Source of the DNA: Rubrivivax sp.
Lineage (GTDB): Bacteria; Pseudomonadota; Gammaproteobacteria; Burkholderiales; Burkholderiaceae_C
Length of the DNA stretch: 64,000 nucleotides
NCBI GenBank assembly: GCA_022842595.1
Contig: JALHPF010000001.1
Coordinates: forward strand, 124,001-188,000
Direction: 5' to 3'
Shown here: piece after piece, positions 1 through 64,000 of the stretch
Layout of the letters: each line of letters opens with the position of its first letter
Position numbering within the stretch: position 1 is the stretch's first letter
The notes under the pieces: model-generated
Databases searched by the model: none
What the model was told of the DNA's origin: nothing
The model's input: only the letters and a program-made list of their open reading frames with translations
Made by a program: the position numbers and the translations under genes

Positions 1-386
1 CTGCGACGCTCCAGCAGTTCGATGGCCACGGCTGCGGCCACCAGCCGTTCGGCACCCTCGCGGCCCAGACCGAGGCGTTCGCTCAGCGTGTCTTCCGCCA
101 TCGGGCCGGGGGCCAGCAGGTCGAAGATCTGCAGACGCACACAGGCCAGAAGGACCTGGGAATAGACGAAGCCGGCCACCAGATCGAACAGCGCCATGGC
201 CTCGCGGCGCGCCACCGGCCGCGTCAGGGGGAAGGCAGCGGCCCAGCGCTGGAAGCCCGGCCGCGCCACCGTGCGATGGCGCCAGTCGCGCAGTCTCTCA
301 AGCCAGCTACCAGCCACGACGGGGTCTGGGTCCGGCACCGGGCCGACCGTCGCAGCGGGCACGGGCCGGGGCTGCGCTGGGTCCAT
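1..386 (-). CDS. crtF: CrtF-like carotenoid O-methyltransferase, N-terminal part, truncated by window edge
   Basis: Manual reverse-strand translation from ATG at 386: MDPAQPRPVPAATVGPVPDPDPVVAGSWLERLRDWRHRTVARPGFQRWAAAFPLTRPVARREAMALFDLVAGFVYSQVLLACVRLQIFDLLAPGPMAEDTLSERLGLG... open to the edge. Not in the ORF track because it has no stop in the window. Position after crtE fits the crtEF order. Confidence 0.8.
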   Translation of the reverse strand, partial: MDPAQPRPVPAATVGPVPDPDPVVAGSWLERLRDWRHRTVARPGFQRWAAAFPLTRPVARREAMALFDLVAGFVYSQVLLACVRLQIFDLLAPGPMAEDTLSERLGLGREGAERLVAAAVAIELLERR

Positions 387-397
387 GCCGGCGCCGT

Positions 398-1387
398 TCA
401 AGGCAGGCTGGGCGTGATGGCGGGCGCGGCCCCGGCGGCGGGAACAGCGGCAGGAACGACAGCGCGGGGCTTGCGCGGCGGACGCGGGGTGGTCTTCGGC
501 GCCGGGGCACGCTGCAGCCCTTCCACCTGGTCGCACCAGCTCTTGGGAACCAGGCGTTCGGATTCCATGCGCACCAGCTGGCGCAACTGGGCCGAACCGC
601 GGCACGGGGGAATGGCTTCGATGGCGCAGGCCACGAGCCGGTCGAAATGCTGGATGGCACCCGACAGGCCATGTTCGCTGGCCGAGCTGGGGCGGCCCAG
701 GGCCAGGTCGCGGCCCACCGGCTTGCCAAGTGCGATGGGGTCGGCCATCACGTCGCGCACGTCGTCGGCCACCTGATAGGCCTCGCCCAGCCATTCACCC
801 AGGGCTCGCCAGGTGTTGCCGTCGACGCCGGCGGCTTCGGCGCCGGCGCAGGTGGCGGCGGCGAACAGGGCGCCGGTCTTGGCGCGCTGGTAGTCGCCGA
901 GGGCAACCCGCGGTTCACATTCCCAGGCCTGGCCGGCGGTGATGCCGAACGGCATGCCCACACCATGGCTGATGGTGGCCATCAGCCGAGCCAGTCGCGC
1001 CGGCGAACGCCCGGAAGCGACGCCCAGCGTCTGGAAAGCCAGCACGATGAGCCCGTCGCCGGCCAGCACGGCCAGCCGCTCGCCGAAAGCACTGTGCACC
1101 GAAGGCTGGCCGCGGCGCGTGGGTGCGTCGTCGAAACACGGCAGGTCGTCGTGGACGAGCGAGGCGCAGTGCAGCAGTTCGATCGCCGCCGCGGCAGCAT
1201 CGGACAGCCCCGGATCGTCGTCGCCGCAGGCGCGCGCCACCGACAGGCACAGCATCGGCCGGATGCGCGCTCCGCCCGGGAAGACAGCGTGTCGCATTGC
1301 AGCAGCCAGCCGAGGCGGGCAGCCCGGCGCCTCGGTCGTGGTGATGGCCGCAGCCAGCGCCTCTTCGATTCTTGCCAGGGTTTCCAT
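398..1387 (-). CDS. crtE: Geranylgeranyl diphosphate synthase / polyprenyl synthetase
   Basis: METLARIEEALAA..., first Asp-rich region LLHCASLVHDDLPCFDDAPTRRG, second YQVADDVRD. Start taken at ATG 1387; the track start at 1423 is a TTG. Confidence 0.88.
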   Translation of the reverse strand: METLARIEEALAAAITTTEAPGCPPRLAAAMRHAVFPGGARIRPMLCLSVARACGDDDPGLSDAAAAAIELLHCASLVHDDLPCFDDAPTRRGQPSVHSAFGERLAVLAGDGLIVLAFQTLGVASGRSPARLARLMATISHGVGMPFGITAGQAWECEPRVALGDYQRAKTGALFAAATCAGAEAAGVDGNTWRALGEWLGEAYQVADDVRDVMADPIALGKPVGRDLALGRPSSASEHGLSGAIQHFDRLVACAIEAIPPCRGSAQLRQLVRMESERLVPKSWCDQVEGLQRAPAPKTTPRPPRKPRAVVPAAVPAAGAAPAITPSLP

Positions 1388-1427
1388 GCGTGACCTCGGT
1401 TTTCGCACCAATTCGGTGCCCAAGGGA

Positions 1428-1445
1428 TGTCATAAACAGCTGACA
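1428..1445. promoter_or_regulatory. Putative PpsR/CrtJ-type binding site 1
   Basis: TGTCATAAACAGCTGACA = TGTC-N10-GACA, about 40 bp upstream of the crtE ATG. Confidence 0.72.
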
Positions 1446-1453
1446 TCCCAATG

Positions 1454-1471
1454 TGTCACGAAGAATAGACA
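1454..1471. promoter_or_regulatory. Putative PpsR/CrtJ-type binding site 2
   Basis: TGTCACGAAGAATAGACA = TGTC-N10-GACA, 26 bp (start to start) from site 1. Confidence 0.72.
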
Positions 1472-1560
1472 CTCAGGTGCCCGGCGTCAATGCGGGTAGA
1501 CGCCGGGCAGGCCGGCGAAGGGCGGAACGTCGACGAAATGGGCCGGCCAGGCCGCCAGCT

Positions 1561-3485
<1,925 letters not shown>

Positions 3486-3486
<1 letters not shown>

Positions 3487-4553
3487 CAGGCGGCGGCGCG
3501 GATCGGCGTGGCGCCGGGCGCGGCTTCGGGTGTGAACAGCTCGGCCATCGCGCGCTCGACGCGGGCGCTGGAGCCGGTGTCGTCCAGCGGGTTGCGGCGC
3601 AGGCGGTGGCGCAGTGCCGGCGCGGCCACGCGCTGCAGATGGGCAGTGGTGACAACGCCCTCGCCATCCAGGGCCGCCAGTGCCCGCGCTGCGCGCATCA
3701 GCGTCAGTTCGCCGCGCAGGCCGTCGGTGCCCAGCGCCAGGCACAGGGTCGAGGCCTGGGCCAGCACCTCGTCGGGCAGCTGCACGTCGGGCAGGCGCTT
3801 CTTCGCCGCGATCAGCCGTTTGCGCACCCGCTCGTCTTCGGCATGCCAGGCCTGGGTGAAGGCCTCGGGATTGCGCTCGAAGGCGTCGCGGCGCTTCACC
3901 ACTTCGATGCGCGTGGGCACGTCGGTGGGGGTCTTGACTTCCACGCTCAGGCCGAAGCGGTCCAGCAGCTGCGGGCGCAGCTCGCCTTCCTCGGGGTTGC
4001 CGCTGCCTACCAGCACGAAGCGCGCGGGGTGGCGAACGCTCAGACCTTCGCGTTCAACGACGTTTTCGCCGGAAGCGGCCACGTCGATAAGCAGGTCGAC
4101 GAGGTGGTCTTCCAGCAGGTTGACTTCGTCGATGTACAGGAAGCCGCGATTGGCACGCGCGAGCAAGCCGGGCTCGAAGGCCTTGATGCCCTGCGAGAGC
4201 GCACGCTCCAGGTCGAGGGCGCCGACGACGCGGTCTTCGGTGGCGCCCAGCGGCAGGTCGACCACCGGCACGGGCACGAGTTCGGTCCTCGGCTTCTTGC
4301 CTGCAGGTTTCAGGCTCGGGCATTGCTCGCAGGCACCCGTTCCGCCCTCGGGCGCGCAGTGGTAGCGGCAGCCGACGACGGCGCGCATCGGCGGCAGCAG
4401 CGCCGCCAGGCCGCGCACGGCCGTGCTCTTGCCGGTGCCGCGGTCGCCGAAGACCAGCACGCCGCCCACGCTGGGGTCGACGGCAGCCACCAGGATGGCC
4501 AGCTTCATCTCGTCCTGGCCGACGATGGCGGAAAAGGGAAATGTCAGGGGCAT
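3486..4553 (-). CDS. bchI: Magnesium chelatase ATPase subunit I
   Basis: MPLTFPFSAIVGQDEMKLAILVAAVDPSVGGVLVFGDRGTGKSTAVRGLAALLP; Walker A GDRGTGKST; an alternative start at 4601 adds 16 aa. Confidence 0.93.
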
Positions 4554-4631
4554 CGGGTTCGCTCTTGGCTTTTGGCTCTTTGCTTGTCGCTCTTCACTCA
4601 TTGCTCGTCAGTCTCAGCCGTTGGCTCGGGT

Positions 4632-5939
4632 TCAGCCCGCAACCGCGCCCCGCTCGCGGGCCTCGGCCTCGTGGATGCGCCGCCGTGCGCGGCGAATGGC
4701 CAGCAGCGCAGCCACGGCCACCAGCGGCACGGCGATGCCGACCACCAGGTCGGCATTCACGGGTGCGCCAGCCGCCTTCGCCGCCTTGGCCAGATAGCCC
4801 ACCAACCCGGCCACGTAGTAGCTGATGGCCGCCACCGACAGGCCTTCCACCGTCTGCTGCAGGCGAAGCTGCAGCTTGGCACGGCGGTCCATGCTGGCCA
4901 GCAGGGCCTGACTCTGCTTTTCGCGGGCGATGCCCACACGCGTGGCCAGCAGGCCGCTGGCCTGGGCCACGCGTTCCGACAGGTCGTGCAGCCGCTGCGA
5001 CACCGTCTGGCAGGTGGTCACGGCCGGGGCAAAACGCCGGGCCATGAATTCCTCGATCGTCTGCAGCCCGGGGATGCGTTGCTCGCGCAGTTCGGAAATG
5101 CGTGTGCGCACCAGATCGCTGTAGGCGCGGCAGGCGCCGAAACGGAACTGGCTGGCGGCCAGGCCGCTTTCCACTTCGGCGGCCAGGCGCGTCAGCTCGT
5201 GCAGCAGGGCTTCGTCGGCGCCGTCCTCGCGGGCGATGCCGTCGGTGAGTTCGGCCAGGCTCTTTTCGATGGCGACGATGCGCGGGCTCTGGCGGCGCGC
5301 AATCGGCAGCGCCAGCAGCGCCAGCATGCGATAGGCGTCGATCTCGAACAGGCGTTGCAGCATGCGGCCGGCCTGGTTGGGCGTGAAGCCGTTGTCCAGC
5401 AGCAGGAAGCGGGCGCGGCCGTCGGCGTGGACGCGGAAGTCGGTGAAAGCGTGGCCCGCACCGCCGCCGATGGTGGCACCGACCACTGGATTGCCGTTGA
5501 AATAGCGCGCCAGGAAGGCGGCGTCGGGAGGCTCGGCCTGGCCCTTCAGGAGCAGGCCGTGCGCGGCCGCCACGGTCTGGCCGGGCAGCCCCTTCAGCCA
5601 GCCCGAAGGCAAGAGGCTGGCAGCGGACTCGGTGACCGATTCATCGCCGCTGGCGGGCGCGAACATCGTGTAGCCCGAAAACTCGCCATGCCGCTCCCAC
5701 TTCAGCCGCACCGGCCCGAGCTGGGTGCGGAACTGGGTGGTGCCGGCCGCTGGCGCGGGCAAGCCGAAGCTGGCGCACAGGCTGCCCAGGTGGGCGAGTT
5801 CAAGGGCGCGGTCGTCGGCGTCCATCAGCACCGCCACATAACTGGCGCGCATGGGCGTGTGCAAGGGCTCGGGTGGCCGTGCGTGCACCTCGTCGGCCAG
5901 GGCCAGGCGTTCGGGGTGATCTGACGGCAGCATCGGCAT
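4632..5939 (-). CDS. DUF3422 family membrane protein
   Basis: HPERLALADEVHARPPEPL..., C-terminal hydrophobic segments. Confidence 0.8.
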   Translation of the reverse strand: MPMLPSDHPERLALADEVHARPPEPLHTPMRASYVAVLMDADDRALELAHLGSLCASFGLPAPAAGTTQFRTQLGPVRLKWERHGEFSGYTMFAPASGDESVTESAASLLPSGWLKGLPGQTVAAAHGLLLKGQAEPPDAAFLARYFNGNPVVGATIGGGAGHAFTDFRVHADGRARFLLLDNGFTPNQAGRMLQRLFEIDAYRMLALLALPIARRQSPRIVAIEKSLAELTDGIAREDGADEALLHELTRLAAEVESGLAASQFRFGACRAYSDLVRTRISELREQRIPGLQTIEEFMARRFAPAVTTCQTVSQRLHDLSERVAQASGLLATRVGIAREKQSQALLASMDRRAKLQLRLQQTVEGLSVAAISYYVAGLVGYLAKAAKAAGAPVNADLVVGIAVPLVAVAALLAIRRARRRIHEAEARERGAVAG

Positions 5940-6126
5940 GGGCAAGGGCGCCGACGCCAAGCGGCAGCGCATTCATGGACAGTGCGCCAAGTATGTCATC
6001 GCCCTGCCCCGACGCCTGGCCAGGGGGGCCCCCCGGGCTGCGCCCGGGTGCGACTGCTGCGGAAGTCTGGGACAATACTTGCTTCGCGTTGATCGGGGTG
6101 ACCTCCCTCCCTGCCTGCCAGCCGCC

Positions 6127-6450
6127 ATGACCACACGCCGCACGAACACCCAAGCCGCCCCTTCTTCCACCGTTTCATCCGGCTCAGCACCTGGGGCCAC
6201 ACCGGCCGTCAGCGCCGCCGGCCCGAAGCTGCGCCAGACCCAGGCCGAGTACACCGCCGCCCGGCCGAATGCCGAACCCGGCGTGAAACCGATGATGTCC
6301 AGCTCGAAGATGTACGTGTGCATCAAGTGCCACGCCAACTTCAAGACCGGCGACGGCAAGCCCGACCCGCGGCTGCGTGGCCTGGGCCGCTGCAACAACT
6401 GCCTCGGTGTGGCCGCCGCCAACGCCACCACGCCCTCGCCGACGGCCTGA
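6127..6450 (+). CDS. Small protein with CxxC...CxxC zinc-ribbon-like C-terminus
   Basis: KMYVCIKCHANFKTGDGKPDPRLRGLGRCNNCLG. Confidence 0.55.
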   Translation: MTTRRTNTQAAPSSTVSSGSAPGATPAVSAAGPKLRQTQAEYTAARPNAEPGVKPMMSSSKMYVCIKCHANFKTGDGKPDPRLRGLGRCNNCLGVAAANATTPSPTA

Positions 6451-6470
6451 GGCCCCGGCACAGCCCGCAA

Positions 6471-6494
6471 AAGCGGCCCTTGAGGCCGCTTTTT
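6471..6494 (+). terminator. Rho-independent terminator
   Basis: AGCGGCC-cttga-GGCCGCTTTTT. Confidence 0.8.
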
Positions 6495-6622
6495 CATGCC
6501 CGGTCCGCGCCCGAGGCCCGCCTGCGACGGGCACAAAGCCAGCTGGCTGTCAGCCGGCTGTACGCCCAGCACGCGCACAATGCGTGCCAACGGCTTCCAG
6601 CCCCAGCCCACCCACGCCTACC

Positions 6623-7654
6623 ATGACCCAACGCCTGCCCGCCACCCTCATTGCCGGTGACGGCATCGGCCCCGAGATCGTCGACGCCACGCTGGCGGCG
6701 CTGGAGGCGCTGCAGGCGCCCTTCGACTGGGACCACCAAGCCGCGGGGCTGGCCGGCGTCAAGGCCGCCGGCGACCCGCTGCCGCCGGCCACGCTGGACA
6801 GCATCCGGCGCACCCGGCTGGCGCTGAAGGGGCCGCTGGAAACGCCGTCGGGCGGTGGTTACCGCTCTTCGAACGTCAGGCTGCGCGAAGCCTTCCAGCT
6901 TTACGCCAACCTGCGACCGGCACTCACCATCGTGCCCGGCGGCCGCTTCGACAATATCGACCTGGTGGTCGTGCGCGAGAACCTCGAAGGTCTCTACATC
7001 GGCCACGAGCACTACGTGCAGATCGACGACGACCCGCACGCCGTGGCCATGGCCACCGGCATCAACACCCGCGCGGGCAGCCGCCGGCTGCTGGAATTCG
7101 CCTTCCAGCATGCGGTGGCCACCGGCCGCAAGAAGGTGTCGATCGTGCACAAGGCCAACATCATGAAGGCGCTGACCGGCATCTTCCTGGAGACCGGGCT
7201 GGAGCTGTACGAACGCAAGTACAAGGGAAAGTTCGAACTCGACACCGTGATCATCGACGCCTGCGCCATGAAGCTGGTGCTGAACCCCTGGCAGTTCGAC
7301 ATGCTGGTGACGACCAACCTGTTCGGCGACATCCTGTCCGACCTGGTGGCCGGCCTGGTGGGGGGCCTGGGCATGGCCCCGGGGGCAAACATCGGCGCCG
7401 ATGCCGCGATCTTCGAAGCGGTGCACGGTTCGGCGCCCGACATCGCCGGCAAGGGCATCGCCAACCCCACCGCCCTGCTGCTGGCTGCAGCCATGATGCT
7501 GGACCATGTGCGCCTGACGGAAAAAGCCACGCAGCTGCGACGGGCCCTGCATGCCACGCTGAACATCGACGGGGTGCGCACCGGCGACCTGGGCGGCAGC
7601 GCCAGCACCATGGCCTTCACCCAGGCCCTGGTCAGCCGCATCCGCAACGCCTGA
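6623..7654 (+). CDS. NAD-dependent isocitrate/isopropylmalate dehydrogenase family protein
   Basis: MTQRLPATLIAGDGIGPEIVDATLAALEAL; NLFGDILSDLVAGLVGGLGMAPGANIG; VHGSAPDIAGKGIANPTA. Confidence 0.9.
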   Translation: MTQRLPATLIAGDGIGPEIVDATLAALEALQAPFDWDHQAAGLAGVKAAGDPLPPATLDSIRRTRLALKGPLETPSGGGYRSSNVRLREAFQLYANLRPALTIVPGGRFDNIDLVVVRENLEGLYIGHEHYVQIDDDPHAVAMATGINTRAGSRRLLEFAFQHAVATGRKKVSIVHKANIMKALTGIFLETGLELYERKYKGKFELDTVIIDACAMKLVLNPWQFDMLVTTNLFGDILSDLVAGLVGGLGMAPGANIGADAAIFEAVHGSAPDIAGKGIANPTALLLAAAMMLDHVRLTEKATQLRRALHATLNIDGVRTGDLGGSASTMAFTQALVSRIRNA

Positions 7655-7703
7655 ACGCAACCCCCCTTCTTCCACTTTCACACCACCCACGAGGAGCAAA
7701 GAC

Positions 7704-8888
7704 ATGAAACAACGCGACGTCGTCGTTCTGGGCGCAGCCCGTTCCGCCATCGGCACCTTCGCCGGCAGCCTGGCCGACATCGAACCGGCCGAACTCGCCG
7801 GCACCGTGATGAAGGAAGCCGTGGCGCGTTCGGGTGTCGACCCGAAGGCCATCCAGTACGTCACCGTGGGCAACACGATTCCGACCGAAAAGCGCTTCGC
7901 CTACGTCGCCCGCGTGGCGTCGATCCAGGCCGGGCTGTCGCACGACAGCGTGGCGATGGCCGTCAACCGGCTGTGCGCCTCGGGCCTGCAGGCCATCGTC
8001 ACGAGCGCGCAAAACATCCTGCTCGGCGACGCCGACTATGCGGTGGGCGGTGGTGTGGAAGTGATGAGCCGCGGCGGCTATCTGTCGCCGGCGATGCGCA
8101 GCGGCGCGCGCATGGGCGACACCACGCTCATCGACACCATGGTCGCCACGCTGACCGACCCCTTCGGCGTCGGCCACATGGGCATCACCGCCGAAAACCT
8201 GGTGACGAAGTGGGGCATCACGCGCGAGGAGCAGGACGCGCTGGCCGTCGAATCGCACCGCCGCGCCGCGGCCGCCATTGCCGAAGGCCGCTTCAAGTCG
8301 CAGATCGTTCCGATCGTCAAGCAGACGCGCAAGGGCGAAGTCACCTTCGACACCGACGAACACGTCAAGGCGTCGACGACGATGGAAACCCTGGCGAAGA
8401 TGAAGCCGGCGTTCAAGAAGGACGGCTCGGTGACCGCCGGCAATGCCTCGGGCATCAACGACGGCGCCGCCTTCTTTGTGATGGCCGACGCCGCGGTAGC
8501 TGCCGCCGCCGGCCACAAGCCGATGGCGCGGCTGGTGTCGTATGCCGTGGCCGGCGTGCCCAACGACGTGATGGGCGAAGGCCCGATCCCGGCGACCAAG
8601 GCGGCGCTGAAGAAGGCCGGCATGACCCTGGACCAGATGGACGTGATCGAGAGCAACGAAGCCTTCGCCGCGCAGGCCATCACCGTCGCACGCGCGCTGG
8701 AATTCGACATGAAGAAGGTCAACCCCAACGGCGGCGCGATCGCCCTCGGTCACCCCATCGGCTGCTCGGGCGCCTTCCTGGCCACCAAGGCGATCTACGA
8801 ACTGCACCGCAGCGGCGGGCGTTATGCGCTCGTGACGATGTGCATCGGCGGCGGCCAGGGCATTGCCGCGGTGTTCGAGAAGCTCTGA
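7704..8888 (+). CDS. Acetyl-CoA acetyltransferase (thiolase)
   Basis: NRLCASGLQAI active-site Cys; NPNGGAIALGHPIGCSGA; CIGGGQGIAAVFE. Confidence 0.93.
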   Translation: MKQRDVVVLGAARSAIGTFAGSLADIEPAELAGTVMKEAVARSGVDPKAIQYVTVGNTIPTEKRFAYVARVASIQAGLSHDSVAMAVNRLCASGLQAIVTSAQNILLGDADYAVGGGVEVMSRGGYLSPAMRSGARMGDTTLIDTMVATLTDPFGVGHMGITAENLVTKWGITREEQDALAVESHRRAAAAIAEGRFKSQIVPIVKQTRKGEVTFDTDEHVKASTTMETLAKMKPAFKKDGSVTAGNASGINDGAAFFVMADAAVAAAAGHKPMARLVSYAVAGVPNDVMGEGPIPATKAALKKAGMTLDQMDVIESNEAFAAQAITVARALEFDMKKVNPNGGAIALGHPIGCSGAFLATKAIYELHRSGGRYALVTMCIGGGQGIAAVFEKL

Positions 8889-8925
8889 GCGAAAGGCCTC
8901 GAGCCTGCCCAAGCCAGCGCAGCAT

Positions 8926-9651
8926 GTGAAGCCCTTCGTTCAGCAGGACGAAGGGCGCAAGGCGTTGCGCTTCTCGATCCGCGATGTGCAGAGCCGCATG
9001 CGCCTGGAGGACCCAGACGCGCTGGACCTGGAGTATTCGCGCACGATGATGGGCTTCCTGCTGTTCAGGCCGGAACCGCAGTGCATCGTGATGGTGGGGC
9101 TGGGCGGTGGTTCGCTGGCGAAGTTCTGCCACCGCCACCTGCCCGGCAGTTGCATCGAAGTGGTCGAAATCAACCCGCATGTGCTGGCGCTGCGCGACGA
9201 ATTCCAGGTGCCGCCCGACGACGCGCGCCTGCGCGTGGTGCAGGGCGACGGCGCACTGTTCGTCCGCGAACGCGGTGCCGGCTGCGACGTGCTGCTGGTC
9301 GACGGCTTCGACTACGACGGCCAGCCGCCAGCCTTGAGTTCGCAGGCCTTCTACGACGATTGCTTCGACCTGCTGGACGACGGCGGCGTGATGGTCGTCA
9401 ACCTGTCGAGCCAGGAAGCGCAGCACGAGCTGTTCGTCGACCGCATCCGTCGCAGCTTCTTCGACGAGATGCTGCGCGTGGACAGCGCCGACGGCGCCAA
9501 CTGCGTCGTCTTCGCCTGCAAGGGCCAACCGCTGGCCAGCGCGCAGGCACGCCTGCGGCACCTGCCGAAGAGCCTGACGGCGCGGGCCGTGGCGCAGCTG
9601 CAGCCCAGCTTCAACCGCGTCAGGGCGGCGCTGGCGGCAGGCCAGCGCTGA
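8926..9651 (+). CDS. Spermidine synthase-like methyltransferase-fold protein
   Basis: MVGLGGGSLAKFCHRHLPGSCIEVVEINPHVLALRDEFQVP...VVQGDGALFV; start uncertain (GTG 8926 chosen). Confidence 0.7.
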   Translation: MKPFVQQDEGRKALRFSIRDVQSRMRLEDPDALDLEYSRTMMGFLLFRPEPQCIVMVGLGGGSLAKFCHRHLPGSCIEVVEINPHVLALRDEFQVPPDDARLRVVQGDGALFVRERGAGCDVLLVDGFDYDGQPPALSSQAFYDDCFDLLDDGGVMVVNLSSQEAQHELFVDRIRRSFFDEMLRVDSADGANCVVFACKGQPLASAQARLRHLPKSLTARAVAQLQPSFNRVRAALAAGQR

Positions 9652-10318
9652 GGCGGCGGGCGGCCACGGCACCCACGCCTGCGAGCAGGGGCACCCAGGC
9701 CTGGGCCGAACCCATCGTGGCCAGCGTCGCGGCGCTGAGCGCGCACCAGGCCAGCGCCAGCGCCCAAAGTGCTTCGAACAGCGCACGCGGCAATCCATGG
9801 CGCGGGTCGATGAACAGCAGCAGGCCCAGCGTGGCGAAGACCGTGGGATCGGGGGCGAGGCCGACGATTTCGGCCTGCCACCCAGGCCGCCCGGCCAGTG
9901 GTGCCAGCAGCGGCTGGCCAAGTACCGCCCAGGCCAGGAGCCACCAGCCACCGGCCCGCGCCGCCTGGGCCGCCTGGGCCGGCGCAGCCCGCAGGCCGGG
10001 CAGCGTTGCCAGCAACACCAGACCCAGGGCCTGCACGCCGAAGGCCCAGGCGGCGCCGTTCATCACCCAGTGAATGGGGGCGAATCGCTGGTGCAGGAAG
10101 AACCAGCCGACAACAGCCCAGGCCAGGGCAACGCCGAGCAACAACACACGCACAGGCGGGCTCGGCCGGCGCAGCCACCACAGCGCCGCCAGGCCCAGGG
10201 CCGACAGCATCAAGGGCCAGGGCCACACAGCCTGGTTGTGCAGTTCGAACAGGCGCCAGTAGGCGCGTGGCGCGAACATCAGGAAGTCGACCGGCCGGTA
10301 GGTCCACCACTCGCTCAT
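9620..10318 (-). CDS. DUF6064-like integral membrane protein
   Basis: MSEWWTYRPVDFLMFAPRAYWRLFELHNQAVWP plus several hydrophobic segments. Confidence 0.65.
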   Translation of the reverse strand: MSEWWTYRPVDFLMFAPRAYWRLFELHNQAVWPWPLMLSALGLAALWWLRRPSPPVRVLLLGVALAWAVVGWFFLHQRFAPIHWVMNGAAWAFGVQALGLVLLATLPGLRAAPAQAAQAARAGGWWLLAWAVLGQPLLAPLAGRPGWQAEIVGLAPDPTVFATLGLLLFIDPRHGLPRALFEALWALALAWCALSAATLATMGSAQAWVPLLAGVGAVAARRLSAGLPPAPP

Positions 10319-10344
10319 CGGCTGGACAGGGGCTCAGCTGGGGG

Positions 10345-11301
10345 TCACAGCGCGGCCAGGTCGGCGGCGATGCGGGCCCGCAGTGCGGCGTCGGGCATGC
10401 GCCCCTGCCCCGCGCGCATGTTCTGACGCAGGTGCACCACCTGGCTGGTGGCCGGGATGGCGCAGGTCACCGCCGGGTGCGACACCACGAACTTCAATGC
10501 CACCTGGGCCCAGCTGTCGCAGTCGATCTCGGCGGCCCAGCCTGGCAGCCGGTGGCGCCGCAGCGCCTCGAGCAGGGCACCCTGGCGGAACGGCCGGTTG
10601 ACGATGACGGCGATACCGCGTTCCTGCGCCAGCGGCAGCAGGCGCTGTTCGGCCTCACGGTCCAGCAGGTTCAGGCTGAGCTGGACGAAATCGATGCGCT
10701 GGGTGCGCATGATCTGCTCGAGCTCGGCATGGCGGCGCCCCTCCGAGGTCGAGATGCCGACATAGCGCAGCCGGCCCTCGGCCTTCATCGCCAGCAGCTG
10801 CGGCAGGTGGCCCTGCCAGGCCAGCAGGTTGTGCACCTGCATCAGGTCGAAGCGCGGCACGCCCCAGAAGGCGCGCGACGCCTCCATCTGCGCCGGCCCG
10901 CGTGCGGCGTCGCCGACCCACACCTTTTCTGCCGAGAACAGGCCCGCTGGCAGGCCCGTTGGCTTCAGCTTGGCCAGCGCCTGCCCGATGGTGGGCTGCG
11001 ACGAGCCGTACATCGGCGAGCTGTCGATCATCCGCCCCCCGGCCTCGAAGAAAGCGCGAACGACTTCCGTGCAGCCGGCCACGGCCGCGACATCGTTGCC
11101 GACGTTGAAGGTGATCCAGCTGCCCAGGCCGATGACGGGCAGGGCCTCGCCGCTGGACGGGATGCGGCGGGTCAGCAGCGGGGCGGAGGCAGCCATGCCC
11201 TGGCCATGCCAGCTGGCCGCCACGGCCGCCAGCAGCCACTGCCGGCGGCCGAGATCGCCGCCGCGGGACGGTGGACAACGCGGTGATTCGGCCATGGCCA
11301 T
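10345..11301 (-). CDS. Aldo/keto reductase with putative Tat signal
   Basis: GRRQWLLAAVA twin-Arg N-terminus; GGRMIDSSPMYGSSQPTIGQAL; RLRYVGISTS. Confidence 0.8.
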   Translation of the reverse strand: MAMAESPRCPPSRGGDLGRRQWLLAAVAASWHGQGMAASAPLLTRRIPSSGEALPVIGLGSWITFNVGNDVAAVAGCTEVVRAFFEAGGRMIDSSPMYGSSQPTIGQALAKLKPTGLPAGLFSAEKVWVGDAARGPAQMEASRAFWGVPRFDLMQVHNLLAWQGHLPQLLAMKAEGRLRYVGISTSEGRRHAELEQIMRTQRIDFVQLSLNLLDREAEQRLLPLAQERGIAVIVNRPFRQGALLEALRRHRLPGWAAEIDCDSWAQVALKFVVSHPAVTCAIPATSQVVHLRQNMRAGQGRMPDAALRARIAADLAAL

Positions 11302-11388
11302 GCTCCTGAAGCGAGGCCCGCAGTATCGCCAGCGGCACACCGCCCTTGAGCGGGTGCGGGGTTGGCGCCTTTCCTGGCCGCGCAGGGT

Positions 11389-12552
11389 TCAGGCGTCGCC
11401 GGCGGGACCGGCCAGCTCGCTGTCATGCTGGCCCAGCGCCGGCGCTGCAAACGGCTCGGGCCCCGGCGTGCGGCCGAAGACGATCGACTGCCGCACCCCG
11501 CGGTAAGGGCCGATGACGGCGTGGTCGAAATCGCCGACGATCCCTTCGGCCAGGACCTGCGGGTGGTCGAACATGTCCTCGACCTTGCGTGCCGCCGCGC
11601 AGGGCACTTCGTCGCCGAACAGTGCCTCCCACTCCAGCGCAGTGCGGCTGGCCAGCGCGGCATGCAGGCGCGGCACCACCTCGGCGGCGTGCACGGCGCG
11701 CTTCTTCACGCTGTCGTAGCGCGGGTCGCCGGCCAGGTCGTCCAGGCCGGTCAGGCGGCACAGCGCCGCCCAGAAGCGGGGCGTGTTGGCCGACAGGTAC
11801 AGGTGGCCTTCACGCGCCGGGTGGATGCCGGTGACACCGCCCGAACGCATGTCGCGCCCGATGTCCAGCGGCTCGCCCCCGGCCCAGATGAGCCGGGCCG
11901 ACTGCATGGTGAGCGCACTGCGCAGCAGCGACACGCCCACGGTCTGACCCCGCCCGCTGCGTTCACGCTCGAACAGCGCCGCTGCCACGCCTGAAGCCAC
12001 CAGCGCCGCAGCGTAGTAGTCGACGACCGAGCCGTACAGAATTTCGGGCGGGCCGCCGCGTTTGCCCTGCAGCGCACACATGCCGGTCAGGGTCTGCAGG
12101 ACCTGGTCGTAGCCGGCCTTGTCCTTCATCGGGCCGCTGTCGCCGTAGCCGGTGACGGCACAGTAGATGAGTCTCGGGTTCAGCGGCTCCAGCTGTTCGT
12201 GGGCGATGCCCAGCCGGCGCGGCACGCCGGGGCGGAAGTTGTGCACCAGCACGTCGGACTCGCGCACCAGGCGCAGCAGCCTGGCCAGGTCGGCGGGCTG
12301 CTTCAGGTCGAGCACGATGCCGCGCTTGCTGCGGTTCACGCCGATGAAGGCACGGCTTTCGGCCTGCAGCGTCGACGGGTAGTTGCGCAGGTTGTCGCCG
12401 CTGGGCGGTTCGACCTTGACGACATCGGCGCCCTGGTCGGCCAGCAGCGTGCAGCCATAGGGGCCGGCGATGTAAGCGCTGAGGTCGAGCACACGCACGC
12501 CGCTCAGGGGGCCACTGCGGTTCAGGGGTGGGACGGAAGCGGCCATGGGCAA
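11389..12552 (-). CDS. Class III CoA-transferase (CaiB/BaiF family)
   Basis: GVRVLDLSAYIAGPYGCTLLADQGADVVKVEPPSGD; NRSKRGIVLDLKQP; YCAVTGYGDSGPMKDKAGYD. Confidence 0.9.
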   Translation of the reverse strand: MPMAASVPPLNRSGPLSGVRVLDLSAYIAGPYGCTLLADQGADVVKVEPPSGDNLRNYPSTLQAESRAFIGVNRSKRGIVLDLKQPADLARLLRLVRESDVLVHNFRPGVPRRLGIAHEQLEPLNPRLIYCAVTGYGDSGPMKDKAGYDQVLQTLTGMCALQGKRGGPPEILYGSVVDYYAAALVASGVAAALFERERSGRGQTVGVSLLRSALTMQSARLIWAGGEPLDIGRDMRSGGVTGIHPAREGHLYLSANTPRFWAALCRLTGLDDLAGDPRYDSVKKRAVHAAEVVPRLHAALASRTALEWEALFGDEVPCAAARKVEDMFDHPQVLAEGIVGDFDHAVIGPYRGVRQSIVFGRTPGPEPFAAPALGQHDSELAGPAGDA

Positions 12553-12641
12553 GGGGCGGCGGTGTGAAATGAGGTTGCGCTCAGGCAGAGCGCTCGGCGG
12601 CCAGTCTGCGTGCCGGCGCGACGCCTGCCAAGCCGTGCGGC

Positions 12642-14507
12642 CTATGCTCTGTCAACACGGAAACTTGCCTGTGCGACAGCGTCGGGGGCCAGCGAGAACC
12701 AGGTCAGACGCCAGCTACCATGCACGCGCCCGCCGGTGGCGAAGTACGGCGTGAAGTCCAGCGGCGCGCGGTCCCGCGGGCTCAGACGGACGACAGGCAG
12801 CGGCTCGCTGGCGTGCAGCTGCAGCCAGTCCGCCTCCGGCGTATCCGGCAGGCGCAGGGTTTCCTGGGTCTTGAAGCCGTCGACCAGGCCGGTGGCATAG
12901 ACCAGCGGGCCGCGGGTGATGGCGACATAGGCGTCGTCCAGCACCTGCTGCTGCACCGGCGTGCCGTCAGGCGCCCGCGATTCCTGCACGTTGCGGTTGC
13001 TGCGCCGGTGCAGCCGGGGCGGCATCGGCAGCTGCAGTTCGACACGGTCACCGGTGACCCAGCATCGCCGCAGTTCCGTGTAGCGCCCGGGCGGCAGCGG
13101 CTGCGGCGCTTCGTCGTTCACCCGAACCACTGCGCCATTCGTCCAGGCCGGGCCGCGCAGGCGCAGCGTGAAGTCCAGGGGCAACGAGGGCTGCACCTGG
13201 ATGCGCACGGCGCCGTCGAAGGGATAGGCCGTGTGCTGCTGCAGCTGCACCGTGCCGGCCGGCCCCAGATCGAAGTTCGCAACGCCCGGGCCGTACAGGT
13301 GGACCGCCAGATCATGGCCCTGCGGGCCATGGCCCTGCCCGTAGGCCAGCGCCGGCAGTTCCTCCAGCGCCATCGCGCCGCTGCTCTTGCAGCAGCGCCA
13401 GTAGGTGGTGTGCACCCGCTGCCCGTTCGGAAACACGTAGTAGCACCAGTCTTCGCCATCGGGCGCCAGTGCGCCCAGCAGGTCGTTGTAGGCCGAACGT
13501 TCGATCTCCTCGGCGTAGCAGGCCTCGCCGGTGGCCGCCAGGAGTTCGCGGTTCAGCTGGATCCAGGCCAGGGTCGAACAGGTCTCGACATAAGCCTGCG
13601 GGCTGAAGACCCCGGCGGGATTGAAGACTTCGCGTGAACGGTGGGCCACCCCGCCCCAGGGGCCGCCCCCGAGCGTGAGGTGGTGCTCGCGGATGGCGCG
13701 CCACAGCCCCACCACCGCTTCGTGCAGTTCGGCGCGACCGGTGGCACGGTGCAGCTTGGCCAGGCCCACCAGGTTCCAGGCCAGCTGGTAGGCCTTGCCG
13801 GTGGCGATCTGCGACGGGTCCACCCCGGCCAGCGCCTGCCGCAGCAGCGCCAGCGGGGCGTGCGCGTCGGCCTGGGCCAGCACCCTTTCGGCCAGCGCCA
13901 GGAAGCGCGGCTCGCCGGTGGCGAAGAACAGCTCACAGGCCGGGTCCATCAGCACCGTGGCCGACAGGCCGTGGTGGTTGCCGAGATCGGTGATGTCGAT
14001 TTCACCGCGCGCCAGCGTCTGCGCGCACAGGTCGCCGATGCGGCAGGCGGCCAGCAGCCAGCGGGCCTCGCCCAAGGCGCGGTGCGCCTCGATCAGGCCC
14101 AGGATCAGGTAGCTGTGGGTCCAGATGTCCCAGGTGCGCACACTCGGCGCACCGTCCCAGGTCCAGGGCTTGGGCGGCTGCTTCACGTTGAAGCGGTGGC
14201 TGGGTGCGTAGGTGCCCAGGTAGCCGTCGGCTTCCTGTTGCGCGGCCAGGTAGTCGGCAACTTCACGTACCTGTTCGGCCAGGACCGAGTCCGCCTCTCG
14301 CGCTGCAGCGCGAGAGGCCGCCACCAGCCACTTGCCGGCATGTTCGCCGTACCAGTCGCCTTCGGTGTTGCTCAACGCGCGGGCGCGGTCGAACAGCCGG
14401 ATGGCGGGGCTGTCGGCACCCTGGATGAAGCGGCTCAGGCGCCCGCGCCGGCTGGCTTGCAGCGCGTCCCCGAGCAGGCCGCCCAGCACCACCCGCTGCG
14501 CCTTCAT
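12642..14507 (-). CDS. GH127-like (DUF1680) beta-L-arabinofuranosidase family protein
   Basis: In-frame portion from MKAQRVVLGGLLGDALQASRRGRLSRFIQG...; DLGNHHGLSATVLMDPACELF; YVETCSTLAWIQLNRELL; VHTTYWRCCKSSGAMALEELPALAY. ATG overlaps the upstream stop (ATGA). Confidence 0.8.
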   Translation of the reverse strand: MKAQRVVLGGLLGDALQASRRGRLSRFIQGADSPAIRLFDRARALSNTEGDWYGEHAGKWLVAASRAAAREADSVLAEQVREVADYLAAQQEADGYLGTYAPSHRFNVKQPPKPWTWDGAPSVRTWDIWTHSYLILGLIEAHRALGEARWLLAACRIGDLCAQTLARGEIDITDLGNHHGLSATVLMDPACELFFATGEPRFLALAERVLAQADAHAPLALLRQALAGVDPSQIATGKAYQLAWNLVGLAKLHRATGRAELHEAVVGLWRAIREHHLTLGGGPWGGVAHRSREVFNPAGVFSPQAYVETCSTLAWIQLNRELLAATGEACYAEEIERSAYNDLLGALAPDGEDWCYYVFPNGQRVHTTYWRCCKSSGAMALEELPALAYGQGHGPQGHDLAVHLYGPGVANFDLGPAGTVQLQQHTAYPFDGAVRIQVQPSLPLDFTLRLRGPAWTNGAVVRVNDEAPQPLPPGRYTELRRCWVTGDRVELQLPMPPRLHRRSNRNVQESRAPDGTPVQQQVLDDAYVAITRGPLVYATGLVDGFKTQETLRLPDTPEADWLQLHASEPLPVVRLSPRDRAPLDFTPYFATGGRVHGSWRLTWFSLAPDAVAQASFRVDRA

Positions 14508-16627
14508 GCCGCGTCGACCACGCAGCGAAAGCCCAGCATGCCCGAGCGGTCCTTGCACGGCGCCATCAGCAGGTATTTGCCATGCTGGTCCAGCCTGTAG
14601 GCCTGCGGGAAGTACCAGTGCGATGTCTGCGGCTGGTAGCGGCTGCCACCGCGCAGCACCGCGGCGCGGGTGTGGGTGTCGTGGAATTCGTCGGTCCATT
14701 GCCAGACGTTGCCCACCAGGTCGAGTACCCCGAACGGACTGGCGCCCTGCGGGTGCGCATGCACGCTGGCCGGCACGGGCGTGTCGCGGCCGGTGTGCGG
14801 CGTGGGCACGGCGGCGGCGTGCCAGGCCGAGCCCCAGGGATAGGGCCGGCCGTCGCTGCCCTGTGCGGCGTACTGCCACTCCCATTCGCGCGGCAGGCGC
14901 TTTCCGGCCCAGGCGGCATAGGCGCGGGCGTCTTCCAGCGCCACCCAGGTGACGGGTTTGTCGTCCCAGCCCGCCAGCGGCGCGCCCTGCTGCCAATGGC
15001 GAAGGAAGTGGTGGGCGTCGGCCGGGCGGTAGCCGCTGGCGTCGATGAACTGCTTGAACTGCGCATTGGTGACGGGGGTGCGGTCGATGAAGAAGCGCTT
15101 CATCGCCATGCGCCGCCGGTGGCCGCGGCGCGGGCTGTCTTCCCAGGGGTACTGCACGTCGTTGCCGGCCCAGGTCTGGCCTTCGATCTCGACACCGCCC
15201 ACGGCAAAGTCGAAGTCCCCGGCCGGGATCTCGACCATGCCTTCGGGCGCATGCGCCTGCGGCGCGGTGGCGGCCACCGGCACCATCTGCTGCGGCAGCG
15301 GCTGCCATTGCGCCGACAGTGAACGCAGCGGCACCGCGGCCAGGGCCTGCATGCCTGCCAGGAAATCGGGCAGCCCTGTCGCATCGGCACCGGTCGCCAC
15401 CGCCAGCAGCGCGCCGAAGCCACGCGCTTCCAGCCTGGCGCTGAAGATCGCTTCCGTGCCGTCCAGGCGTGGCGTCACCTCGAAACCGTTCCAGAGGTCG
15501 AAGTAGCGTGTGCCCTCGGCATGCGGCACGGCCAGCTGCTCACCGTCGGCCGTGGTCTCGTGGCGGTTCACCAGGGTCCACAAGCTGCGGTCGCCGCCCG
15601 GGAAGCGGCTGGCGAACACACCCGCCTGCAGCGTCGCCGCATAGGGCCGCCAGTCCTGGCTGACGAGCAGCGGCGCGCAGAAGCGCGAGATGGCGGCCAC
15701 CCGGCGCAGGGTCTCGGCATCGCGTGGCGTGAGGCCGTTCCAGATGCCCCAGACGTTTTCCCAGGCGTTGTAGCCCACGCCGTTGAAGAAGCAGTACTGC
15801 AAGTCGTTGTTGCGGTCGCGGCTCCAGCGGTTTTCCAGGTTGATCATGTGGCGCGGTTCCAGCCACTTGAACTTGGCGACCACGGGCACCACGTCAGGCG
15901 GCACCTTCTTGCCCCAGCTCTGCACGTTCCAGATGAGCTGCTCTTCGCAGGAGATGGTGCTTTCGGGCTGCAGCACCACCGGGCATCCGCGCACGTCGCA
16001 AGCGTCGAAGAAGGCCCGCGGCACACCGTTGTAGGTGTCGCCGTTGATGCCGTCGGCACCCACGGCCTGCACGATGTCGGCGATGGCGTGCCAGTCCTTC
16101 TGCGGGTGTTCGCGCGTGCCGTGGTCCCAGGGCTTGGTGGGCAGGAAGACCTTCACGCCGCGGCGGTGAAAGGCGTCGACGGCGCGCTTCAGCCCGGCCA
16201 GGCCGCCGGGCAGGTCGTGCGCCAGGTCGGTCTGGTTGCGCTCGTCGATGCCGATGTTCGGGTAGACGTACCAGATGAGCACGCTGTCGAGGCCGCCGAA
16301 ACGCGCTTCCAGGTCGTCGAGGTAGCGGTCGACGGTGTAGTCGCAGGCCACCGGGTCGTAGAAGAAACGGTCCTCCACCATCATCTGCGCATGCACGAAG
16401 TTGCGCTGCGCCCATTGCAGTTCCGGGCGGCGGTAGTTGGCGTCGTCGTAGCCGATGCGCACCAGGTGTTCACGCCGCCAGTCCAGCAGGTCGCGCACCC
16501 AGTCGTCGGCCGTGCCGTTCACGTCCATCTTCCAGTGGCCGATCTCTGCGAACGGCCAGCCCGGCGCCTTGCCCGGCGTGGGCAGGTAGCGCTGCGTGGT
16601 GACGTGGGAGAACTTGAATTCGGCCAT
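14504..16627 (-). CDS. Two-part protein: glycosidase-like barrel-type N-terminus and FGE/SUMF1-like C-terminus
   Basis: C-terminus EGMVEIPAGDFDFAVGGVEIEGQ...FFIDRTPVTNAQFKQFIDASGYRP...LVGNVWQWTDEFHDTHTRAAVLRGGSRY; N-terminus LIWYVYPNIGIDERNQTDL...FHRRGVKVFLPTKPWDHGTREHPQKDWHAIADIVQAVGADGINGDTYNGVP. Confidence 0.75.
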   Translation of the reverse strand: MAEFKFSHVTTQRYLPTPGKAPGWPFAEIGHWKMDVNGTADDWVRDLLDWRREHLVRIGYDDANYRRPELQWAQRNFVHAQMMVEDRFFYDPVACDYTVDRYLDDLEARFGGLDSVLIWYVYPNIGIDERNQTDLAHDLPGGLAGLKRAVDAFHRRGVKVFLPTKPWDHGTREHPQKDWHAIADIVQAVGADGINGDTYNGVPRAFFDACDVRGCPVVLQPESTISCEEQLIWNVQSWGKKVPPDVVPVVAKFKWLEPRHMINLENRWSRDRNNDLQYCFFNGVGYNAWENVWGIWNGLTPRDAETLRRVAAISRFCAPLLVSQDWRPYAATLQAGVFASRFPGGDRSLWTLVNRHETTADGEQLAVPHAEGTRYFDLWNGFEVTPRLDGTEAIFSARLEARGFGALLAVATGADATGLPDFLAGMQALAAVPLRSLSAQWQPLPQQMVPVAATAPQAHAPEGMVEIPAGDFDFAVGGVEIEGQTWAGNDVQYPWEDSPRRGHRRRMAMKRFFIDRTPVTNAQFKQFIDASGYRPADAHHFLRHWQQGAPLAGWDDKPVTWVALEDARAYAAWAGKRLPREWEWQYAAQGSDGRPYPWGSAWHAAAVPTPHTGRDTPVPASVHAHPQGASPFGVLDLVGNVWQWTDEFHDTHTRAAVLRGGSRYQPQTSHWYFPQAYRLDQHGKYLLMAPCKDRSGMLGFRCVVDAA

Positions 16628-16642
16628 GGGCGGGAGCAGGTG

Positions 16643-17542
16643 TCAGACGGGCTGGGTGTTCAGGAAGGCGATGACTTCGTCGTGTCGCGGAATGCTGGCC
16701 TGCGCACCGGGCTGCGTGCAGGCCAGGGCGGCGGCGGCGCAGGCCTGGCGCAGCGCCTGCGGCCAGGCGCTGCCGCCGGCCAGCGCCGCCACCAGCACGC
16801 CGCAGAAGGTGTCGCCCGCGGCCGTGGTGTCCACGGCGGCGACGTCGAAGCCCGCTTGCACGAACTGCGCCTGTGCACAGCGGGCACGGGCACCACGTGC
16901 GCCCAGCGTGACGACGACGTTCGGCACGCGCATGGTGGCCAGCGCCGCATCGACATCGCCAGCGATGCCGCTGATGGCCGCGAGCTCACCTTCGTTGACG
17001 ACCAGCAGGTCGACGGCGGCCAGCAGTTCAGGCGGCAGCGCGGCCGCCGGGGCCGCGTTGAGCACCACCGTCACACCCGCAGCGCGCGCCGCCCGGGCGT
17101 AGGCCGTGACGCTGGCCAGCGGCGTTTCCAGCTGCAGCAGCAGGTGGCTGACGCCCGCCAGCGCCGGCAGATGCTGCGGCGCCAGGCAGGCATTGGCACC
17201 CGGTGCCACGGTGATGGCGTTCTCGGCTTCGTCGGACACGCAGATGAAGGCCGTGCCTGTGGGCACGTCGGCGCAACGCACGATGTGCAGGCCGACGCCG
17301 GCTTCGCGCAGCGAGGCCTCCAGCGGCACGGCGAAACTGTCTTCGCCCAGCGCCAGCAGCATCTGCGTTTGCACCCCACCGGCACGCGCACAGGCGATGG
17401 CCTGGTTCGCACCCTTGCCGCCCGGGAAGGTGCGGAATTCGCTCCCCAGCACGGTTTCGCCGGGGGCGGGAATGTGCGCGGCGCGCACCACGAAGTCGAG
17501 ATTGGCAGACCCTGCCACCATGACGATCGGTGTGCTCATCAC
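16643..17542 (-). CDS. Ribokinase-like PfkB family sugar kinase
   Basis: GSANLDFVVRAAHIPAPGETVLGSEFRTFPGGKGANQAIACARAGG; VDTTAAGDTFCGVLVAALA. Confidence 0.88.
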   Translation of the reverse strand: MMSTPIVMVAGSANLDFVVRAAHIPAPGETVLGSEFRTFPGGKGANQAIACARAGGVQTQMLLALGEDSFAVPLEASLREAGVGLHIVRCADVPTGTAFICVSDEAENAITVAPGANACLAPQHLPALAGVSHLLLQLETPLASVTAYARAARAAGVTVVLNAAPAAALPPELLAAVDLLVVNEGELAAISGIAGDVDAALATMRVPNVVVTLGARGARARCAQAQFVQAGFDVAAVDTTAAGDTFCGVLVAALAGGSAWPQALRQACAAAALACTQPGAQASIPRHDEVIAFLNTQPV

Positions 17543-18828
17543 TCCAGCGCTTGATAGACGAGATTGTGGAACTTCACCGACGGCTTGGGCAGTTCGCCGA
17601 GCGCATCGTCCTGCGGCAGATGCTGCATCAGCAGGATGGCGATCAGCTGCTCCTGCGGGTCGATCGTGAAGGTGGTGGTTGCCGCACCCGACCAGCCGTA
17701 GGCGCCCTGGGAAGATAGCCGGCCGCGCCGCGCGGGGTCGATGACCACGGCCACGCCCAGGCCGAAGCCTTCGCCGGCCGACAGCCCCGCCACCGGATCC
17801 AGATGGGCCAGCTGGTTCATGCGCATCAGCGCCACGGTCTTACGGGCCAGCAGACGCTGGCCTTCCAGCGTGCCATCGGCCAGGAGCATGCGGGCGAAGC
17901 GCAGGTAGTCGGCGGCGGTGGCATACAGCCCACCGGCGCCGCTGGGGTAGTCGTTCAAGGGCTCGCCCGGCGTCACCGACGAGCGGCCGGGTGCCCGCAC
18001 CAGGCCGCCGCCCGGACCCACCGCGCTGATGTCGGCGATGCGATGCCGCTGCGCGGCCGGCACGCTGAAGCCGGTGTCCTTCATGCCCAGCGGCGTGAAG
18101 ATGCGGCGCTGCAGGAAACGATCGAAGGGCTCCCCGGCCACCACTTCGATGACGCGGCCGAGCACCTCGGTGTTGACGCCGTCGTAGGCGAAGCGGGTGC
18201 CGGGGTCGGCGGCGAGCGGCACGCCGGCCATGCGTTTGGCAAAGCCTTCCAGCGTGGTGGCAGCCGACGGCGCGGCCGCTTCCAGCAGGGCTTGGGCTGC
18301 GTCGCTGCCGCGCGTGGCGAAGCCGGCGGTGTGGGTCAACAGATGGCGCAGCGTCATGGCCCGAGCCGGCGCACGCAGCTGCGGCTTGTCGACACTGCCA
18401 CCAGCCCACACCCGCAAGCCGGCAAACTCCGGCAGGTGCTTGGCCACCGGGTCGTCCAGTGTCAGCCGGCCTTCCTCCATCAGCATCAGCGCCGCCACCG
18501 AGGCGACGGGCTTGCTCATCGAATAGATGCGGAAGATGGCGTCGGCCGGCATGGCCTGGCTGCGGGCCAGGTCGCGGTGGCCGAAGGCCTGCTGCACGAC
18601 GGTACGGCCCTGGTGCTGCACCAGCGCCACGGCGCCCAGGTGACCACCGGGCGCGGTGGCCTCGCGCAGGAACTGACTCAGACGAGCCTGCCTGTCGGCC
18701 GACATGTCCTGCGCCGCGGCCGGGGCAGAGGCGGCCCCAGCCAGCCCCAGCAGCAGGGCAGCCGTCACACAGCCCTGCGCGACCATGGCGCACCCACGCA
18801 ACATCGCGCCGGTGTGCCTGCGCGCCAA
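17539..18828 (-). CDS. Serine hydrolase (class C beta-lactamase-like family)
   Basis: FRIYSMSKPVASVAALMLMEEGRLTLDDPVAKHLPEF (SxxK); AYDGVNTEVLGRVIEVVAG; signal peptide-like N-terminus. Confidence 0.87.
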   Translation of the reverse strand: MARRHTGAMLRGCAMVAQGCVTAALLLGLAGAASAPAAAQDMSADRQARLSQFLREATAPGGHLGAVALVQHQGRTVVQQAFGHRDLARSQAMPADAIFRIYSMSKPVASVAALMLMEEGRLTLDDPVAKHLPEFAGLRVWAGGSVDKPQLRAPARAMTLRHLLTHTAGFATRGSDAAQALLEAAAPSAATTLEGFAKRMAGVPLAADPGTRFAYDGVNTEVLGRVIEVVAGEPFDRFLQRRIFTPLGMKDTGFSVPAAQRHRIADISAVGPGGGLVRAPGRSSVTPGEPLNDYPSGAGGLYATAADYLRFARMLLADGTLEGQRLLARKTVALMRMNQLAHLDPVAGLSAGEGFGLGVAVVIDPARRGRLSSQGAYGWSGAATTTFTIDPQEQLIAILLMQHLPQDDALGELPKPSVKFHNLVYQALE

Positions 18829-18836
18829 GGGCTGCG

Positions 18837-21035
18837 TCAGAACGTCAGCGTGTGGGTCAGGGACACCACACGGCCGCGGCCCGACCAGTAGTTGCGGAAG
18901 CCCACCACCTGCGACCAGCTGAGCACGTAGAACTTGTCCGTCAGGTTCTCGACGCCCAGTGTCGTCTTGCCGGGCTTGCCCCAGTCGTAGTTGGCACTCA
19001 GGTCGAAGAGCGTGTAGCCCGTGGTCTTCTCGGCCGCGCTCGTGCCCTGGTTGAGTTCCCGGGAGTGCAGCTTGGTGGCACCCAGCTGCACGTCGGCGTT
19101 GGCCATGAACTTCCAGGTGGCCGACACGCCCAGCTTGTCGGGGTTGATGTCGAGCACGCCGATCTCGCGCGTCAGCGGTCCGCCGGCCGTGAACCAGGTC
19201 TTGCCCTCGGTGTGCGAGTAGATCGCGTTGAGCTTCAGGTCGCGGCCCAGCTTGAGTTCACCGCTGAGCTCGTAGCCTTCGATGTTGACGGGCTGGCGGT
19301 TCAGCACGAAGTCGTTGGTCACCGGGTCGATCGACAGCGACTGGCCCAGCGTCGACTTCGACTTGTAGTACGAGCCGCCCAGCGAACCCATCGCGCCGCG
19401 CCAGTTGAAGCCGAGCTCGTTGTTCTTCACGATCACGGCCTGCAGGTCCAGGATGCCATCGACCGACTGCCCGGGGCGGTTGATGTTGCGCAGCGGAATG
19501 CCCACGTTGGGCAGCGTGAAGCCCTTGCCGGTCGATGCAAACACGGACCAGCCGGCCGGCAGCTTCAGCACCGCGCCGAAGTTGGGCAGGTCGGCGGTGT
19601 AGCTGAGTTCGCCGCCGCTGACGAAGACACGGTTGCGGAAGTAGGTGGTGGTGTAGTCGTCGACCGCCAGCTTGCCGTCTTCGCGCCGGAAGCCGGCGGA
19701 CAGCGTCAGCGGCCCGGCGTCGTACGACGCCTGCAGCCAGGGCGCCACGCTGCGGTACTTCATCGGCGGCACCCACAGCCGGTCGGTCAGCGCCAGCCAT
19801 TGCGAGGCCGTGTCCTGCGTCAGGTCGACGCCACCCCGCAGTTCCAGGCCGGTGACGCCGAAGGCGTCGGTGCGGGCGTAGCTGTTGCGCAGGCCCTGCT
19901 TGCGCGAGCGGATCTCCGACTGGTCGACCAGGGTGCCCAGCGGCGCGATCAGCGGGTCCTGCCGATCGGTGCCGTCTTCGGCCGGGTAGCGCATGAACTG
20001 GTCGGCGTAGTAGGCATCGAGCGTGAGCGTGCCACCCCATAGCTTGTCGTTGCGGTAGGCCACGGTCAGCTGCGAGAAGTCGTTGATCTCGGCCAGGGTG
20101 CCGAACAGGCCCGGCCGTTCCGAGGTGTTGGTGCTGCCGGTGGCGCGGTCGCCGTCGACCAGACGGTAGTTGCCATTGCCCTTGATCTCGAAATTCGTCG
20201 CCGAGACCTGGATGCGCTGTTCGTTGTCGCTGCCGAAGTTGAAGCCGGCCTTCACGAAGATGTTGTCGGCCTTCGAGTCGGCCACCGAGCCGCTGGTGTT
20301 CAGCCCGATGCGGCGGCCATTGCCGTCGTAGGTCATGCCGCGGTCGATGCGCGAGATGGCCGCCAGGAAGTCCCAGCTGTCGGCCTTGTAGGCGTGATTC
20401 ACGCCGATCTTCCAGCCGGCGCTGTCGTCCTCGAACTGCGAGCTGTAGCGTGCCGTCACCGTGGTCTCGTGGCCCGGCTTGGTGGGCACCTTCGACAGGT
20501 AGTTGATGATGCCGCCGGCGGCGCCGATGCCTTCCGAGGCGGAAGGGCCGTTGATCACCTCGATGCGGCCGACCAGGCCCATGTCGGTGAAGGTGGCGTT
20601 GCGTGTGCCTTCGCGCAAGGGCGAGCCCTGGGGCACACCGTCGAACAGGCGCAGCGCGATGCGGCCGCGCAGGTTCTCGCCGCTGTTGCTCATGGCCTGC
20701 GAGGCCTCGGCATAACCCGGCACGGTGCGCGCCAGCACGGCAGTGGCGTCTTCGGTGACGGCCAGGGTGTGCTGGATCTCTTCCTTCGAGATCAGCGTGA
20801 TGGCCCCCGGGATCTTGTCGATGGCCTTCGGGCTGCGCGTGCCGGTGACGACGATGCGTTGCTCTTCGGGCGCGCTGGCGGCGGCCGCGGGTGCCGCCGC
20901 CTGCTGCGCAGCGGCCGGCAGCGCAAGCATTGCAGCCAGGGCGGCCAGCGCGACCGGGGTGGCGGTGAAAGGGGCGCGCGCGGCGCGCAACGAGGCGGTG
21001 GCTGCCAAGGCTTGTCTCATGTTTTTGCTTTCCAT
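18837..21035 (-). CDS. TonB-dependent outer membrane receptor
   Basis: EEQRIVVTGTRSPKAIDKIPGAITLISKEEI plug; IEVINGPSASEGIGAAGGIINYLSKVP; C-terminal aromatic residue ...SLTHTLTF. Confidence 0.92.
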   Translation of the reverse strand: MESKNMRQALAATASLRAARAPFTATPVALAALAAMLALPAAAQQAAAPAAAASAPEEQRIVVTGTRSPKAIDKIPGAITLISKEEIQHTLAVTEDATAVLARTVPGYAEASQAMSNSGENLRGRIALRLFDGVPQGSPLREGTRNATFTDMGLVGRIEVINGPSASEGIGAAGGIINYLSKVPTKPGHETTVTARYSSQFEDDSAGWKIGVNHAYKADSWDFLAAISRIDRGMTYDGNGRRIGLNTSGSVADSKADNIFVKAGFNFGSDNEQRIQVSATNFEIKGNGNYRLVDGDRATGSTNTSERPGLFGTLAEINDFSQLTVAYRNDKLWGGTLTLDAYYADQFMRYPAEDGTDRQDPLIAPLGTLVDQSEIRSRKQGLRNSYARTDAFGVTGLELRGGVDLTQDTASQWLALTDRLWVPPMKYRSVAPWLQASYDAGPLTLSAGFRREDGKLAVDDYTTTYFRNRVFVSGGELSYTADLPNFGAVLKLPAGWSVFASTGKGFTLPNVGIPLRNINRPGQSVDGILDLQAVIVKNNELGFNWRGAMGSLGGSYYKSKSTLGQSLSIDPVTNDFVLNRQPVNIEGYELSGELKLGRDLKLNAIYSHTEGKTWFTAGGPLTREIGVLDINPDKLGVSATWKFMANADVQLGATKLHSRELNQGTSAAEKTTGYTLFDLSANYDWGKPGKTTLGVENLTDKFYVLSWSQVVGFRNYWSGRGRVVSLTHTLTF

Positions 21036-21126
21036 CGGAAGGGCGGACTCGACGCCAGGCCGGCAGGCCCGGTTTGCGCCAAGTCTGGTGCAGCCACTGC
21101 CGCCGGGAAACAGCCTGCCGCTATGT

Positions 21127-22071
21127 TCAGGGCGAAGCTTTTGTTGTGTGCCGCTCCAGCCCGGCCGCGCCGGCCTGGGCCAGGGCGCCCACCGTCACCG
21201 CCCGGGCCTCGCGCAGGAAGGCCGCGACCAGACGGCTGCGGATGGTGGCCCGTGACCACACCACGCCGATTCGCCTGGGCTCGCTGGGCAGTGGCAGGGG
21301 CAGGCTCACGAGGTCCAGCCCCTCGGGCCAGGGGCGCGACCAGTCGGGTACCAGGGATACGCCCAGCCCGCGGTCGACCATCACCGCGATCGCGTTCAGC
21401 GCGTTCAGCTCGAAGCGTTCGTTCGGCACGATGCCGGCCGCCTGCAGGTACTGTTCGGCCAGGCGGCCGCCCCACTGCGTGCGGTCGTAGCGGATCAGCG
21501 GTTCACTGGCCAGCAGCTCATGCGGGTCGCGCCCGGCCATGGCGCGTGGCGCCAGCACCACCAGCGGCTCTTCACGCAGCAGTTCCCAGCCGCAGGTCTT
21601 GGGCAGATCGAACGGCGCTTCCAGCACTACGGCAGCGTCGAGCTCACCCAGTTCGACGGCACGGTAAAGGTCGGGCGAATAACCCGGCTGCACATAGACC
21701 TGGATGCGCGGGTAGAGCTCGACCAGCCGCGCCAGCACGTCGGGCAGGATACCGGTGAGCTGGTTGGTGCCGGCCCCCAGGCGCAGTTCGCCGGCGGTGG
21801 CATCGTCGTTCGCCACCGAACGCAGGTCGGCCACGCCGCGCAGCAGTTCACGCGCCCGCTGCAGGATGCGCGCGCCGGGCTCGGTGACATGCACCGAACG
21901 GCCGGCACGGGCGATGAGCGGCGCACCGATCTCGCGTTCGAGCGTACGGATCTGCTGCGCCACCGCCGCCGGTGTCACGTTCAGCAGCCGCGCCGCGGCG
22001 GCCATCGAGCCGTGGTCGGCCACGGCCACAAAGGACTTCAGGAACTGGGTCTCCACACACTCTCCAGGCAA
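21127..22071 (-). CDS. LysR family transcriptional regulator
   Basis: ETQFLKSFVAVADHGSMAAAARLLNVTPAAVAQQIRTLEREIGAPLIAR. Confidence 0.92.
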   Translation of the reverse strand: MPGECVETQFLKSFVAVADHGSMAAAARLLNVTPAAVAQQIRTLEREIGAPLIARAGRSVHVTEPGARILQRARELLRGVADLRSVANDDATAGELRLGAGTNQLTGILPDVLARLVELYPRIQVYVQPGYSPDLYRAVELGELDAAVVLEAPFDLPKTCGWELLREEPLVVLAPRAMAGRDPHELLASEPLIRYDRTQWGGRLAEQYLQAAGIVPNERFELNALNAIAVMVDRGLGVSLVPDWSRPWPEGLDLVSLPLPLPSEPRRIGVVWSRATIRSRLVAAFLREARAVTVGALAQAGAAGLERHTTKASP

Positions 22072-22113
22072 GCCCGGCAGGCTAACCCAGCGGCCTGGCG
22101 CGGTGCATCGGGA

Positions 22114-24483
22114 TCAGCCCGCCGGGTCGGCGTAGATCGTCAGGCCCTTCAGCGAGCGTTGTGGCGGCGGGAAGAACAGGCTGGCGACGTAGCCGATGAC
22201 GATGCACAGCATGATCGACAGGCCGAGATAGAAATACGGGTGCAGAAGGTTGAAGGCCCAGGCGGTCGTCGTCAGCACGATCGCCGAACCGATGCCGATG
22301 GCCACCCCGGGCGAATTGGCACGGCGAGTGAACATGCCCAGCGTGTAGGCCCCGGCAAAACCACCGCCCAGCAGGCCCGCGAGTTCGATCGATACGTCGA
22401 ACAGCGAGCGGATGTCGTAACGCGCCAGCACCAGGGCCGCGCCGATGCCCACCAGCCCGGCGGCGACCGTCACGAACTCGGCGAAGATGACGCTCTTGCG
22501 TGGCGTGACGTTCGGGACCAGGCGCTCGTAGAAGTCGACCGAGGCCATCGTCGCGACGCTGTTGATGATGCTCGACAGCGTCGACATGGCCGCGGCGAAG
22601 ATGCCCGCAATGATGAGCCCGGTCACCCCCACCGGCAGTTCGGCGGCAATGAACAGCGGGAAGGTGGCGTCGATCGACAGCATCGGGTTCATGCGCTCGG
22701 GGTGGGCCTTGTAGTAGGCGTAGAGCGCGGTGCCGATCATGTAGAACATGAAGCCGCCGGGAATCATGATCAGCCCGAAGGTCCAGATCGAACGCCCCGC
22801 CTCCTTGTCGGACTTGGTCGAAAGCACGCGCTGCATCAGCACCTGGTCTTTCGGGAACGTCAGCACCACGTCGAACAGCACCAGGAAGATGAAGCCCCAG
22901 ACGGTGGCCTGGGTCAGGTCGAAGCTGAAGTCGAACAGCTTCGTCTTGTCTTCGGCTGCGGCCACCTGCATGAATTCGGTGAGACCGCCGTCCAGCGACA
23001 GCACGCAGTAGGCGATGGCCAGCAGCGCGCCGCCGAACATCACGAAGACCTGGACGAAGTCGGTCCAGATCACCGCCTTCATGCCGCCGAGTGCGGTGTA
23101 CAGGATGGTGATGCCACCCATGATCCAGATGCTCCACACCACGTCCAGCCCGGTGATGGTGGAGATGGCCAGGGCCGGCAGGAACAGCACCACGCTCATG
23201 CGGCTGCCGATCTGCATGACGATGGCCAGGGCGCTGGCGATCATGCGGATGGCCGGGTGGAAGCGGGTTTCCAGGTACGAGAACACCGACATCAGGTCGA
23301 GCCGGCGCAGCAGCGGCACCACCCAGGTGGCCACGAACATCAGGCCGACGACGGCCACGAGGTTGTTCGTCAGGTACTGCCAGTTGGTCTCGAAGGCCTT
23401 GGCCGGGATGGCGATGAAGCTGATCGAGCTGGTGTTGGTGGCGTACAGGCTCACGCCCGCGGCCCAGAACGGGATGCTGCGGCCGCCGACGAAGAAGTCG
23501 GCCGTGGAGCCACGTTTCTCTCGCAGGTAGAAATACAGGCCGATGCCCAGCATCGCGGCCAGGTAGACGGCGATCACCAGCCAGTCCTGCCAGCGCAGCA
23601 GCTGCTGGTCGGACTCGACCAAGGCCAGCGCCACGGCGCCTTCGGGCCCGGCCCAGGCCATGCCGTCGGCCCAGGGCATCACCCGGCTGGCCGCGCCAGT
23701 ACCCGGCGCGTCGGCCAGTGTGTTCCAGGCGCCTGTGATCGTGTGCATGGTCATCCAGGCCGGGCCAGCGCCGGCCGGCCGGTCGACGAGGAAGAGGCTG
23801 TGCGCCTGCCCCAGCGGGCGCGCGGCCCCGGCGCGCACGGCGCCCGGGACATCGGGCTTGGCGACCCAACCCGTGTCGACGGTCCAGCGCCACAGGGCGT
23901 CGGTACCCTGCCCCGCCGTCGTCACGTAAACCGCGCGGGCCTGGGCCAGCACGGCGCTCGGGGCGCTGTCGCCGGGCCAGCCCGGGCGCTGCACCCAGGT
24001 GGCAGCGGCGTCGCCCAGGACCAGCTGCAGAAGCTGCGGTTGGCCCTGGGCGTTCAGGCCGGCCAGCGTCAGCATGTCGTCGGTGGTGGCGCCGCGCACC
24101 GAATGCAAGGGCTGGGGCAGCGGCGGGAGCGCCGTGGCCACCACGGCGCCGGCAGTCAGCTGCAGGCGCAACACCTGCTTCAGAGTTCCGTCCGTCCCAG
24201 CCAGCAGGAAGGCCCGCCGCGCGTTCGACACCGCGCCCAGCACCGGCTGCACAGGACGCCAGGGCACGGGTGACCAACCTGCGGCACCTGCGCTCAGCAG
24301 CCAGCTGCCGCTGCCGCCCACGGCCAGCGCCCGGGCGTCGACCTCCACCAGTGCTTGAGCGTCAGCGTTGGCCGGCAGGCTGGGCCAGGGGCTGGCGGCG
24401 ATGCGCGCCAGGTTTTCGGCTTGCGCCGCACTGGCGAGGCACAGCATCAGTGCCAGGCCAAGTAAACAACGCAGGAAGCTCAT
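22114..24483 (-). CDS. Sodium:solute symporter with about 270-aa exported N-terminal domain
   Basis: Signal-like MSFLRCLLGLALMLCLASAAQA, repeat-like globular region, then YFYLREKRGSTADFFVGGRSIPFWAAGVSLYATNTSSISFIAIPAKAFETNW and SSS-type transmembrane segments. Confidence 0.85.
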   Translation of the reverse strand: MSFLRCLLGLALMLCLASAAQAENLARIAASPWPSLPANADAQALVEVDARALAVGGSGSWLLSAGAAGWSPVPWRPVQPVLGAVSNARRAFLLAGTDGTLKQVLRLQLTAGAVVATALPPLPQPLHSVRGATTDDMLTLAGLNAQGQPQLLQLVLGDAAATWVQRPGWPGDSAPSAVLAQARAVYVTTAGQGTDALWRWTVDTGWVAKPDVPGAVRAGAARPLGQAHSLFLVDRPAGAGPAWMTMHTITGAWNTLADAPGTGAASRVMPWADGMAWAGPEGAVALALVESDQQLLRWQDWLVIAVYLAAMLGIGLYFYLREKRGSTADFFVGGRSIPFWAAGVSLYATNTSSISFIAIPAKAFETNWQYLTNNLVAVVGLMFVATWVVPLLRRLDLMSVFSYLETRFHPAIRMIASALAIVMQIGSRMSVVLFLPALAISTITGLDVVWSIWIMGGITILYTALGGMKAVIWTDFVQVFVMFGGALLAIAYCVLSLDGGLTEFMQVAAAEDKTKLFDFSFDLTQATVWGFIFLVLFDVVLTFPKDQVLMQRVLSTKSDKEAGRSIWTFGLIMIPGGFMFYMIGTALYAYYKAHPERMNPMLSIDATFPLFIAAELPVGVTGLIIAGIFAAAMSTLSSIINSVATMASVDFYERLVPNVTPRKSVIFAEFVTVAAGLVGIGAALVLARYDIRSLFDVSIELAGLLGGGFAGAYTLGMFTRRANSPGVAIGIGSAIVLTTTAWAFNLLHPYFYLGLSIMLCIVIGYVASLFFPPPQRSLKGLTIYADPAG

Positions 24484-25409
24484 TCGGTGCTTGAAGACTC
24501 TGGGACAGTGGCCAACAGCGCACGCGCCCGCTGGACGAATGGCGCGTCGACCATGCGGCCGTCGAACGTGAAGGCGCCGCGGCCGGCAGCTTCAGCCGCC
24601 CGCGCGGCGTCCACCAGGCGGCGCGCTGCCGTCAGTTCGGCGGCGCTGGGGCTGAAGGCTTCGTTGGCCCAGGCCACCTGGCGAGGGTGGATGCAGCTCT
24701 TGCCGACGAAGCCCAGGCGCCGCGCCATGGCCGCCTCGGCGCGAAAGCCGGCTTCGTCGGCCATGTCGGGGTAGGCGCCATCGACCGCGAACACGTTCGC
24801 AACACCGGCGGCCATGCGCAGCGCGAACATCGCAGCATGCACGTTGGCCGGGTCGTGGCGGTCGATGCCCAGCGGCTCGAACAGATCGGCCAGGCCCAGC
24901 TGCAGGCCCACCACCCGCGGATGCGCTGCGGCGATGTCGGCCGCATGCTGCAGGGCCGCCGCGGTCTCGATGTTCAGCAGCAGCCCGACCGGCAGCCGAC
25001 CCGTGGTTCCGGTTTCGGATGTGGCCGCTGCAGCGTCCAGCGCCACCACCGCGCGCCGTACGTCGGCGGCGCTGGCCACCTTGGGCAGGTTGATCCAGTC
25101 CGGGCCGGCGGCCGCCACCACCCGCATGTCGTCGTCGAACCATGGGCTGTCCAGCTCGTTGACGCGCACGATCAGCAACGGCCTGAGCGGCAGCCTGGCC
25201 GCATCGCGAACGGCGGCGGCCACCAGCGTTCGGGCCTGCGCCTTGTGCTCAGGGGCAACCGCGTCCTCCAGGTCGAAGGACACGGCGTCGGCCGCACTGG
25301 CCAGGGCTTTGGGGAATAGCTCGGGCCGTGCGCCAGGCACGAAGAGCTTGCTGCGGACAAAGGGGTTCGGCACGGCCGGCAGTGTGGTGGAAGTCCGCGC
25401 CCGCCACAC
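24480..25409 (-). CDS. HpcH/HpaI aldolase / citrate lyase beta-like CoA ester lyase
   Basis: VRSKLFVPGARPELFPKALASAADAVSFDLEDAVAPEHKAQAR; GLQLGLADLFEPLGID; GFVGKSCIHPRQV. Confidence 0.87.
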   Translation of the reverse strand: MWRARTSTTLPAVPNPFVRSKLFVPGARPELFPKALASAADAVSFDLEDAVAPEHKAQARTLVAAAVRDAARLPLRPLLIVRVNELDSPWFDDDMRVVAAAGPDWINLPKVASAADVRRAVVALDAAAATSETGTTGRLPVGLLLNIETAAALQHAADIAAAHPRVVGLQLGLADLFEPLGIDRHDPANVHAAMFALRMAAGVANVFAVDGAYPDMADEAGFRAEAAMARRLGFVGKSCIHPRQVAWANEAFSPSAAELTAARRLVDAARAAEAAGRGAFTFDGRMVDAPFVQRARALLATVPESSSTE

Positions 25410-25478
25410 TGCGGCCCACGCATCTTCAGACGATAGTTTTGCTTGTGCCCCGGTGTGCAGCGCGCTGGCCGCCAGGCA

Positions 25479-27317
25479 TCAACTCTGCGCCGCCCGCCGC
25501 CGGTTGACGAAGCGCCGCTGCACTTCGTACGGGAAAACGTCCAGGATAGTGCCTGCCATGATCCGCTGCTTGTGCGATTCCCAGTGGTCGGGGTCGAGCA
25601 GTTCGGCGTGATGCTTCAGGAAGGTCTGGCGCACCGTCGGGTTGCCCAGCAGGAACGGGCCGAAGGTCTCCGGGAAGACGTCTTTCGGCCCGACATCGAA
25701 GCCGGGATCGGTGGCCGAGGTCGGGGTGCGTTCTGCCTTGGTCGGCACGTGGCGGAAGCGGCAGTCGCTGATGTACTCGATCTCGTCGTAGTCGTAGAAC
25801 ACCACCTTGCCCTGGCGGGTGATGCCGAAGTTCTTCCACAGCATGTCGCCGGGAAAGATGTTGGCGGCCACCAAGTCCTTGATGGCGTTGCCGTATTCGA
25901 TGGTGGCGCGCTCGATGGCGGCGGTGTCGCCGTTGTCCTTGGCGTCGCGCAGGAACAGGTTCAGCGGCACCATCCGGCGTTCGATGTAGACATGGGCAAT
26001 GATGATTTCGCGTGCACTGCCTTCGCCGGTCATTTCCAGCAGGCTCGGGCAGAAGTGCTGCATCTCTTCCAGCAGTTCGGGTTCGAAGCGGGCCAGGGGC
26101 AGCGCCACCTTGCTGTATTCCAGCGTGTCGGCCATGCGGCCGACGCGGTCGTGCATCTTCACCAGCCGGTACTTGTCCTTGATCTGCTCGCGCGTGGTGT
26201 TTTTCTGCGGCGGGTAGAAGTCCTTGATGATCTTGAACACATAAGGGAACGACGGCAGGTCGAAGACGAGCATCACCATGCCCTTCACCCCGGGGGCGAT
26301 GCGGAATCGGTCGCTGCTGTGGCGCAGGTGGTGCAGAAGGTCGCGGTAGAAGCTGTTCTTGCCCTGCTTGTGCAAGCCCACGGCGCTGTAGATCTCGGCA
26401 CGCGGCTTGCGCGGCATCAGCGCCCGCAGGAAGGCCACGTAGGCGCTGGGCACCAGCATGTCGACGAGGAAGTAGGCGCGGGCATAGCTGAAAAGCATCT
26501 CCATGTCGTCCTCGGTGTGCAGGACGGTGTCGATGATCAGCCGGCCGTCCGCGCCGTGCAGGATGGGCAATGCGATGGGGGTCTGCTCGCCGCCGTTGAT
26601 GATGCGGCCGACGATGTAGGCACCCTTGTTGCGGAAGAACAGGTTGGCCAGCACCTGGATCTGGAAGTTCGTGCCCGGACGGAACTTGCCCAGATGCCGG
26701 TGCAGTTCGCTCACGACATCGGCGACGTCGCGCTCCAGGTCCTCGAACGGGCGCTGCAGCTCGAAGTCGCGCACCAGCTGCGCCCAGGTGGTGTCCCAGG
26801 TGGCGATGCTGGGGTAGTAGACGCGGTAGGTGGTGGGTGCCAGCTTCTCGTCGATCTCGATGTAGGACGTGGAAATGGCCGGCCGCACGAAGATGAATTC
26901 GTTGTGGAAGTAGCTGCGGTGCAGGATCTGCGTCGTCACTGAATTGAAGAAGGTCTCGGCCAGTTCCGGCTGGCGGTGGTCGACCAGCAGGCCGATGTAC
27001 ATCAGCTTCACCTGCTGCCACACCTCCAGCGGCTGGGCATCGGCAGCGAATTCGCTTTGCAGCCGGCTGCGGGTTTCGTCGACGCGCAGGTCGTAGAACT
27101 CGATGCGCTCGCGTGTGGCGCGCTGCTGGCCCACCCAGTCGGCCTGCTCGAAGCGCTGCTTGGCGGCGCGGCTGACCTCGCTGAACAGCCGGTAGTGGCG
27201 GTCGAAGCCTTCCAGCAGCGCCCGGGCCATGCGGGCAGGCAAGGAGGGGCCTGCCGGGACGTCGACATAGCTCACAGGGGTTCCTTCAATCGTCTCGCTG
27301 GCACTCATCATGGTCAT
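25479..27317 (-). CDS. aceK: Isocitrate dehydrogenase kinase/phosphatase
   Basis: MARALLEGFDRHYRLFSEVSRAAKQRFEQADW; GVKGMVMLVFDLPSFPYVFKIIKDFYPPQKNTTREQIKDKYRLVKMHDRVGRMADTLEYSKVALP. Confidence 0.95.
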   Translation of the reverse strand: MTMMSASETIEGTPVSYVDVPAGPSLPARMARALLEGFDRHYRLFSEVSRAAKQRFEQADWVGQQRATRERIEFYDLRVDETRSRLQSEFAADAQPLEVWQQVKLMYIGLLVDHRQPELAETFFNSVTTQILHRSYFHNEFIFVRPAISTSYIEIDEKLAPTTYRVYYPSIATWDTTWAQLVRDFELQRPFEDLERDVADVVSELHRHLGKFRPGTNFQIQVLANLFFRNKGAYIVGRIINGGEQTPIALPILHGADGRLIIDTVLHTEDDMEMLFSYARAYFLVDMLVPSAYVAFLRALMPRKPRAEIYSAVGLHKQGKNSFYRDLLHHLRHSSDRFRIAPGVKGMVMLVFDLPSFPYVFKIIKDFYPPQKNTTREQIKDKYRLVKMHDRVGRMADTLEYSKVALPLARFEPELLEEMQHFCPSLLEMTGEGSAREIIIAHVYIERRMVPLNLFLRDAKDNGDTAAIERATIEYGNAIKDLVAANIFPGDMLWKNFGITRQGKVVFYDYDEIEYISDCRFRHVPTKAERTPTSATDPGFDVGPKDVFPETFGPFLLGNPTVRQTFLKHHAELLDPDHWESHKQRIMAGTILDVFPYEVQRRFVNRRRAAQS

Positions 27318-27400
27318 CGATTCCTCAGCTTCGAGCGGCTGTCGATCCTCGTAAACCCGCAACTCGGGGCTGCCAGTAGATGCGACTGCCCACAAGCAGC

Positions 27401-27419
27401 TTCAACCGAAATAGTTGAA
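27401..27419. promoter_or_regulatory. Inverted repeat in divergent aceK / CoA-ligase promoter region
   Basis: TTCAAC-cgaaata-GTTGAA, perfect 6-bp arms. Confidence 0.45.
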
Positions 27420-27505
27420 ATGGTTCGGGAAGAATAGGGCCTTCTGTGCCCGGCCACAGCGGCCCCAGGCGCACGCGAGTTTTTCAGCAACCTGCACTTC
27501 TCACC

Positions 27506-29041
27506 ATGACACTGCATGAACTCCTGAACGCGGGCGCAGACGATGCGGTCGCCCTCGCCGCCCCGGGCCGGCCGGCGCTCGACTACCGCGGGCTGCGCGC
27601 CCTGGTGGCCGAGACCATGACGGTTCTGAATGCCGCCGGCATCGGCCGCAACGACCGCGTCGCCATCGTCCTGCCCAACGGGCCGGAAATGGCCAGCTGC
27701 TTCCTGGCTTGCGCCAGCGCCGTCACCAGTGCGCCGCTGAACCCGGCCTACCGCGTCGACGAATTCGAGTTCTACCTGAACGACCTGCAGGCCAGCGCGC
27801 TGATCGTCGAGCAGGGCAGCATCTCGCCGGCAGTGGAAGCGGCCAGCAAGCTGGGCATCCGCGTCATCGAACTGCTGGTGGCCGACGGCGCCCCGGCCGG
27901 GCATTTCAGCCTGGCCAGCCAGACCGCCGTGCCCTGCGACCACGGCGGCCCCTCGCAGCCGGGTGACGTCGGCATGGTGCTGCACACCTCGGGCACCACC
28001 TCGCGACCCAAGCGTGTGCCGCTGTCGGTGGCCAACCTGTGTGCGTCGGCCGGGCACATCGCCGCCACGCTGCAGTTCACGGCCAGCGACATCGGCCTGA
28101 ACATCATGCCGATGTTCCACATCCACGGCCTGATGGCCGGGCTGCTGGCGCCGCTGTCGGCCGGATCGCGGGTGTTCTGCACACCGGGCTTCAATGCCCT
28201 GCGTTTCTTCAAGTGGATGGACGAGGCCCACCCCACCTGGTACACCGCCGTGCCCACCATGCACCTGGCGATTGCCACCCGCGGCAAGCACAACGCCGAG
28301 GTGCTGGCGCGCCACCCGCTGCGCTTCATCCGTTCCTCTTCGTCGCCGATGCCGCCGCAGCTGATCACGCAGCTGGAAACGATGTTCAAGGCGCCACTGA
28401 TCGAGTCCTACGGCATGACCGAGGCGGCGCACCAGATGGCATCCAACCCGCTGCCGCCGCTGGCACGCAAGCCGGGCTCGGTCGGCCGCGCCGCCGGCCC
28501 GGAAGTGCGCATCCGCGCCGAGGACGGCAGCTTCCTGGCCGCCGGCGAGATCGGCGAGGTGGTGATCCGCGGCCCGAACGTCACGGCCGGCTACGAAAGC
28601 AACCCCAAGGCCAACGAGGAAGCCTTCCAGGACGGCTGGTTCCGCACCGGCGACCAGGGCACGATGGACGACGAGGGCTACCTCAGCATCACCGGCCGGC
28701 TCAAGGAGATCATCAACCGCGGCGGCGAGAAGGTGAGCCCGCGCGAGATCGACGAGATCCTGCTCGACCATGTCTCGGTGGCCCAGGTCATCGTCTTCGG
28801 CGCCCCGCACAAGCGCCTGGGCGAAGAAGTGGCGGCGATGGTGGTGCTGCACGAAGGCCATGAATGCACCGAACGCGAACTGCAGCAGTTCGTGGCCCAG
28901 CGCGTGGCCGGCTACAAGGTGCCGAAGAAGATCCTGTTCGTCGACGAACTGCCCAAGGGGGCGACCGGCAAGCTGCAGCGCATCGGCCTGGCGCAGCGCA
29001 TCGGCCTGGGCTTCGGCTCCTTCGTTTCCGGGGAGTTCTAA
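27506..29041 (+). CDS. AMP-dependent acyl-CoA synthetase, probably oxalate-CoA ligase
   Basis: MTLHELLNAGADDAVALAAPGRPALDYRGLRALV; LHTSGTTSRPKRVPLS; KEIINRGGEKVSPREID; substrate inferred from the nearby oxc/frc genes. Confidence 0.8.
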   Translation: MTLHELLNAGADDAVALAAPGRPALDYRGLRALVAETMTVLNAAGIGRNDRVAIVLPNGPEMASCFLACASAVTSAPLNPAYRVDEFEFYLNDLQASALIVEQGSISPAVEAASKLGIRVIELLVADGAPAGHFSLASQTAVPCDHGGPSQPGDVGMVLHTSGTTSRPKRVPLSVANLCASAGHIAATLQFTASDIGLNIMPMFHIHGLMAGLLAPLSAGSRVFCTPGFNALRFFKWMDEAHPTWYTAVPTMHLAIATRGKHNAEVLARHPLRFIRSSSSPMPPQLITQLETMFKAPLIESYGMTEAAHQMASNPLPPLARKPGSVGRAAGPEVRIRAEDGSFLAAGEIGEVVIRGPNVTAGYESNPKANEEAFQDGWFRTGDQGTMDDEGYLSITGRLKEIINRGGEKVSPREIDEILLDHVSVAQVIVFGAPHKRLGEEVAAMVVLHEGHECTERELQQFVAQRVAGYKVPKKILFVDELPKGATGKLQRIGLAQRIGLGFGSFVSGEF

Positions 29042-29045
29042 AGCC

Positions 29046-30053
29046 ATGAAATACGCCATCGTTGGCGCCGGCGCCATTGGCGGCTACCTGGGCGCGAAGC
29101 TGGCCCTGGCGGGTGAACAGGTCACATTCATCGCCCGCAACCGCAACCTGGCCACGATCAACGCCGAAGGCTTCCGGCTGGAACTGCCCGACGGCAGCAG
29201 CCAGCACACCCGCGACGTGCGGGCCGTGCAGAACCCGGCGGAGGCCGGCCCGCAGGACGTGGTGCTGCTCACCACCAAGGCCCACCAGGTGCGCGACCTG
29301 CTGCCCGGGCTGCGCGGCCTGTTCGGCCCGGAAACCCTGGTCGTGACCATGATCAACGGCGTGCCCTGGTGGTACTTCCAGCGCCTGGCGGGCCCCTACG
29401 AAGGCCGCAGCCTCACCAGCGTCGACCCCGACGGCGCGCTCGCCGCTGGCATCGAGACCGAACGCATCATCGGCAGCATCGTCTACCCCGCCGCCGAACT
29501 GGTGGCACCCGGGGTGGTGAAGGTGGTCGAGGGCAATCGCTTTTCCATCGGTGAACTGGACGGCCAGCGGACGCCGCGCATCGAAGCGCTGAGCAAGTCG
29601 CTGATGGCCGCCGGCTTCAAGGCGCCGGTGGCGCGCGACATCCGCAGCGAACTCTGGGTGAAGCTCTGGGGCAACCTCAGCTTCAACCCGATCAGCGCGC
29701 TCACGCATGCCACGCTCGAGCAGATCTGCCGCTTCCCGGCCAGCCGCGAGCTCGCCGCCAACATGATGCGCGAAGCCCAGGCCGTCGCCGGCAAGCTGGG
29801 CGTCGAATTCAAGATCACGCTCGAACAGCGCATTGCCGGTGCCGAGGCCGTGGGCGCGCACAAGACCTCGATGCTGCAGGACGTGGAGAACGGCCGCGCG
29901 CTGGAACTGCAGGCGCTGGTCGGCAGCGTCGTCGAACTCGCGCGCATCACCGACACACCCACGCCCACCATCGACGCCATTCACGCTGCGACGTCGCTGC
30001 TGGCGCAGGTGCTGGCCGACCGCAAGGGCCGGCTCGAGGTGCTGACCGGCTGA
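29046..30053 (+). CDS. Ketopantoate reductase (PanE/ApbA) family oxidoreductase
   Basis: MKYAIVGAGAIGGYLGAKLALAGEQVTFIARNRN; VKLWGNLSFNPISALTHATLEQI; HKTSMLQDVENGRALELQALVG. Confidence 0.9.
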   Translation: MKYAIVGAGAIGGYLGAKLALAGEQVTFIARNRNLATINAEGFRLELPDGSSQHTRDVRAVQNPAEAGPQDVVLLTTKAHQVRDLLPGLRGLFGPETLVVTMINGVPWWYFQRLAGPYEGRSLTSVDPDGALAAGIETERIIGSIVYPAAELVAPGVVKVVEGNRFSIGELDGQRTPRIEALSKSLMAAGFKAPVARDIRSELWVKLWGNLSFNPISALTHATLEQICRFPASRELAANMMREAQAVAGKLGVEFKITLEQRIAGAEAVGAHKTSMLQDVENGRALELQALVGSVVELARITDTPTPTIDAIHAATSLLAQVLADRKGRLEVLTG

Positions 30054-30115
30054 AGCCTGGCTGGCACGACAGCCCTGCCCGAAACAGGGAAAAAAGCTGG
30101 GGTTCACCCTGCTTC

Positions 30116-30129
30116 TTGACTGCGGTCAA
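30116..30129. promoter_or_regulatory. FNR-type palindromic operator upstream of tctCBA
   Basis: TTGACTGCGGTCAA (TTGA-N6-TCAA), exact reverse complement of the site at 35103-35116. Confidence 0.68.
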
Positions 30130-30242
30130 TCGCGTTCCACTCCTCGGTGATCGACCATCGCAACGCGGACCCGGTCAAGGTGGGCTTCTCAGACAAGCAG
30201 ACCGCCACTTCCACTCATTGACAAAGACTAGGAGACAACCTG

Positions 30243-31274
30243 ATGAATGCAGTTCGGATTTCCACGGGCCTGCCCCACCGCCTGGGCAAGCTCGCCCAGG
30301 GTTTGTTGGGCGTGGCTGCCGCCATCGGCATGAGCACAGCGGCCCAGGCCTGGGAACCGACCAAGCCGGTCGAGTTCATCATTCCCGCCGGCACTGGCGG
30401 CGGCGCCGACCAGATGGCACGCCTGATCCAGGGCATCATCAGCAAGAACAACCTGATGAAGGGCAACATGGTGGTGGTCAACAAGTCCGGCGGCGCAGGT
30501 GCCGAGGGCTTTCTGGCCGTGAAGGAAGCCAAGGGCGACCCGCACAAGATCATCATCACGCTGTCGAACCTGTTCACCACACCGATGGCCACGGGCGTGC
30601 CCTTCAACTGGAAGGACATGACGCCGGTGCAGATGATGGCGCTCGACCAGTTCGTGCTGTGGGTCAACGCCGAGACGCCGTACAAGACGGCCTCCGACTA
30701 CATCGCCGCCGTCAAGGCCGCGGGCCCGCTGAAGATGAAGATGGGCGGCACCGGCTCGAAGCAGGAAGACCAGATCATCACGGTCGGCCTCGAAAAGGCC
30801 ACCGGTACCAAGTTCATCTACGTGCCCTACAAGGGCGGTGGTGAAGTGGCCGTGCAGCTGGTGGGTGGCCACGTGAATTCGACGGTGAACAACCCGGCCG
30901 AAGCCGTGTCGCAATGGCGTGCCGGCACGGTTCGCCCTCTGTGCGTGTTCGATGACACGCGCATGCCCTACAAGACCAAGGTCACCGACACCATGTCCTG
31001 GGCCGACATCCCGACCTGCAAGGAATCGGGCGTGCCCACCGACTACGTCATGCTGCGCGGCATCTTCATGGCACCGGGCGTGACGCCCGAGCAGGTGAAG
31101 TACTTCGACGACCTGATGACCAAGGTGCGCGGCACGCCGGAGTGGAAGGAATACCTCGAGCGTGGTGCCTTCAACACCACCACCCTGTCGGGCGACGCCT
31201 TCCGCAAGTGGCTCGAAGGTGCCGAGGCGAACCACCGCACGCTGATGACCGAAGCGGGCTTCATGGCGAAGTAA
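30243..31274 (+). CDS. Tripartite tricarboxylate transporter substrate-binding protein (TctC/Bug family)
   Basis: WEPTKPVEFIIPAGTGGGADQMARLIQGII; YVPYKGGGEVAVQLVGGHVNSTVNNPAE. Confidence 0.92.
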   Translation: MNAVRISTGLPHRLGKLAQGLLGVAAAIGMSTAAQAWEPTKPVEFIIPAGTGGGADQMARLIQGIISKNNLMKGNMVVVNKSGGAGAEGFLAVKEAKGDPHKIIITLSNLFTTPMATGVPFNWKDMTPVQMMALDQFVLWVNAETPYKTASDYIAAVKAAGPLKMKMGGTGSKQEDQIITVGLEKATGTKFIYVPYKGGGEVAVQLVGGHVNSTVNNPAEAVSQWRAGTVRPLCVFDDTRMPYKTKVTDTMSWADIPTCKESGVPTDYVMLRGIFMAPGVTPEQVKYFDDLMTKVRGTPEWKEYLERGAFNTTTLSGDAFRKWLEGAEANHRTLMTEAGFMAK

Positions 31275-31449
31275 TCGCCCCCGGGGCTGGCGCTGCAGCA
31301 GCGCCGCCCCACCCCCGCACCCCCACCCCAAAAAACCCGGTTCACCGGCCCGGCCAAGACGCCGAGCCACCTGGATGCAGGCCCGAAAGGCCTGGGTCTG
31401 GCCGCAGGCTTGCCCGCTGCCAGGCGCCACCCGCAAGAAGGAGATTTCA

Positions 31450-31974
31450 ATGTCCGACGAACATGACGACGACCAAGACGACACCCCGGCGGTGGCCAAG
31501 AACGCCACGGTGGACGCCGTGGTGGCCGGCCTGCTGCTGGTACTGGGCATCGTGGTGATGTGGGAGGCGCAACGCCTGGGCGCCGGCTGGACCACGGACG
31601 GCCCGGGCTCGGGCTACTTCCCCTTCTACATCGGCCTGTTGATCACCATTTCTGCGGTCGGCATCCTGTTCCAGTCGCTGTTCTCGAAATCGCGCGACCT
31701 CGGCACCTTCGCCACCGTCAAGCAGACCAAGCAGGTGGCTTCGGTGCTGCTCCCCGCAGGCCTGTACGTGCTGGCGGTGACCTTCCTCGGGCTGTACGTG
31801 GCCTCGGCCATCTACATCGCCCTGTTCATGATCATCCTGGGCAAGTACTCGCGGCTGAAGAGCGTGCTCGTCGGCCTGGGCGTGGCTGTCTATTTCTTCC
31901 TGATGTTCGAGGTCTGGTTCAAGGTGCCTCTGTACAAGGGCATGCTCAACCCGACCGGTTTCCTCGGTTACTGA
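31450..31974 (+). CDS. Tripartite tricarboxylate transporter TctB family protein
   Basis: Small multi-TM protein between TctC and TctA; VVMWEAQRLGAGWTTDGPGSGYFPFYIGLL. Confidence 0.9.
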   Translation: MSDEHDDDQDDTPAVAKNATVDAVVAGLLLVLGIVVMWEAQRLGAGWTTDGPGSGYFPFYIGLLITISAVGILFQSLFSKSRDLGTFATVKQTKQVASVLLPAGLYVLAVTFLGLYVASAIYIALFMIILGKYSRLKSVLVGLGVAVYFFLMFEVWFKVPLYKGMLNPTGFLGY

Positions 31975-32002
31975 CGCGCAAGCTGCAGCGGAGTTCGACC
32001 CC

Positions 32003-33532
32003 ATGACTGAACTGTCCTCACTCTTCCAGGGCTTCGCCGTCATCATGACGCCGATGAACCTGGGCCTCATGGTCCTGGGCATCGTGCTCGGTGTGCTCAT
32101 CGGCGTTCTGCCCGGCCTGGGTGGCGCCAACGGCGTGGCCATCCTTCTGCCACTGACGTTCTCGATGTCGCCCACCTCGGCGATCGTGATGCTGTCGTGC
32201 ATCTACTGGGGCGCGCTGTTCGGTGGCGCCATCACCTCCATCCTGTTCAACATACCGGGTGAACCCTGGTCGGTGGCCACCACCTTCGACGGCTATCCGA
32301 TGGCACAGAAAGGCAAGGCAGCACGAGCGCTGACCGCCGCCTTTACCTCGTCGTTCGTCGGTGCCTTCGTGGCCGTGGTCATGATCACCTTCCTGGCGCC
32401 GCTGGTCGCCAAGTTCGCGCTCAAGTTCGGGGCCCCGGAGTTCTTCTCGGTCTACTTACTGACCTTCTGCAGCTTCGTCGGCATGGGCAAGGGTTCGCCC
32501 TTCAAGACCCTGGCGGCGATGGCCCTGGGCTTCGCCCTGGCGGCCGTGGGCCTGGACACCGTCACCGGCCAGCTGCGGCTGACCTTCGGCTCGGCTGAAC
32601 TGATGCGCGGCTTCGACTTCCTGATCGCGGTGATCGGCCTGTTCGGCATCGGCGAGATCCTGCTGTCGATGGAAGAAGGCCTGAAGTTCTCGGGCAAGAC
32701 GGCCAAGATCGACATGAAGATCGTCTGGGAGACCTGGAAGGAACTGCCGCGCTACTGGGCCACTTCGCTGCGCAGCTCCTTCGTCGGCATCTGGATGGGC
32801 ATCACCCCCGGCGGTGCCACACCGGCCTCGTTCATGAGCTACGGCCTGGCGAAGAAGTTCTCGAAGAACGGCTCGAAGTTCGGCACCGGTGAGATCGAGG
32901 GCATCGTCGCCCCCGAGACCGCCGCCCACGCCGCCGGTACCGCCGCCATGCTGCCGATGCTGGCGCTGGGCATCCCCGGCTCGCCCACGGCCGCCGTGCT
33001 GCTGGGTGGCCTGCTGATCTGGGGTCTGCAGCCCGGGCCGCTGCTCTTCGTCGAGCAGAAGGACTTCGTCTGGGGCCTGATCGCCAGCATGTACCTGGGC
33101 AACCTGGTCGGCCTGCTGATCGTGCTGACGACGGTGCCGCTGTTCGCGTCGATCCTGCGCATCCCGTTCTCGATCATCGCGCCGGTGATCATCGTGGTCT
33201 GCGCCATCGGTGCCTATACGGTGAACACGGCCATGCTGGACATCTGGTTCATGCTGCTCTTCGGGGTCATGGGCTATGTGTTCAAGAAGCTCGACTACCC
33301 GATCGCACCGCTGGTGCTGGCCCTGGTGCTGGGTGGCAAGACCGAAGACTCGTTCCGCCAGGCCATGCTGGTGTCGCAGGGCGACTTGAGCATCATGTTC
33401 GCCAACCCGCTGGTGGGTTCGATCACCACGCTGGCGCTGATCATGCTGCTGTGGCCGCTGCTGTCGAAGCTGCTGGCCCTGGTGCGCCCCCCGAAGGTTG
33501 ACGAACTGGCTGCACAGCGGCCTGTGGACTGA
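32003..33532 (+). CDS. Tripartite tricarboxylate transporter TctA family permease
   Basis: LGVLIGVLPGLGGANGVAILLPLTFSMSPTSAIVMLSCIYWGALFGGAITSILFNIPGEP. Confidence 0.95.
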   Translation: MTELSSLFQGFAVIMTPMNLGLMVLGIVLGVLIGVLPGLGGANGVAILLPLTFSMSPTSAIVMLSCIYWGALFGGAITSILFNIPGEPWSVATTFDGYPMAQKGKAARALTAAFTSSFVGAFVAVVMITFLAPLVAKFALKFGAPEFFSVYLLTFCSFVGMGKGSPFKTLAAMALGFALAAVGLDTVTGQLRLTFGSAELMRGFDFLIAVIGLFGIGEILLSMEEGLKFSGKTAKIDMKIVWETWKELPRYWATSLRSSFVGIWMGITPGGATPASFMSYGLAKKFSKNGSKFGTGEIEGIVAPETAAHAAGTAAMLPMLALGIPGSPTAAVLLGGLLIWGLQPGPLLFVEQKDFVWGLIASMYLGNLVGLLIVLTTVPLFASILRIPFSIIAPVIIVVCAIGAYTVNTAMLDIWFMLLFGVMGYVFKKLDYPIAPLVLALVLGGKTEDSFRQAMLVSQGDLSIMFANPLVGSITTLALIMLLWPLLSKLLALVRPPKVDELAAQRPVD

Positions 33533-33547
33533 AGCGGAGCAATCAAC

Positions 33548-34381
33548 ATGCCTGTCATCGCACTCACACAAGGAATGGGCTCACTGGCCCAGGACGTCGC
33601 CGAACAGCTGGCCGACGAACTTCAGCTGGCCACGCTGCAACACGAGGTGGCTGAACGCGTGGCCGAGAAGATGCACGTCTCGCGCAGCCTCATCAACCGC
33701 CTGCGCACCGGCCAGGCCGGAACGTTCGAGCGGCTGCGCAGCGACCGCCATGCCATGGCCCTGTACTCGGCCGAAGAAGTGCTGGAAGCCGCTGCCAAGG
33801 GCAACGTGGTCATCCGCGGCTGGGGCGCCACGGCGCTGCTGCGCGCGGTGCCGCACATCCCGTGCATCCGCATCATGCGGCCACTCGACAAGCGCGTGCA
33901 GTGGCTGATGGACGAGATCGGCACCGATGACCGCAGCGTTGCCGAGGCCGAGATCCGGCGCAGCGACGAGGCCAATGCCAGCCGCATGCAGGACCAGTTC
34001 GGCGTGGCCTGGAACGAACCGGTGCTCTTCGACGCCGTGCTCAATACCGACCGACTGAGCGTGGCCAGCTGCGTGCAGACCATCCGCACGCTGCTGTCGC
34101 GACCCGAGTTCCAGGAGACACCCGAGTCGCGCGCCCTGCTCGACGGCCTGGCCCTGAGTGCACACGTGCGCGCCGCGCTGCGCGCCCACGAAGAAACCCA
34201 CGGCGTCGACATCACCATCGAAAGCCAGGGCGGCCAGCTCACCCTGCGCGGCATCGTCGCCAGCAACGAGGAAAAAGCAGCGGCGGTGCGGGTGAGCACC
34301 GGCGTGGCGGGTGTGCTGTCGGTCGACGACCAGTTGCGCGTGATGTCGCGCTCGAAGCTCTTCCCTTCAGCCCGCCAATGA
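33548..34381 (+). CDS. Cytidylate-kinase-like protein with C-terminal BON domain
   Basis: MPVIALTQGMGSLAQDVAEQLADELQL...VVIRGWGATALLRAVPHIPCIRIMRPLDKRVQWLMD; C-terminal VDITIESQGGQLTLRGIVASNEEKAAAVRVSTGVAGVLSVDDQLRV. Confidence 0.72.
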   Translation: MPVIALTQGMGSLAQDVAEQLADELQLATLQHEVAERVAEKMHVSRSLINRLRTGQAGTFERLRSDRHAMALYSAEEVLEAAAKGNVVIRGWGATALLRAVPHIPCIRIMRPLDKRVQWLMDEIGTDDRSVAEAEIRRSDEANASRMQDQFGVAWNEPVLFDAVLNTDRLSVASCVQTIRTLLSRPEFQETPESRALLDGLALSAHVRAALRAHEETHGVDITIESQGGQLTLRGIVASNEEKAAAVRVSTGVAGVLSVDDQLRVMSRSKLFPSARQ

Positions 34382-34422
34382 GCGGTGCCGGGGCTTCGGC
34401 TCCAACCCGCCTGCCGGTCCGT

Positions 34423-35043
34423 TCAGATCTTGCCGCGCTGCTTCAGGCGCGACAGGGTCTCGGCAGAAAGGTTCAGGTAGGCCGCCAGTTCCTTCTTCGG
34501 AATGCGCTCGGCCAGGTCCGCGTGCTTGCGCATGAAGCGGTGCACACGCCCCGGCGCGTCAAGCAGGTGCAGCGTGATCGTGTGCGCCATGATCTCGCTC
34601 ATCAGCCGCATGACCTCGTACTCGAATTCGGCCTTGACGCGCGGGTAGCGGTCGAGGAATTCAACCCATTGCGGCATCGGCAGCTTGGCCACGCGCACCT
34701 TGGTGACGCTGACGATGGCGTAGGGCGTGGGCATGTTCAGTCGCCAAGCGGCGTAGCTGGTCTCGATGCCACGCTCGTCGGTGAAGCGCAGGATCATCTC
34801 CTTCGCGTCGGCACTGGTGACGACACGCTTGAGGATGCCTTCGAGCAGGAAGTACTGCTCCATCGCATGCACCCCCTGGTGCAGCAGGTAGTCGCCTTTC
34901 GCGCAGTCGACGATCACCAGTTGCCGGCCGAGTTCGTTCCACTCGGTGTCCGTCACCGTCTTCAGCATGTCGTTCTGCCGAAGCTGCAAACGGATGATGT
35001 CTCTTTCGGGGTGCTGCGCAAGCGGAATCATCGGTACAGACAC
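34423..35043 (-). CDS. CRP/FNR family transcriptional regulator
   Basis: cNMP-type beta-roll GDYLLHQGVHAMEQYFLLEGILKRVV; HTH IPKKELAAYLNLSAETLSRLKQRGKI with an ExxSR recognition motif. Confidence 0.9.
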   Translation of the reverse strand: MSVPMIPLAQHPERDIIRLQLRQNDMLKTVTDTEWNELGRQLVIVDCAKGDYLLHQGVHAMEQYFLLEGILKRVVTSADAKEMILRFTDERGIETSYAAWRLNMPTPYAIVSVTKVRVAKLPMPQWVEFLDRYPRVKAEFEYEVMRLMSEIMAHTITLHLLDAPGRVHRFMRKHADLAERIPKKELAAYLNLSAETLSRLKQRGKI

Positions 35044-35102
35044 GTCTTCAAGCTTCCCCTGCTCCCTGTTCTTCCTTTGAATTCGCAGTCAATTTTCGAA
35101 TC

Positions 35103-35116
35103 TTGACCGCAGTCAA
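35103..35116. promoter_or_regulatory. FNR-type palindromic operator between CRP/FNR gene and oxc
   Basis: TTGACCGCAGTCAA; a degenerate companion TTGAATTCGCAGTCAA lies at 35077-35092. Confidence 0.68.
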
Positions 35117-35182
35117 CAGCGAAGCGAAACCGTCGCTTTTACCATAGCCAGCGTTCAATTCCGCTGCATTTCGGAGCCTGCC

Positions 35183-36940
35183 ATGTCAGCCAACCTCGCG
35201 CCCGTCGCGTCCGTCTCGCCAATCACCGACGAATCGCCGACCACCGACGGCTTCAACCTCGTCATCGACGCGCTGAAGCTCAACGGCATCAAGACGATCT
35301 ACGGCCTGCCCGGCATTCCCATCACCGACCTCACTCGCAAGGCCCAGGCCCAGGGCCTGCGTGTCATCTCCTTCCGCCATGAGCAGAACGCAGGCAATGC
35401 CGCGGCCATCGCCGGCTTCATGACCGGCCAGCCGGGCGTGTGCCTCACCGTGTCGGCCCCTGGCTTCCTGAACGGCCTGACGGCGCTGGCCAATGCCACG
35501 ACGAACTGCTTCCCGATGATCCTGATCAGCGGCTCGAGCGAGCGCGAGATCGTCGACCTGCAGCAAGGCGACTACGAAGAGATGGACCAGGTCGCGGTCG
35601 CCAAGTCGCTGTGCAAGGCGGCCTTCCGCGTGCTCAATGCCGAAGACATCGGCGTGGGCATCGCACGCGCCATCCGCGCGGCCGTGTCGGGCCGCCCGGG
35701 CGGTGTCTACCTCGACCTGCCGGCCAAGCTGTTCTCGCAAGCCATGGACGCCGCCGCCGGCACCGCTTCGCTGATCAAGGTCGTCGACCCGGCGCCGCGG
35801 CAGATTCCCGCGCCCGATGCCGTGCAGCGCGCGCTCGACCTGCTCAAGGGCGCGAAGAAGCCGCTGATCCTGCTGGGCAAGGGCGCCGCCTACGCCCGCG
35901 CCGACGCCGACATCCGCGCGCTCGTCGAACGCTCGGGCATCCCTTACCTGCCGATGTCCATGGCCAAGGGCCTGCTGCCCGACACCCATGAACTCTCGGC
36001 CGCGGCCGCACGTTCCTACGTGCTGCCCGAAGCCGACGTGGTGCTGCTCATCGGCGCGCGCCTGAACTGGCTGCTGTCGCACGGCAAGGGCAAGACCTGG
36101 GGCGGCAAGGACCACAAGGCCTGGGGTGGCCAGAAATTCATCCAGATCGACATCTCGCCCACTGAAATGGACAGCAACGTGCGCATCGACGCACCGCTGG
36201 TCGGCGACATCGGTTCCTGCGTCGCAGCGCTGCTGGGCGGCATCGACGCGCAGTGGCCCAAGCCGCCGGCCGAATGGCTGAACGCCGTCTTCGATCGTCG
36301 CAACAAGAACGTCGCGAAGATGGGTGAGACGCTGGCCAAGGACCCGAAGCCGATGAACTTCCACAGCGCGCTGAACGTGGTGCGCGACATCATCAAGGCC
36401 AACCCCGACGCGATGCTCGTCAACGAAGGCGCCAACGCGCTGGACTTCACGCGCTCCATCGTCGACATGTACAAGCCGCGCAAGCGCCTGGACGTGGGCA
36501 CCTGGGGCGTGATGGGCATCGGCATGGGCTTCGCCGTGGCTGCTGCCATCGAATCGGGCGAGCCGGTGATTGCCATCGAAGGCGACAGCGCATTCGGTTT
36601 CAGCGGCATGGAAGTGGAAACGATCTGCCGCTACAACCTGCCGGTCTGCGTGGTCATCATGAACAACAACGGCGTCTACCGCGGCACCGACCAGAATCTG
36701 AGCGGCGGCAGCGACGTCGCGCCCACGGTGTTCGTCAAGGACGCGCGCTACGAGAAGATGATGGAGGCCTTCGGCGGTGTCGGCGTCTACGCCACCACGC
36801 CGGCCGAACTGCGCAAGGGCATCGAAGAGGCCATCCGCTCGCGCAAGCCCACGCTCATCAACGCCATCATCGACGAGACCGCCGGCACCGAAAGCGGCCG
36901 CATCACCAGCCTGAACCCGGCAGCCGCCGCAAAGAAGTAA
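35183..36940 (+). CDS. oxc: Oxalyl-CoA decarboxylase
   Basis: ThDP enzyme; [94 protein letters not shown]. Confidence 0.96.
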
Positions 36941-36945
36941 CCGCA

Positions 36946-36984
36946 TTTTCGGCACTCGTTTTCGGCACTCATTTTTGGCATTTC
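36946..36984. repeat. Three imperfect 13-bp tandem repeats in the oxc-frc intergenic region
   Basis: TTTTCGGCACTCG / TTTTCGGCACTCA / TTTTTGGCATTTC. Confidence 0.85.
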
Positions 36985-37005
36985 CCCAAGCAAGGAGTTC
37001 TACCC

Positions 37006-38280
37006 ATGTCTGACAACCTTCCCCTCCAGGGCATCAAGATCATCGACTTCACGCACGTGCAGGCCGGCCCTGCGTGCACCCAGATGCTGGCCTGGTTCGG
37101 TGCCGACGTCATCAAGGTCGAGCGCCCCGGTTCCGGCGACGTCACCCGCAGCCAGCTGCGCGACATCCCCGGTGCCGATGCGCTGTACTTCACCATGCTC
37201 AACAGCAACAAGCGCTCGTTGACGCTGGACACGAAGAAGCCCGAAGGCAAGGCCGTGCTCGAGAAGCTGATCAAGGAATGCGACGTGATGGTCGAGAACT
37301 TCGGCCCCGGCGCGCTCGACCGCATGGGCTTCACCTGGGAGCACATCCAGAGCCTGAACCCCGGCATGATCCTGGCCTCGGTCAAGGGCTTCAGCGACGG
37401 CCACCACTACGAAGACCTGAAGGTCTACGAGAACGTGGCGCAGTGCGCCGGCGGTGCGGCATCGACCACCGGCTACTGGAAGGGCGAGAACTCCGGCCCG
37501 ACCATCTCCTCGGCCGCACTCGGTGATTCGAACACCGGCATGCACCTGGCCATCGGCATCCTGACGGCCTACATCGGCAGGCAGAAGACCGGCAAGGGCC
37601 AGAAGGTGGCCGTGTCGATGCAGGACTCGGTGCTGAACCTGTGCCGCGTGAAGATGCGCGACCAGCTCCGCCTGGACAAGGTGGGCTACCTGGAAGAGTA
37701 CCCGCAGTACCCGCACGAGATGGAAGCCTTCAAGGACGGCGTGGTGCCGCGTGGCGCCAACGCCGGCGGTGGCGGCCAGCCGGGCTGGATCCTGAAGTGC
37801 AAGGGCTGGGAGACCGACCCCAACGCCTATATCTACTTCACGGTGCAAGGCCACGCCTGGGACCCGATCTGCGACGCGCTGGGCAAGCCGGAATGGAAGA
37901 CCGACCCCGCCTACATGACGGCGCAGGCCCGCCAGCCACACATCATGGACATCTTCGCCACGATCGAGAACTTCATCAAGGACAAGACCAAGTTCGAAGC
38001 CGTCGACATCTTCCGCAAGTTCGACATCCCCTGCGCCCCGGTGCTGTCGATGAAGGAACTGCTGCACGACAAGTCGCTGCGCGCCAGCGGCTCGATCGTC
38101 GAGGTACCGCACAAGGTGCGTGGCAGCTACTTCACGGTGGGCAGCCCGATCAAGTTCTCGGGCATGAAGCCGGTCGTCACCGCATCGCCGCTGCTGGGTG
38201 AGCACACCGATTCGGTGCTCGCCGAACTGGGCTACTCGGCCCAGGAAATTGCCGCCATGCACGAGGTGAAGGCCGTCTGA
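37006..38280 (+). CDS. frc: Formyl-CoA:oxalate CoA-transferase
   Basis: [84 protein letters not shown]. Confidence 0.95.
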
Positions 38281-38312
38281 TTCCGCACCGGCCCACCGGA
38301 ACCCGGACCTCG

Positions 38313-38342
38313 AAAACGGCGCCCGGTGGGCGCCGTTTTTTT
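38313..38342 (+). terminator. Strong Rho-independent terminator after frc copy 1
   Basis: AAAACGGCGCCC-ggt-GGGCGCCGTTTTTTT, perfect 12-bp stem. Confidence 0.92.
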
Positions 38343-38445
38343 CATTCGAACATGTCCGCGGACGGGAACCGTCACCCCTGAAGCTATTCTGCGGCGCGCT
38401 GCCACCCTGCGTGGCAACGCATCCCAGACTTCCAGGACCTCCACC

Positions 38446-39693
38446 ATGGGCAAAGCACTCGACGGCGTTCGCATCCTCGACTTCACGCACGTTCAATCCG
38501 GGCCGACCTGCACCCAGCTGCTGGCCTGGCTGGGCGCCGACGTGATCAAGGTCGAGCGCCCGGGCGAAGGCGACGCCACGCGCAAGCAGCTGCGCGACAT
38601 CCCCGGCGCGGACAGCCTCTACTTCACGATGCTGAACCACAACAAGCGTTCAGTCACGATCAACACCAAGACGCCGGGCGGGCTGGCGGTGCTCGACCGC
38701 CTGATCAAGACCTGTGACGTGATGGTCGAGAACTTCGCGCCCGGCGCGCTCGAACGCATGGGCATCACCTGGCAGCACATCCAGGCGCTGAACCCGCGCA
38801 TGGTCGTGGCGTCGGTCAAGGGCTTCGGCCCCGGCCCGTACCAGGACTGCAAGGTCTACGAGAACGTGGCGCAATGCGCCGGCGGTGCAGCATCCACCAC
38901 CGGCGAGGTCGACGGCATGCCGTTGATCAGCGGGGCCCAGATCGGCGACAGCGGCACCGGCCTGCACCTGGCGTTGGGCATCGTGGCCGCGCTCTACCAA
39001 CGCAACACCACCGGCCGCGGCCAGCAGGTGCTGGCGCCGATGCAGGACGCAGTGCTGAACCTGTGCCGCGTCAAGCTGCGCGACCAGCAACGCCTGGAAC
39101 GCACTCACACGATGCACGAGTACCCGCAGTACCCGGACGGCAAGTTCGGCGACGCCGTGCCGCGCGCGGGCAACGCCTCGGGCGGCGGGCAGCCAGGCGC
39201 CATCCTCAAGTGCAAGGGTTGGGAGACCGACCCCAATGCCTACATCTACTTCATCACGCAGGCGGCCGTCTGGCCGGCCATCTGCCGCGTGATCGGCGAG
39301 CCCGGCTGGATCGACGACGAGGCCTATGCCACGCCGCAAGCCCGGCTGCTGCACCTGAAGCCGATCTTCCGGCGCATCGAACAGTGGACCATGGGCAAGG
39401 ACAAGTTCGAGGCGATGGACATCCTGAACCAGCTCGACATTCCGTGCGGGCCGATCCTCTCGATGAAAGAGATCGCCCACGAACCCTCGCTGCGCGCCAG
39501 CGGCACCGTGGTCGAGGTCGACCACCCCGAGCGCGGCAAGTACCTGACTGTCGGCAACCCGATCAAGCTGTCCGACAGCCCCACCGAAGTGACGCGTTCG
39601 CCCCTGCTGGGCGAACACACCGACGAAGTGCTGGCCCAGCTGGGCTTTGCCGCATCGGAGATCCAGGCTCTGCGCGCCGAAGGCGCGATCTGA
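38446..39693 (+). CDS. Second formyl-CoA transferase-like class III CoA-transferase
   Basis: [79 protein letters not shown]; closely similar to the copy at 37006. Confidence 0.93.
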
Positions 39694-39725
39694 GCCCGGA
39701 CTCCACCCGCCCGAAACGGAGCTCC

Positions 39726-41423
39726 ATGAGCCATCGAACCATTCCCATCGTCGCCGCAGCCGATTCACGCCAGCGCAAGCGATCGGCACCGAAGGGCCGC
39801 GGGGTCGAGCCCGAGGCTCTGGCCGAAGTGCAGCAGCTGCTCGGCGCTTCCTCGCGCTCACGCGACCTGCTGATCGAACATCTGCACAAGCTGCAGGACC
39901 GCTTCGGTCATCTCAGTGCCCGCCACCTGGCCGCATTGGCACGCGAGATGGACATGGCGCAGACCGAGGTCTACGAAGTCGCCACCTTCTATCACCACTT
40001 CGACGTCGTCAAGGAAGGCGAAGTCGCTCCGGCCGCTCTCACCGTGCGCGTGTGCGACGGCCTCTCGTGCGAGATGGCCGGTGCCGGCGAGCTGCTGCAG
40101 CGCCTGCCCGAGATCCTGGGCCGCGAGGTGCGCGTGATCGCCGCGCCCTGCATCGGCCGCTGCGAGCAGGCACCGGCCGTGGCCGTGGGCCAGCACCCGC
40201 TGGCGCAGGCCAGCACCGCGTCCGTGCTGGCTGCCGTGCGGGCCGGGCACACCACCCACCACAACGAAGGCCATGTCGACTTCGACGCCTACCTGGAAGA
40301 AGGCGGCTATGCCCTGCTGAAGACCTGCATCGCTGGCGAGCTGGACATCGACGACATCCTCAAGGAACTCGAAGGTTCGGGCCTGCGCGGCCTGGGCGGC
40401 GCGGGCTTCCCCACGGGTCGCAAGTGGCGCATCGTCCGCAACGAAGCGGCGCCGCGGCTGATGGCGGTGAACATCGACGAGGGCGAGCCTGGCACCTTCA
40501 AGGACCGGGTCTACCTCGAACGCGACCCGCACCGCTTCCTGGAAGGCATGCTCATCGCCGCCTGGGCGGTGGGCATCGCCGGCATCTACCTCTACCTGCG
40601 CGACGAGTACCACGGGTGCCGCACCATGCTGCAGGCCGAACTCGACAAGCTGCGCGCCCGCCCGCCCTGGCCGGGCATGCCACACATCGAGCTGCGCCGC
40701 GGCGCGGGTGCCTACATCTGCGGCGAAGAGTCGGCCATGATCGAGTCGATCGAAGGCAAGCGCGGCATCCCGCGGCTGCGCCCGCCTTACGTGGCCCAGG
40801 TCGGCCTGTTCGGCCGGCCGACGCTGGAACACAACTTCGAGACGCTCTACTGGGTTCGCGACATCCTCGAGCGCGGCGGCGCCTGGTTTGCCTCGCAGGG
40901 GCGCCATGGCCGCAAGGGCCTGCGCTCGTTCTCGGTGTCCGGGCGCGTGCGCCAGCCGGGCGTGAAACTGGCGCCGGCGGGCATCACCATCCGCGAACTC
41001 ATCGACGAACACTGCGGCGGCATGGCCGAAGGGCATACCTTCTACGCCTACCTGCCGGGCGGCGCTTCGGGCGGCATCCTGCCGGCGACGATGGGCGACA
41101 TCCCGCTGGACTTCGACACCCTGCAGCCCTATGGCTGCTTCATCGGCTCGGCCGCGGTGGTGGTGCTGTCCGACCAGGACACAGCCGTCGGCGCGGCGCG
41201 CAACCTGATGCGCTTCTTCAAGCACGAGTCCTGCGGCCAGTGCACGCCCTGCCGCAACGGCACGGCCAAGGCGGTGGTCCTGATCGAGCGGCCCCAGTGG
41301 GACCTGGAATTGCTGGCCGACCTGTCGGCGGTGATGCGGGACGCGTCGATCTGCGGCCTGGGCCAGGCTGCGCCCAACCCGATCGACTGTGTCGTGAAGT
41401 ACTTTCCTGAGGAACTGAAATGA
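39726..41423 (+). CDS. NAD-dependent formate dehydrogenase flavoprotein subunit (NuoE-NuoF-like fusion)
   Basis: NuoE-like VYEVATFYHHFDVV...CDGLSCEMAGA...CIGRCEQAP then NuoF-like GLRGLGGAGFPTGRKWRIV...GAGAYICGEESAMIESIEGKRGIPRLRPPY...ESCGQCTPCRNGT. Confidence 0.92.
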   Translation: MSHRTIPIVAAADSRQRKRSAPKGRGVEPEALAEVQQLLGASSRSRDLLIEHLHKLQDRFGHLSARHLAALAREMDMAQTEVYEVATFYHHFDVVKEGEVAPAALTVRVCDGLSCEMAGAGELLQRLPEILGREVRVIAAPCIGRCEQAPAVAVGQHPLAQASTASVLAAVRAGHTTHHNEGHVDFDAYLEEGGYALLKTCIAGELDIDDILKELEGSGLRGLGGAGFPTGRKWRIVRNEAAPRLMAVNIDEGEPGTFKDRVYLERDPHRFLEGMLIAAWAVGIAGIYLYLRDEYHGCRTMLQAELDKLRARPPWPGMPHIELRRGAGAYICGEESAMIESIEGKRGIPRLRPPYVAQVGLFGRPTLEHNFETLYWVRDILERGGAWFASQGRHGRKGLRSFSVSGRVRQPGVKLAPAGITIRELIDEHCGGMAEGHTFYAYLPGGASGGILPATMGDIPLDFDTLQPYGCFIGSAAVVVLSDQDTAVGAARNLMRFFKHESCGQCTPCRNGTAKAVVLIERPQWDLELLADLSAVMRDASICGLGQAAPNPIDCVVKYFPEELK

Positions 41424-44224
41424 CCGCTCGAGAAACAGTCAGCTTCAGCCTGAACGGCCGGGAAGTCACGGGCCTGAAGGGCGAGGCCCTCATCGAGATC
41501 GCCCAGCGCGAAGGCATCGAGATCCCGCGTCTTTGCTACAAGCCCGGGCTCGAGGCCGTGGGCAACTGCCGCGCCTGCGTCGTCGAGATCGACGGCGAAC
41601 GCACGCTGGCGCCTTCCTGCTGCCGCGCGGCCACCCAGGGCATGAAGGTGCGCACCGACAGCGAACGCGCCCTGCGCTCGCAAAAACTGGTGCTCGAGCT
41701 GCTGCAGTCCGACATGCCCGAGGCCGACTACACCCGCCACAACGAGGTCGACGACTGGTCGGCCCGGCTCGGCCTCGGCCGGCCTCGCTTTCCCGCACGT
41801 GAGCAGCCCGCGCAGGACCTGTCGCACCCGGCCATTGCCGTCAACCTGGACGCCTGCATCCAGTGCACCCGCTGCCTGCGCGCCTGCCGCGACGAGCAGG
41901 TCAACGACGTCATCGGCCTGGCCTTCCGCGGCGACCACGCCAAGATCGTGTTCGACATGGACGACGCCATGGGCGCGTCGACCTGCGTGGCCTGCGGCGA
42001 ATGTGTGCAGGCCTGCCCCACCGGCGCGTTGATGCCGGCGCGCGAGGCCGCCCTGGCCGTGCCCGACAAGCAGGTGGCTTCGGTCTGCCCCTATTGCGGC
42101 GTGGGCTGCCAGCTCACCTACAACGTCAAGGACAACAAGATCCTCTTCGTCGAAGGCCGCGACGGCCCCGCCAACCACGGCCGCCTGTGCGTGAAGGGCC
42201 GCTATGGCTTCGACTACGCCCACCACCCGCAGCGCCTGACGAAGCCGCTGATCCGGCGCAAGGACGCACCGCCGAAGACCGGCGACTTCGTCATGGACCC
42301 GGACCGCGTGCTCGACATCTTCCGCGAGGCCAGCTGGGAAGAAGCGCTGGACTTCGCTGGCGGCACGCTGCGCCAGATCCGCGACGACCATGGCCCGCGC
42401 TCGCTGGCGGGCTTCGGTTCGGCCAAGGGCAGCAACGAAGAGGCCTACCTGTTCCAGAAACTGGTGCGCACCGGTTTCGGCAGCAACAACGTCGACCACT
42501 GCACTCGCTTGTGCCATGCCTCTTCGGTGGTGGCCCTGCTCGAAGGCATCGGCTCGGGCGCGGTCAGCAACCCGGTGATGGACGTGATGCAGGCCGAGGT
42601 CATCGTGATCATCGGCGCCAACCCGACGGTGAACCATCCGGTGGCCGCCACCTGGATCAAGAACGCGGTGAAGAACGGCAGCAAGCTCGTCATCATGGAC
42701 CCGCGGCGCTCCGACCTGGCACGCCTGGCCCACCGCTTCGTGCAGTTCAAGCCCGACACCGACGTGGCGATGCTGAACGCGCTGATGAACGTCATCGTCA
42801 CCGAGAACCTGGTGGACGAAAGCTTCATCGCCAGCCGCACCATCGGCTACGACGAACTGCGCCGCAACGTCGCCGCCTACACGCCGGAACTGATGGCGCC
42901 GGTGTGCGGCATCGACGCGCAGACGCTGCGCGAGGTGGCCCGGCTGTACGCCACGTCCAGGGCCTCGATCATCCTCTGGGGCATGGGCGTGAGCCAGCAC
43001 GTGCACGGCACCGACAACGCCCGCTGCCTGATCGCGCTGGCCTTGATGACCGGGCAGATCGGCCGCCCTGGCACCGGCCTGCACCCATTGCGCGGGCAGA
43101 ACAACGTGCAGGGAGCATCGGATGCGGGCCTGATCCCGATGATGCTGCCCGACTACCAGCATGTGTCTCAACCCGAAGTGCGCGCCCGTTTCGAGCAGGC
43201 CTGGAAGCTGCCCGCCGGCACGCTGGACGCGCAGCCCGGCCTGACCGTGGTCGAGGTCATGCACGCCATCAAGCACGGCACCATCAAGGGCATGTACGTG
43301 CAGGGCGAGAACCCGGCGATGAGCGACCCCGACGCCAACCACGCCCGCGAGGCCCTGGCGGCGCTGGACCACCTGGTGGTGCAGGACATCTTCCTGACCG
43401 AGACCGCGTACCTGGCCGACGTGATCCTGCCCGCCGGCGCCTTCCCCGAGAAGACCGGCAGCTTCACCAACACCGACCGGCTGGTGCAGATGGGCCGCCA
43501 GGCCATCGACCCGCCGGGCGACGCGCGCCAGGACCTGTGGATCATCCAGCAGATCGGCCAGCGGCTGGGCCTGCCCTGGGACTACCAGCATGTCAGCGAA
43601 GTCTTCGACGAGATGCGGCACACCATGCCCAGCATCGGCGGCATCACCTGGGAACGGCTGGAACGCGAGCACGCCGTCACCTACCCGTGCACGAACGAAG
43701 GCGACCCGGGCGAACCAGTGGTCTTCGTCGACGACTTCCCGCGCGAAGGCGGCAAGGCGCGCTTCGTGCCGGCCGACATCATCCCGGCCGACGAACGCCC
43801 CGACGCCGAATTCCCGATGGTGCTGATCACCGGGCGCCAGCTCGAACACTGGCACACCGGCAGCATGACACGCCGCGCCAGCGTGCTGGACGCGATCGAG
43901 CCCGACCCGACGGCGCTCGTCCACCCGCTGGACCTGGCGGCGATTGGCGCGAAGCCCGGCGACATGCTCAGCATCGAGTCGCGGCGCGGCAAGGTCACGC
44001 TCTGGGCGCGGGCCGACGAAGGCACGCCGCGAGGTGCCGTCTTCGTGGCCTTTGCCTACTACGAGGCGGCCATCAACCGCCTGACCAATGCCGCGCTCGA
44101 CCCCTTCGCCAAGATCCCTGAATTCAAGTACTGCGCGGTGCGCATCCAGCGCACCAGCGAAGCGCCACAACTGGGCAGCTATGGTGGCGGCCAGCTCCTG
44201 AGCCCCACTCGAACCGAGACCTGA
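41420..44224 (+). CDS. fdhA: Formate dehydrogenase alpha subunit (molybdopterin, Cys-type)
   Basis: N-terminal 2Fe-2S, CIQCTRCLRAC and CVACGECVQACPTGAL clusters, CPYCGVGCQLTYNV, DHCTRLCHASSVVALLEGIGSGA; overlaps the upstream gene by ATGA. Confidence 0.94.
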   Translation: MTARETVSFSLNGREVTGLKGEALIEIAQREGIEIPRLCYKPGLEAVGNCRACVVEIDGERTLAPSCCRAATQGMKVRTDSERALRSQKLVLELLQSDMPEADYTRHNEVDDWSARLGLGRPRFPAREQPAQDLSHPAIAVNLDACIQCTRCLRACRDEQVNDVIGLAFRGDHAKIVFDMDDAMGASTCVACGECVQACPTGALMPAREAALAVPDKQVASVCPYCGVGCQLTYNVKDNKILFVEGRDGPANHGRLCVKGRYGFDYAHHPQRLTKPLIRRKDAPPKTGDFVMDPDRVLDIFREASWEEALDFAGGTLRQIRDDHGPRSLAGFGSAKGSNEEAYLFQKLVRTGFGSNNVDHCTRLCHASSVVALLEGIGSGAVSNPVMDVMQAEVIVIIGANPTVNHPVAATWIKNAVKNGSKLVIMDPRRSDLARLAHRFVQFKPDTDVAMLNALMNVIVTENLVDESFIASRTIGYDELRRNVAAYTPELMAPVCGIDAQTLREVARLYATSRASIILWGMGVSQHVHGTDNARCLIALALMTGQIGRPGTGLHPLRGQNNVQGASDAGLIPMMLPDYQHVSQPEVRARFEQAWKLPAGTLDAQPGLTVVEVMHAIKHGTIKGMYVQGENPAMSDPDANHAREALAALDHLVVQDIFLTETAYLADVILPAGAFPEKTGSFTNTDRLVQMGRQAIDPPGDARQDLWIIQQIGQRLGLPWDYQHVSEVFDEMRHTMPSIGGITWERLEREHAVTYPCTNEGDPGEPVVFVDDFPREGGKARFVPADIIPADERPDAEFPMVLITGRQLEHWHTGSMTRRASVLDAIEPDPTALVHPLDLAAIGAKPGDMLSIESRRGKVTLWARADEGTPRGAVFVAFAYYEAAINRLTNAALDPFAKIPEFKYCAVRIQRTSEAPQLGSYGGGQLLSPTRTET

Positions 44225-44227
44225 CAC

Positions 44228-45442
44228 ATGGAATTCCTGACCACACCTGCATTCTGGGTCGCTGTCGGCCAGATCATCCTGATCGACATCCTGCTGGGCG
44301 GCGACAACGCGGTCGTCATCGCGCTGGCCTGCCGCAAGCTGCCGCCGGCACAGCGCACCAAAGGCATCCTCTGGGGAACGGCCGGCGCGATCTTCCTGCG
44401 CATCGTCCTGATCTTCTTCGCGCTGGCCCTGCTGGCCATTCCCTTCCTGAAGATCGTGGGCGCGCTGCTGCTCATCTGGATCGGCGTGAAGCTGCTGCTG
44501 CCCGACCACGATGAGGGCCACTCCAACATCGAAGGCAGCGACAAGCTCTGGGGCGCCGTCAAGACGGTGATCATTGCCGACCTGGTGATGAGCGTGGACA
44601 ACGTCATCGCCATCGCCGGCGCGGCCGAAGCCTCGGGCACCGGCCACAGCATGGCGCTGGTGATCTTCGGCGTGCTGGTGAGCATTCCCATCATCGTCTG
44701 GGGCAGCCAGTTGGTGCTCAAGCTGATGGACCGCTTCCCGCTGATCATCACGCTGGGCGCGATGTTGCTGGGCTGGATCGCCGGCACGATGACGGTCACC
44801 GACCCGGCACTGGTCAATCCGGAAGTCATGGCCGGATTCCCGAAGATCGAGGCCACCGACTTCGTGCGCTACGGTGCCGGCGTGTTCGGTGCGCTGCTGG
44901 TGCTGGGGCTGGGCAAGTTCTTCCTGTGGCGCCGGGCCGAGGCGGCGGGCAGCGCCGGCCAGGCCGCATCCGCTGCGGCTTCGGCGCCTTCCGCGGCTGC
45001 CGCTGGGGACCTGCTGCGCAGCGTGCTGCTGGCGGTCGACGGCTCCGATGCGGCGGCCCGCGCCACGCAGCATGTCGTGGCGCTGCGAAGCGGCATGGCC
45101 GACCCATCGGCATGCCAGGTGCACCTGGTGCATGTGCAGCGCCCGCTGTCGGGCGACATCTCGTCGTTCGTCGGCAGCAAGACGGTCGATGAGTACTACC
45201 AGGAACAGAGCGACGCCGCCCTGGTGCGCGCCCGCGGCCTGCTCGACGCGGCGGGCGTGCCGTATCAGGCCCACGCCCTCACGGGCGATCCAGGCACGAC
45301 CATCGCGAACCAGGCCGGACGGCTGGCCAGTGGCCTGATCGTGATGGGCACCCATGGTGCCGGCATGGGTGCGGCGCTGTTGGGTTCGGTCGCGCAGGCG
45401 ACGCTCGGCGAGGCCAAGGTACCGGTGATGCTGGTGAAGTAG
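44228..45442 (+). CDS. TerC/YjbE-type membrane protein fused to a UspA domain
   Basis: ILIDILLGGDNAVVIALACRKLP; ADLVMSVDNVIAIAGAAEA; Ala-rich linker; LRSVLLAVDGSDAAARATQHVV...GLIVMGTHGAGMGAALLGSVAQATLGEAKVPVMLVK. Confidence 0.9.
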   Translation: MEFLTTPAFWVAVGQIILIDILLGGDNAVVIALACRKLPPAQRTKGILWGTAGAIFLRIVLIFFALALLAIPFLKIVGALLLIWIGVKLLLPDHDEGHSNIEGSDKLWGAVKTVIIADLVMSVDNVIAIAGAAEASGTGHSMALVIFGVLVSIPIIVWGSQLVLKLMDRFPLIITLGAMLLGWIAGTMTVTDPALVNPEVMAGFPKIEATDFVRYGAGVFGALLVLGLGKFFLWRRAEAAGSAGQAASAAASAPSAAAAGDLLRSVLLAVDGSDAAARATQHVVALRSGMADPSACQVHLVHVQRPLSGDISSFVGSKTVDEYYQEQSDAALVRARGLLDAAGVPYQAHALTGDPGTTIANQAGRLASGLIVMGTHGAGMGAALLGSVAQATLGEAKVPVMLVK

Positions 45443-45491
45443 CGTGAGGGCCGGCCGCCATCAGAGCGGTCGGTGCCCGCGTCGCCGTCCT

Positions 45492-45848
45492 TCAGGCGGC
45501 GCGGCGCACTTCCATCGTGCCGTTGCTCGTGACCTGGGCGTACACCGCCGGCTGAGTCAGTGCCAGGTGCAACAGGATGCGGCCGGACTGATAGCGCACC
45601 AGGCGGTTCGCCGCGATGCCCAGGGCCACCAGGCCCGCGCCCGCCAGGGGCTGGCCGGTCAGTGCGATGACCGCACCGACGCCAATGACGCCGATCGCAA
45701 CCAGGTCGATGCGGGTGCGCTTGACGACAAACGGGCGCGCGAGTGCCGGATTGACGACCACACGGAAGCGGCCATGCGGCAGACCGTTGCGGAACTCTCC
45801 GTGCGGGATGTACGGAACGGTGTCGGAATCGTCGGAAGATGTGTTCAC
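45492..45848 (-). CDS. Hypothetical small membrane protein
   Basis: MNTSSDDSDTVPYIPHGEFRNGLPHGRFRVVV...IDLVAIGVIGVGAVIALTGQPLAGAGLVALGIAANRLV. Confidence 0.5.
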   Translation of the reverse strand: MNTSSDDSDTVPYIPHGEFRNGLPHGRFRVVVNPALARPFVVKRTRIDLVAIGVIGVGAVIALTGQPLAGAGLVALGIAANRLVRYQSGRILLHLALTQPAVYAQVTSNGTMEVRRAA

Positions 45849-45890
45849 GGGCCGCAGTTTAGGCCCAGCCAGCCGCGTTGCCTGCGCAGT

Positions 45891-46091
45891 TCAGTCGTCC
45901 AGGAAATTGCCCTTGAACAAGCTCCAGGCGCGGCCATCGTGCAGGTAGAAGCAGCCGTCGGCGCAAGCGTCCTTGCCGGGGAAATAGTCGCGCCAGGCCT
46001 TCGGCACCAGCCGCGCCAGCTGCTCGTCGTCGAGCGCTTCGAATTCCAGTGGCGTGATCGGCGTGCCGGCACGCAAACGGCGGTTTTCCAT
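45891..46091 (-). CDS. Hypothetical small protein
   Basis: MENRRLRAGTPITPLEFEALDDEQLARLVPKAWRDYFPGKDACADGCFYLHDGRAWSLFKGNFLDD; protein-like composition. Confidence 0.5.
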   Translation of the reverse strand: MENRRLRAGTPITPLEFEALDDEQLARLVPKAWRDYFPGKDACADGCFYLHDGRAWSLFKGNFLDD

Positions 46092-46177
46092 CGGGAACGG
46101 TCAGCAGACCCAGGCGGTTGCGGAGCCTGGATTCTGGCCCAGCCGGCACAGCGGCCGGCTGCCGAGGGCGGTGTCGC

Positions 46178-46411
46178 TCAGAGACCGATGCGGGCGGCGC
46201 GCTGGCGCAGCACAGCCGCGCGCGCCGGGTCGGTGGCTTCGATGCGGGCGGCCTGCTTCTGCAGAGCGCGCATCTCCGACACCTCCGCGATGATGCGGCC
46301 GGGGAACAGCATGGCATCGATCATGAACGCGGTGTCGCGCACGAACTTCATCAGGCCCGAAGGCGCGCTTGCGAAGCCGGTGGAGGGAAGCGTTTGGCTC
46401 AGGCGGGTCAT
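46178..46411 (-). CDS. Hypothetical small protein
   Basis: MTRLSQTLPSTGFASAPSGLMKFVRDTAFMIDAMLFPGRIIAEVSEMRALQKQAARIEATDPARAAVLRQRAARIGL. Confidence 0.5.
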   Translation of the reverse strand: MTRLSQTLPSTGFASAPSGLMKFVRDTAFMIDAMLFPGRIIAEVSEMRALQKQAARIEATDPARAAVLRQRAARIGL

Positions 46412-46543
46412 GGTGCTTCTCTTTCGGAAGAGTGGAATCTGGGGCTGAGTATATGGTGTTTACCCTAATCACGTTTCTACCAACCCACCCGGAAAGCCCA
46501 AAAACGTCTCACCCCCACCACCCAGCAGGCAGCACCCCCCACC

Positions 46544-47476
46544 ATGAGCACCCTGATCTATACCCACGACGACTGCTACGGCCACCAGCCGGGTGAACAC
46601 CACCCCGAATCGCCGCAACGCCTGCGCGCCGTGCGCCGCGCCCTCGAGGCCGCTGAATTTTCCGGCCTGGTCTGGCGCGAAGCGCCGCTGGGCACGGCCG
46701 AACAGATCCAGCGCGTCCACAGCAGCGACTATGTCGACTGGGTGAACGAGGTCGCGCCCGCACGCGGGCTGCAGCCCCTGGACGGGGGCGACACGATGCT
46801 GTCGCCCGGCAGCCTGCAGGCGGTGCTGCGCTGCGTGGGCGCGGCCTGCGCCGGCGTCGACGACGTCATCAGCGGCGCCGCCAAGAACGTGTTCTGCGCC
46901 ACGAGGCCCTGCGGCCACCACGCCGAGCGTGGCCAGGCGATGGGCTTCTGCGTCTTCAACCAGGTGGCGATTGCCGCCCTGCACGCCCGCCACCAGCATG
47001 GCCTGCAGCGCGTGGCGGTGGTTGACTTCGACGTGCACCACGGCAACGGCACGCAGCAGGCCTTCTACGACGATCCCGGCCTGTTCTTCGGCTCCAGCCA
47101 CCAGTCGCCGTTTTACCCCGGCACGGGCTCGCGCCAGGAATCGGGCGTGGCACGGAACATCGTCAACATACCGCTTGCCCGCGGCAGCGGGTCGGAGCAG
47201 TTCCGCGAGCGCATGAACACCGAACTGCTGCCTGCGCTGGAGGCCTTCGCGCCGGAATTGCTGATCATTTCGGCCGGCTTCGATGCCCATGAGCTCGACC
47301 CGCTGGGCGGCCTGAAGCTCACCGACGACGACTTCGCCTGGATCACCCGCGAGCTGCTGGCGACCACGGCGGCTTCGGCCCAAGGCCGCGTCGTGTCCGT
47401 CCTGGAAGGCGGCTACAGCCTGGAAGGCCTGGCCAGCGGCAGTGCCGCCCATGTGCGCACCCTGATGGCGGCCTGA
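46544..47476 (+). CDS. Histone deacetylase family / acetylpolyamine amidohydrolase-like protein
   Basis: ATRPCGHHAERGQAMGFCVFNQVAIAA; VAVVDFDVHHGNGTQQAFYDDPGLFFGSSHQSPFYPGTG; LLIISAGFDAHELDPLGGL. Confidence 0.92.
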   Translation: MSTLIYTHDDCYGHQPGEHHPESPQRLRAVRRALEAAEFSGLVWREAPLGTAEQIQRVHSSDYVDWVNEVAPARGLQPLDGGDTMLSPGSLQAVLRCVGAACAGVDDVISGAAKNVFCATRPCGHHAERGQAMGFCVFNQVAIAALHARHQHGLQRVAVVDFDVHHGNGTQQAFYDDPGLFFGSSHQSPFYPGTGSRQESGVARNIVNIPLARGSGSEQFRERMNTELLPALEAFAPELLIISAGFDAHELDPLGGLKLTDDDFAWITRELLATTAASAQGRVVSVLEGGYSLEGLASGSAAHVRTLMAA

Positions 47477-47502
47477 AAGCCCGCCGGCCAGCCGGCGTTT
47501 AC

Positions 47503-47530
47503 TTGACACCTAAAGCAAATGCGCTAGCAT
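47503..47530 (+). promoter_or_regulatory. Candidate sigma70 promoter of the aromatic-CoA operon
   Basis: TTGACA-N16-TAGCAT, 55 bp upstream of the ATG at 47585; GCTAGC palindrome overlaps the -10. Confidence 0.5.
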
Positions 47531-47584
47531 GCGAGCGCAGTGGCGGCCCAACCGGCGCCGTTCCAGCCCACGCAAGGCGGTGTC

Positions 47585-49936
47585 ATGAAAATCGTGTGCA
47601 TCGGCGGCGGCGCCGCCGGCCTGTACTTCGCGCTGCTGATGAAGCGCCACAACCCGGCGCACGACATCACCGTCGTCGAACGCAACCAGCCTTACGACAC
47701 CTTCGGCTGGGGCGTGGTGTTCTCCGACGCCACGCTCGACAACATGCGCCGCTGCGACCCGCAGAGTGCGGCCGAAGTGCAGCAGGCCTTCAACCACTGG
47801 GACGACATCGAGCTGCAGTTCAAGGGTCGCACCATCCGCAGCGGCGGCCATGGCTTCGTCGGCATCGGGCGCAAGAAGATGCTGAACATCCTGCAGACGC
47901 GATGCGAGCAGGTGGGCGTGAAGCTGGTGTTCGACTGCGAGGTCGATTCAGACGCCGACTACCCCGACGCCGACCTCGTGATCGCCAGCGACGGCATCAA
48001 TTCGCGCGTGCGCACACGCCATGCGGCCACGTTCAAGCCCGACATCGTGACGCGGCCGAACCGCTTCATTTGGCTGGGCACGACGAAGCTCTACGAGGCC
48101 TTCACCTTCCTGTTCGAGAAGACCGAACACGGCTGGTTCCAGGCCCACATCTACCAGTTCGACGACACCACCAGCACCTTCATCGTCGAGTGCCCCGAAC
48201 ACGTGTGGCTCGCGCACGGCCTGGATCAGGCCGACCAGGCCCAGTCCATCGCCTTCTGCGAGCGGCTGTTCGCGGCCAACCTGCAGGGCGAAAAGCTGAT
48301 GACGAACGCGCGCCATCTGCGCGGTTCGGCCTGGCTGAACTTCCAGCGCGTGACCTGCCAGCAATGGTGGCTGCACAACGGCCGCAGCCATGTCGTGCTG
48401 ATGGGCGACGCCGTGCACACCGCGCACTTCGCCATCGGTTCTGGCACCAAGCTGGCGCTGGAAGACGCGATCGAGCTCGTCGACCAGTTCAAGGCGCTGG
48501 GCGACGCCGTCGGGCAGCTGCCGCAGGTGCTGGCGCGCTACCAGGCGGTGCGCGAGGTCGACGTGGTGCGGCTGCAGAACGCGGCCTGGAACGCGATGGA
48601 ATGGTTCGAGGTCTGCGGCCAGCGCTACTGCGACCAGCTGCCGCCCGAGCAGTTCATGTACAGCATGCTGACGCGCAGCCAGCGCATCAGCCACGAAAAC
48701 CTGCGGCTGCGCGACAAGGCCTGGCTCGAAGGCTTCGAACGCTGGTTCGCCGAACGCGCCGGCATGCAGCGCAGCCCGGCCCAGCCGGCGGTGCCGCCGA
48801 TGTTCACGCCATTCACGCTGCGCTCCGTGACGCTGAAGAACCGCGTCGTGGTGTCGCCGATGGCGCAGTACTCGGCGCTGGACGGCGTGCCCGGCGACTA
48901 CCACCTCGTGCACCTGGGCGCACGCGCGATAGGCGGGGCCGCGCTGGTGTTCGCCGAGATGACCTGCACCAGCCCTGACGCCCGCATCACCCCCGGCTGC
49001 CCCGGGCTGTGGAACGACGCCCAGGGTGCGGCCTGGCAGCGCATCGTCGACTGGGTGCATGCCCACAGCGACGCGAAGATCGCCATGCAGCTGGGCCACG
49101 CGGGCGCCAAGGGCTCGACACGTCGCGCCTGGGAAGGAATCGACAAGCCCTTGCCGGATGAGGCGGGTGAAGCCAACTGGCCGCTTTTCAGCGCGTCGCC
49201 CCAGCAGTACCTGGACGGCGTGAGCCAGTGGTCGCAGGCCATGACACGCGCCGACATGGACCGCGTGAAGGCCGACTTCGTGGCCGCCACGCACCGTGCT
49301 GCGCTGGCCGGCTTCGACTGGCTGGAACTGCACTGCGCTCACGGCTATCTGTTGTCCAGCTTCATCTCGCCACTGACCAACCAGCGTGACGACGCCTACG
49401 GCGGCAGCCTGGCTAACCGCCTGCGCTACCCGCTCGAAGTGTTCACCGCGCTGCGCGAAGCCTGGCCGCGGCACCTGCCGATGTCGGTGCGCATCTCGGC
49501 GCACGACTGGGTCGAAGGCGGCATCACGCCGGCCGACGCGGTGGCGATCGCGCGTGCCTTCAAGACTGCAGGCGCCGACCTGATCGACTGTTCGTCGGGC
49601 CAGGTCAGCAAGCAGGAACGCCCGGTCTACGGCCGCATGTTCCAGACCCCCTTCGCCGACCGCGTCCGCCAGGAAGCCGGCATCCCGACGATGGCCGTGG
49701 GCGCCATCAGCGAGGCCGACCACGTGAACAGCATCATCGCCGCCGGCCGCGCCGACCTGTGCGCGGTCGCCCGCCCCCATCTGGCCAACCCGGCCTGGAC
49801 GCTGACCGAGGCCGCCCGCATCGGTTTCACCGAAGTGGCCTGGCCCCCGCCCTACCGCGCGGCCAAGCCGCAGCTGGAAGCGCTGTTCGCGCGCGAAAAG
49901 GCGCAGGCCAAAGGGCCGCAAGCCGACAAGGCCTGA
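47585..49936 (+). CDS. Two-domain flavin monooxygenase / NADH:flavin oxidoreductase (2-aminobenzoyl-CoA monooxygenase/reductase or salicylyl-CoA 5-hydroxylase type)
   Basis: [48 protein letters not shown]; second domain [54 protein letters not shown] (OYE family). Confidence 0.88.
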
Positions 49937-49941
49937 AAACG

Positions 49942-50475
49942 ATGGCTGCCCCCCGCCCGGCCCGCCAGGCCCGCGCCGCCCCTGCATTGCCAGACGAACA
50001 CATCGGGCTGGAAGCCCGCGCGGTGTCGGCCGACCACCTGGACCTGCGCGTCTGGCTGCGCCTGCTGGCCTGCAGCGCGCAGATCGAGCAGGAGATCCGC
50101 GCCCGGCTGCGCCAGCAGTTCGGCACCACCCTGCCCCGCTTCGACTACCTGGCGCAGCTGGAACGCCACCCCGACGGCCTGCGCATGAGCGCGCTGTCGC
50201 GCTACATGATGGTGACCGGTGGCAACGTCACCGGCCTGACCGACCAGCTCGTGGCGGACGGCTGGGTGGAACGTGTCGCCGACGTCGACGACGGCCGCGC
50301 CTGGCGGGTACGCCTGACGGCCACCGGCCGGCGCGAATTCGCGACCATGGCCTCCCAGCACGAAAGCTGGCTGGCCGAGCTGTTCGACGGTTATGCCGTC
50401 GCCGACAAGAAGCTGCTCTACGAACAACTTGGCCAGCTGCGCCTGCACCTGGCCCGCCCCCGGAGCCGACCATGA
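49942..50475 (+). CDS. MarR family transcriptional regulator
   Basis: [68 protein letters not shown]. Confidence 0.9.
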
Positions 50476-51344
50476 ACCCCAATGACACCTTCGCGCCCAA
50501 CGCCATTGACCCGGCCCTGCTGGCCGGCAACCGCCGTGAACTGGGCGGCTACGAGGCCCGGCATTTCGGCTGGCAACTGCTCGGCCGCGTGGGCGTGGTC
50601 ACGCTGAACCGGCCGGAACGCAAGAACCCGCTGACCTTCGATTCCTATGCCGAACTGCGTGACCTGTTTCGCGCGCTGGTGCAGGCCGTCGACGTCAAGG
50701 CCGTCGTCGTGCAGGGCGCAGGCGACAACTTCTGCTCGGGCGGCGACGTGCACGAGATCATCGGCCCGCTGGTGCGGCTGAAGGCGCCCGAGCTGCTGAT
50801 GTTCACCCGCATGACCGGCGACCTGGTGAAGGCCATGCGCGCCTGCCCGCAGCCCATCGTCGCGGCCGTCGATGGCGTCTGCGCCGGGGCTGGCGCGATC
50901 GTCGCGATGGCCAGTGACCTGCGGCTGGGCACGGCCCGGTCGAAGACCGCATTCCTCTTCAACCGCGTGGGCCTGGCTGGCTGCGACATGGGCGCCTGCG
51001 CGATGCTGCCGCGCATCATCGGCCAGGGCCGCGCGAGCGAATTGCTCTACACGGGGCGGTCGATGACGGGCGACGAGGCCGAACGCTGGGGCTTCCTCAA
51101 CCGCCTGGCTGCCCCCGAAGACCTGGCTGCGCAGGCACTCGCTCTGGCGCAGGAACTCGCCGCCGGCCCCACCTTCGCCAACGGCATCACCAAGACCATG
51201 CTGCACCAGGAATGGTCCATGGGCATCGACCAGGCCATCGAGGCCGAGGCCCAGGCCCAGGCGCTGTGCATGCTGACGGAAGACTTCCAGCGCGCGTACC
51301 ACGCCTTCGTGGCACGCCAGCGTCCGGTGTTCGAAGGCAACTGA
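50472..51344 (+). CDS. Enoyl-CoA hydratase/isomerase family protein
   Basis: [68 protein letters not shown]. Confidence 0.92.
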
Positions 51345-51360
51345 TCGCGGGAGATTCACC

Positions 51361-52557
51361 ATGGCCGACACCAGCTTCCTCGACTGGCCGTTCTTCGACC
51401 CCGGCCACCGCACGCTGGCGCGTGAGCTCGACGCCTGGGCCACCGCGAACATCGCGCAGACCCACGGCCATGACGTCGACGCCGAATGCCGTGCCCTGGT
51501 ACGCCTGCTGGGCCAGGCCGGCTGGCTGCGCCACGCCGTGGCCGGGCGCGAATTCGGCGGCAGCGCCGAGGCCATCGACACCCGCGCCCTGTGCCTGCTG
51601 CGCGAGACGCTGGCACGGCATTCGGGCCTGGCCGATTTCGCATTCGCGATGCAGGGCCTGGGCAGCGGCGCGATCAGCCTGGACGGAACCGCCGAGCAGC
51701 GCCAGCGCTACCTGCCACGCGTGGCGGCGGGCCAGGCGATCGCCGCCTTTGCACTGTCGGAACCGCAGGCGGGCTCGGACGTGGCGGCAATGGCCTGCAG
51801 CGCGCGGATCGACGGCGACCATGCCGTCATCGACGGCGAGAAGACATGGATCAGCAACGGCGGCATTGCCGACTTCTATGTCGTCTTCGCGCGCAGCGGC
51901 GAAGCTCCGGGAGCGCGCGGCATCAGCGCCTTCATCGTCGACGCCGACACCCCCGGCCTGACGATTGCCGAACGCATCGCGGTGATCGCACCCCACCCGC
52001 TGGCGCGTTTGCGCTTCAGCGGCTGCCGCGTGCCGCTGTCCCGCCGCATCGGCGCGCCGGGCCAGGGTTTCAAGGTGGCGATGCGCACGCTCGACGTGTT
52101 CCGCACCTCGGTGGCCGCGGCCGCGCTGGGGTTCGCCAGGCGGGCGCTGGACGAAGGCCTGCAGCGGTCGATCAGCCGGCAGATGTTCGGCAATGCCCTG
52201 GCCGATTTCCAGCTGACGCAGGCCAAGCTGGCGCAGATGGCCACCACGGTCGACAGCGCGGCCTTGCTCACCTACCGCGCTGCCTGGCAGCGCGACCAGG
52301 GCCGGAACGTGACGCGCGAAGCGGCCATGGCCAAGATGGTGGCCACCGAAGGCGCGCAGCAGGTCATCGACGCGGCGGTGCAGCTGTTCGGCGGTATGGG
52401 TGTGGTCAGTGACATGCCGGTGGAGCGCCTCTACCGGGAGATCCGTGCGCTGCGCATCTACGAAGGTGCGACCGAGGTGCAGCAGCTCATCATCGCGCGT
52501 GACCTGCTGCGCCAGGCCCATAGCCAGGCCGGTATTCAGGCTGCTGCGAAGGACTGA
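51361..52557 (+). CDS. Acyl-CoA dehydrogenase family protein
   Basis: [68 protein letters not shown]. Confidence 0.92.
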
Positions 52558-52560
52558 GCC

Positions 52561-54171
52561 ATGCCCAGCGCCCATGTCGACCGCTTCGCCAGCGAGCACC
52601 TGCCGCCGGCCGAACAGCAGCCCGAATTCATCTTCGAACTGCCGGAACTGCAGTTCCCGTCGCAGCTGAACTGCGCCACCGAGCTGCTGGACGGCGCCAT
52701 CGACCGGGGCTGGGGCGACCGTGCCTGCATCCATGCCGCCGGCCTGCGCTGGACCTATGCCGATCTGCTGGACCGGGCCAACCGCGTCGCCGAAGTTCTG
52801 GTGGGCGAACTCGGCCTGGTGCCGGGCAACCGCGTGCTGCTGCGGGCGCCGAACAATCCGATGCTGGCGGCCTGCTGGTTCGGCGTCGTCAAGGCCGGCG
52901 GCATCGCCGTGGCGACGATGCCGATGCTGCGTGCGCGAGAACTGAAGACGATCATCGACAAGGCCGAGGTGACGCATGCGCTGTGCGACGCCGCGCTGGC
53001 CGCAGAGCTGGCCGCAGCAGCGGCGGATCGCCCCGGCCTGGCGCATACGCTGCTGTTCAACGACCCCGGCCCGGCTGGCCTGGAAGCGGCGATGGCGCGC
53101 CAGAGTGGCTGCTTCTCGAACGTCGACACCGCCGCCGACGACACCTGCATCCTCGCCTTCACCTCGGGGACCACCGGTGTGCCGAAGGCGACGATGCACT
53201 TCCACCGCGACGTCATGGCCATCTGCGCCTGCTGGCCGCGCCATGTGTTGCGCCCGCGGGCCGACGACGTGTTCATCGGCAGCCCGCCGCTGGCCTTCAC
53301 CTTCGGTCTGGGCGGGCTGCTGTTGTTCCCGATGACGGTGGGTGCAGCCAGCGTGCTGCTGGAAAAGGCGGCCCCGCCGCAGCTGCTGGACGCGATCGCC
53401 CGGTACGGCGCGACGGTGCTCGTCACCGCGCCCACGTCGTACCGCACGATGGCCGCGCAGGGCGAGGCCCTGCGCAGCGGCACGCTGCGCCGTTGTGTGT
53501 CGGCCGGCGAGGTGCTGCCGGCTTCGACACGCGCGTTGTGGAGACAGGCCACCGGCATCGAGCTCATCGACGGCATCGGAGCGACCGAGCTGCTGCACAT
53601 CTTCATCTCGGCCGACGAGTCGCAGGCACGGCCCGGCGCCACCGGCCTGCCCGTGCCGGGCTACCGCGCCTGCGTCGTCGACGACACGATGCAGCCCCTG
53701 CCCGCGGGCCAGATCGGCCGGCTGGCGGTGAAGGGGCCCACCGGCTGCCGCTATCTGGCCGACGAGCGCCAGCGCCAGTATGTGCAGCAGGGCTGGAACC
53801 TCACCGGCGACGCCTATTGGGTCGACGCTGACGGCTACTTCCACTACCACTCGCGCACCGACGACATGATCGTCTCGGCCGGCTACAACATCGCCGCGCC
53901 CGAGGTCGAAGACGCGCTGCTGCTGCACCCGGCGGTGGCCGAATGTGCCGTCATCGGCGTGGCCGACGCCGAGCGTGGGCAGATCGTCAAGGCCTTCGTG
54001 GTCCTTCGTCCGGGGTTCGATGCCGGGCCCGAACAGGTGCAGGCGCTGCAGGAATTCACCAAGCAGAGCATCGCGCCCTACAAGTACCCGCGCGCGGTCG
54101 AGTTCGTGGCGAGCCTGCCGCGCACCGAAACCGGCAAGCTTCAGCGCTTCAAGCTGCACGCATCGGGCTGA
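52561..54171 (+). CDS. Aromatic acid-CoA ligase (benzoate / 2-aminobenzoate-CoA ligase type)
   Basis: LAFTSGTTGVPKATMHFHRDVMAIC; GYNIAAPEVEDALLLHPAVAECAVIGVADAERGQIVKAFVVLRPG; YKYPRAVEFVASLPRTETGKLQRFKL. Confidence 0.88.
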   Translation: MPSAHVDRFASEHLPPAEQQPEFIFELPELQFPSQLNCATELLDGAIDRGWGDRACIHAAGLRWTYADLLDRANRVAEVLVGELGLVPGNRVLLRAPNNPMLAACWFGVVKAGGIAVATMPMLRARELKTIIDKAEVTHALCDAALAAELAAAAADRPGLAHTLLFNDPGPAGLEAAMARQSGCFSNVDTAADDTCILAFTSGTTGVPKATMHFHRDVMAICACWPRHVLRPRADDVFIGSPPLAFTFGLGGLLLFPMTVGAASVLLEKAAPPQLLDAIARYGATVLVTAPTSYRTMAAQGEALRSGTLRRCVSAGEVLPASTRALWRQATGIELIDGIGATELLHIFISADESQARPGATGLPVPGYRACVVDDTMQPLPAGQIGRLAVKGPTGCRYLADERQRQYVQQGWNLTGDAYWVDADGYFHYHSRTDDMIVSAGYNIAAPEVEDALLLHPAVAECAVIGVADAERGQIVKAFVVLRPGFDAGPEQVQALQEFTKQSIAPYKYPRAVEFVASLPRTETGKLQRFKLHASG

Positions 54172-54181
54172 ACGCCACGTC

Positions 54182-54598
54182 ATGACCCGCCGCTTCGAGC
54201 GCCCATTGCGCATTCGCTTCTCGCACTGCGACCCCGCAGGCATCGTGTTCTATCCGCAGTACTTCGTGCTCTTCAACGGCCTGGTCGAGGACTGGGTGAG
54301 CGAAGCGCTGGGCATCCCGTATGCCGCGCTCATCGGCGAACGCCGGGTCGGCCTGCCCACGGTCAGCCTGCAGTGCGACTTCAAGGCCGTCTGCCGCATG
54401 GGCGACGATGTCTGCCTCGGCCTGGCGCTGGACCACATCGGCCGCAGTTCGCTTCGCCTGCGGCTGGACTGCCGGCGTGGCGACACCCTGTGCGTGGCGG
54501 CCACCAGCACCCTGGTGACGACGAACCTGGACAGACACCGCGCCATTGCCCTGCCCGCGGACCTGCACGCTGCCATGCTGGCCTTCCAGGCCCCTTGA
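54182..54598 (+). CDS. Hotdog-fold acyl-CoA thioesterase (4HBT-like)
   Basis: RIRFSHCDPAGIVFYPQYFVLFNGLVEDWVSEALGIPYA. Confidence 0.85.
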   Translation: MTRRFERPLRIRFSHCDPAGIVFYPQYFVLFNGLVEDWVSEALGIPYAALIGERRVGLPTVSLQCDFKAVCRMGDDVCLGLALDHIGRSSLRLRLDCRRGDTLCVAATSTLVTTNLDRHRAIALPADLHAAMLAFQAP

Positions 54599-54624
54599 CC
54601 CCTTGACCCATTGACCCCTTGAAC
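54593..54624. repeat. Four tandem 8-bp repeats (CCTTGACC) across the thioesterase stop codon
   Basis: CCTTGACC CCTTGACC CATTGACC CCTTGAAC. Confidence 0.9.
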
Positions 54625-54639
54625 ACCGGAGACCCCGCC

Positions 54640-55038
54640 ATGCAGGTATTGCTTCCCCCCGGCTGGCCGCGACCGCGCGGCTATGCCAACGGCGTGGTCG
54701 CCAGCGGCCGCACGGTGTTCGTCGCCGGCATGATCGGCTGGGACGCCCAGGGCCGGTTCCACACCGACGATTTCGCCGGCCAGGCTCACCAGGCGCTGGC
54801 CAACATCGTCGCCGTGCTGAAGGCCGGCGACGCCGAGCCGCGCCACATCACGCGCATGACCTGGTACGTGCTGGACAAGCGCGAGTACCTGGCCGCATTG
54901 CCCGGCATCGGCCAGGCCTTCCGCGAACTCGTGGGGCACTACGACATCGCGATGACGGCGGTGCAGGTCAGTGCGCTGATCGAAGACCGCGCACGCTTGG
55001 AGATCGAGGTCACGGCGGTCGTGCCGGATGCCCCCTGA
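54640..55038 (+). CDS. RidA/YjgF/YER057c family protein
   Basis: MQVLLPPGWPRPRGYANGVVASGRTVFVAGMIGWDAQGRF...LEIEVTAVVPDAP. Confidence 0.85.
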   Translation: MQVLLPPGWPRPRGYANGVVASGRTVFVAGMIGWDAQGRFHTDDFAGQAHQALANIVAVLKAGDAEPRHITRMTWYVLDKREYLAALPGIGQAFRELVGHYDIAMTAVQVSALIEDRARLEIEVTAVVPDAP

Positions 55039-55312
55039 CTCGCGCAGCAGAGGACCCCCTTCAGCAGGAACGGCAGACAACGGGGGAACCGCCGACCGAA
55101 CGCGAGGCCCCGAATCGGGAATAGTGCGCTGCGAGAGCGGTTCACACGAACTGGGCCGGCATCACGCAGGTCTTGCGCGCTTTGTTGCCGGCCCCGGCGG
55201 CCGATAGTGCTAGACATGAACGCGGCCCGGAGCAGGCGCGACCCTGCCTGCCCTGGAGAACCTTGTGTTCTGCACGGGCTGGCACTTTCGACCACCGACT
55301 GGAGACGACTTC

Positions 55313-56860
55313 GTGAGCCATTTCAAGGATCTTCGCGTGGGCACGCGCCTGGGCCTGGCCTTCGCCGCCATCCTGGTACTGACCGTCGCCCTCGCTGGGT
55401 TTGCCGTGTATCAATTGTCCAGGGTCAACGCCACCTCGGTCGAGATGGAGAGCCGCTGGGTGCCCAGTCTGCGGCTGAGCCTGTCGATGAACAAACTGAT
55501 CAGCGCTGTCAAGATGGCAGAGCTGCGACACATGATGTCGCCCGACGCAGCGGTCAAGGCCGGCATGGAAGTCCAACTGAAGTCACTGCGGACCCAGCTG
55601 GACGGACAGCGTGCCGAGTTCGAGGCGCTGCCGGCAGGCGCAGACGCCGCAAAGAGCTGGGTCGCGTTCAAGTCGGCATGGGCGGGTTATCTGGCCGATC
55701 AGGAGAAGATCCTGCAGATGTCCAACCAGTACCAGACGGACGAAGCCCAGGCGCTTGCCAATGGGAATTCGGGACAGATGTTCGAGGCTGCCGAGAACGC
55801 GCTGGCCGCCTTGGTGGACGTGAACTCACGCGGCGTGCAGTCGGCCGGAGCCATGAGCCAGCAGGTGTTCCAGGCCGCCAAGGGCGGCATCGGTGGCGCC
55901 TTGCTGGTCATCCTGGCCCTGGGCGTGGCCGCGTCGGTGTGGACCACACGTTCGATCACGGGCCCGATCCGCGAGGCCGTGAGGGTCGCGCAGACGGTGG
56001 CAGCGGGCGACCTGGGCTCGAGGATCGAAGTCACGCGCCGCGATGAAACCGGTCAGTTGCTGGCCGCACTGAAGCACATGAACGAAAGCCTCGTCGGGAT
56101 CGTCAGCAACGTGCGCCAGAGCAGCGATTCCATCGCGACGGGCAGTTCGCAGATCGCCAGCGGCAATGCGGACCTGTCGCAGCGGACGGAAGACCAGGCC
56201 GCCCGGTTGCAGCAGACCGCCGCGTCGATGGAGGAACTGACGTCCTCGGTCAGGACCAATGCCGACACGGCCAACCTGGCGAACCAGTTCGCTGCCGGCG
56301 CCAGCGAGGCGGCGGCTCGAGGCGGCGAGGTCGTGGGTCATGTCGTGAGCACCATGCAAGGCATCACGGCGTCCAGCAAGAAGATCGGCGACATCATCGG
56401 CGTCATCGACGGCATCGCCTTCCAGACCAACATCCTGGCCTTGAACGCGGCGGTGGAAGCTGCCCGTGCCGGTGAACAGGGTCGCGGCTTTGCCGTGGTG
56501 GCCTCGGAGGTCCGTGGACTGGCACAACGCAGTGCGAAGGCATCGCGAGAGATCAAGAACCTGATCGGCGAGAGCGTAACCAAGGTGGAGACCGGCTCCC
56601 GACTGGTCGACGAGGCCGGGCGATCGATGGCCGACATCGTCCATCAGGTCGGGCGGGTGACTGAACTGATCGCCCAGATCAGCGCCGTCAGTGCCGAACA
56701 GACCGAGGGCATCGACCAGGTCGGCGGGGCCGTGCAGCAACTGGATCGCTCGACGCAGCAGAACGCAGCGTTGGTCGAAGAGAGTGCCGCCGCGGCCGAA
56801 AGCCTGAAGCAGCAGGCGGCCCGACTGGCCGAGGTGGTGGGCGCGTTCCGCATGGCCTAG
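55313..56860 (+). CDS. Methyl-accepting chemotaxis protein
   Basis: N-terminal TM, HAMP-like region, signalling core [55 protein letters not shown] start. Confidence 0.93.
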   Translation: MSHFKDLRVGTRLGLAFAAILVLTVALAGFAVYQLSRVNATSVEMESRWVPSLRLSLSMNKLISAVKMAELRHMMSPDAAVKAGMEVQLKSLRTQLDGQRAEFEALPAGADAAKSWVAFKSAWAGYLADQEKILQMSNQYQTDEAQALANGNSGQMFEAAENALAALVDVNSRGVQSAGAMSQQVFQAAKGGIGGALLVILALGVAASVWTTRSITGPIREAVRVAQTVAAGDLGSRIEVTRRDETGQLLAALKHMNESLVGIVSNVRQSSDSIATGSSQIASGNADLSQRTEDQAARLQQTAASMEELTSSVRTNADTANLANQFAAGASEAAARGGEVVGHVVSTMQGITASSKKIGDIIGVIDGIAFQTNILALNAAVEAARAGEQGRGFAVVASEVRGLAQRSAKASREIKNLIGESVTKVETGSRLVDEAGRSMADIVHQVGRVTELIAQISAVSAEQTEGIDQVGGAVQQLDRSTQQNAALVEESAAAAESLKQQAARLAEVVGAFRMA

Positions 56861-57005
56861 GGCAGACATCCCGACCCCGACACCTCAAGGGTCGGTTCGA
56901 GAGGAAGCGCCGCCCTCCTTCCACGACGGCGTGCCCAGTTCGCCGCGCCTTGGCTGCGAACAAATGCTCAAGATGCTTGAATCTCTGAAAATCAGAGCGA
57001 TAGCT

Positions 57006-57032
57006 TAAACATATCGATCACTTTATCGATAG
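57006..57032 (+). promoter_or_regulatory. Candidate sigma28 (FliA) promoter upstream of second MCP
   Basis: TAAA-N15-ATCGATAG versus consensus TAAA-N15-GCCGATAA. Confidence 0.55.
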
Positions 57033-57117
57033 AACTGATACTTCTGATGACCGAATTGCCCCTGCTGTTCCGACAGCAGGCGCATCCCCTGCGAATCAGT
57101 TGCTGAAGGTTCATCCA

Positions 57118-58698
57118 ATGAAGTTCTTTTCCAATGCCACCGTGGCCAGGCGCCTGACCCTGGGCTTCGGCCTGATGCTGGTGATCCTGGCTGCCGTGGC
57201 CGTGCTGGCCATGTTCAAGGTGCAGACCATCGACGCCGCGCTTCGCGCCAACAGCGAGCAGAACGCGCTGATCCAGCGTTATGCGATCAACTTCCGCGGT
57301 TCGGCCCATGACCGGGCCATCGCCATTCGCGACGTGGTGCTGGCCGCCACCCCGGCCGACGGCGAACGCGAGCGGGCCACCATCCAGGAACTGGCCGCGT
57401 TCTATGCCAACTCGGCGGGGCCCTTGGAAAAACTCGTCAGCGCGCCGGGTGCCGAACCCGAACTGGCCCGCCTCTACGCCGGCATCCAGGCCATCGAAGC
57501 CCGCGCCGTGGCCACCACCCAGCGCATCGTCGCTGGCATGGCAGAAGGAGACACGGCCGCAGCCCGGCAACTGCTCTGGGCGCAGGCCAAGCCCGAGTAC
57601 GTGCAGTGGCTGGCGGCCGTGAACAAGCTGATCGACTTCGAGGAAGCACACATCCAGGCCGCGAACAAGACGGCGCTCGGCGAAGCCGGCAGCTTCCTGT
57701 CGGCGATGCTCATCGCACTGGCCCTGGCCCTGGTGGCTGCCGGTACGCTGGCCTGGGCGATCTCGCGCAGCGTCCTCACGCAGTTGGGCGCCGAGCCGCA
57801 AGTGCTGGGCGATGCCGCCAAGCGCGTCGCCCAAGGCGACCTGAGCCTCGTGCCGGGCGCTGCTGCGGCTCCGTCAGGCAGCGTGCTGGAATCGCTGGGC
57901 GCCATGCAGCAGAGCCTGGCGCGGCTGGTGGGCGCAGTCCGCGGCGCGTCCGACTCCATCGCCACCGGTTCGCACGAGATCGCCAGTGGCAACACCGACT
58001 TGAGCCAGCGCACCGAAGTCCAAGCCAGCCATCTGCAGCAGACCGCCTCGGCGATGGAGGAGCTGTCGCAGACGGTGCAGGCCAATGCCGACACCGCCGC
58101 TCAGGCCAACCGCATGGCCGGCAGTGCGTCGGCCGAGGCCGAGAAGGGCGGGACGATGGTCGGCCGGGTCGTCGAGACGATGGACGACATTGCCCAGTCC
58201 TCGCGCAAGATCGCCGACATCATCGGCACCATCGACGGCATCGCCTTCCAGACCAACATCCTGGCGCTGAATGCGGCGGTCGAGGCGGCACGGGCTGGCG
58301 AGCAGGGCCGCGGCTTCGCCGTCGTCGCTTCGGAAGTGCGCAACCTGGCACAACGCTCGGCGACCGCAGCGCGCGAGATCAAGACGCTGATCGGTGCCAG
58401 TGCCGAGAAGGTCGAGAACGGTACCCGCCTGGTCGCCGATGCCGGCAAGACCATGGACAGCATCGTGAACCAGGTGCGGGATGTCAGTGCGCTGATCGGC
58501 CGCATTTCCAGCGCCACCATCGAGCAGTCGCAGGGCATCGGCCAGGTGGGCCAGGCCGTGAGCGAGCTCGACCGCACCACGCAGCAGAACGCGGCCCTGG
58601 TGGAACAGAGCGCGGCGGCCGCCAGCAGCCTGAGCGAGCAGGCCTCGCGACTGGCCGACACGGTGCGGGTGTTCAAGCTGAGCAACGCGGTGGCGTGA
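57118..58698 (+). CDS. Methyl-accepting chemotaxis protein
   Basis: [87 protein letters not shown]. Confidence 0.95.
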
Positions 58699-58965
58699 CG
58701 ACACGGGTTCTGCCGATGCAGGAGGGCGATGTCGAACTCACGCCCGAAAAGCGCCCCTGGTCACCGCAGCCCGGAAGGGCTGCTGCGCACCATGGGCTGC
58801 AACGCCGGTGTCGGTGGCCGCAGCCACTGGACCTGCGGGCGACAATCCGCTGCTCCACGCCGAAACCCCGAGAGCAGCCGCAGATGAAGATCTCGAGAGG
58901 CCTGCCATCATGACCACGAAGCGTTTCGCAATTGCTGTTGCGCTGGACGGCGGACAGCCATCGAC

Positions 58966-59379
58966 ATGCTGATCCACCCCATGCGTCTGCGGCCCGGCTG
59001 TGACCTGCGCCGCGCGCTTGAAGACACCCTGGCAACCCAGGGTGTGCAGGCGGGCTTCGTGCTGTCGGGCATGGGCAGCCTGCGCCCGACGGTGCTGCGG
59101 CTGGCCGGTGCCGAGCAGACGCTGCAGCTGGATGAAGACGTGGAACTGCTGACCCTGGCAGGCAGCCTGGGCCGGGGCCCTGCAGGAGGCCATTCGCACC
59201 TGCATGCCAGCGTCTCGCTGCCCGAAGGCCGCGTGCTGGGTGGCCATGTCGGCTATGGCTGCGTGGTGCGCACCACGGCCGAAGTGCTGCTGGCGCTGCT
59301 GCCCGCGTGGCAGTTCACACGCGAGGCCGACCCGGCCACCGGCTGGGCCGAACTCGTCGTGCGGCGCAACGAGGTCTGA
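58966..59379 (+). CDS. PPC/DUF296 domain protein
   Basis: MRLRPGCDLRRALEDTLATQGVQAGFVLSGMGSLRPTVLRLAG...LTLAGSLGRGPAGGHSHLHASVSLPEGRVLGGHV. Confidence 0.88.
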   Translation: MLIHPMRLRPGCDLRRALEDTLATQGVQAGFVLSGMGSLRPTVLRLAGAEQTLQLDEDVELLTLAGSLGRGPAGGHSHLHASVSLPEGRVLGGHVGYGCVVRTTAEVLLALLPAWQFTREADPATGWAELVVRRNEV

Positions 59380-59402
59380 ATCGATTGTCCGGAGGGCGGG
59401 CT

Positions 59403-60053
59403 TCAGCCCGCCTTCGCTCCAGGCTGGGGCGTCAGACGCAAATAGGGCGTGACGGCGGTGTACCCCAGCGGGAACTTCTGCTTGATCACCTCCGGGTCCT
59501 GGATCGACGGCAGGATCACCACGTCCTCGCCCTGCTTCCAGTTGCCCGGCGTGGCCACGCTGTGGTGGTCGGTGAGCTGCAGCGAGTCGATCACGCGCAG
59601 GATCTCGTCGAAGTTGCGCCCGGTGCTGGCGGGGTAGGTGATGATCAACCGCACCTTCTTGGCCGGGTCGATGACGAACAGCGAACGAACGGTGGCCGTG
59701 GCGCTGGCGTTCGGGTGGATCAGGTCGTAGAGCTCGCTGACCCTGCGGTCGGCGTCGGCGATGATGGGGAAACCCACCACCGTGTTCTGGGTGCGGTTGA
59801 TGTCCTCGATCCACGGGCCGTGCGATTCGAGCTTGTCCACCGACAGCGCGATGACCTTCACGTTGCGCCTGGCGAATTCGTCCTTCAACTTCGACGTCAG
59901 GCCCAGTTCGGTGGTGCACACGGGGGTGAAGTCGGCGGGGTGCGAGAACAGCACGCCCCAGCTGTCGCCCAGCCATTCATGGAACTTGATCGGGCCGAGG
60001 CTGGAAGCCTGTTCGAAGTCGGGGGCGGTGTCGCCGAGGTGGAGGCTGGGCAT
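59403..60053 (-). CDS. 1-Cys (Prx6-like) peroxiredoxin
   Basis: MPSLHLGDTAPDFEQASSLGPIKFHEWLGDSWGVLFSHPADFTPVCTTELG. Confidence 0.93.
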   Translation of the reverse strand: MPSLHLGDTAPDFEQASSLGPIKFHEWLGDSWGVLFSHPADFTPVCTTELGLTSKLKDEFARRNVKVIALSVDKLESHGPWIEDINRTQNTVVGFPIIADADRRVSELYDLIHPNASATATVRSLFVIDPAKKVRLIITYPASTGRNFDEILRVIDSLQLTDHHSVATPGNWKQGEDVVILPSIQDPEVIKQKFPLGYTAVTPYLRLTPQPGAKAG

Positions 60054-60460
60054 GGTGATTCCTGGTGGGTGATGAAGTCCCCCGACCCTACGCCGCTCGA
60101 GATCGCATGTCCAAGAAGCTTCTCGCACATGCATATGCAGTCAGCAGATGGCCACTGAACGAGAAGTGACCTCAAGCGCTCACGCCGGTAGGCCTTGGGC
60201 TGCAAGGGCACATCACCACGGATCACAGCCACCCAAGGCACCGGAACCGAATAGAAAGCGCGATTCAAGCCGATGGGCCAAGGTCATGGAAGAAGGCGAC
60301 GCCCAGCGACTGGCGGCGGTTGCCCGTGTCGAAGCCACAGGCTTCGGTGGCGGAGCTCGGGCCCAGGTCCGCGTGCGCCCGTTGGTCTGGGCCATCGGCC
60401 CCGGGCTCGCCCGGGTGGTCATTGGGCCGGCCCGCCGACGCGACGCCGTTTTCGCGGCCG

Positions 60461-61657
60461 TCAGCCGCTGGCGGTGCTGACGCGGTTGCGGCCAGCGCGT
60501 TTGGCGCGATACAGGGCCTCGTCTGCGCGCCGCAGCACGGCGTCCAGCGTCTCACCCGGGGTCAGCATGGCCAGGCCCAGCGAGGCCGTGACGGCCAGCC
60601 GCTGGCCATCGGCAATGAAGTCAGCGTCGGCCACGGCCAGCCGCAGCCGTTCGGCGACCCGCCCACCCGTGGTCTGGTTGGCCACGGGAACAAGCATGGC
60701 GAATTCCTCGCCGCCAAAACGCGTCAGCAGCGCGTCCTGGCGCAGCACCGTGCGCATCACTGGGACCAGCTGACGCAGCACATCGTCGCCGACCAGGTGC
60801 CCGTGTGTGTCGTTGATGTGCTTGAAGTGGTCGATGTCCAGCATCATCACGGCCAGGTGGCCGCCGCGGGCGCGTACCGCCGCCATCACAGCAGGCGCCT
60901 GGTCGCGCAGCGCGCGGCGGTTGAGCGTGCCGGTCAGCTCATCGGTCATCGCCCGCAGCGCCAGTTGCCCGGAAAGACGGGCATTCACCGTGCTCAGCAG
61001 CACCGTGGCCATGAAGATCGGCATGACGCTGTACAGGATGCCCAGCATGCGCAGCACCGCCGGCGGCCCGTAGACGTGGTGCACCGCGGCAGGCCCCTCG
61101 TGCGCGAGTGTCAAGGCCAGGCGCAGGGCATAGGCCAGGACGCACCCCACCATGGCCCAGCCCAGGATACCTTCCGAAATGTGGCGTGGGTGTCGCAGGA
61201 AGCTGCGCAGGCCGATCGTGGTCAGCAGGCACATGAAGGTGATGCCGGCGCTGTAGACCACGCCCAGCGCCCAGGGGCTGACGAGCACCGCTGCTGCCTG
61301 TGCCAGCGTCACGGCGGCCAGCAAGGCGACCACCGTCGCCGGCGGTACACGCTGACCGGCCAGCCGTGACAGGCCCCAGCCGATGACCCCCATGCCCAGC
61401 GCAGAGCCGAGCATGGCCACGAGCATCGGCGCCGAGGCTGGCCCGGGCACGCCCCCGATCAACTGCAGCAGCGACAGCCCGAGCACGGCGAAGCCGGCGC
61501 TGCTGATGCGCAAGGCCGAGACCAGGTCGGGGTCGTCGGTACGCACCAGTCTCGTCATCAACGCCGCAACGCAGGAGGCAGCGCCGCAGGTGACGAACGT
61601 GGTGAGGATGTCGATGTCCAGCATGGCGTATGCGGTCGTGCCCGCATCGTCTGCCAT
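60461..61657 (-). CDS. Membrane GGDEF-domain protein (probable diguanylate cyclase)
   Basis: Multiple hydrophobic segments then MTDELTGTLNRRALRDQ...MMLDIDHFKHINDTHGHLVGDDVLRQL...LTRFGGEEFAML. Confidence 0.92.
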   Translation of the reverse strand: MADDAGTTAYAMLDIDILTTFVTCGAASCVAALMTRLVRTDDPDLVSALRISSAGFAVLGLSLLQLIGGVPGPASAPMLVAMLGSALGMGVIGWGLSRLAGQRVPPATVVALLAAVTLAQAAAVLVSPWALGVVYSAGITFMCLLTTIGLRSFLRHPRHISEGILGWAMVGCVLAYALRLALTLAHEGPAAVHHVYGPPAVLRMLGILYSVMPIFMATVLLSTVNARLSGQLALRAMTDELTGTLNRRALRDQAPAVMAAVRARGGHLAVMMLDIDHFKHINDTHGHLVGDDVLRQLVPVMRTVLRQDALLTRFGGEEFAMLVPVANQTTGGRVAERLRLAVADADFIADGQRLAVTASLGLAMLTPGETLDAVLRRADEALYRAKRAGRNRVSTASG

Positions 61658-61714
61658 ATCGGCCGAACGCCGCATGTTCTGTAAGGCTGCGGCAGCGGCG
61701 GCGGCGGCACCCAT

Positions 61715-61750
61715 GAAAAACGCCCCAGTCGCGTCTTCGCGATCCGGGGC
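61715..61750 (-). terminator. Rho-independent terminator for icd (minus strand)
   Basis: gaaaaacGCCCCagtCGCGtcttCGCGatcCGGGGC; reads as stem-loop followed by T-run on the minus strand. Confidence 0.7.
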
Positions 61751-61794
61751 GGGGTGCGGGGCTGAAGAACGCCTGCGGGCGCCCTTGAATCAGC

Positions 61795-63048
61795 TTACAT
61801 GTGGTCGATCATCACCTGCCCGAAGCCCGAGCAGCTGACCTGCGTCGCGCCTTCCATCAGCCGCGCAAAGTCGTAGGTCACCTTCTTGCTGGCGATCGAC
61901 TTTTCCATGCTGCTGATGATCAGGTCGGCGGCTTCGACCCAGCCCATGTGACGCAGCATCATCTCGGCGCTGAGGATTTCCGAGCCGGGGTTGACGTAGT
62001 CCTTGCCGGCGTATTTCGGCGCGGTGCCGTGGGTCGCCTCGAACATCGCGACGCTGTCGCTCAGGTTCGCACCCGGGGCGATGCCGATGCCGCCCACCTG
62101 GGCCGCCAGTGCGTCGGACACGTAGTCGCCGTTCAGGTTCAGCGTGGCGATGACGCTGTATTCGGCCGGGCGCAGCAGGATCTGCTGCAGGAAGGCGTCG
62201 GCGATGCTGTCCTTGACGACGATGTCCTTGCCGGTCTTCGGGTTCTTGAACTTGCACCACGGGCCGCCATCGATCAGCTGGGCGCCGAACTCCTTCTGCG
62301 CCAGGGCGTAGGCCCAGTCGCGGAAGCCGCCTTCGGTGAACTTCATGATGTTGCCCTTGTGCACGATCGTCACGCTGGGCTTGTCGTTGTCGATCGCGTA
62401 CTGGATGGCCTTGCGCACCAGGCGTTCGGTGCCTTCACGGCTGACGGGCTTGATGCCGATGCCCGAGGTGTCCGGGAAGCGGATCTTCTTGACGCCCATC
62501 TCTTCCTGCAGGAACTTGATGATCTTCTTGGCCTTGTCGCTCTCGGCTTCGAATTCGATGCCGGCGTAGATGTCCTCGCTGTTCTCGCGGAAGATGACCA
62601 TGTGGGTCTTCTCGGGTTCCTTCACCGGGCTGGGCACGCCCTTGAAGTACTGGATCGGGCGCAGGCAGACGTAGAGATCAAGCTCCTGGCGAAGCGCCAC
62701 GTTCAGGCTGCGGATGCCGCCACCCACGGGCGTGGTCAGCGGGCCCTTGATCGAGACGACGTACTCGCGCACGACCTTCAGCGTTTCTTCCGGCAGCCAG
62801 ACATCGGGGCCGTAGATGCGGGTGCTCTTCTCGCCGGCATAGACCTCCATCCAGTGGATCTTGCGCTTGCCGCCATAGGCCTTGGCCACGGCCGCGTCCA
62901 CGACCTTCAGCATCACCGGGGTGATGTCCATGCCGGTGCCGTCCCCCTCGATGAACGGGATGATCGGGTTGACCGGAACGTTCAGCGAATAGTCCGCGTT
63001 GACGGTGATCTTCGCGCCGCCTGCGGGCACCTGGATGTGCTGGTACAT
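61795..63048 (-). CDS. icd: Isocitrate dehydrogenase (NADP+ type)
   Basis: [63 protein letters not shown]. Confidence 0.96.
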
Positions 63049-63189
63049 GGATTCAAAACTCCGTTAAGCCGGGCTGCCGGGGCGCATCGCCGCATGGCCG
63101 AGCCATCAGTGTGAGTGGGGGAAAAACCCTTCAATTCTAAGTCACTGCCCTACCCTGACCTGACACAGCAGGGCTAAGACTGGCCGCTG

Positions 63190-63891
63190 CTACAGCGTGG
63201 CGCAGAAGGCGGCAAACGGCGGGTACAGCCCATGCAGCAGCGCAAACGCCGACGCCCCGACCAGCATCAGGCCGGCCAGACGCACGGCCCGCACCTGCGC
63301 CGCCGGGTTGGCGGCCCAGCGCCGCCAGGCCCAGGGCGCCAGCAGCAGGCCGCCGGACGAGGTGACGGCGAAGGCGGCCATCGCCGCGGCGCCGCCGGCC
63401 GGCCCGTTGGCCAAGGCTGCCACGAGCAGGGCCGACTGCAGCAGGCCGCAGGGCCAGGCCACCCACAGGCTGCCGGCCACGGCCGCCTTCACCGGGAATT
63501 GCACACGCTGCCAGCCACCGGCCGCTGGCGCTGGCGGGCGCTGGGTGCGGCCGATGGCCGACATCCATTCCGGCTGCTGGCCACGCCACAGCAGGTACAC
63601 GCCCAACGCCAGCGCGGCCACGTGCAGCAGCGTCCAGAACGGCCGCAGCGCCGGGCTGGCCTGAGACCACCCCGCCAGCACCGCCATGCTGCCCGCTGCC
63701 ACGGCACCGCCGGCGGCATAGCTGAGCACCCGCGCCAGATGAAAGCCCCAGGTTCGGCTGGCCACCGTGGCGCCCCCCGCATCGCCCCCGGCCGTGATGG
63801 CCGTGCAGGCGGCACCGCACATGGCTGTGCAGTGGGCCATGCCAGCCAGGCCCAACAGGGCGGTGCTGCCGATCAGCGCCAGTTCGAGCAC
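63190..63891 (-). CDS. TauE/SafE (UreH-like) family membrane protein
   Basis: LIGSTALLGLAGMAHCTAMCGAACTAI...WVAWPCGLLQSALLVAALANGPAGGAAAMAAFAV. Confidence 0.8.
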   Translation of the reverse strand: MLELALIGSTALLGLAGMAHCTAMCGAACTAITAGGDAGGATVASRTWGFHLARVLSYAAGGAVAAGSMAVLAGWSQASPALRPFWTLLHVAALALGVYLLWRGQQPEWMSAIGRTQRPPAPAAGGWQRVQFPVKAAVAGSLWVAWPCGLLQSALLVAALANGPAGGAAAMAAFAVTSSGGLLLAPWAWRRWAANPAAQVRAVRLAGLMLVGASAFALLHGLYPPFAAFCATL

Positions 63892-63914
63892 GGGCCTTGC
63901 AGGTGGTTCATGCC

Positions 63915-64000
63915 CTAGATGATGCGCGAGAAGCGCGCGCGCGCCTGGTCAGCGTGGAGATGTCGGTCGAAGACCATGGCCACCGCCCGCACGAAGTACC
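63915..64000 (-). CDS. hemN: HemN-like oxygen-independent coproporphyrinogen III oxidase, C-terminal end (truncated by window edge)
   Basis: Manual reverse translation: ...YFVRAVAMVFDRHLHADQARARFSRII*, matching the HemN C-terminal pattern (R..M.FD.YL...FSR.I); not in ORF track. Confidence 0.65.
   Translation of the reverse strand, partial: YFVRAVAMVFDRHLHADQARARFSRII

Follow-up and report, generated by a model that had tools for sequence, protein, structure and literature searches.

What do two copies of one palindrome, lying upstream of a transporter operon and of an oxalate-degradation operon, have to do with the Crp/Fnr-type regulator gene that sits between them? We addressed this question in a 64,000-nucleotide stretch of a Rubrivivax sp. 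contig (the window). The biochemistry of Frc/Oxc oxalate catabolism is well studied. An initial annotation had proposed a local oxalate regulon, in which this regulator controls its own gene, oxc–frc and the transporter.

Architecture of the oxalate locus

The palindromes lie exactly where they had been described. TTGACTGCGGTCAA occupies positions 30116–30129, upstream of tctCBA, and its exact reverse complement, TTGACCGCAGTCAA, positions 35103–35116, between the regulator gene and oxc. Both putative operators read TTGACN4GTCAA, with the C:G pair reported beside the half site, and neither is assigned a strand.

On the plus strand, tctC (30243–31274; PF03401, 6.3e-29) encodes the substrate-binding protein of a tripartite tricarboxylate transporter (TTT). 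It is followed by tctB (31450–31974; PF07331, 1.6e-18; MSDEHDD is the likely start, the longest open reading frame running from 31375), by tctA for the large membrane subunit (32003–33532; PF01970, 2.4e-151), and by a gene for a cytidylate-kinase-like protein with a BON domain (33548–34381; PF13189 and PF04972), which adjoins tctA in several relatives too (L010–L015, L019). The regulator, a Crp/Fnr-type protein of 206 residues, is encoded on the minus strand (34423–35043; PF00027, 3.8e-8, above cut-off). Divergent from it on the plus strand are oxc, encoding oxalyl-CoA decarboxylase (35183–36940; TIGR03254, 981 bits, cut-off 739), and two copies of frc, encoding formyl-CoA transferase (37006–38280, TIGR03253, 699 bits, cut-off 504; and 38446–39693, TIGR03253, 701 bits, with MGKALDG as the likely start and a longest frame from 38326). 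Pfam and NCBIfam matches thus bear out the names given to oxc, both frc copies and tctC/B/A, and with oxc and frc over curated cut-offs the locus holds an oxalate catabolic operon. Further downstream on the same strand are a fused gamma/beta NAD-dependent formate dehydrogenase gene (FdsGB-like; 39726–41423; NuoF-family match) and the formate dehydrogenase alpha subunit gene (41420–44224; TIGR01591, 765 bits, cut-off 666). The fused gene is presumed to be the downstream part of the oxc transcript; its homologue in relatives has a site and -10 element of its own.

The palindromes are rare and share a promoter geometry

Allowing up to two mismatches to the 14-mer, the window contains four strand-matches at two places and no third place, where shuffles expect 0.33 strand-matches. 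At up to one mismatch, the sole further TTGACN4GTCAA-like place in the window is 55415–55428. The whole 5.46-Mb genome likewise has few occurrences rather than many unrelated ones: TTGACN4GTCAA is found nine times, against one for the reversed-pattern control and about 1.2 expected from base composition. Just the two palindromes at this locus are both non-coding and followed, 22–23 nt downstream, by an A..AT -10-like box. None of the seven other genomic places shows this promoter geometry in a non-coding position; four lie inside long open frames (L004, L005, L007, L008), and L003, L006 and L009 have, respectively, a NarK-like transporter, a cupin and an ABC substrate-binding protein nearby. 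Scanning the window for the same combination leaves exactly 30116–30129 and 35103–35116, and a looser genome scan (TTGAY/RTCAA, spacing 21–23) returns eight matches that include both.

The two -10-like boxes, GACCAT in the tctC promoter (30153–30158, plus strand) and TACCAT in the oxc promoter (35140–35145, plus strand), each start 23 nt after their palindrome and lie 30.5 bp from its centre. This distance is strongly constrained. Across 57 oxc promoters dereplicated at < 65% flank identity, the -10-like hexamer begins 22 or 23 nt past the palindrome in 56, while the mean for other offsets is 0.9 of 57. Only four of these non-redundant promoters include a -35-like hexamer at 16–18 nt spacing. 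All 13 tctC promoters carry xAxxxT at an offset of 22 or 23 nt. Box position 5 is C in 53 of the 57 oxc promoters and position 10 is G in 46, these being the only informative positions because the search itself required TTGA and TCAA. Such spacing between palindrome and -10 box is that of class-II activation by Crp/Fnr proteins. Measured from the predicted -10, the putative operators would lie near -41.5, with a -10 present and mostly no -35, as in a class-II promoter.

The site is conserved and co-occurs with the regulator

Conservation and co-occurrence of the sites with the regulator can be read directly from related genomes. Scanning one genome per species yielded 80 regulator orthologues (60–94% identity). 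The regulator adjoins oxc in 79 of the 80 loci, a different thiamine-pyrophosphate (TPP) enzyme taking the place of oxc in L017, and the promoter of the adjacent oxc or replacement gene contains TTGA-N6-TCAA in 80/80 and exact TTGACN4GTCAA in 79/80. Where the genes are divergent, as in the window, the palindrome lies between the regulator and the oxc/TPP gene (16/16 loci); in the co-directional order of the Polynucleobacter type it lies between regulator and oxc in 64/64 and upstream of the regulator in 0/64. One complete 2.1-Mb genome of that type (G394) has a single TTGACN4GTCAA, located in the oxc promoter. Among 14 tctC promoters of related loci, 12 also contain the palindrome and two lack it. 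Phylogenetic footprinting of oxc and tctC orthologues therefore finds the sites conserved.

We then consider a systematic, order-wide sample of 399 Burkholderiales genomes, with oxc called above its curated cut-off and the regulator at E < 1e-58 (next group > 1e-11). Oxc is present in 75 genomes and the regulator in 76; 67 have both, eight oxc only, nine the regulator only and 315 neither (Fisher 1.4e-56, phylogeny ignored; the Fisher and Mann–Whitney values of this analysis treat related genomes as independent). TTGA-N6-TCAA precedes oxc in 61 of 64 testable regulator-bearing genomes (22/24 genera), as opposed to 0/8 oxc genomes without the regulator, so that the phylogenetic contrast depends on these eight genomes, which are few. 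They represent six genera and provide contrasts within two families (f32, f47) that also hold regulator-bearing genera. Three regulator-bearing genomes have no clear site before oxc (G180, G052, G137). Separation of the regulator gene from oxc (L119, L127, L225, L226) leaves the site upstream of oxc. A sample of 399 genomes from the phylum gives eight regulator matches, all within Burkholderiales. The 61/64 versus 0/8 contrast and the fixed promoter geometry strongly support the control of oxc–frc and tctCBA that had been predicted for the Crp/Fnr protein.

In relatives the element extends from oxalate to one-carbon genes

We sought the element, defined as the site plus its -10-like box, blind to gene identity. 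In relatives it precedes oxc, tctC, standalone frc, the alternative TPP enzyme, an oxalate/formate antiporter and formate–tetrahydrofolate (THF) ligase, and it stays with frc, the alternative TPP enzyme and the antiporter through rearrangements. In L018 the antiporter (TIGR04259, 668 bits, cut-off 335) carries the element and occupies the place of the transporter. Predicted co-regulation, neighbourhood and this replacement point to tctCBA as a candidate oxalate transporter, and both the TPP enzyme and the TTT-family transporter are likely oxalate genes.

In 76 regulator-bearing genomes the strict element matches 153 times (reversed control, 8), in 76 regulator-free genomes 48 times (reversed control, 6). 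Twenty regions with recurring matches contain fhs, sucC/mtkA-like genes, fds and a formyltransferase-like gene; they do not constitute an enrichment test because they were picked after the recurrence was seen. The test is confined to 60 further matches plus 20 from regulator-free genomes. Thirty-one of the 60 precede fhs (12), sucC/mtkA-like genes (11), fdsGB (5), frc (2) or the formyltransferase-like gene (1), versus none of the 20 regulator-free matches (Fisher 8e-6). Many of the other 29 fall in long open frames and probably arose by chance. The sucC-like target scores above the cut-off for succinate-CoA ligase but below that for malate-CoA ligase, and is at most a tentative candidate for the malate thiokinase of the serine cycle.

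An oxalate regulon at this locus is thus upheld, and 'local' proves too narrow a word for it: in other species the element stands before fhs, formate dehydrogenase and the CoA-ligase operon, partly on different contigs. In the window's own genome fhs is present and no site was found upstream of it, so the recognisable regulon there consists of two operons.

The regulator is a Crp/Fnr protein without the FNR cysteine cluster

The PF00027 match, a PDB search and AlphaFold2/Foldseek all place the regulator in the Crp/Fnr superfamily, with an N-terminal cyclic-nucleotide-binding-like beta-roll. Structural and PDB matches include DNR, GlxR, CRP and FNR, the top match being DNR (3dkw, ~22% identity). 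The AlphaFold2 model has the Crp/Fnr fold (pLDDT 83.6) with helices at residues 183–189 and 194–202. A Pfam search of the protein reported no helix-turn-helix match; the C-terminal helix-turn-helix and its recognition helix are recognised from these model helices and an invariant ExxSR motif. The ETLSR noted earlier in this product is there, at residues 195–199, and is invariant among 19 aligned orthologues. No wing follows the recognition helix, and the protein stops shortly thereafter.

The regulator belongs neither with FNR nor with CRP in the strict sense. Its single cysteine, Cys47, is not conserved among the 19 aligned orthologues, and with only one such residue it has no N-terminal cluster for an FNR-type 4Fe–4S centre. 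It scores 21 bits against the NCBIfam CRP equivalog (cut-off 266), and its box is TTGAC, not TGTGA. TSYAAWR (residues 95–101) and PY107–108 are almost or wholly invariant in the aligned orthologues and may line a ligand pocket.

Work on CprK indicates that the residue at the position of FNR Glu-209 sets the base pair distinguishing TTGA-type from TTAA-type boxes, since in TTGA boxes it is the G:C pair that the Glu-209 equivalent reads (PMC2610375). The pairing of ETLSR with TTGA is coherent because of this rule. In CprK/FNR the 4-nt spacer is attributed to a C-terminal extension (PMC2610375); the regulator has no such extension, which counts against the explanation we favour below.

A probable dedicated activator and its alternatives

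The palindromes are very probably activator sites of the adjacent Crp/Fnr-family regulator. We consider it highly probable that this protein is a dedicated activator of oxalate catabolism acting at oxc–frc and tctCBA, with an oxalate-to-C1 regulon in relatives; its binding, its activating role and the identity of its effector are what we infer from the pattern of sites. The 34423–35043 product, a Crp/Fnr-superfamily member without the FNR cysteine cluster, would bind TTGAC-N4-GTCAA as a dimer in both promoters, oxc-frc-frc(-fds) and tctCBA, around position -41.5/-42.5. Given an oxalate-derived signal (candidates are oxalate, oxalyl-CoA, formyl-CoA and formate), it would recruit RNA polymerase as a class-II activator at promoters that mostly have no -35. 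Since one activator would serve both promoters, import, CoA transfer, decarboxylation and probably formate oxidation would be induced together. The regulon is called oxalate-to-C1 because relatives add formate–THF ligase, formate dehydrogenase, a succinate/malate-CoA ligase operon, the formyltransferase-like gene and the antiporter.

A broader proposal, to which we give somewhat less than an even chance, is that a wing-less, Burkholderiales-confined and hitherto undescribed Crp/Fnr subfamily senses oxalate or its CoA-thioester and serves as master activator for an oxalate-to-C1 regulon, sometimes driving a non-orthologous TPP enzyme that replaces oxalyl-CoA decarboxylase. The regulon would then comprise uptake, CoA transfer, decarboxylation, formate oxidation and formate–THF ligation.

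The initial annotation also had the regulator control its own gene, and autoregulation through one of the palindromes is compatible with the activator reading. In 16 loci a single site does lie in the divergent intergenic region, and in two loci only (L167 and L169) the element is oriented to the regulator. Against this, in 17 divergent loci the regulator side never shows a -10-like box 22/23 nt from the palindrome, and the 64 Polynucleobacter-type loci have the site downstream of the regulator gene, before oxc only. Autoregulation is therefore an unlikely addition.

The sites could instead belong to another Crp/Fnr regulator, such as FNR/Anr or DNR, so that the oxalate genes answer oxygen or nitrogen oxides while the neighbouring regulator acts elsewhere. 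Published DNR/FNR boxes read TTGAT-N4-ATCAA (PMC1274295, PMC1802743), at odds with the C at position 5 of nearly all oxc promoters here. The genome does have 28 cNMP-domain matches. Some further Crp/Fnr proteins, such as L102 and L099, have E-T-V-S-R helices and could bind similar boxes, at least one of them (L102) combining an FNR-like LETVSR helix with many cysteines, and one TTGACN4GTCAA stands upstream of the NarK-like transporter. This explanation is nonetheless very unlikely: the site is missing from all eight oxc promoters in genomes without the regulator, including the within-family contrasts, and none of the 20 regulator-free element matches precedes oxalate or formate genes.

It is also highly improbable that the regulator is a repressor, blocking polymerase over the promoter until released by oxalate or an acyl-CoA. 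The palindrome covers the -35 region, a place that repressors use too, and a fixed -10 distance would by itself be compatible with repression. Repressor sites, however, tolerate variable spacing and leave a usable -35. The activator is preferred because the spacing is fixed at 22/23 nt and the -35 is missing from all but four promoters, as activator-dependent promoters predict. Chance or inherited similarity of two intergenic regions, for which composition would supply about one palindrome per genome, is rejected, as the site is kept in 22/24 genera though flanks diverge to < 65% identity and is absent when the regulator is absent.

Comparison with known systems

With regulator, operator and promoter geometry defined, oxalate sensing would become directly testable and a candidate oxalate-responsive promoter would be available, and a single regulon would link oxalate breakdown with formate oxidation and formate–THF ligation. 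Our literature search, mostly without subscription papers, found no account of a Crp/Fnr regulator of oxc/frc or of any other Frc/Oxc transcription factor.

FNR/Anr and DNR share with the regulator the E-x-x-S-R helix, the TTGA-N6-TCAA box and class-II architecture; it differs from them in its TTGAC-N4-GTCAA box (theirs being TTGAT-N4-ATCAA), its one cysteine and its oxalate/formate targets. E. coli CRP resembles it in the cNMP-binding-like N-terminal domain and class-II geometry but recognises TGTGA-N6-TCACA. CprK, like the proposed regulator, is a Crp/Fnr-fold activator of a dedicated catabolic or respiratory operon with an organic effector and a 5-N4-5 palindrome, but its box is TTAAT-N4-ATTAA, Val replaces the helix Glu, and it has a C-terminal extension (PMC2610375).

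The closest box is that of HcpR, whose predicted consensus in delta-proteobacteria and cyanobacteria, TTGACnnnnGTCAA (PMC1274295), is the same TTGACN4GTCAA. HcpR controls and adjoins hcp, frdX and norB (PMC1274295), whereas the regulator described here neighbours oxc, frc and tct; linkage, targets and, in our samples, restriction to one order set it apart. Because the box is already the published HcpR consensus (PMC1274295), and the superfamily is known, what seems new is limited to the pairing of this regulator with this regulon.

Results and discussion

In several loci from related genomes, the position of the oxalyl-CoA decarboxylase gene oxc is taken by a different thiamine-pyrophosphate (TPP) enzyme (L178:6112-7863; also L179-L184, L017 and L296), giving the gene order regulator, TPP enzyme and formyl-CoA transferase gene frc. 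This enzyme shares just 25-27% identity with oxc, lacks the YE and NNNGVY motif residues of the window OXC, and has acetolactate synthase-like and 2-hydroxyacyl-CoA lyase models as its top matches, both below cut-off. The genomes that carry it have the Crp/Fnr-type regulator and no curated oxc, and the gene is preceded by the same element as oxc, the palindrome TTGACN4GTCAA followed by a -10-like box. The TPP enzyme is a candidate for either an alternative oxalyl-CoA decarboxylase or a formyl-CoA lyase.

The element is also found on a sucCD/mtkAB-like CoA-ligase operon (L277-L286, L295), accompanied by formate dehydrogenase genes where the locus was read through (L277, L283). The ligase might replenish the succinyl-CoA that donates CoA to oxalate; alternatively, it might be a serine-cycle malate thiokinase. 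Three rearranged loci (L167, L169, L155) each carry two palindromes, which flank the regulator on both sides, one serving frc and the other oxc.

Between tctA and the regulator lies a gene whose product combines a cytidylate-kinase-like part with a BON domain (window 33548-34381), an arrangement kept in several relatives. Upstream of the transporter, the acyl-CoA synthetase gene at 27446-29041 has no palindrome ahead of it, and its best NCBIfam model, FadD7-like, falls below cut-off. Because the oxalyl-CoA synthetases of plants belong to the acyl-activating enzymes (AAE3), its product may, by analogy, be an oxalyl-CoA synthetase.

Elsewhere in the same genome, the palindrome TTGACCGTGGTCAA (L003 1501-1514) lies upstream of a NarK-like MFS transporter, lacks the 22/23-nt spacing to a -10 box, and may be an FNR/DNR-type site. 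Another, TTGACCGGGGTCAA (L009 1501-1514), has no -10 box at the right distance and precedes by ~75 bp a gene predicted to encode an ABC substrate-binding protein of tungstate-type appearance, as judged by eye, with possible relevance to a Mo/W formate dehydrogenase.

In CprK, the N4 spacer has been ascribed to a C-terminal extension (PMC2610375). The box inferred for the regulator is also N4-spaced, although the window protein and nearly all of its orthologues end ~7 residues past ETLSR, without a wing.
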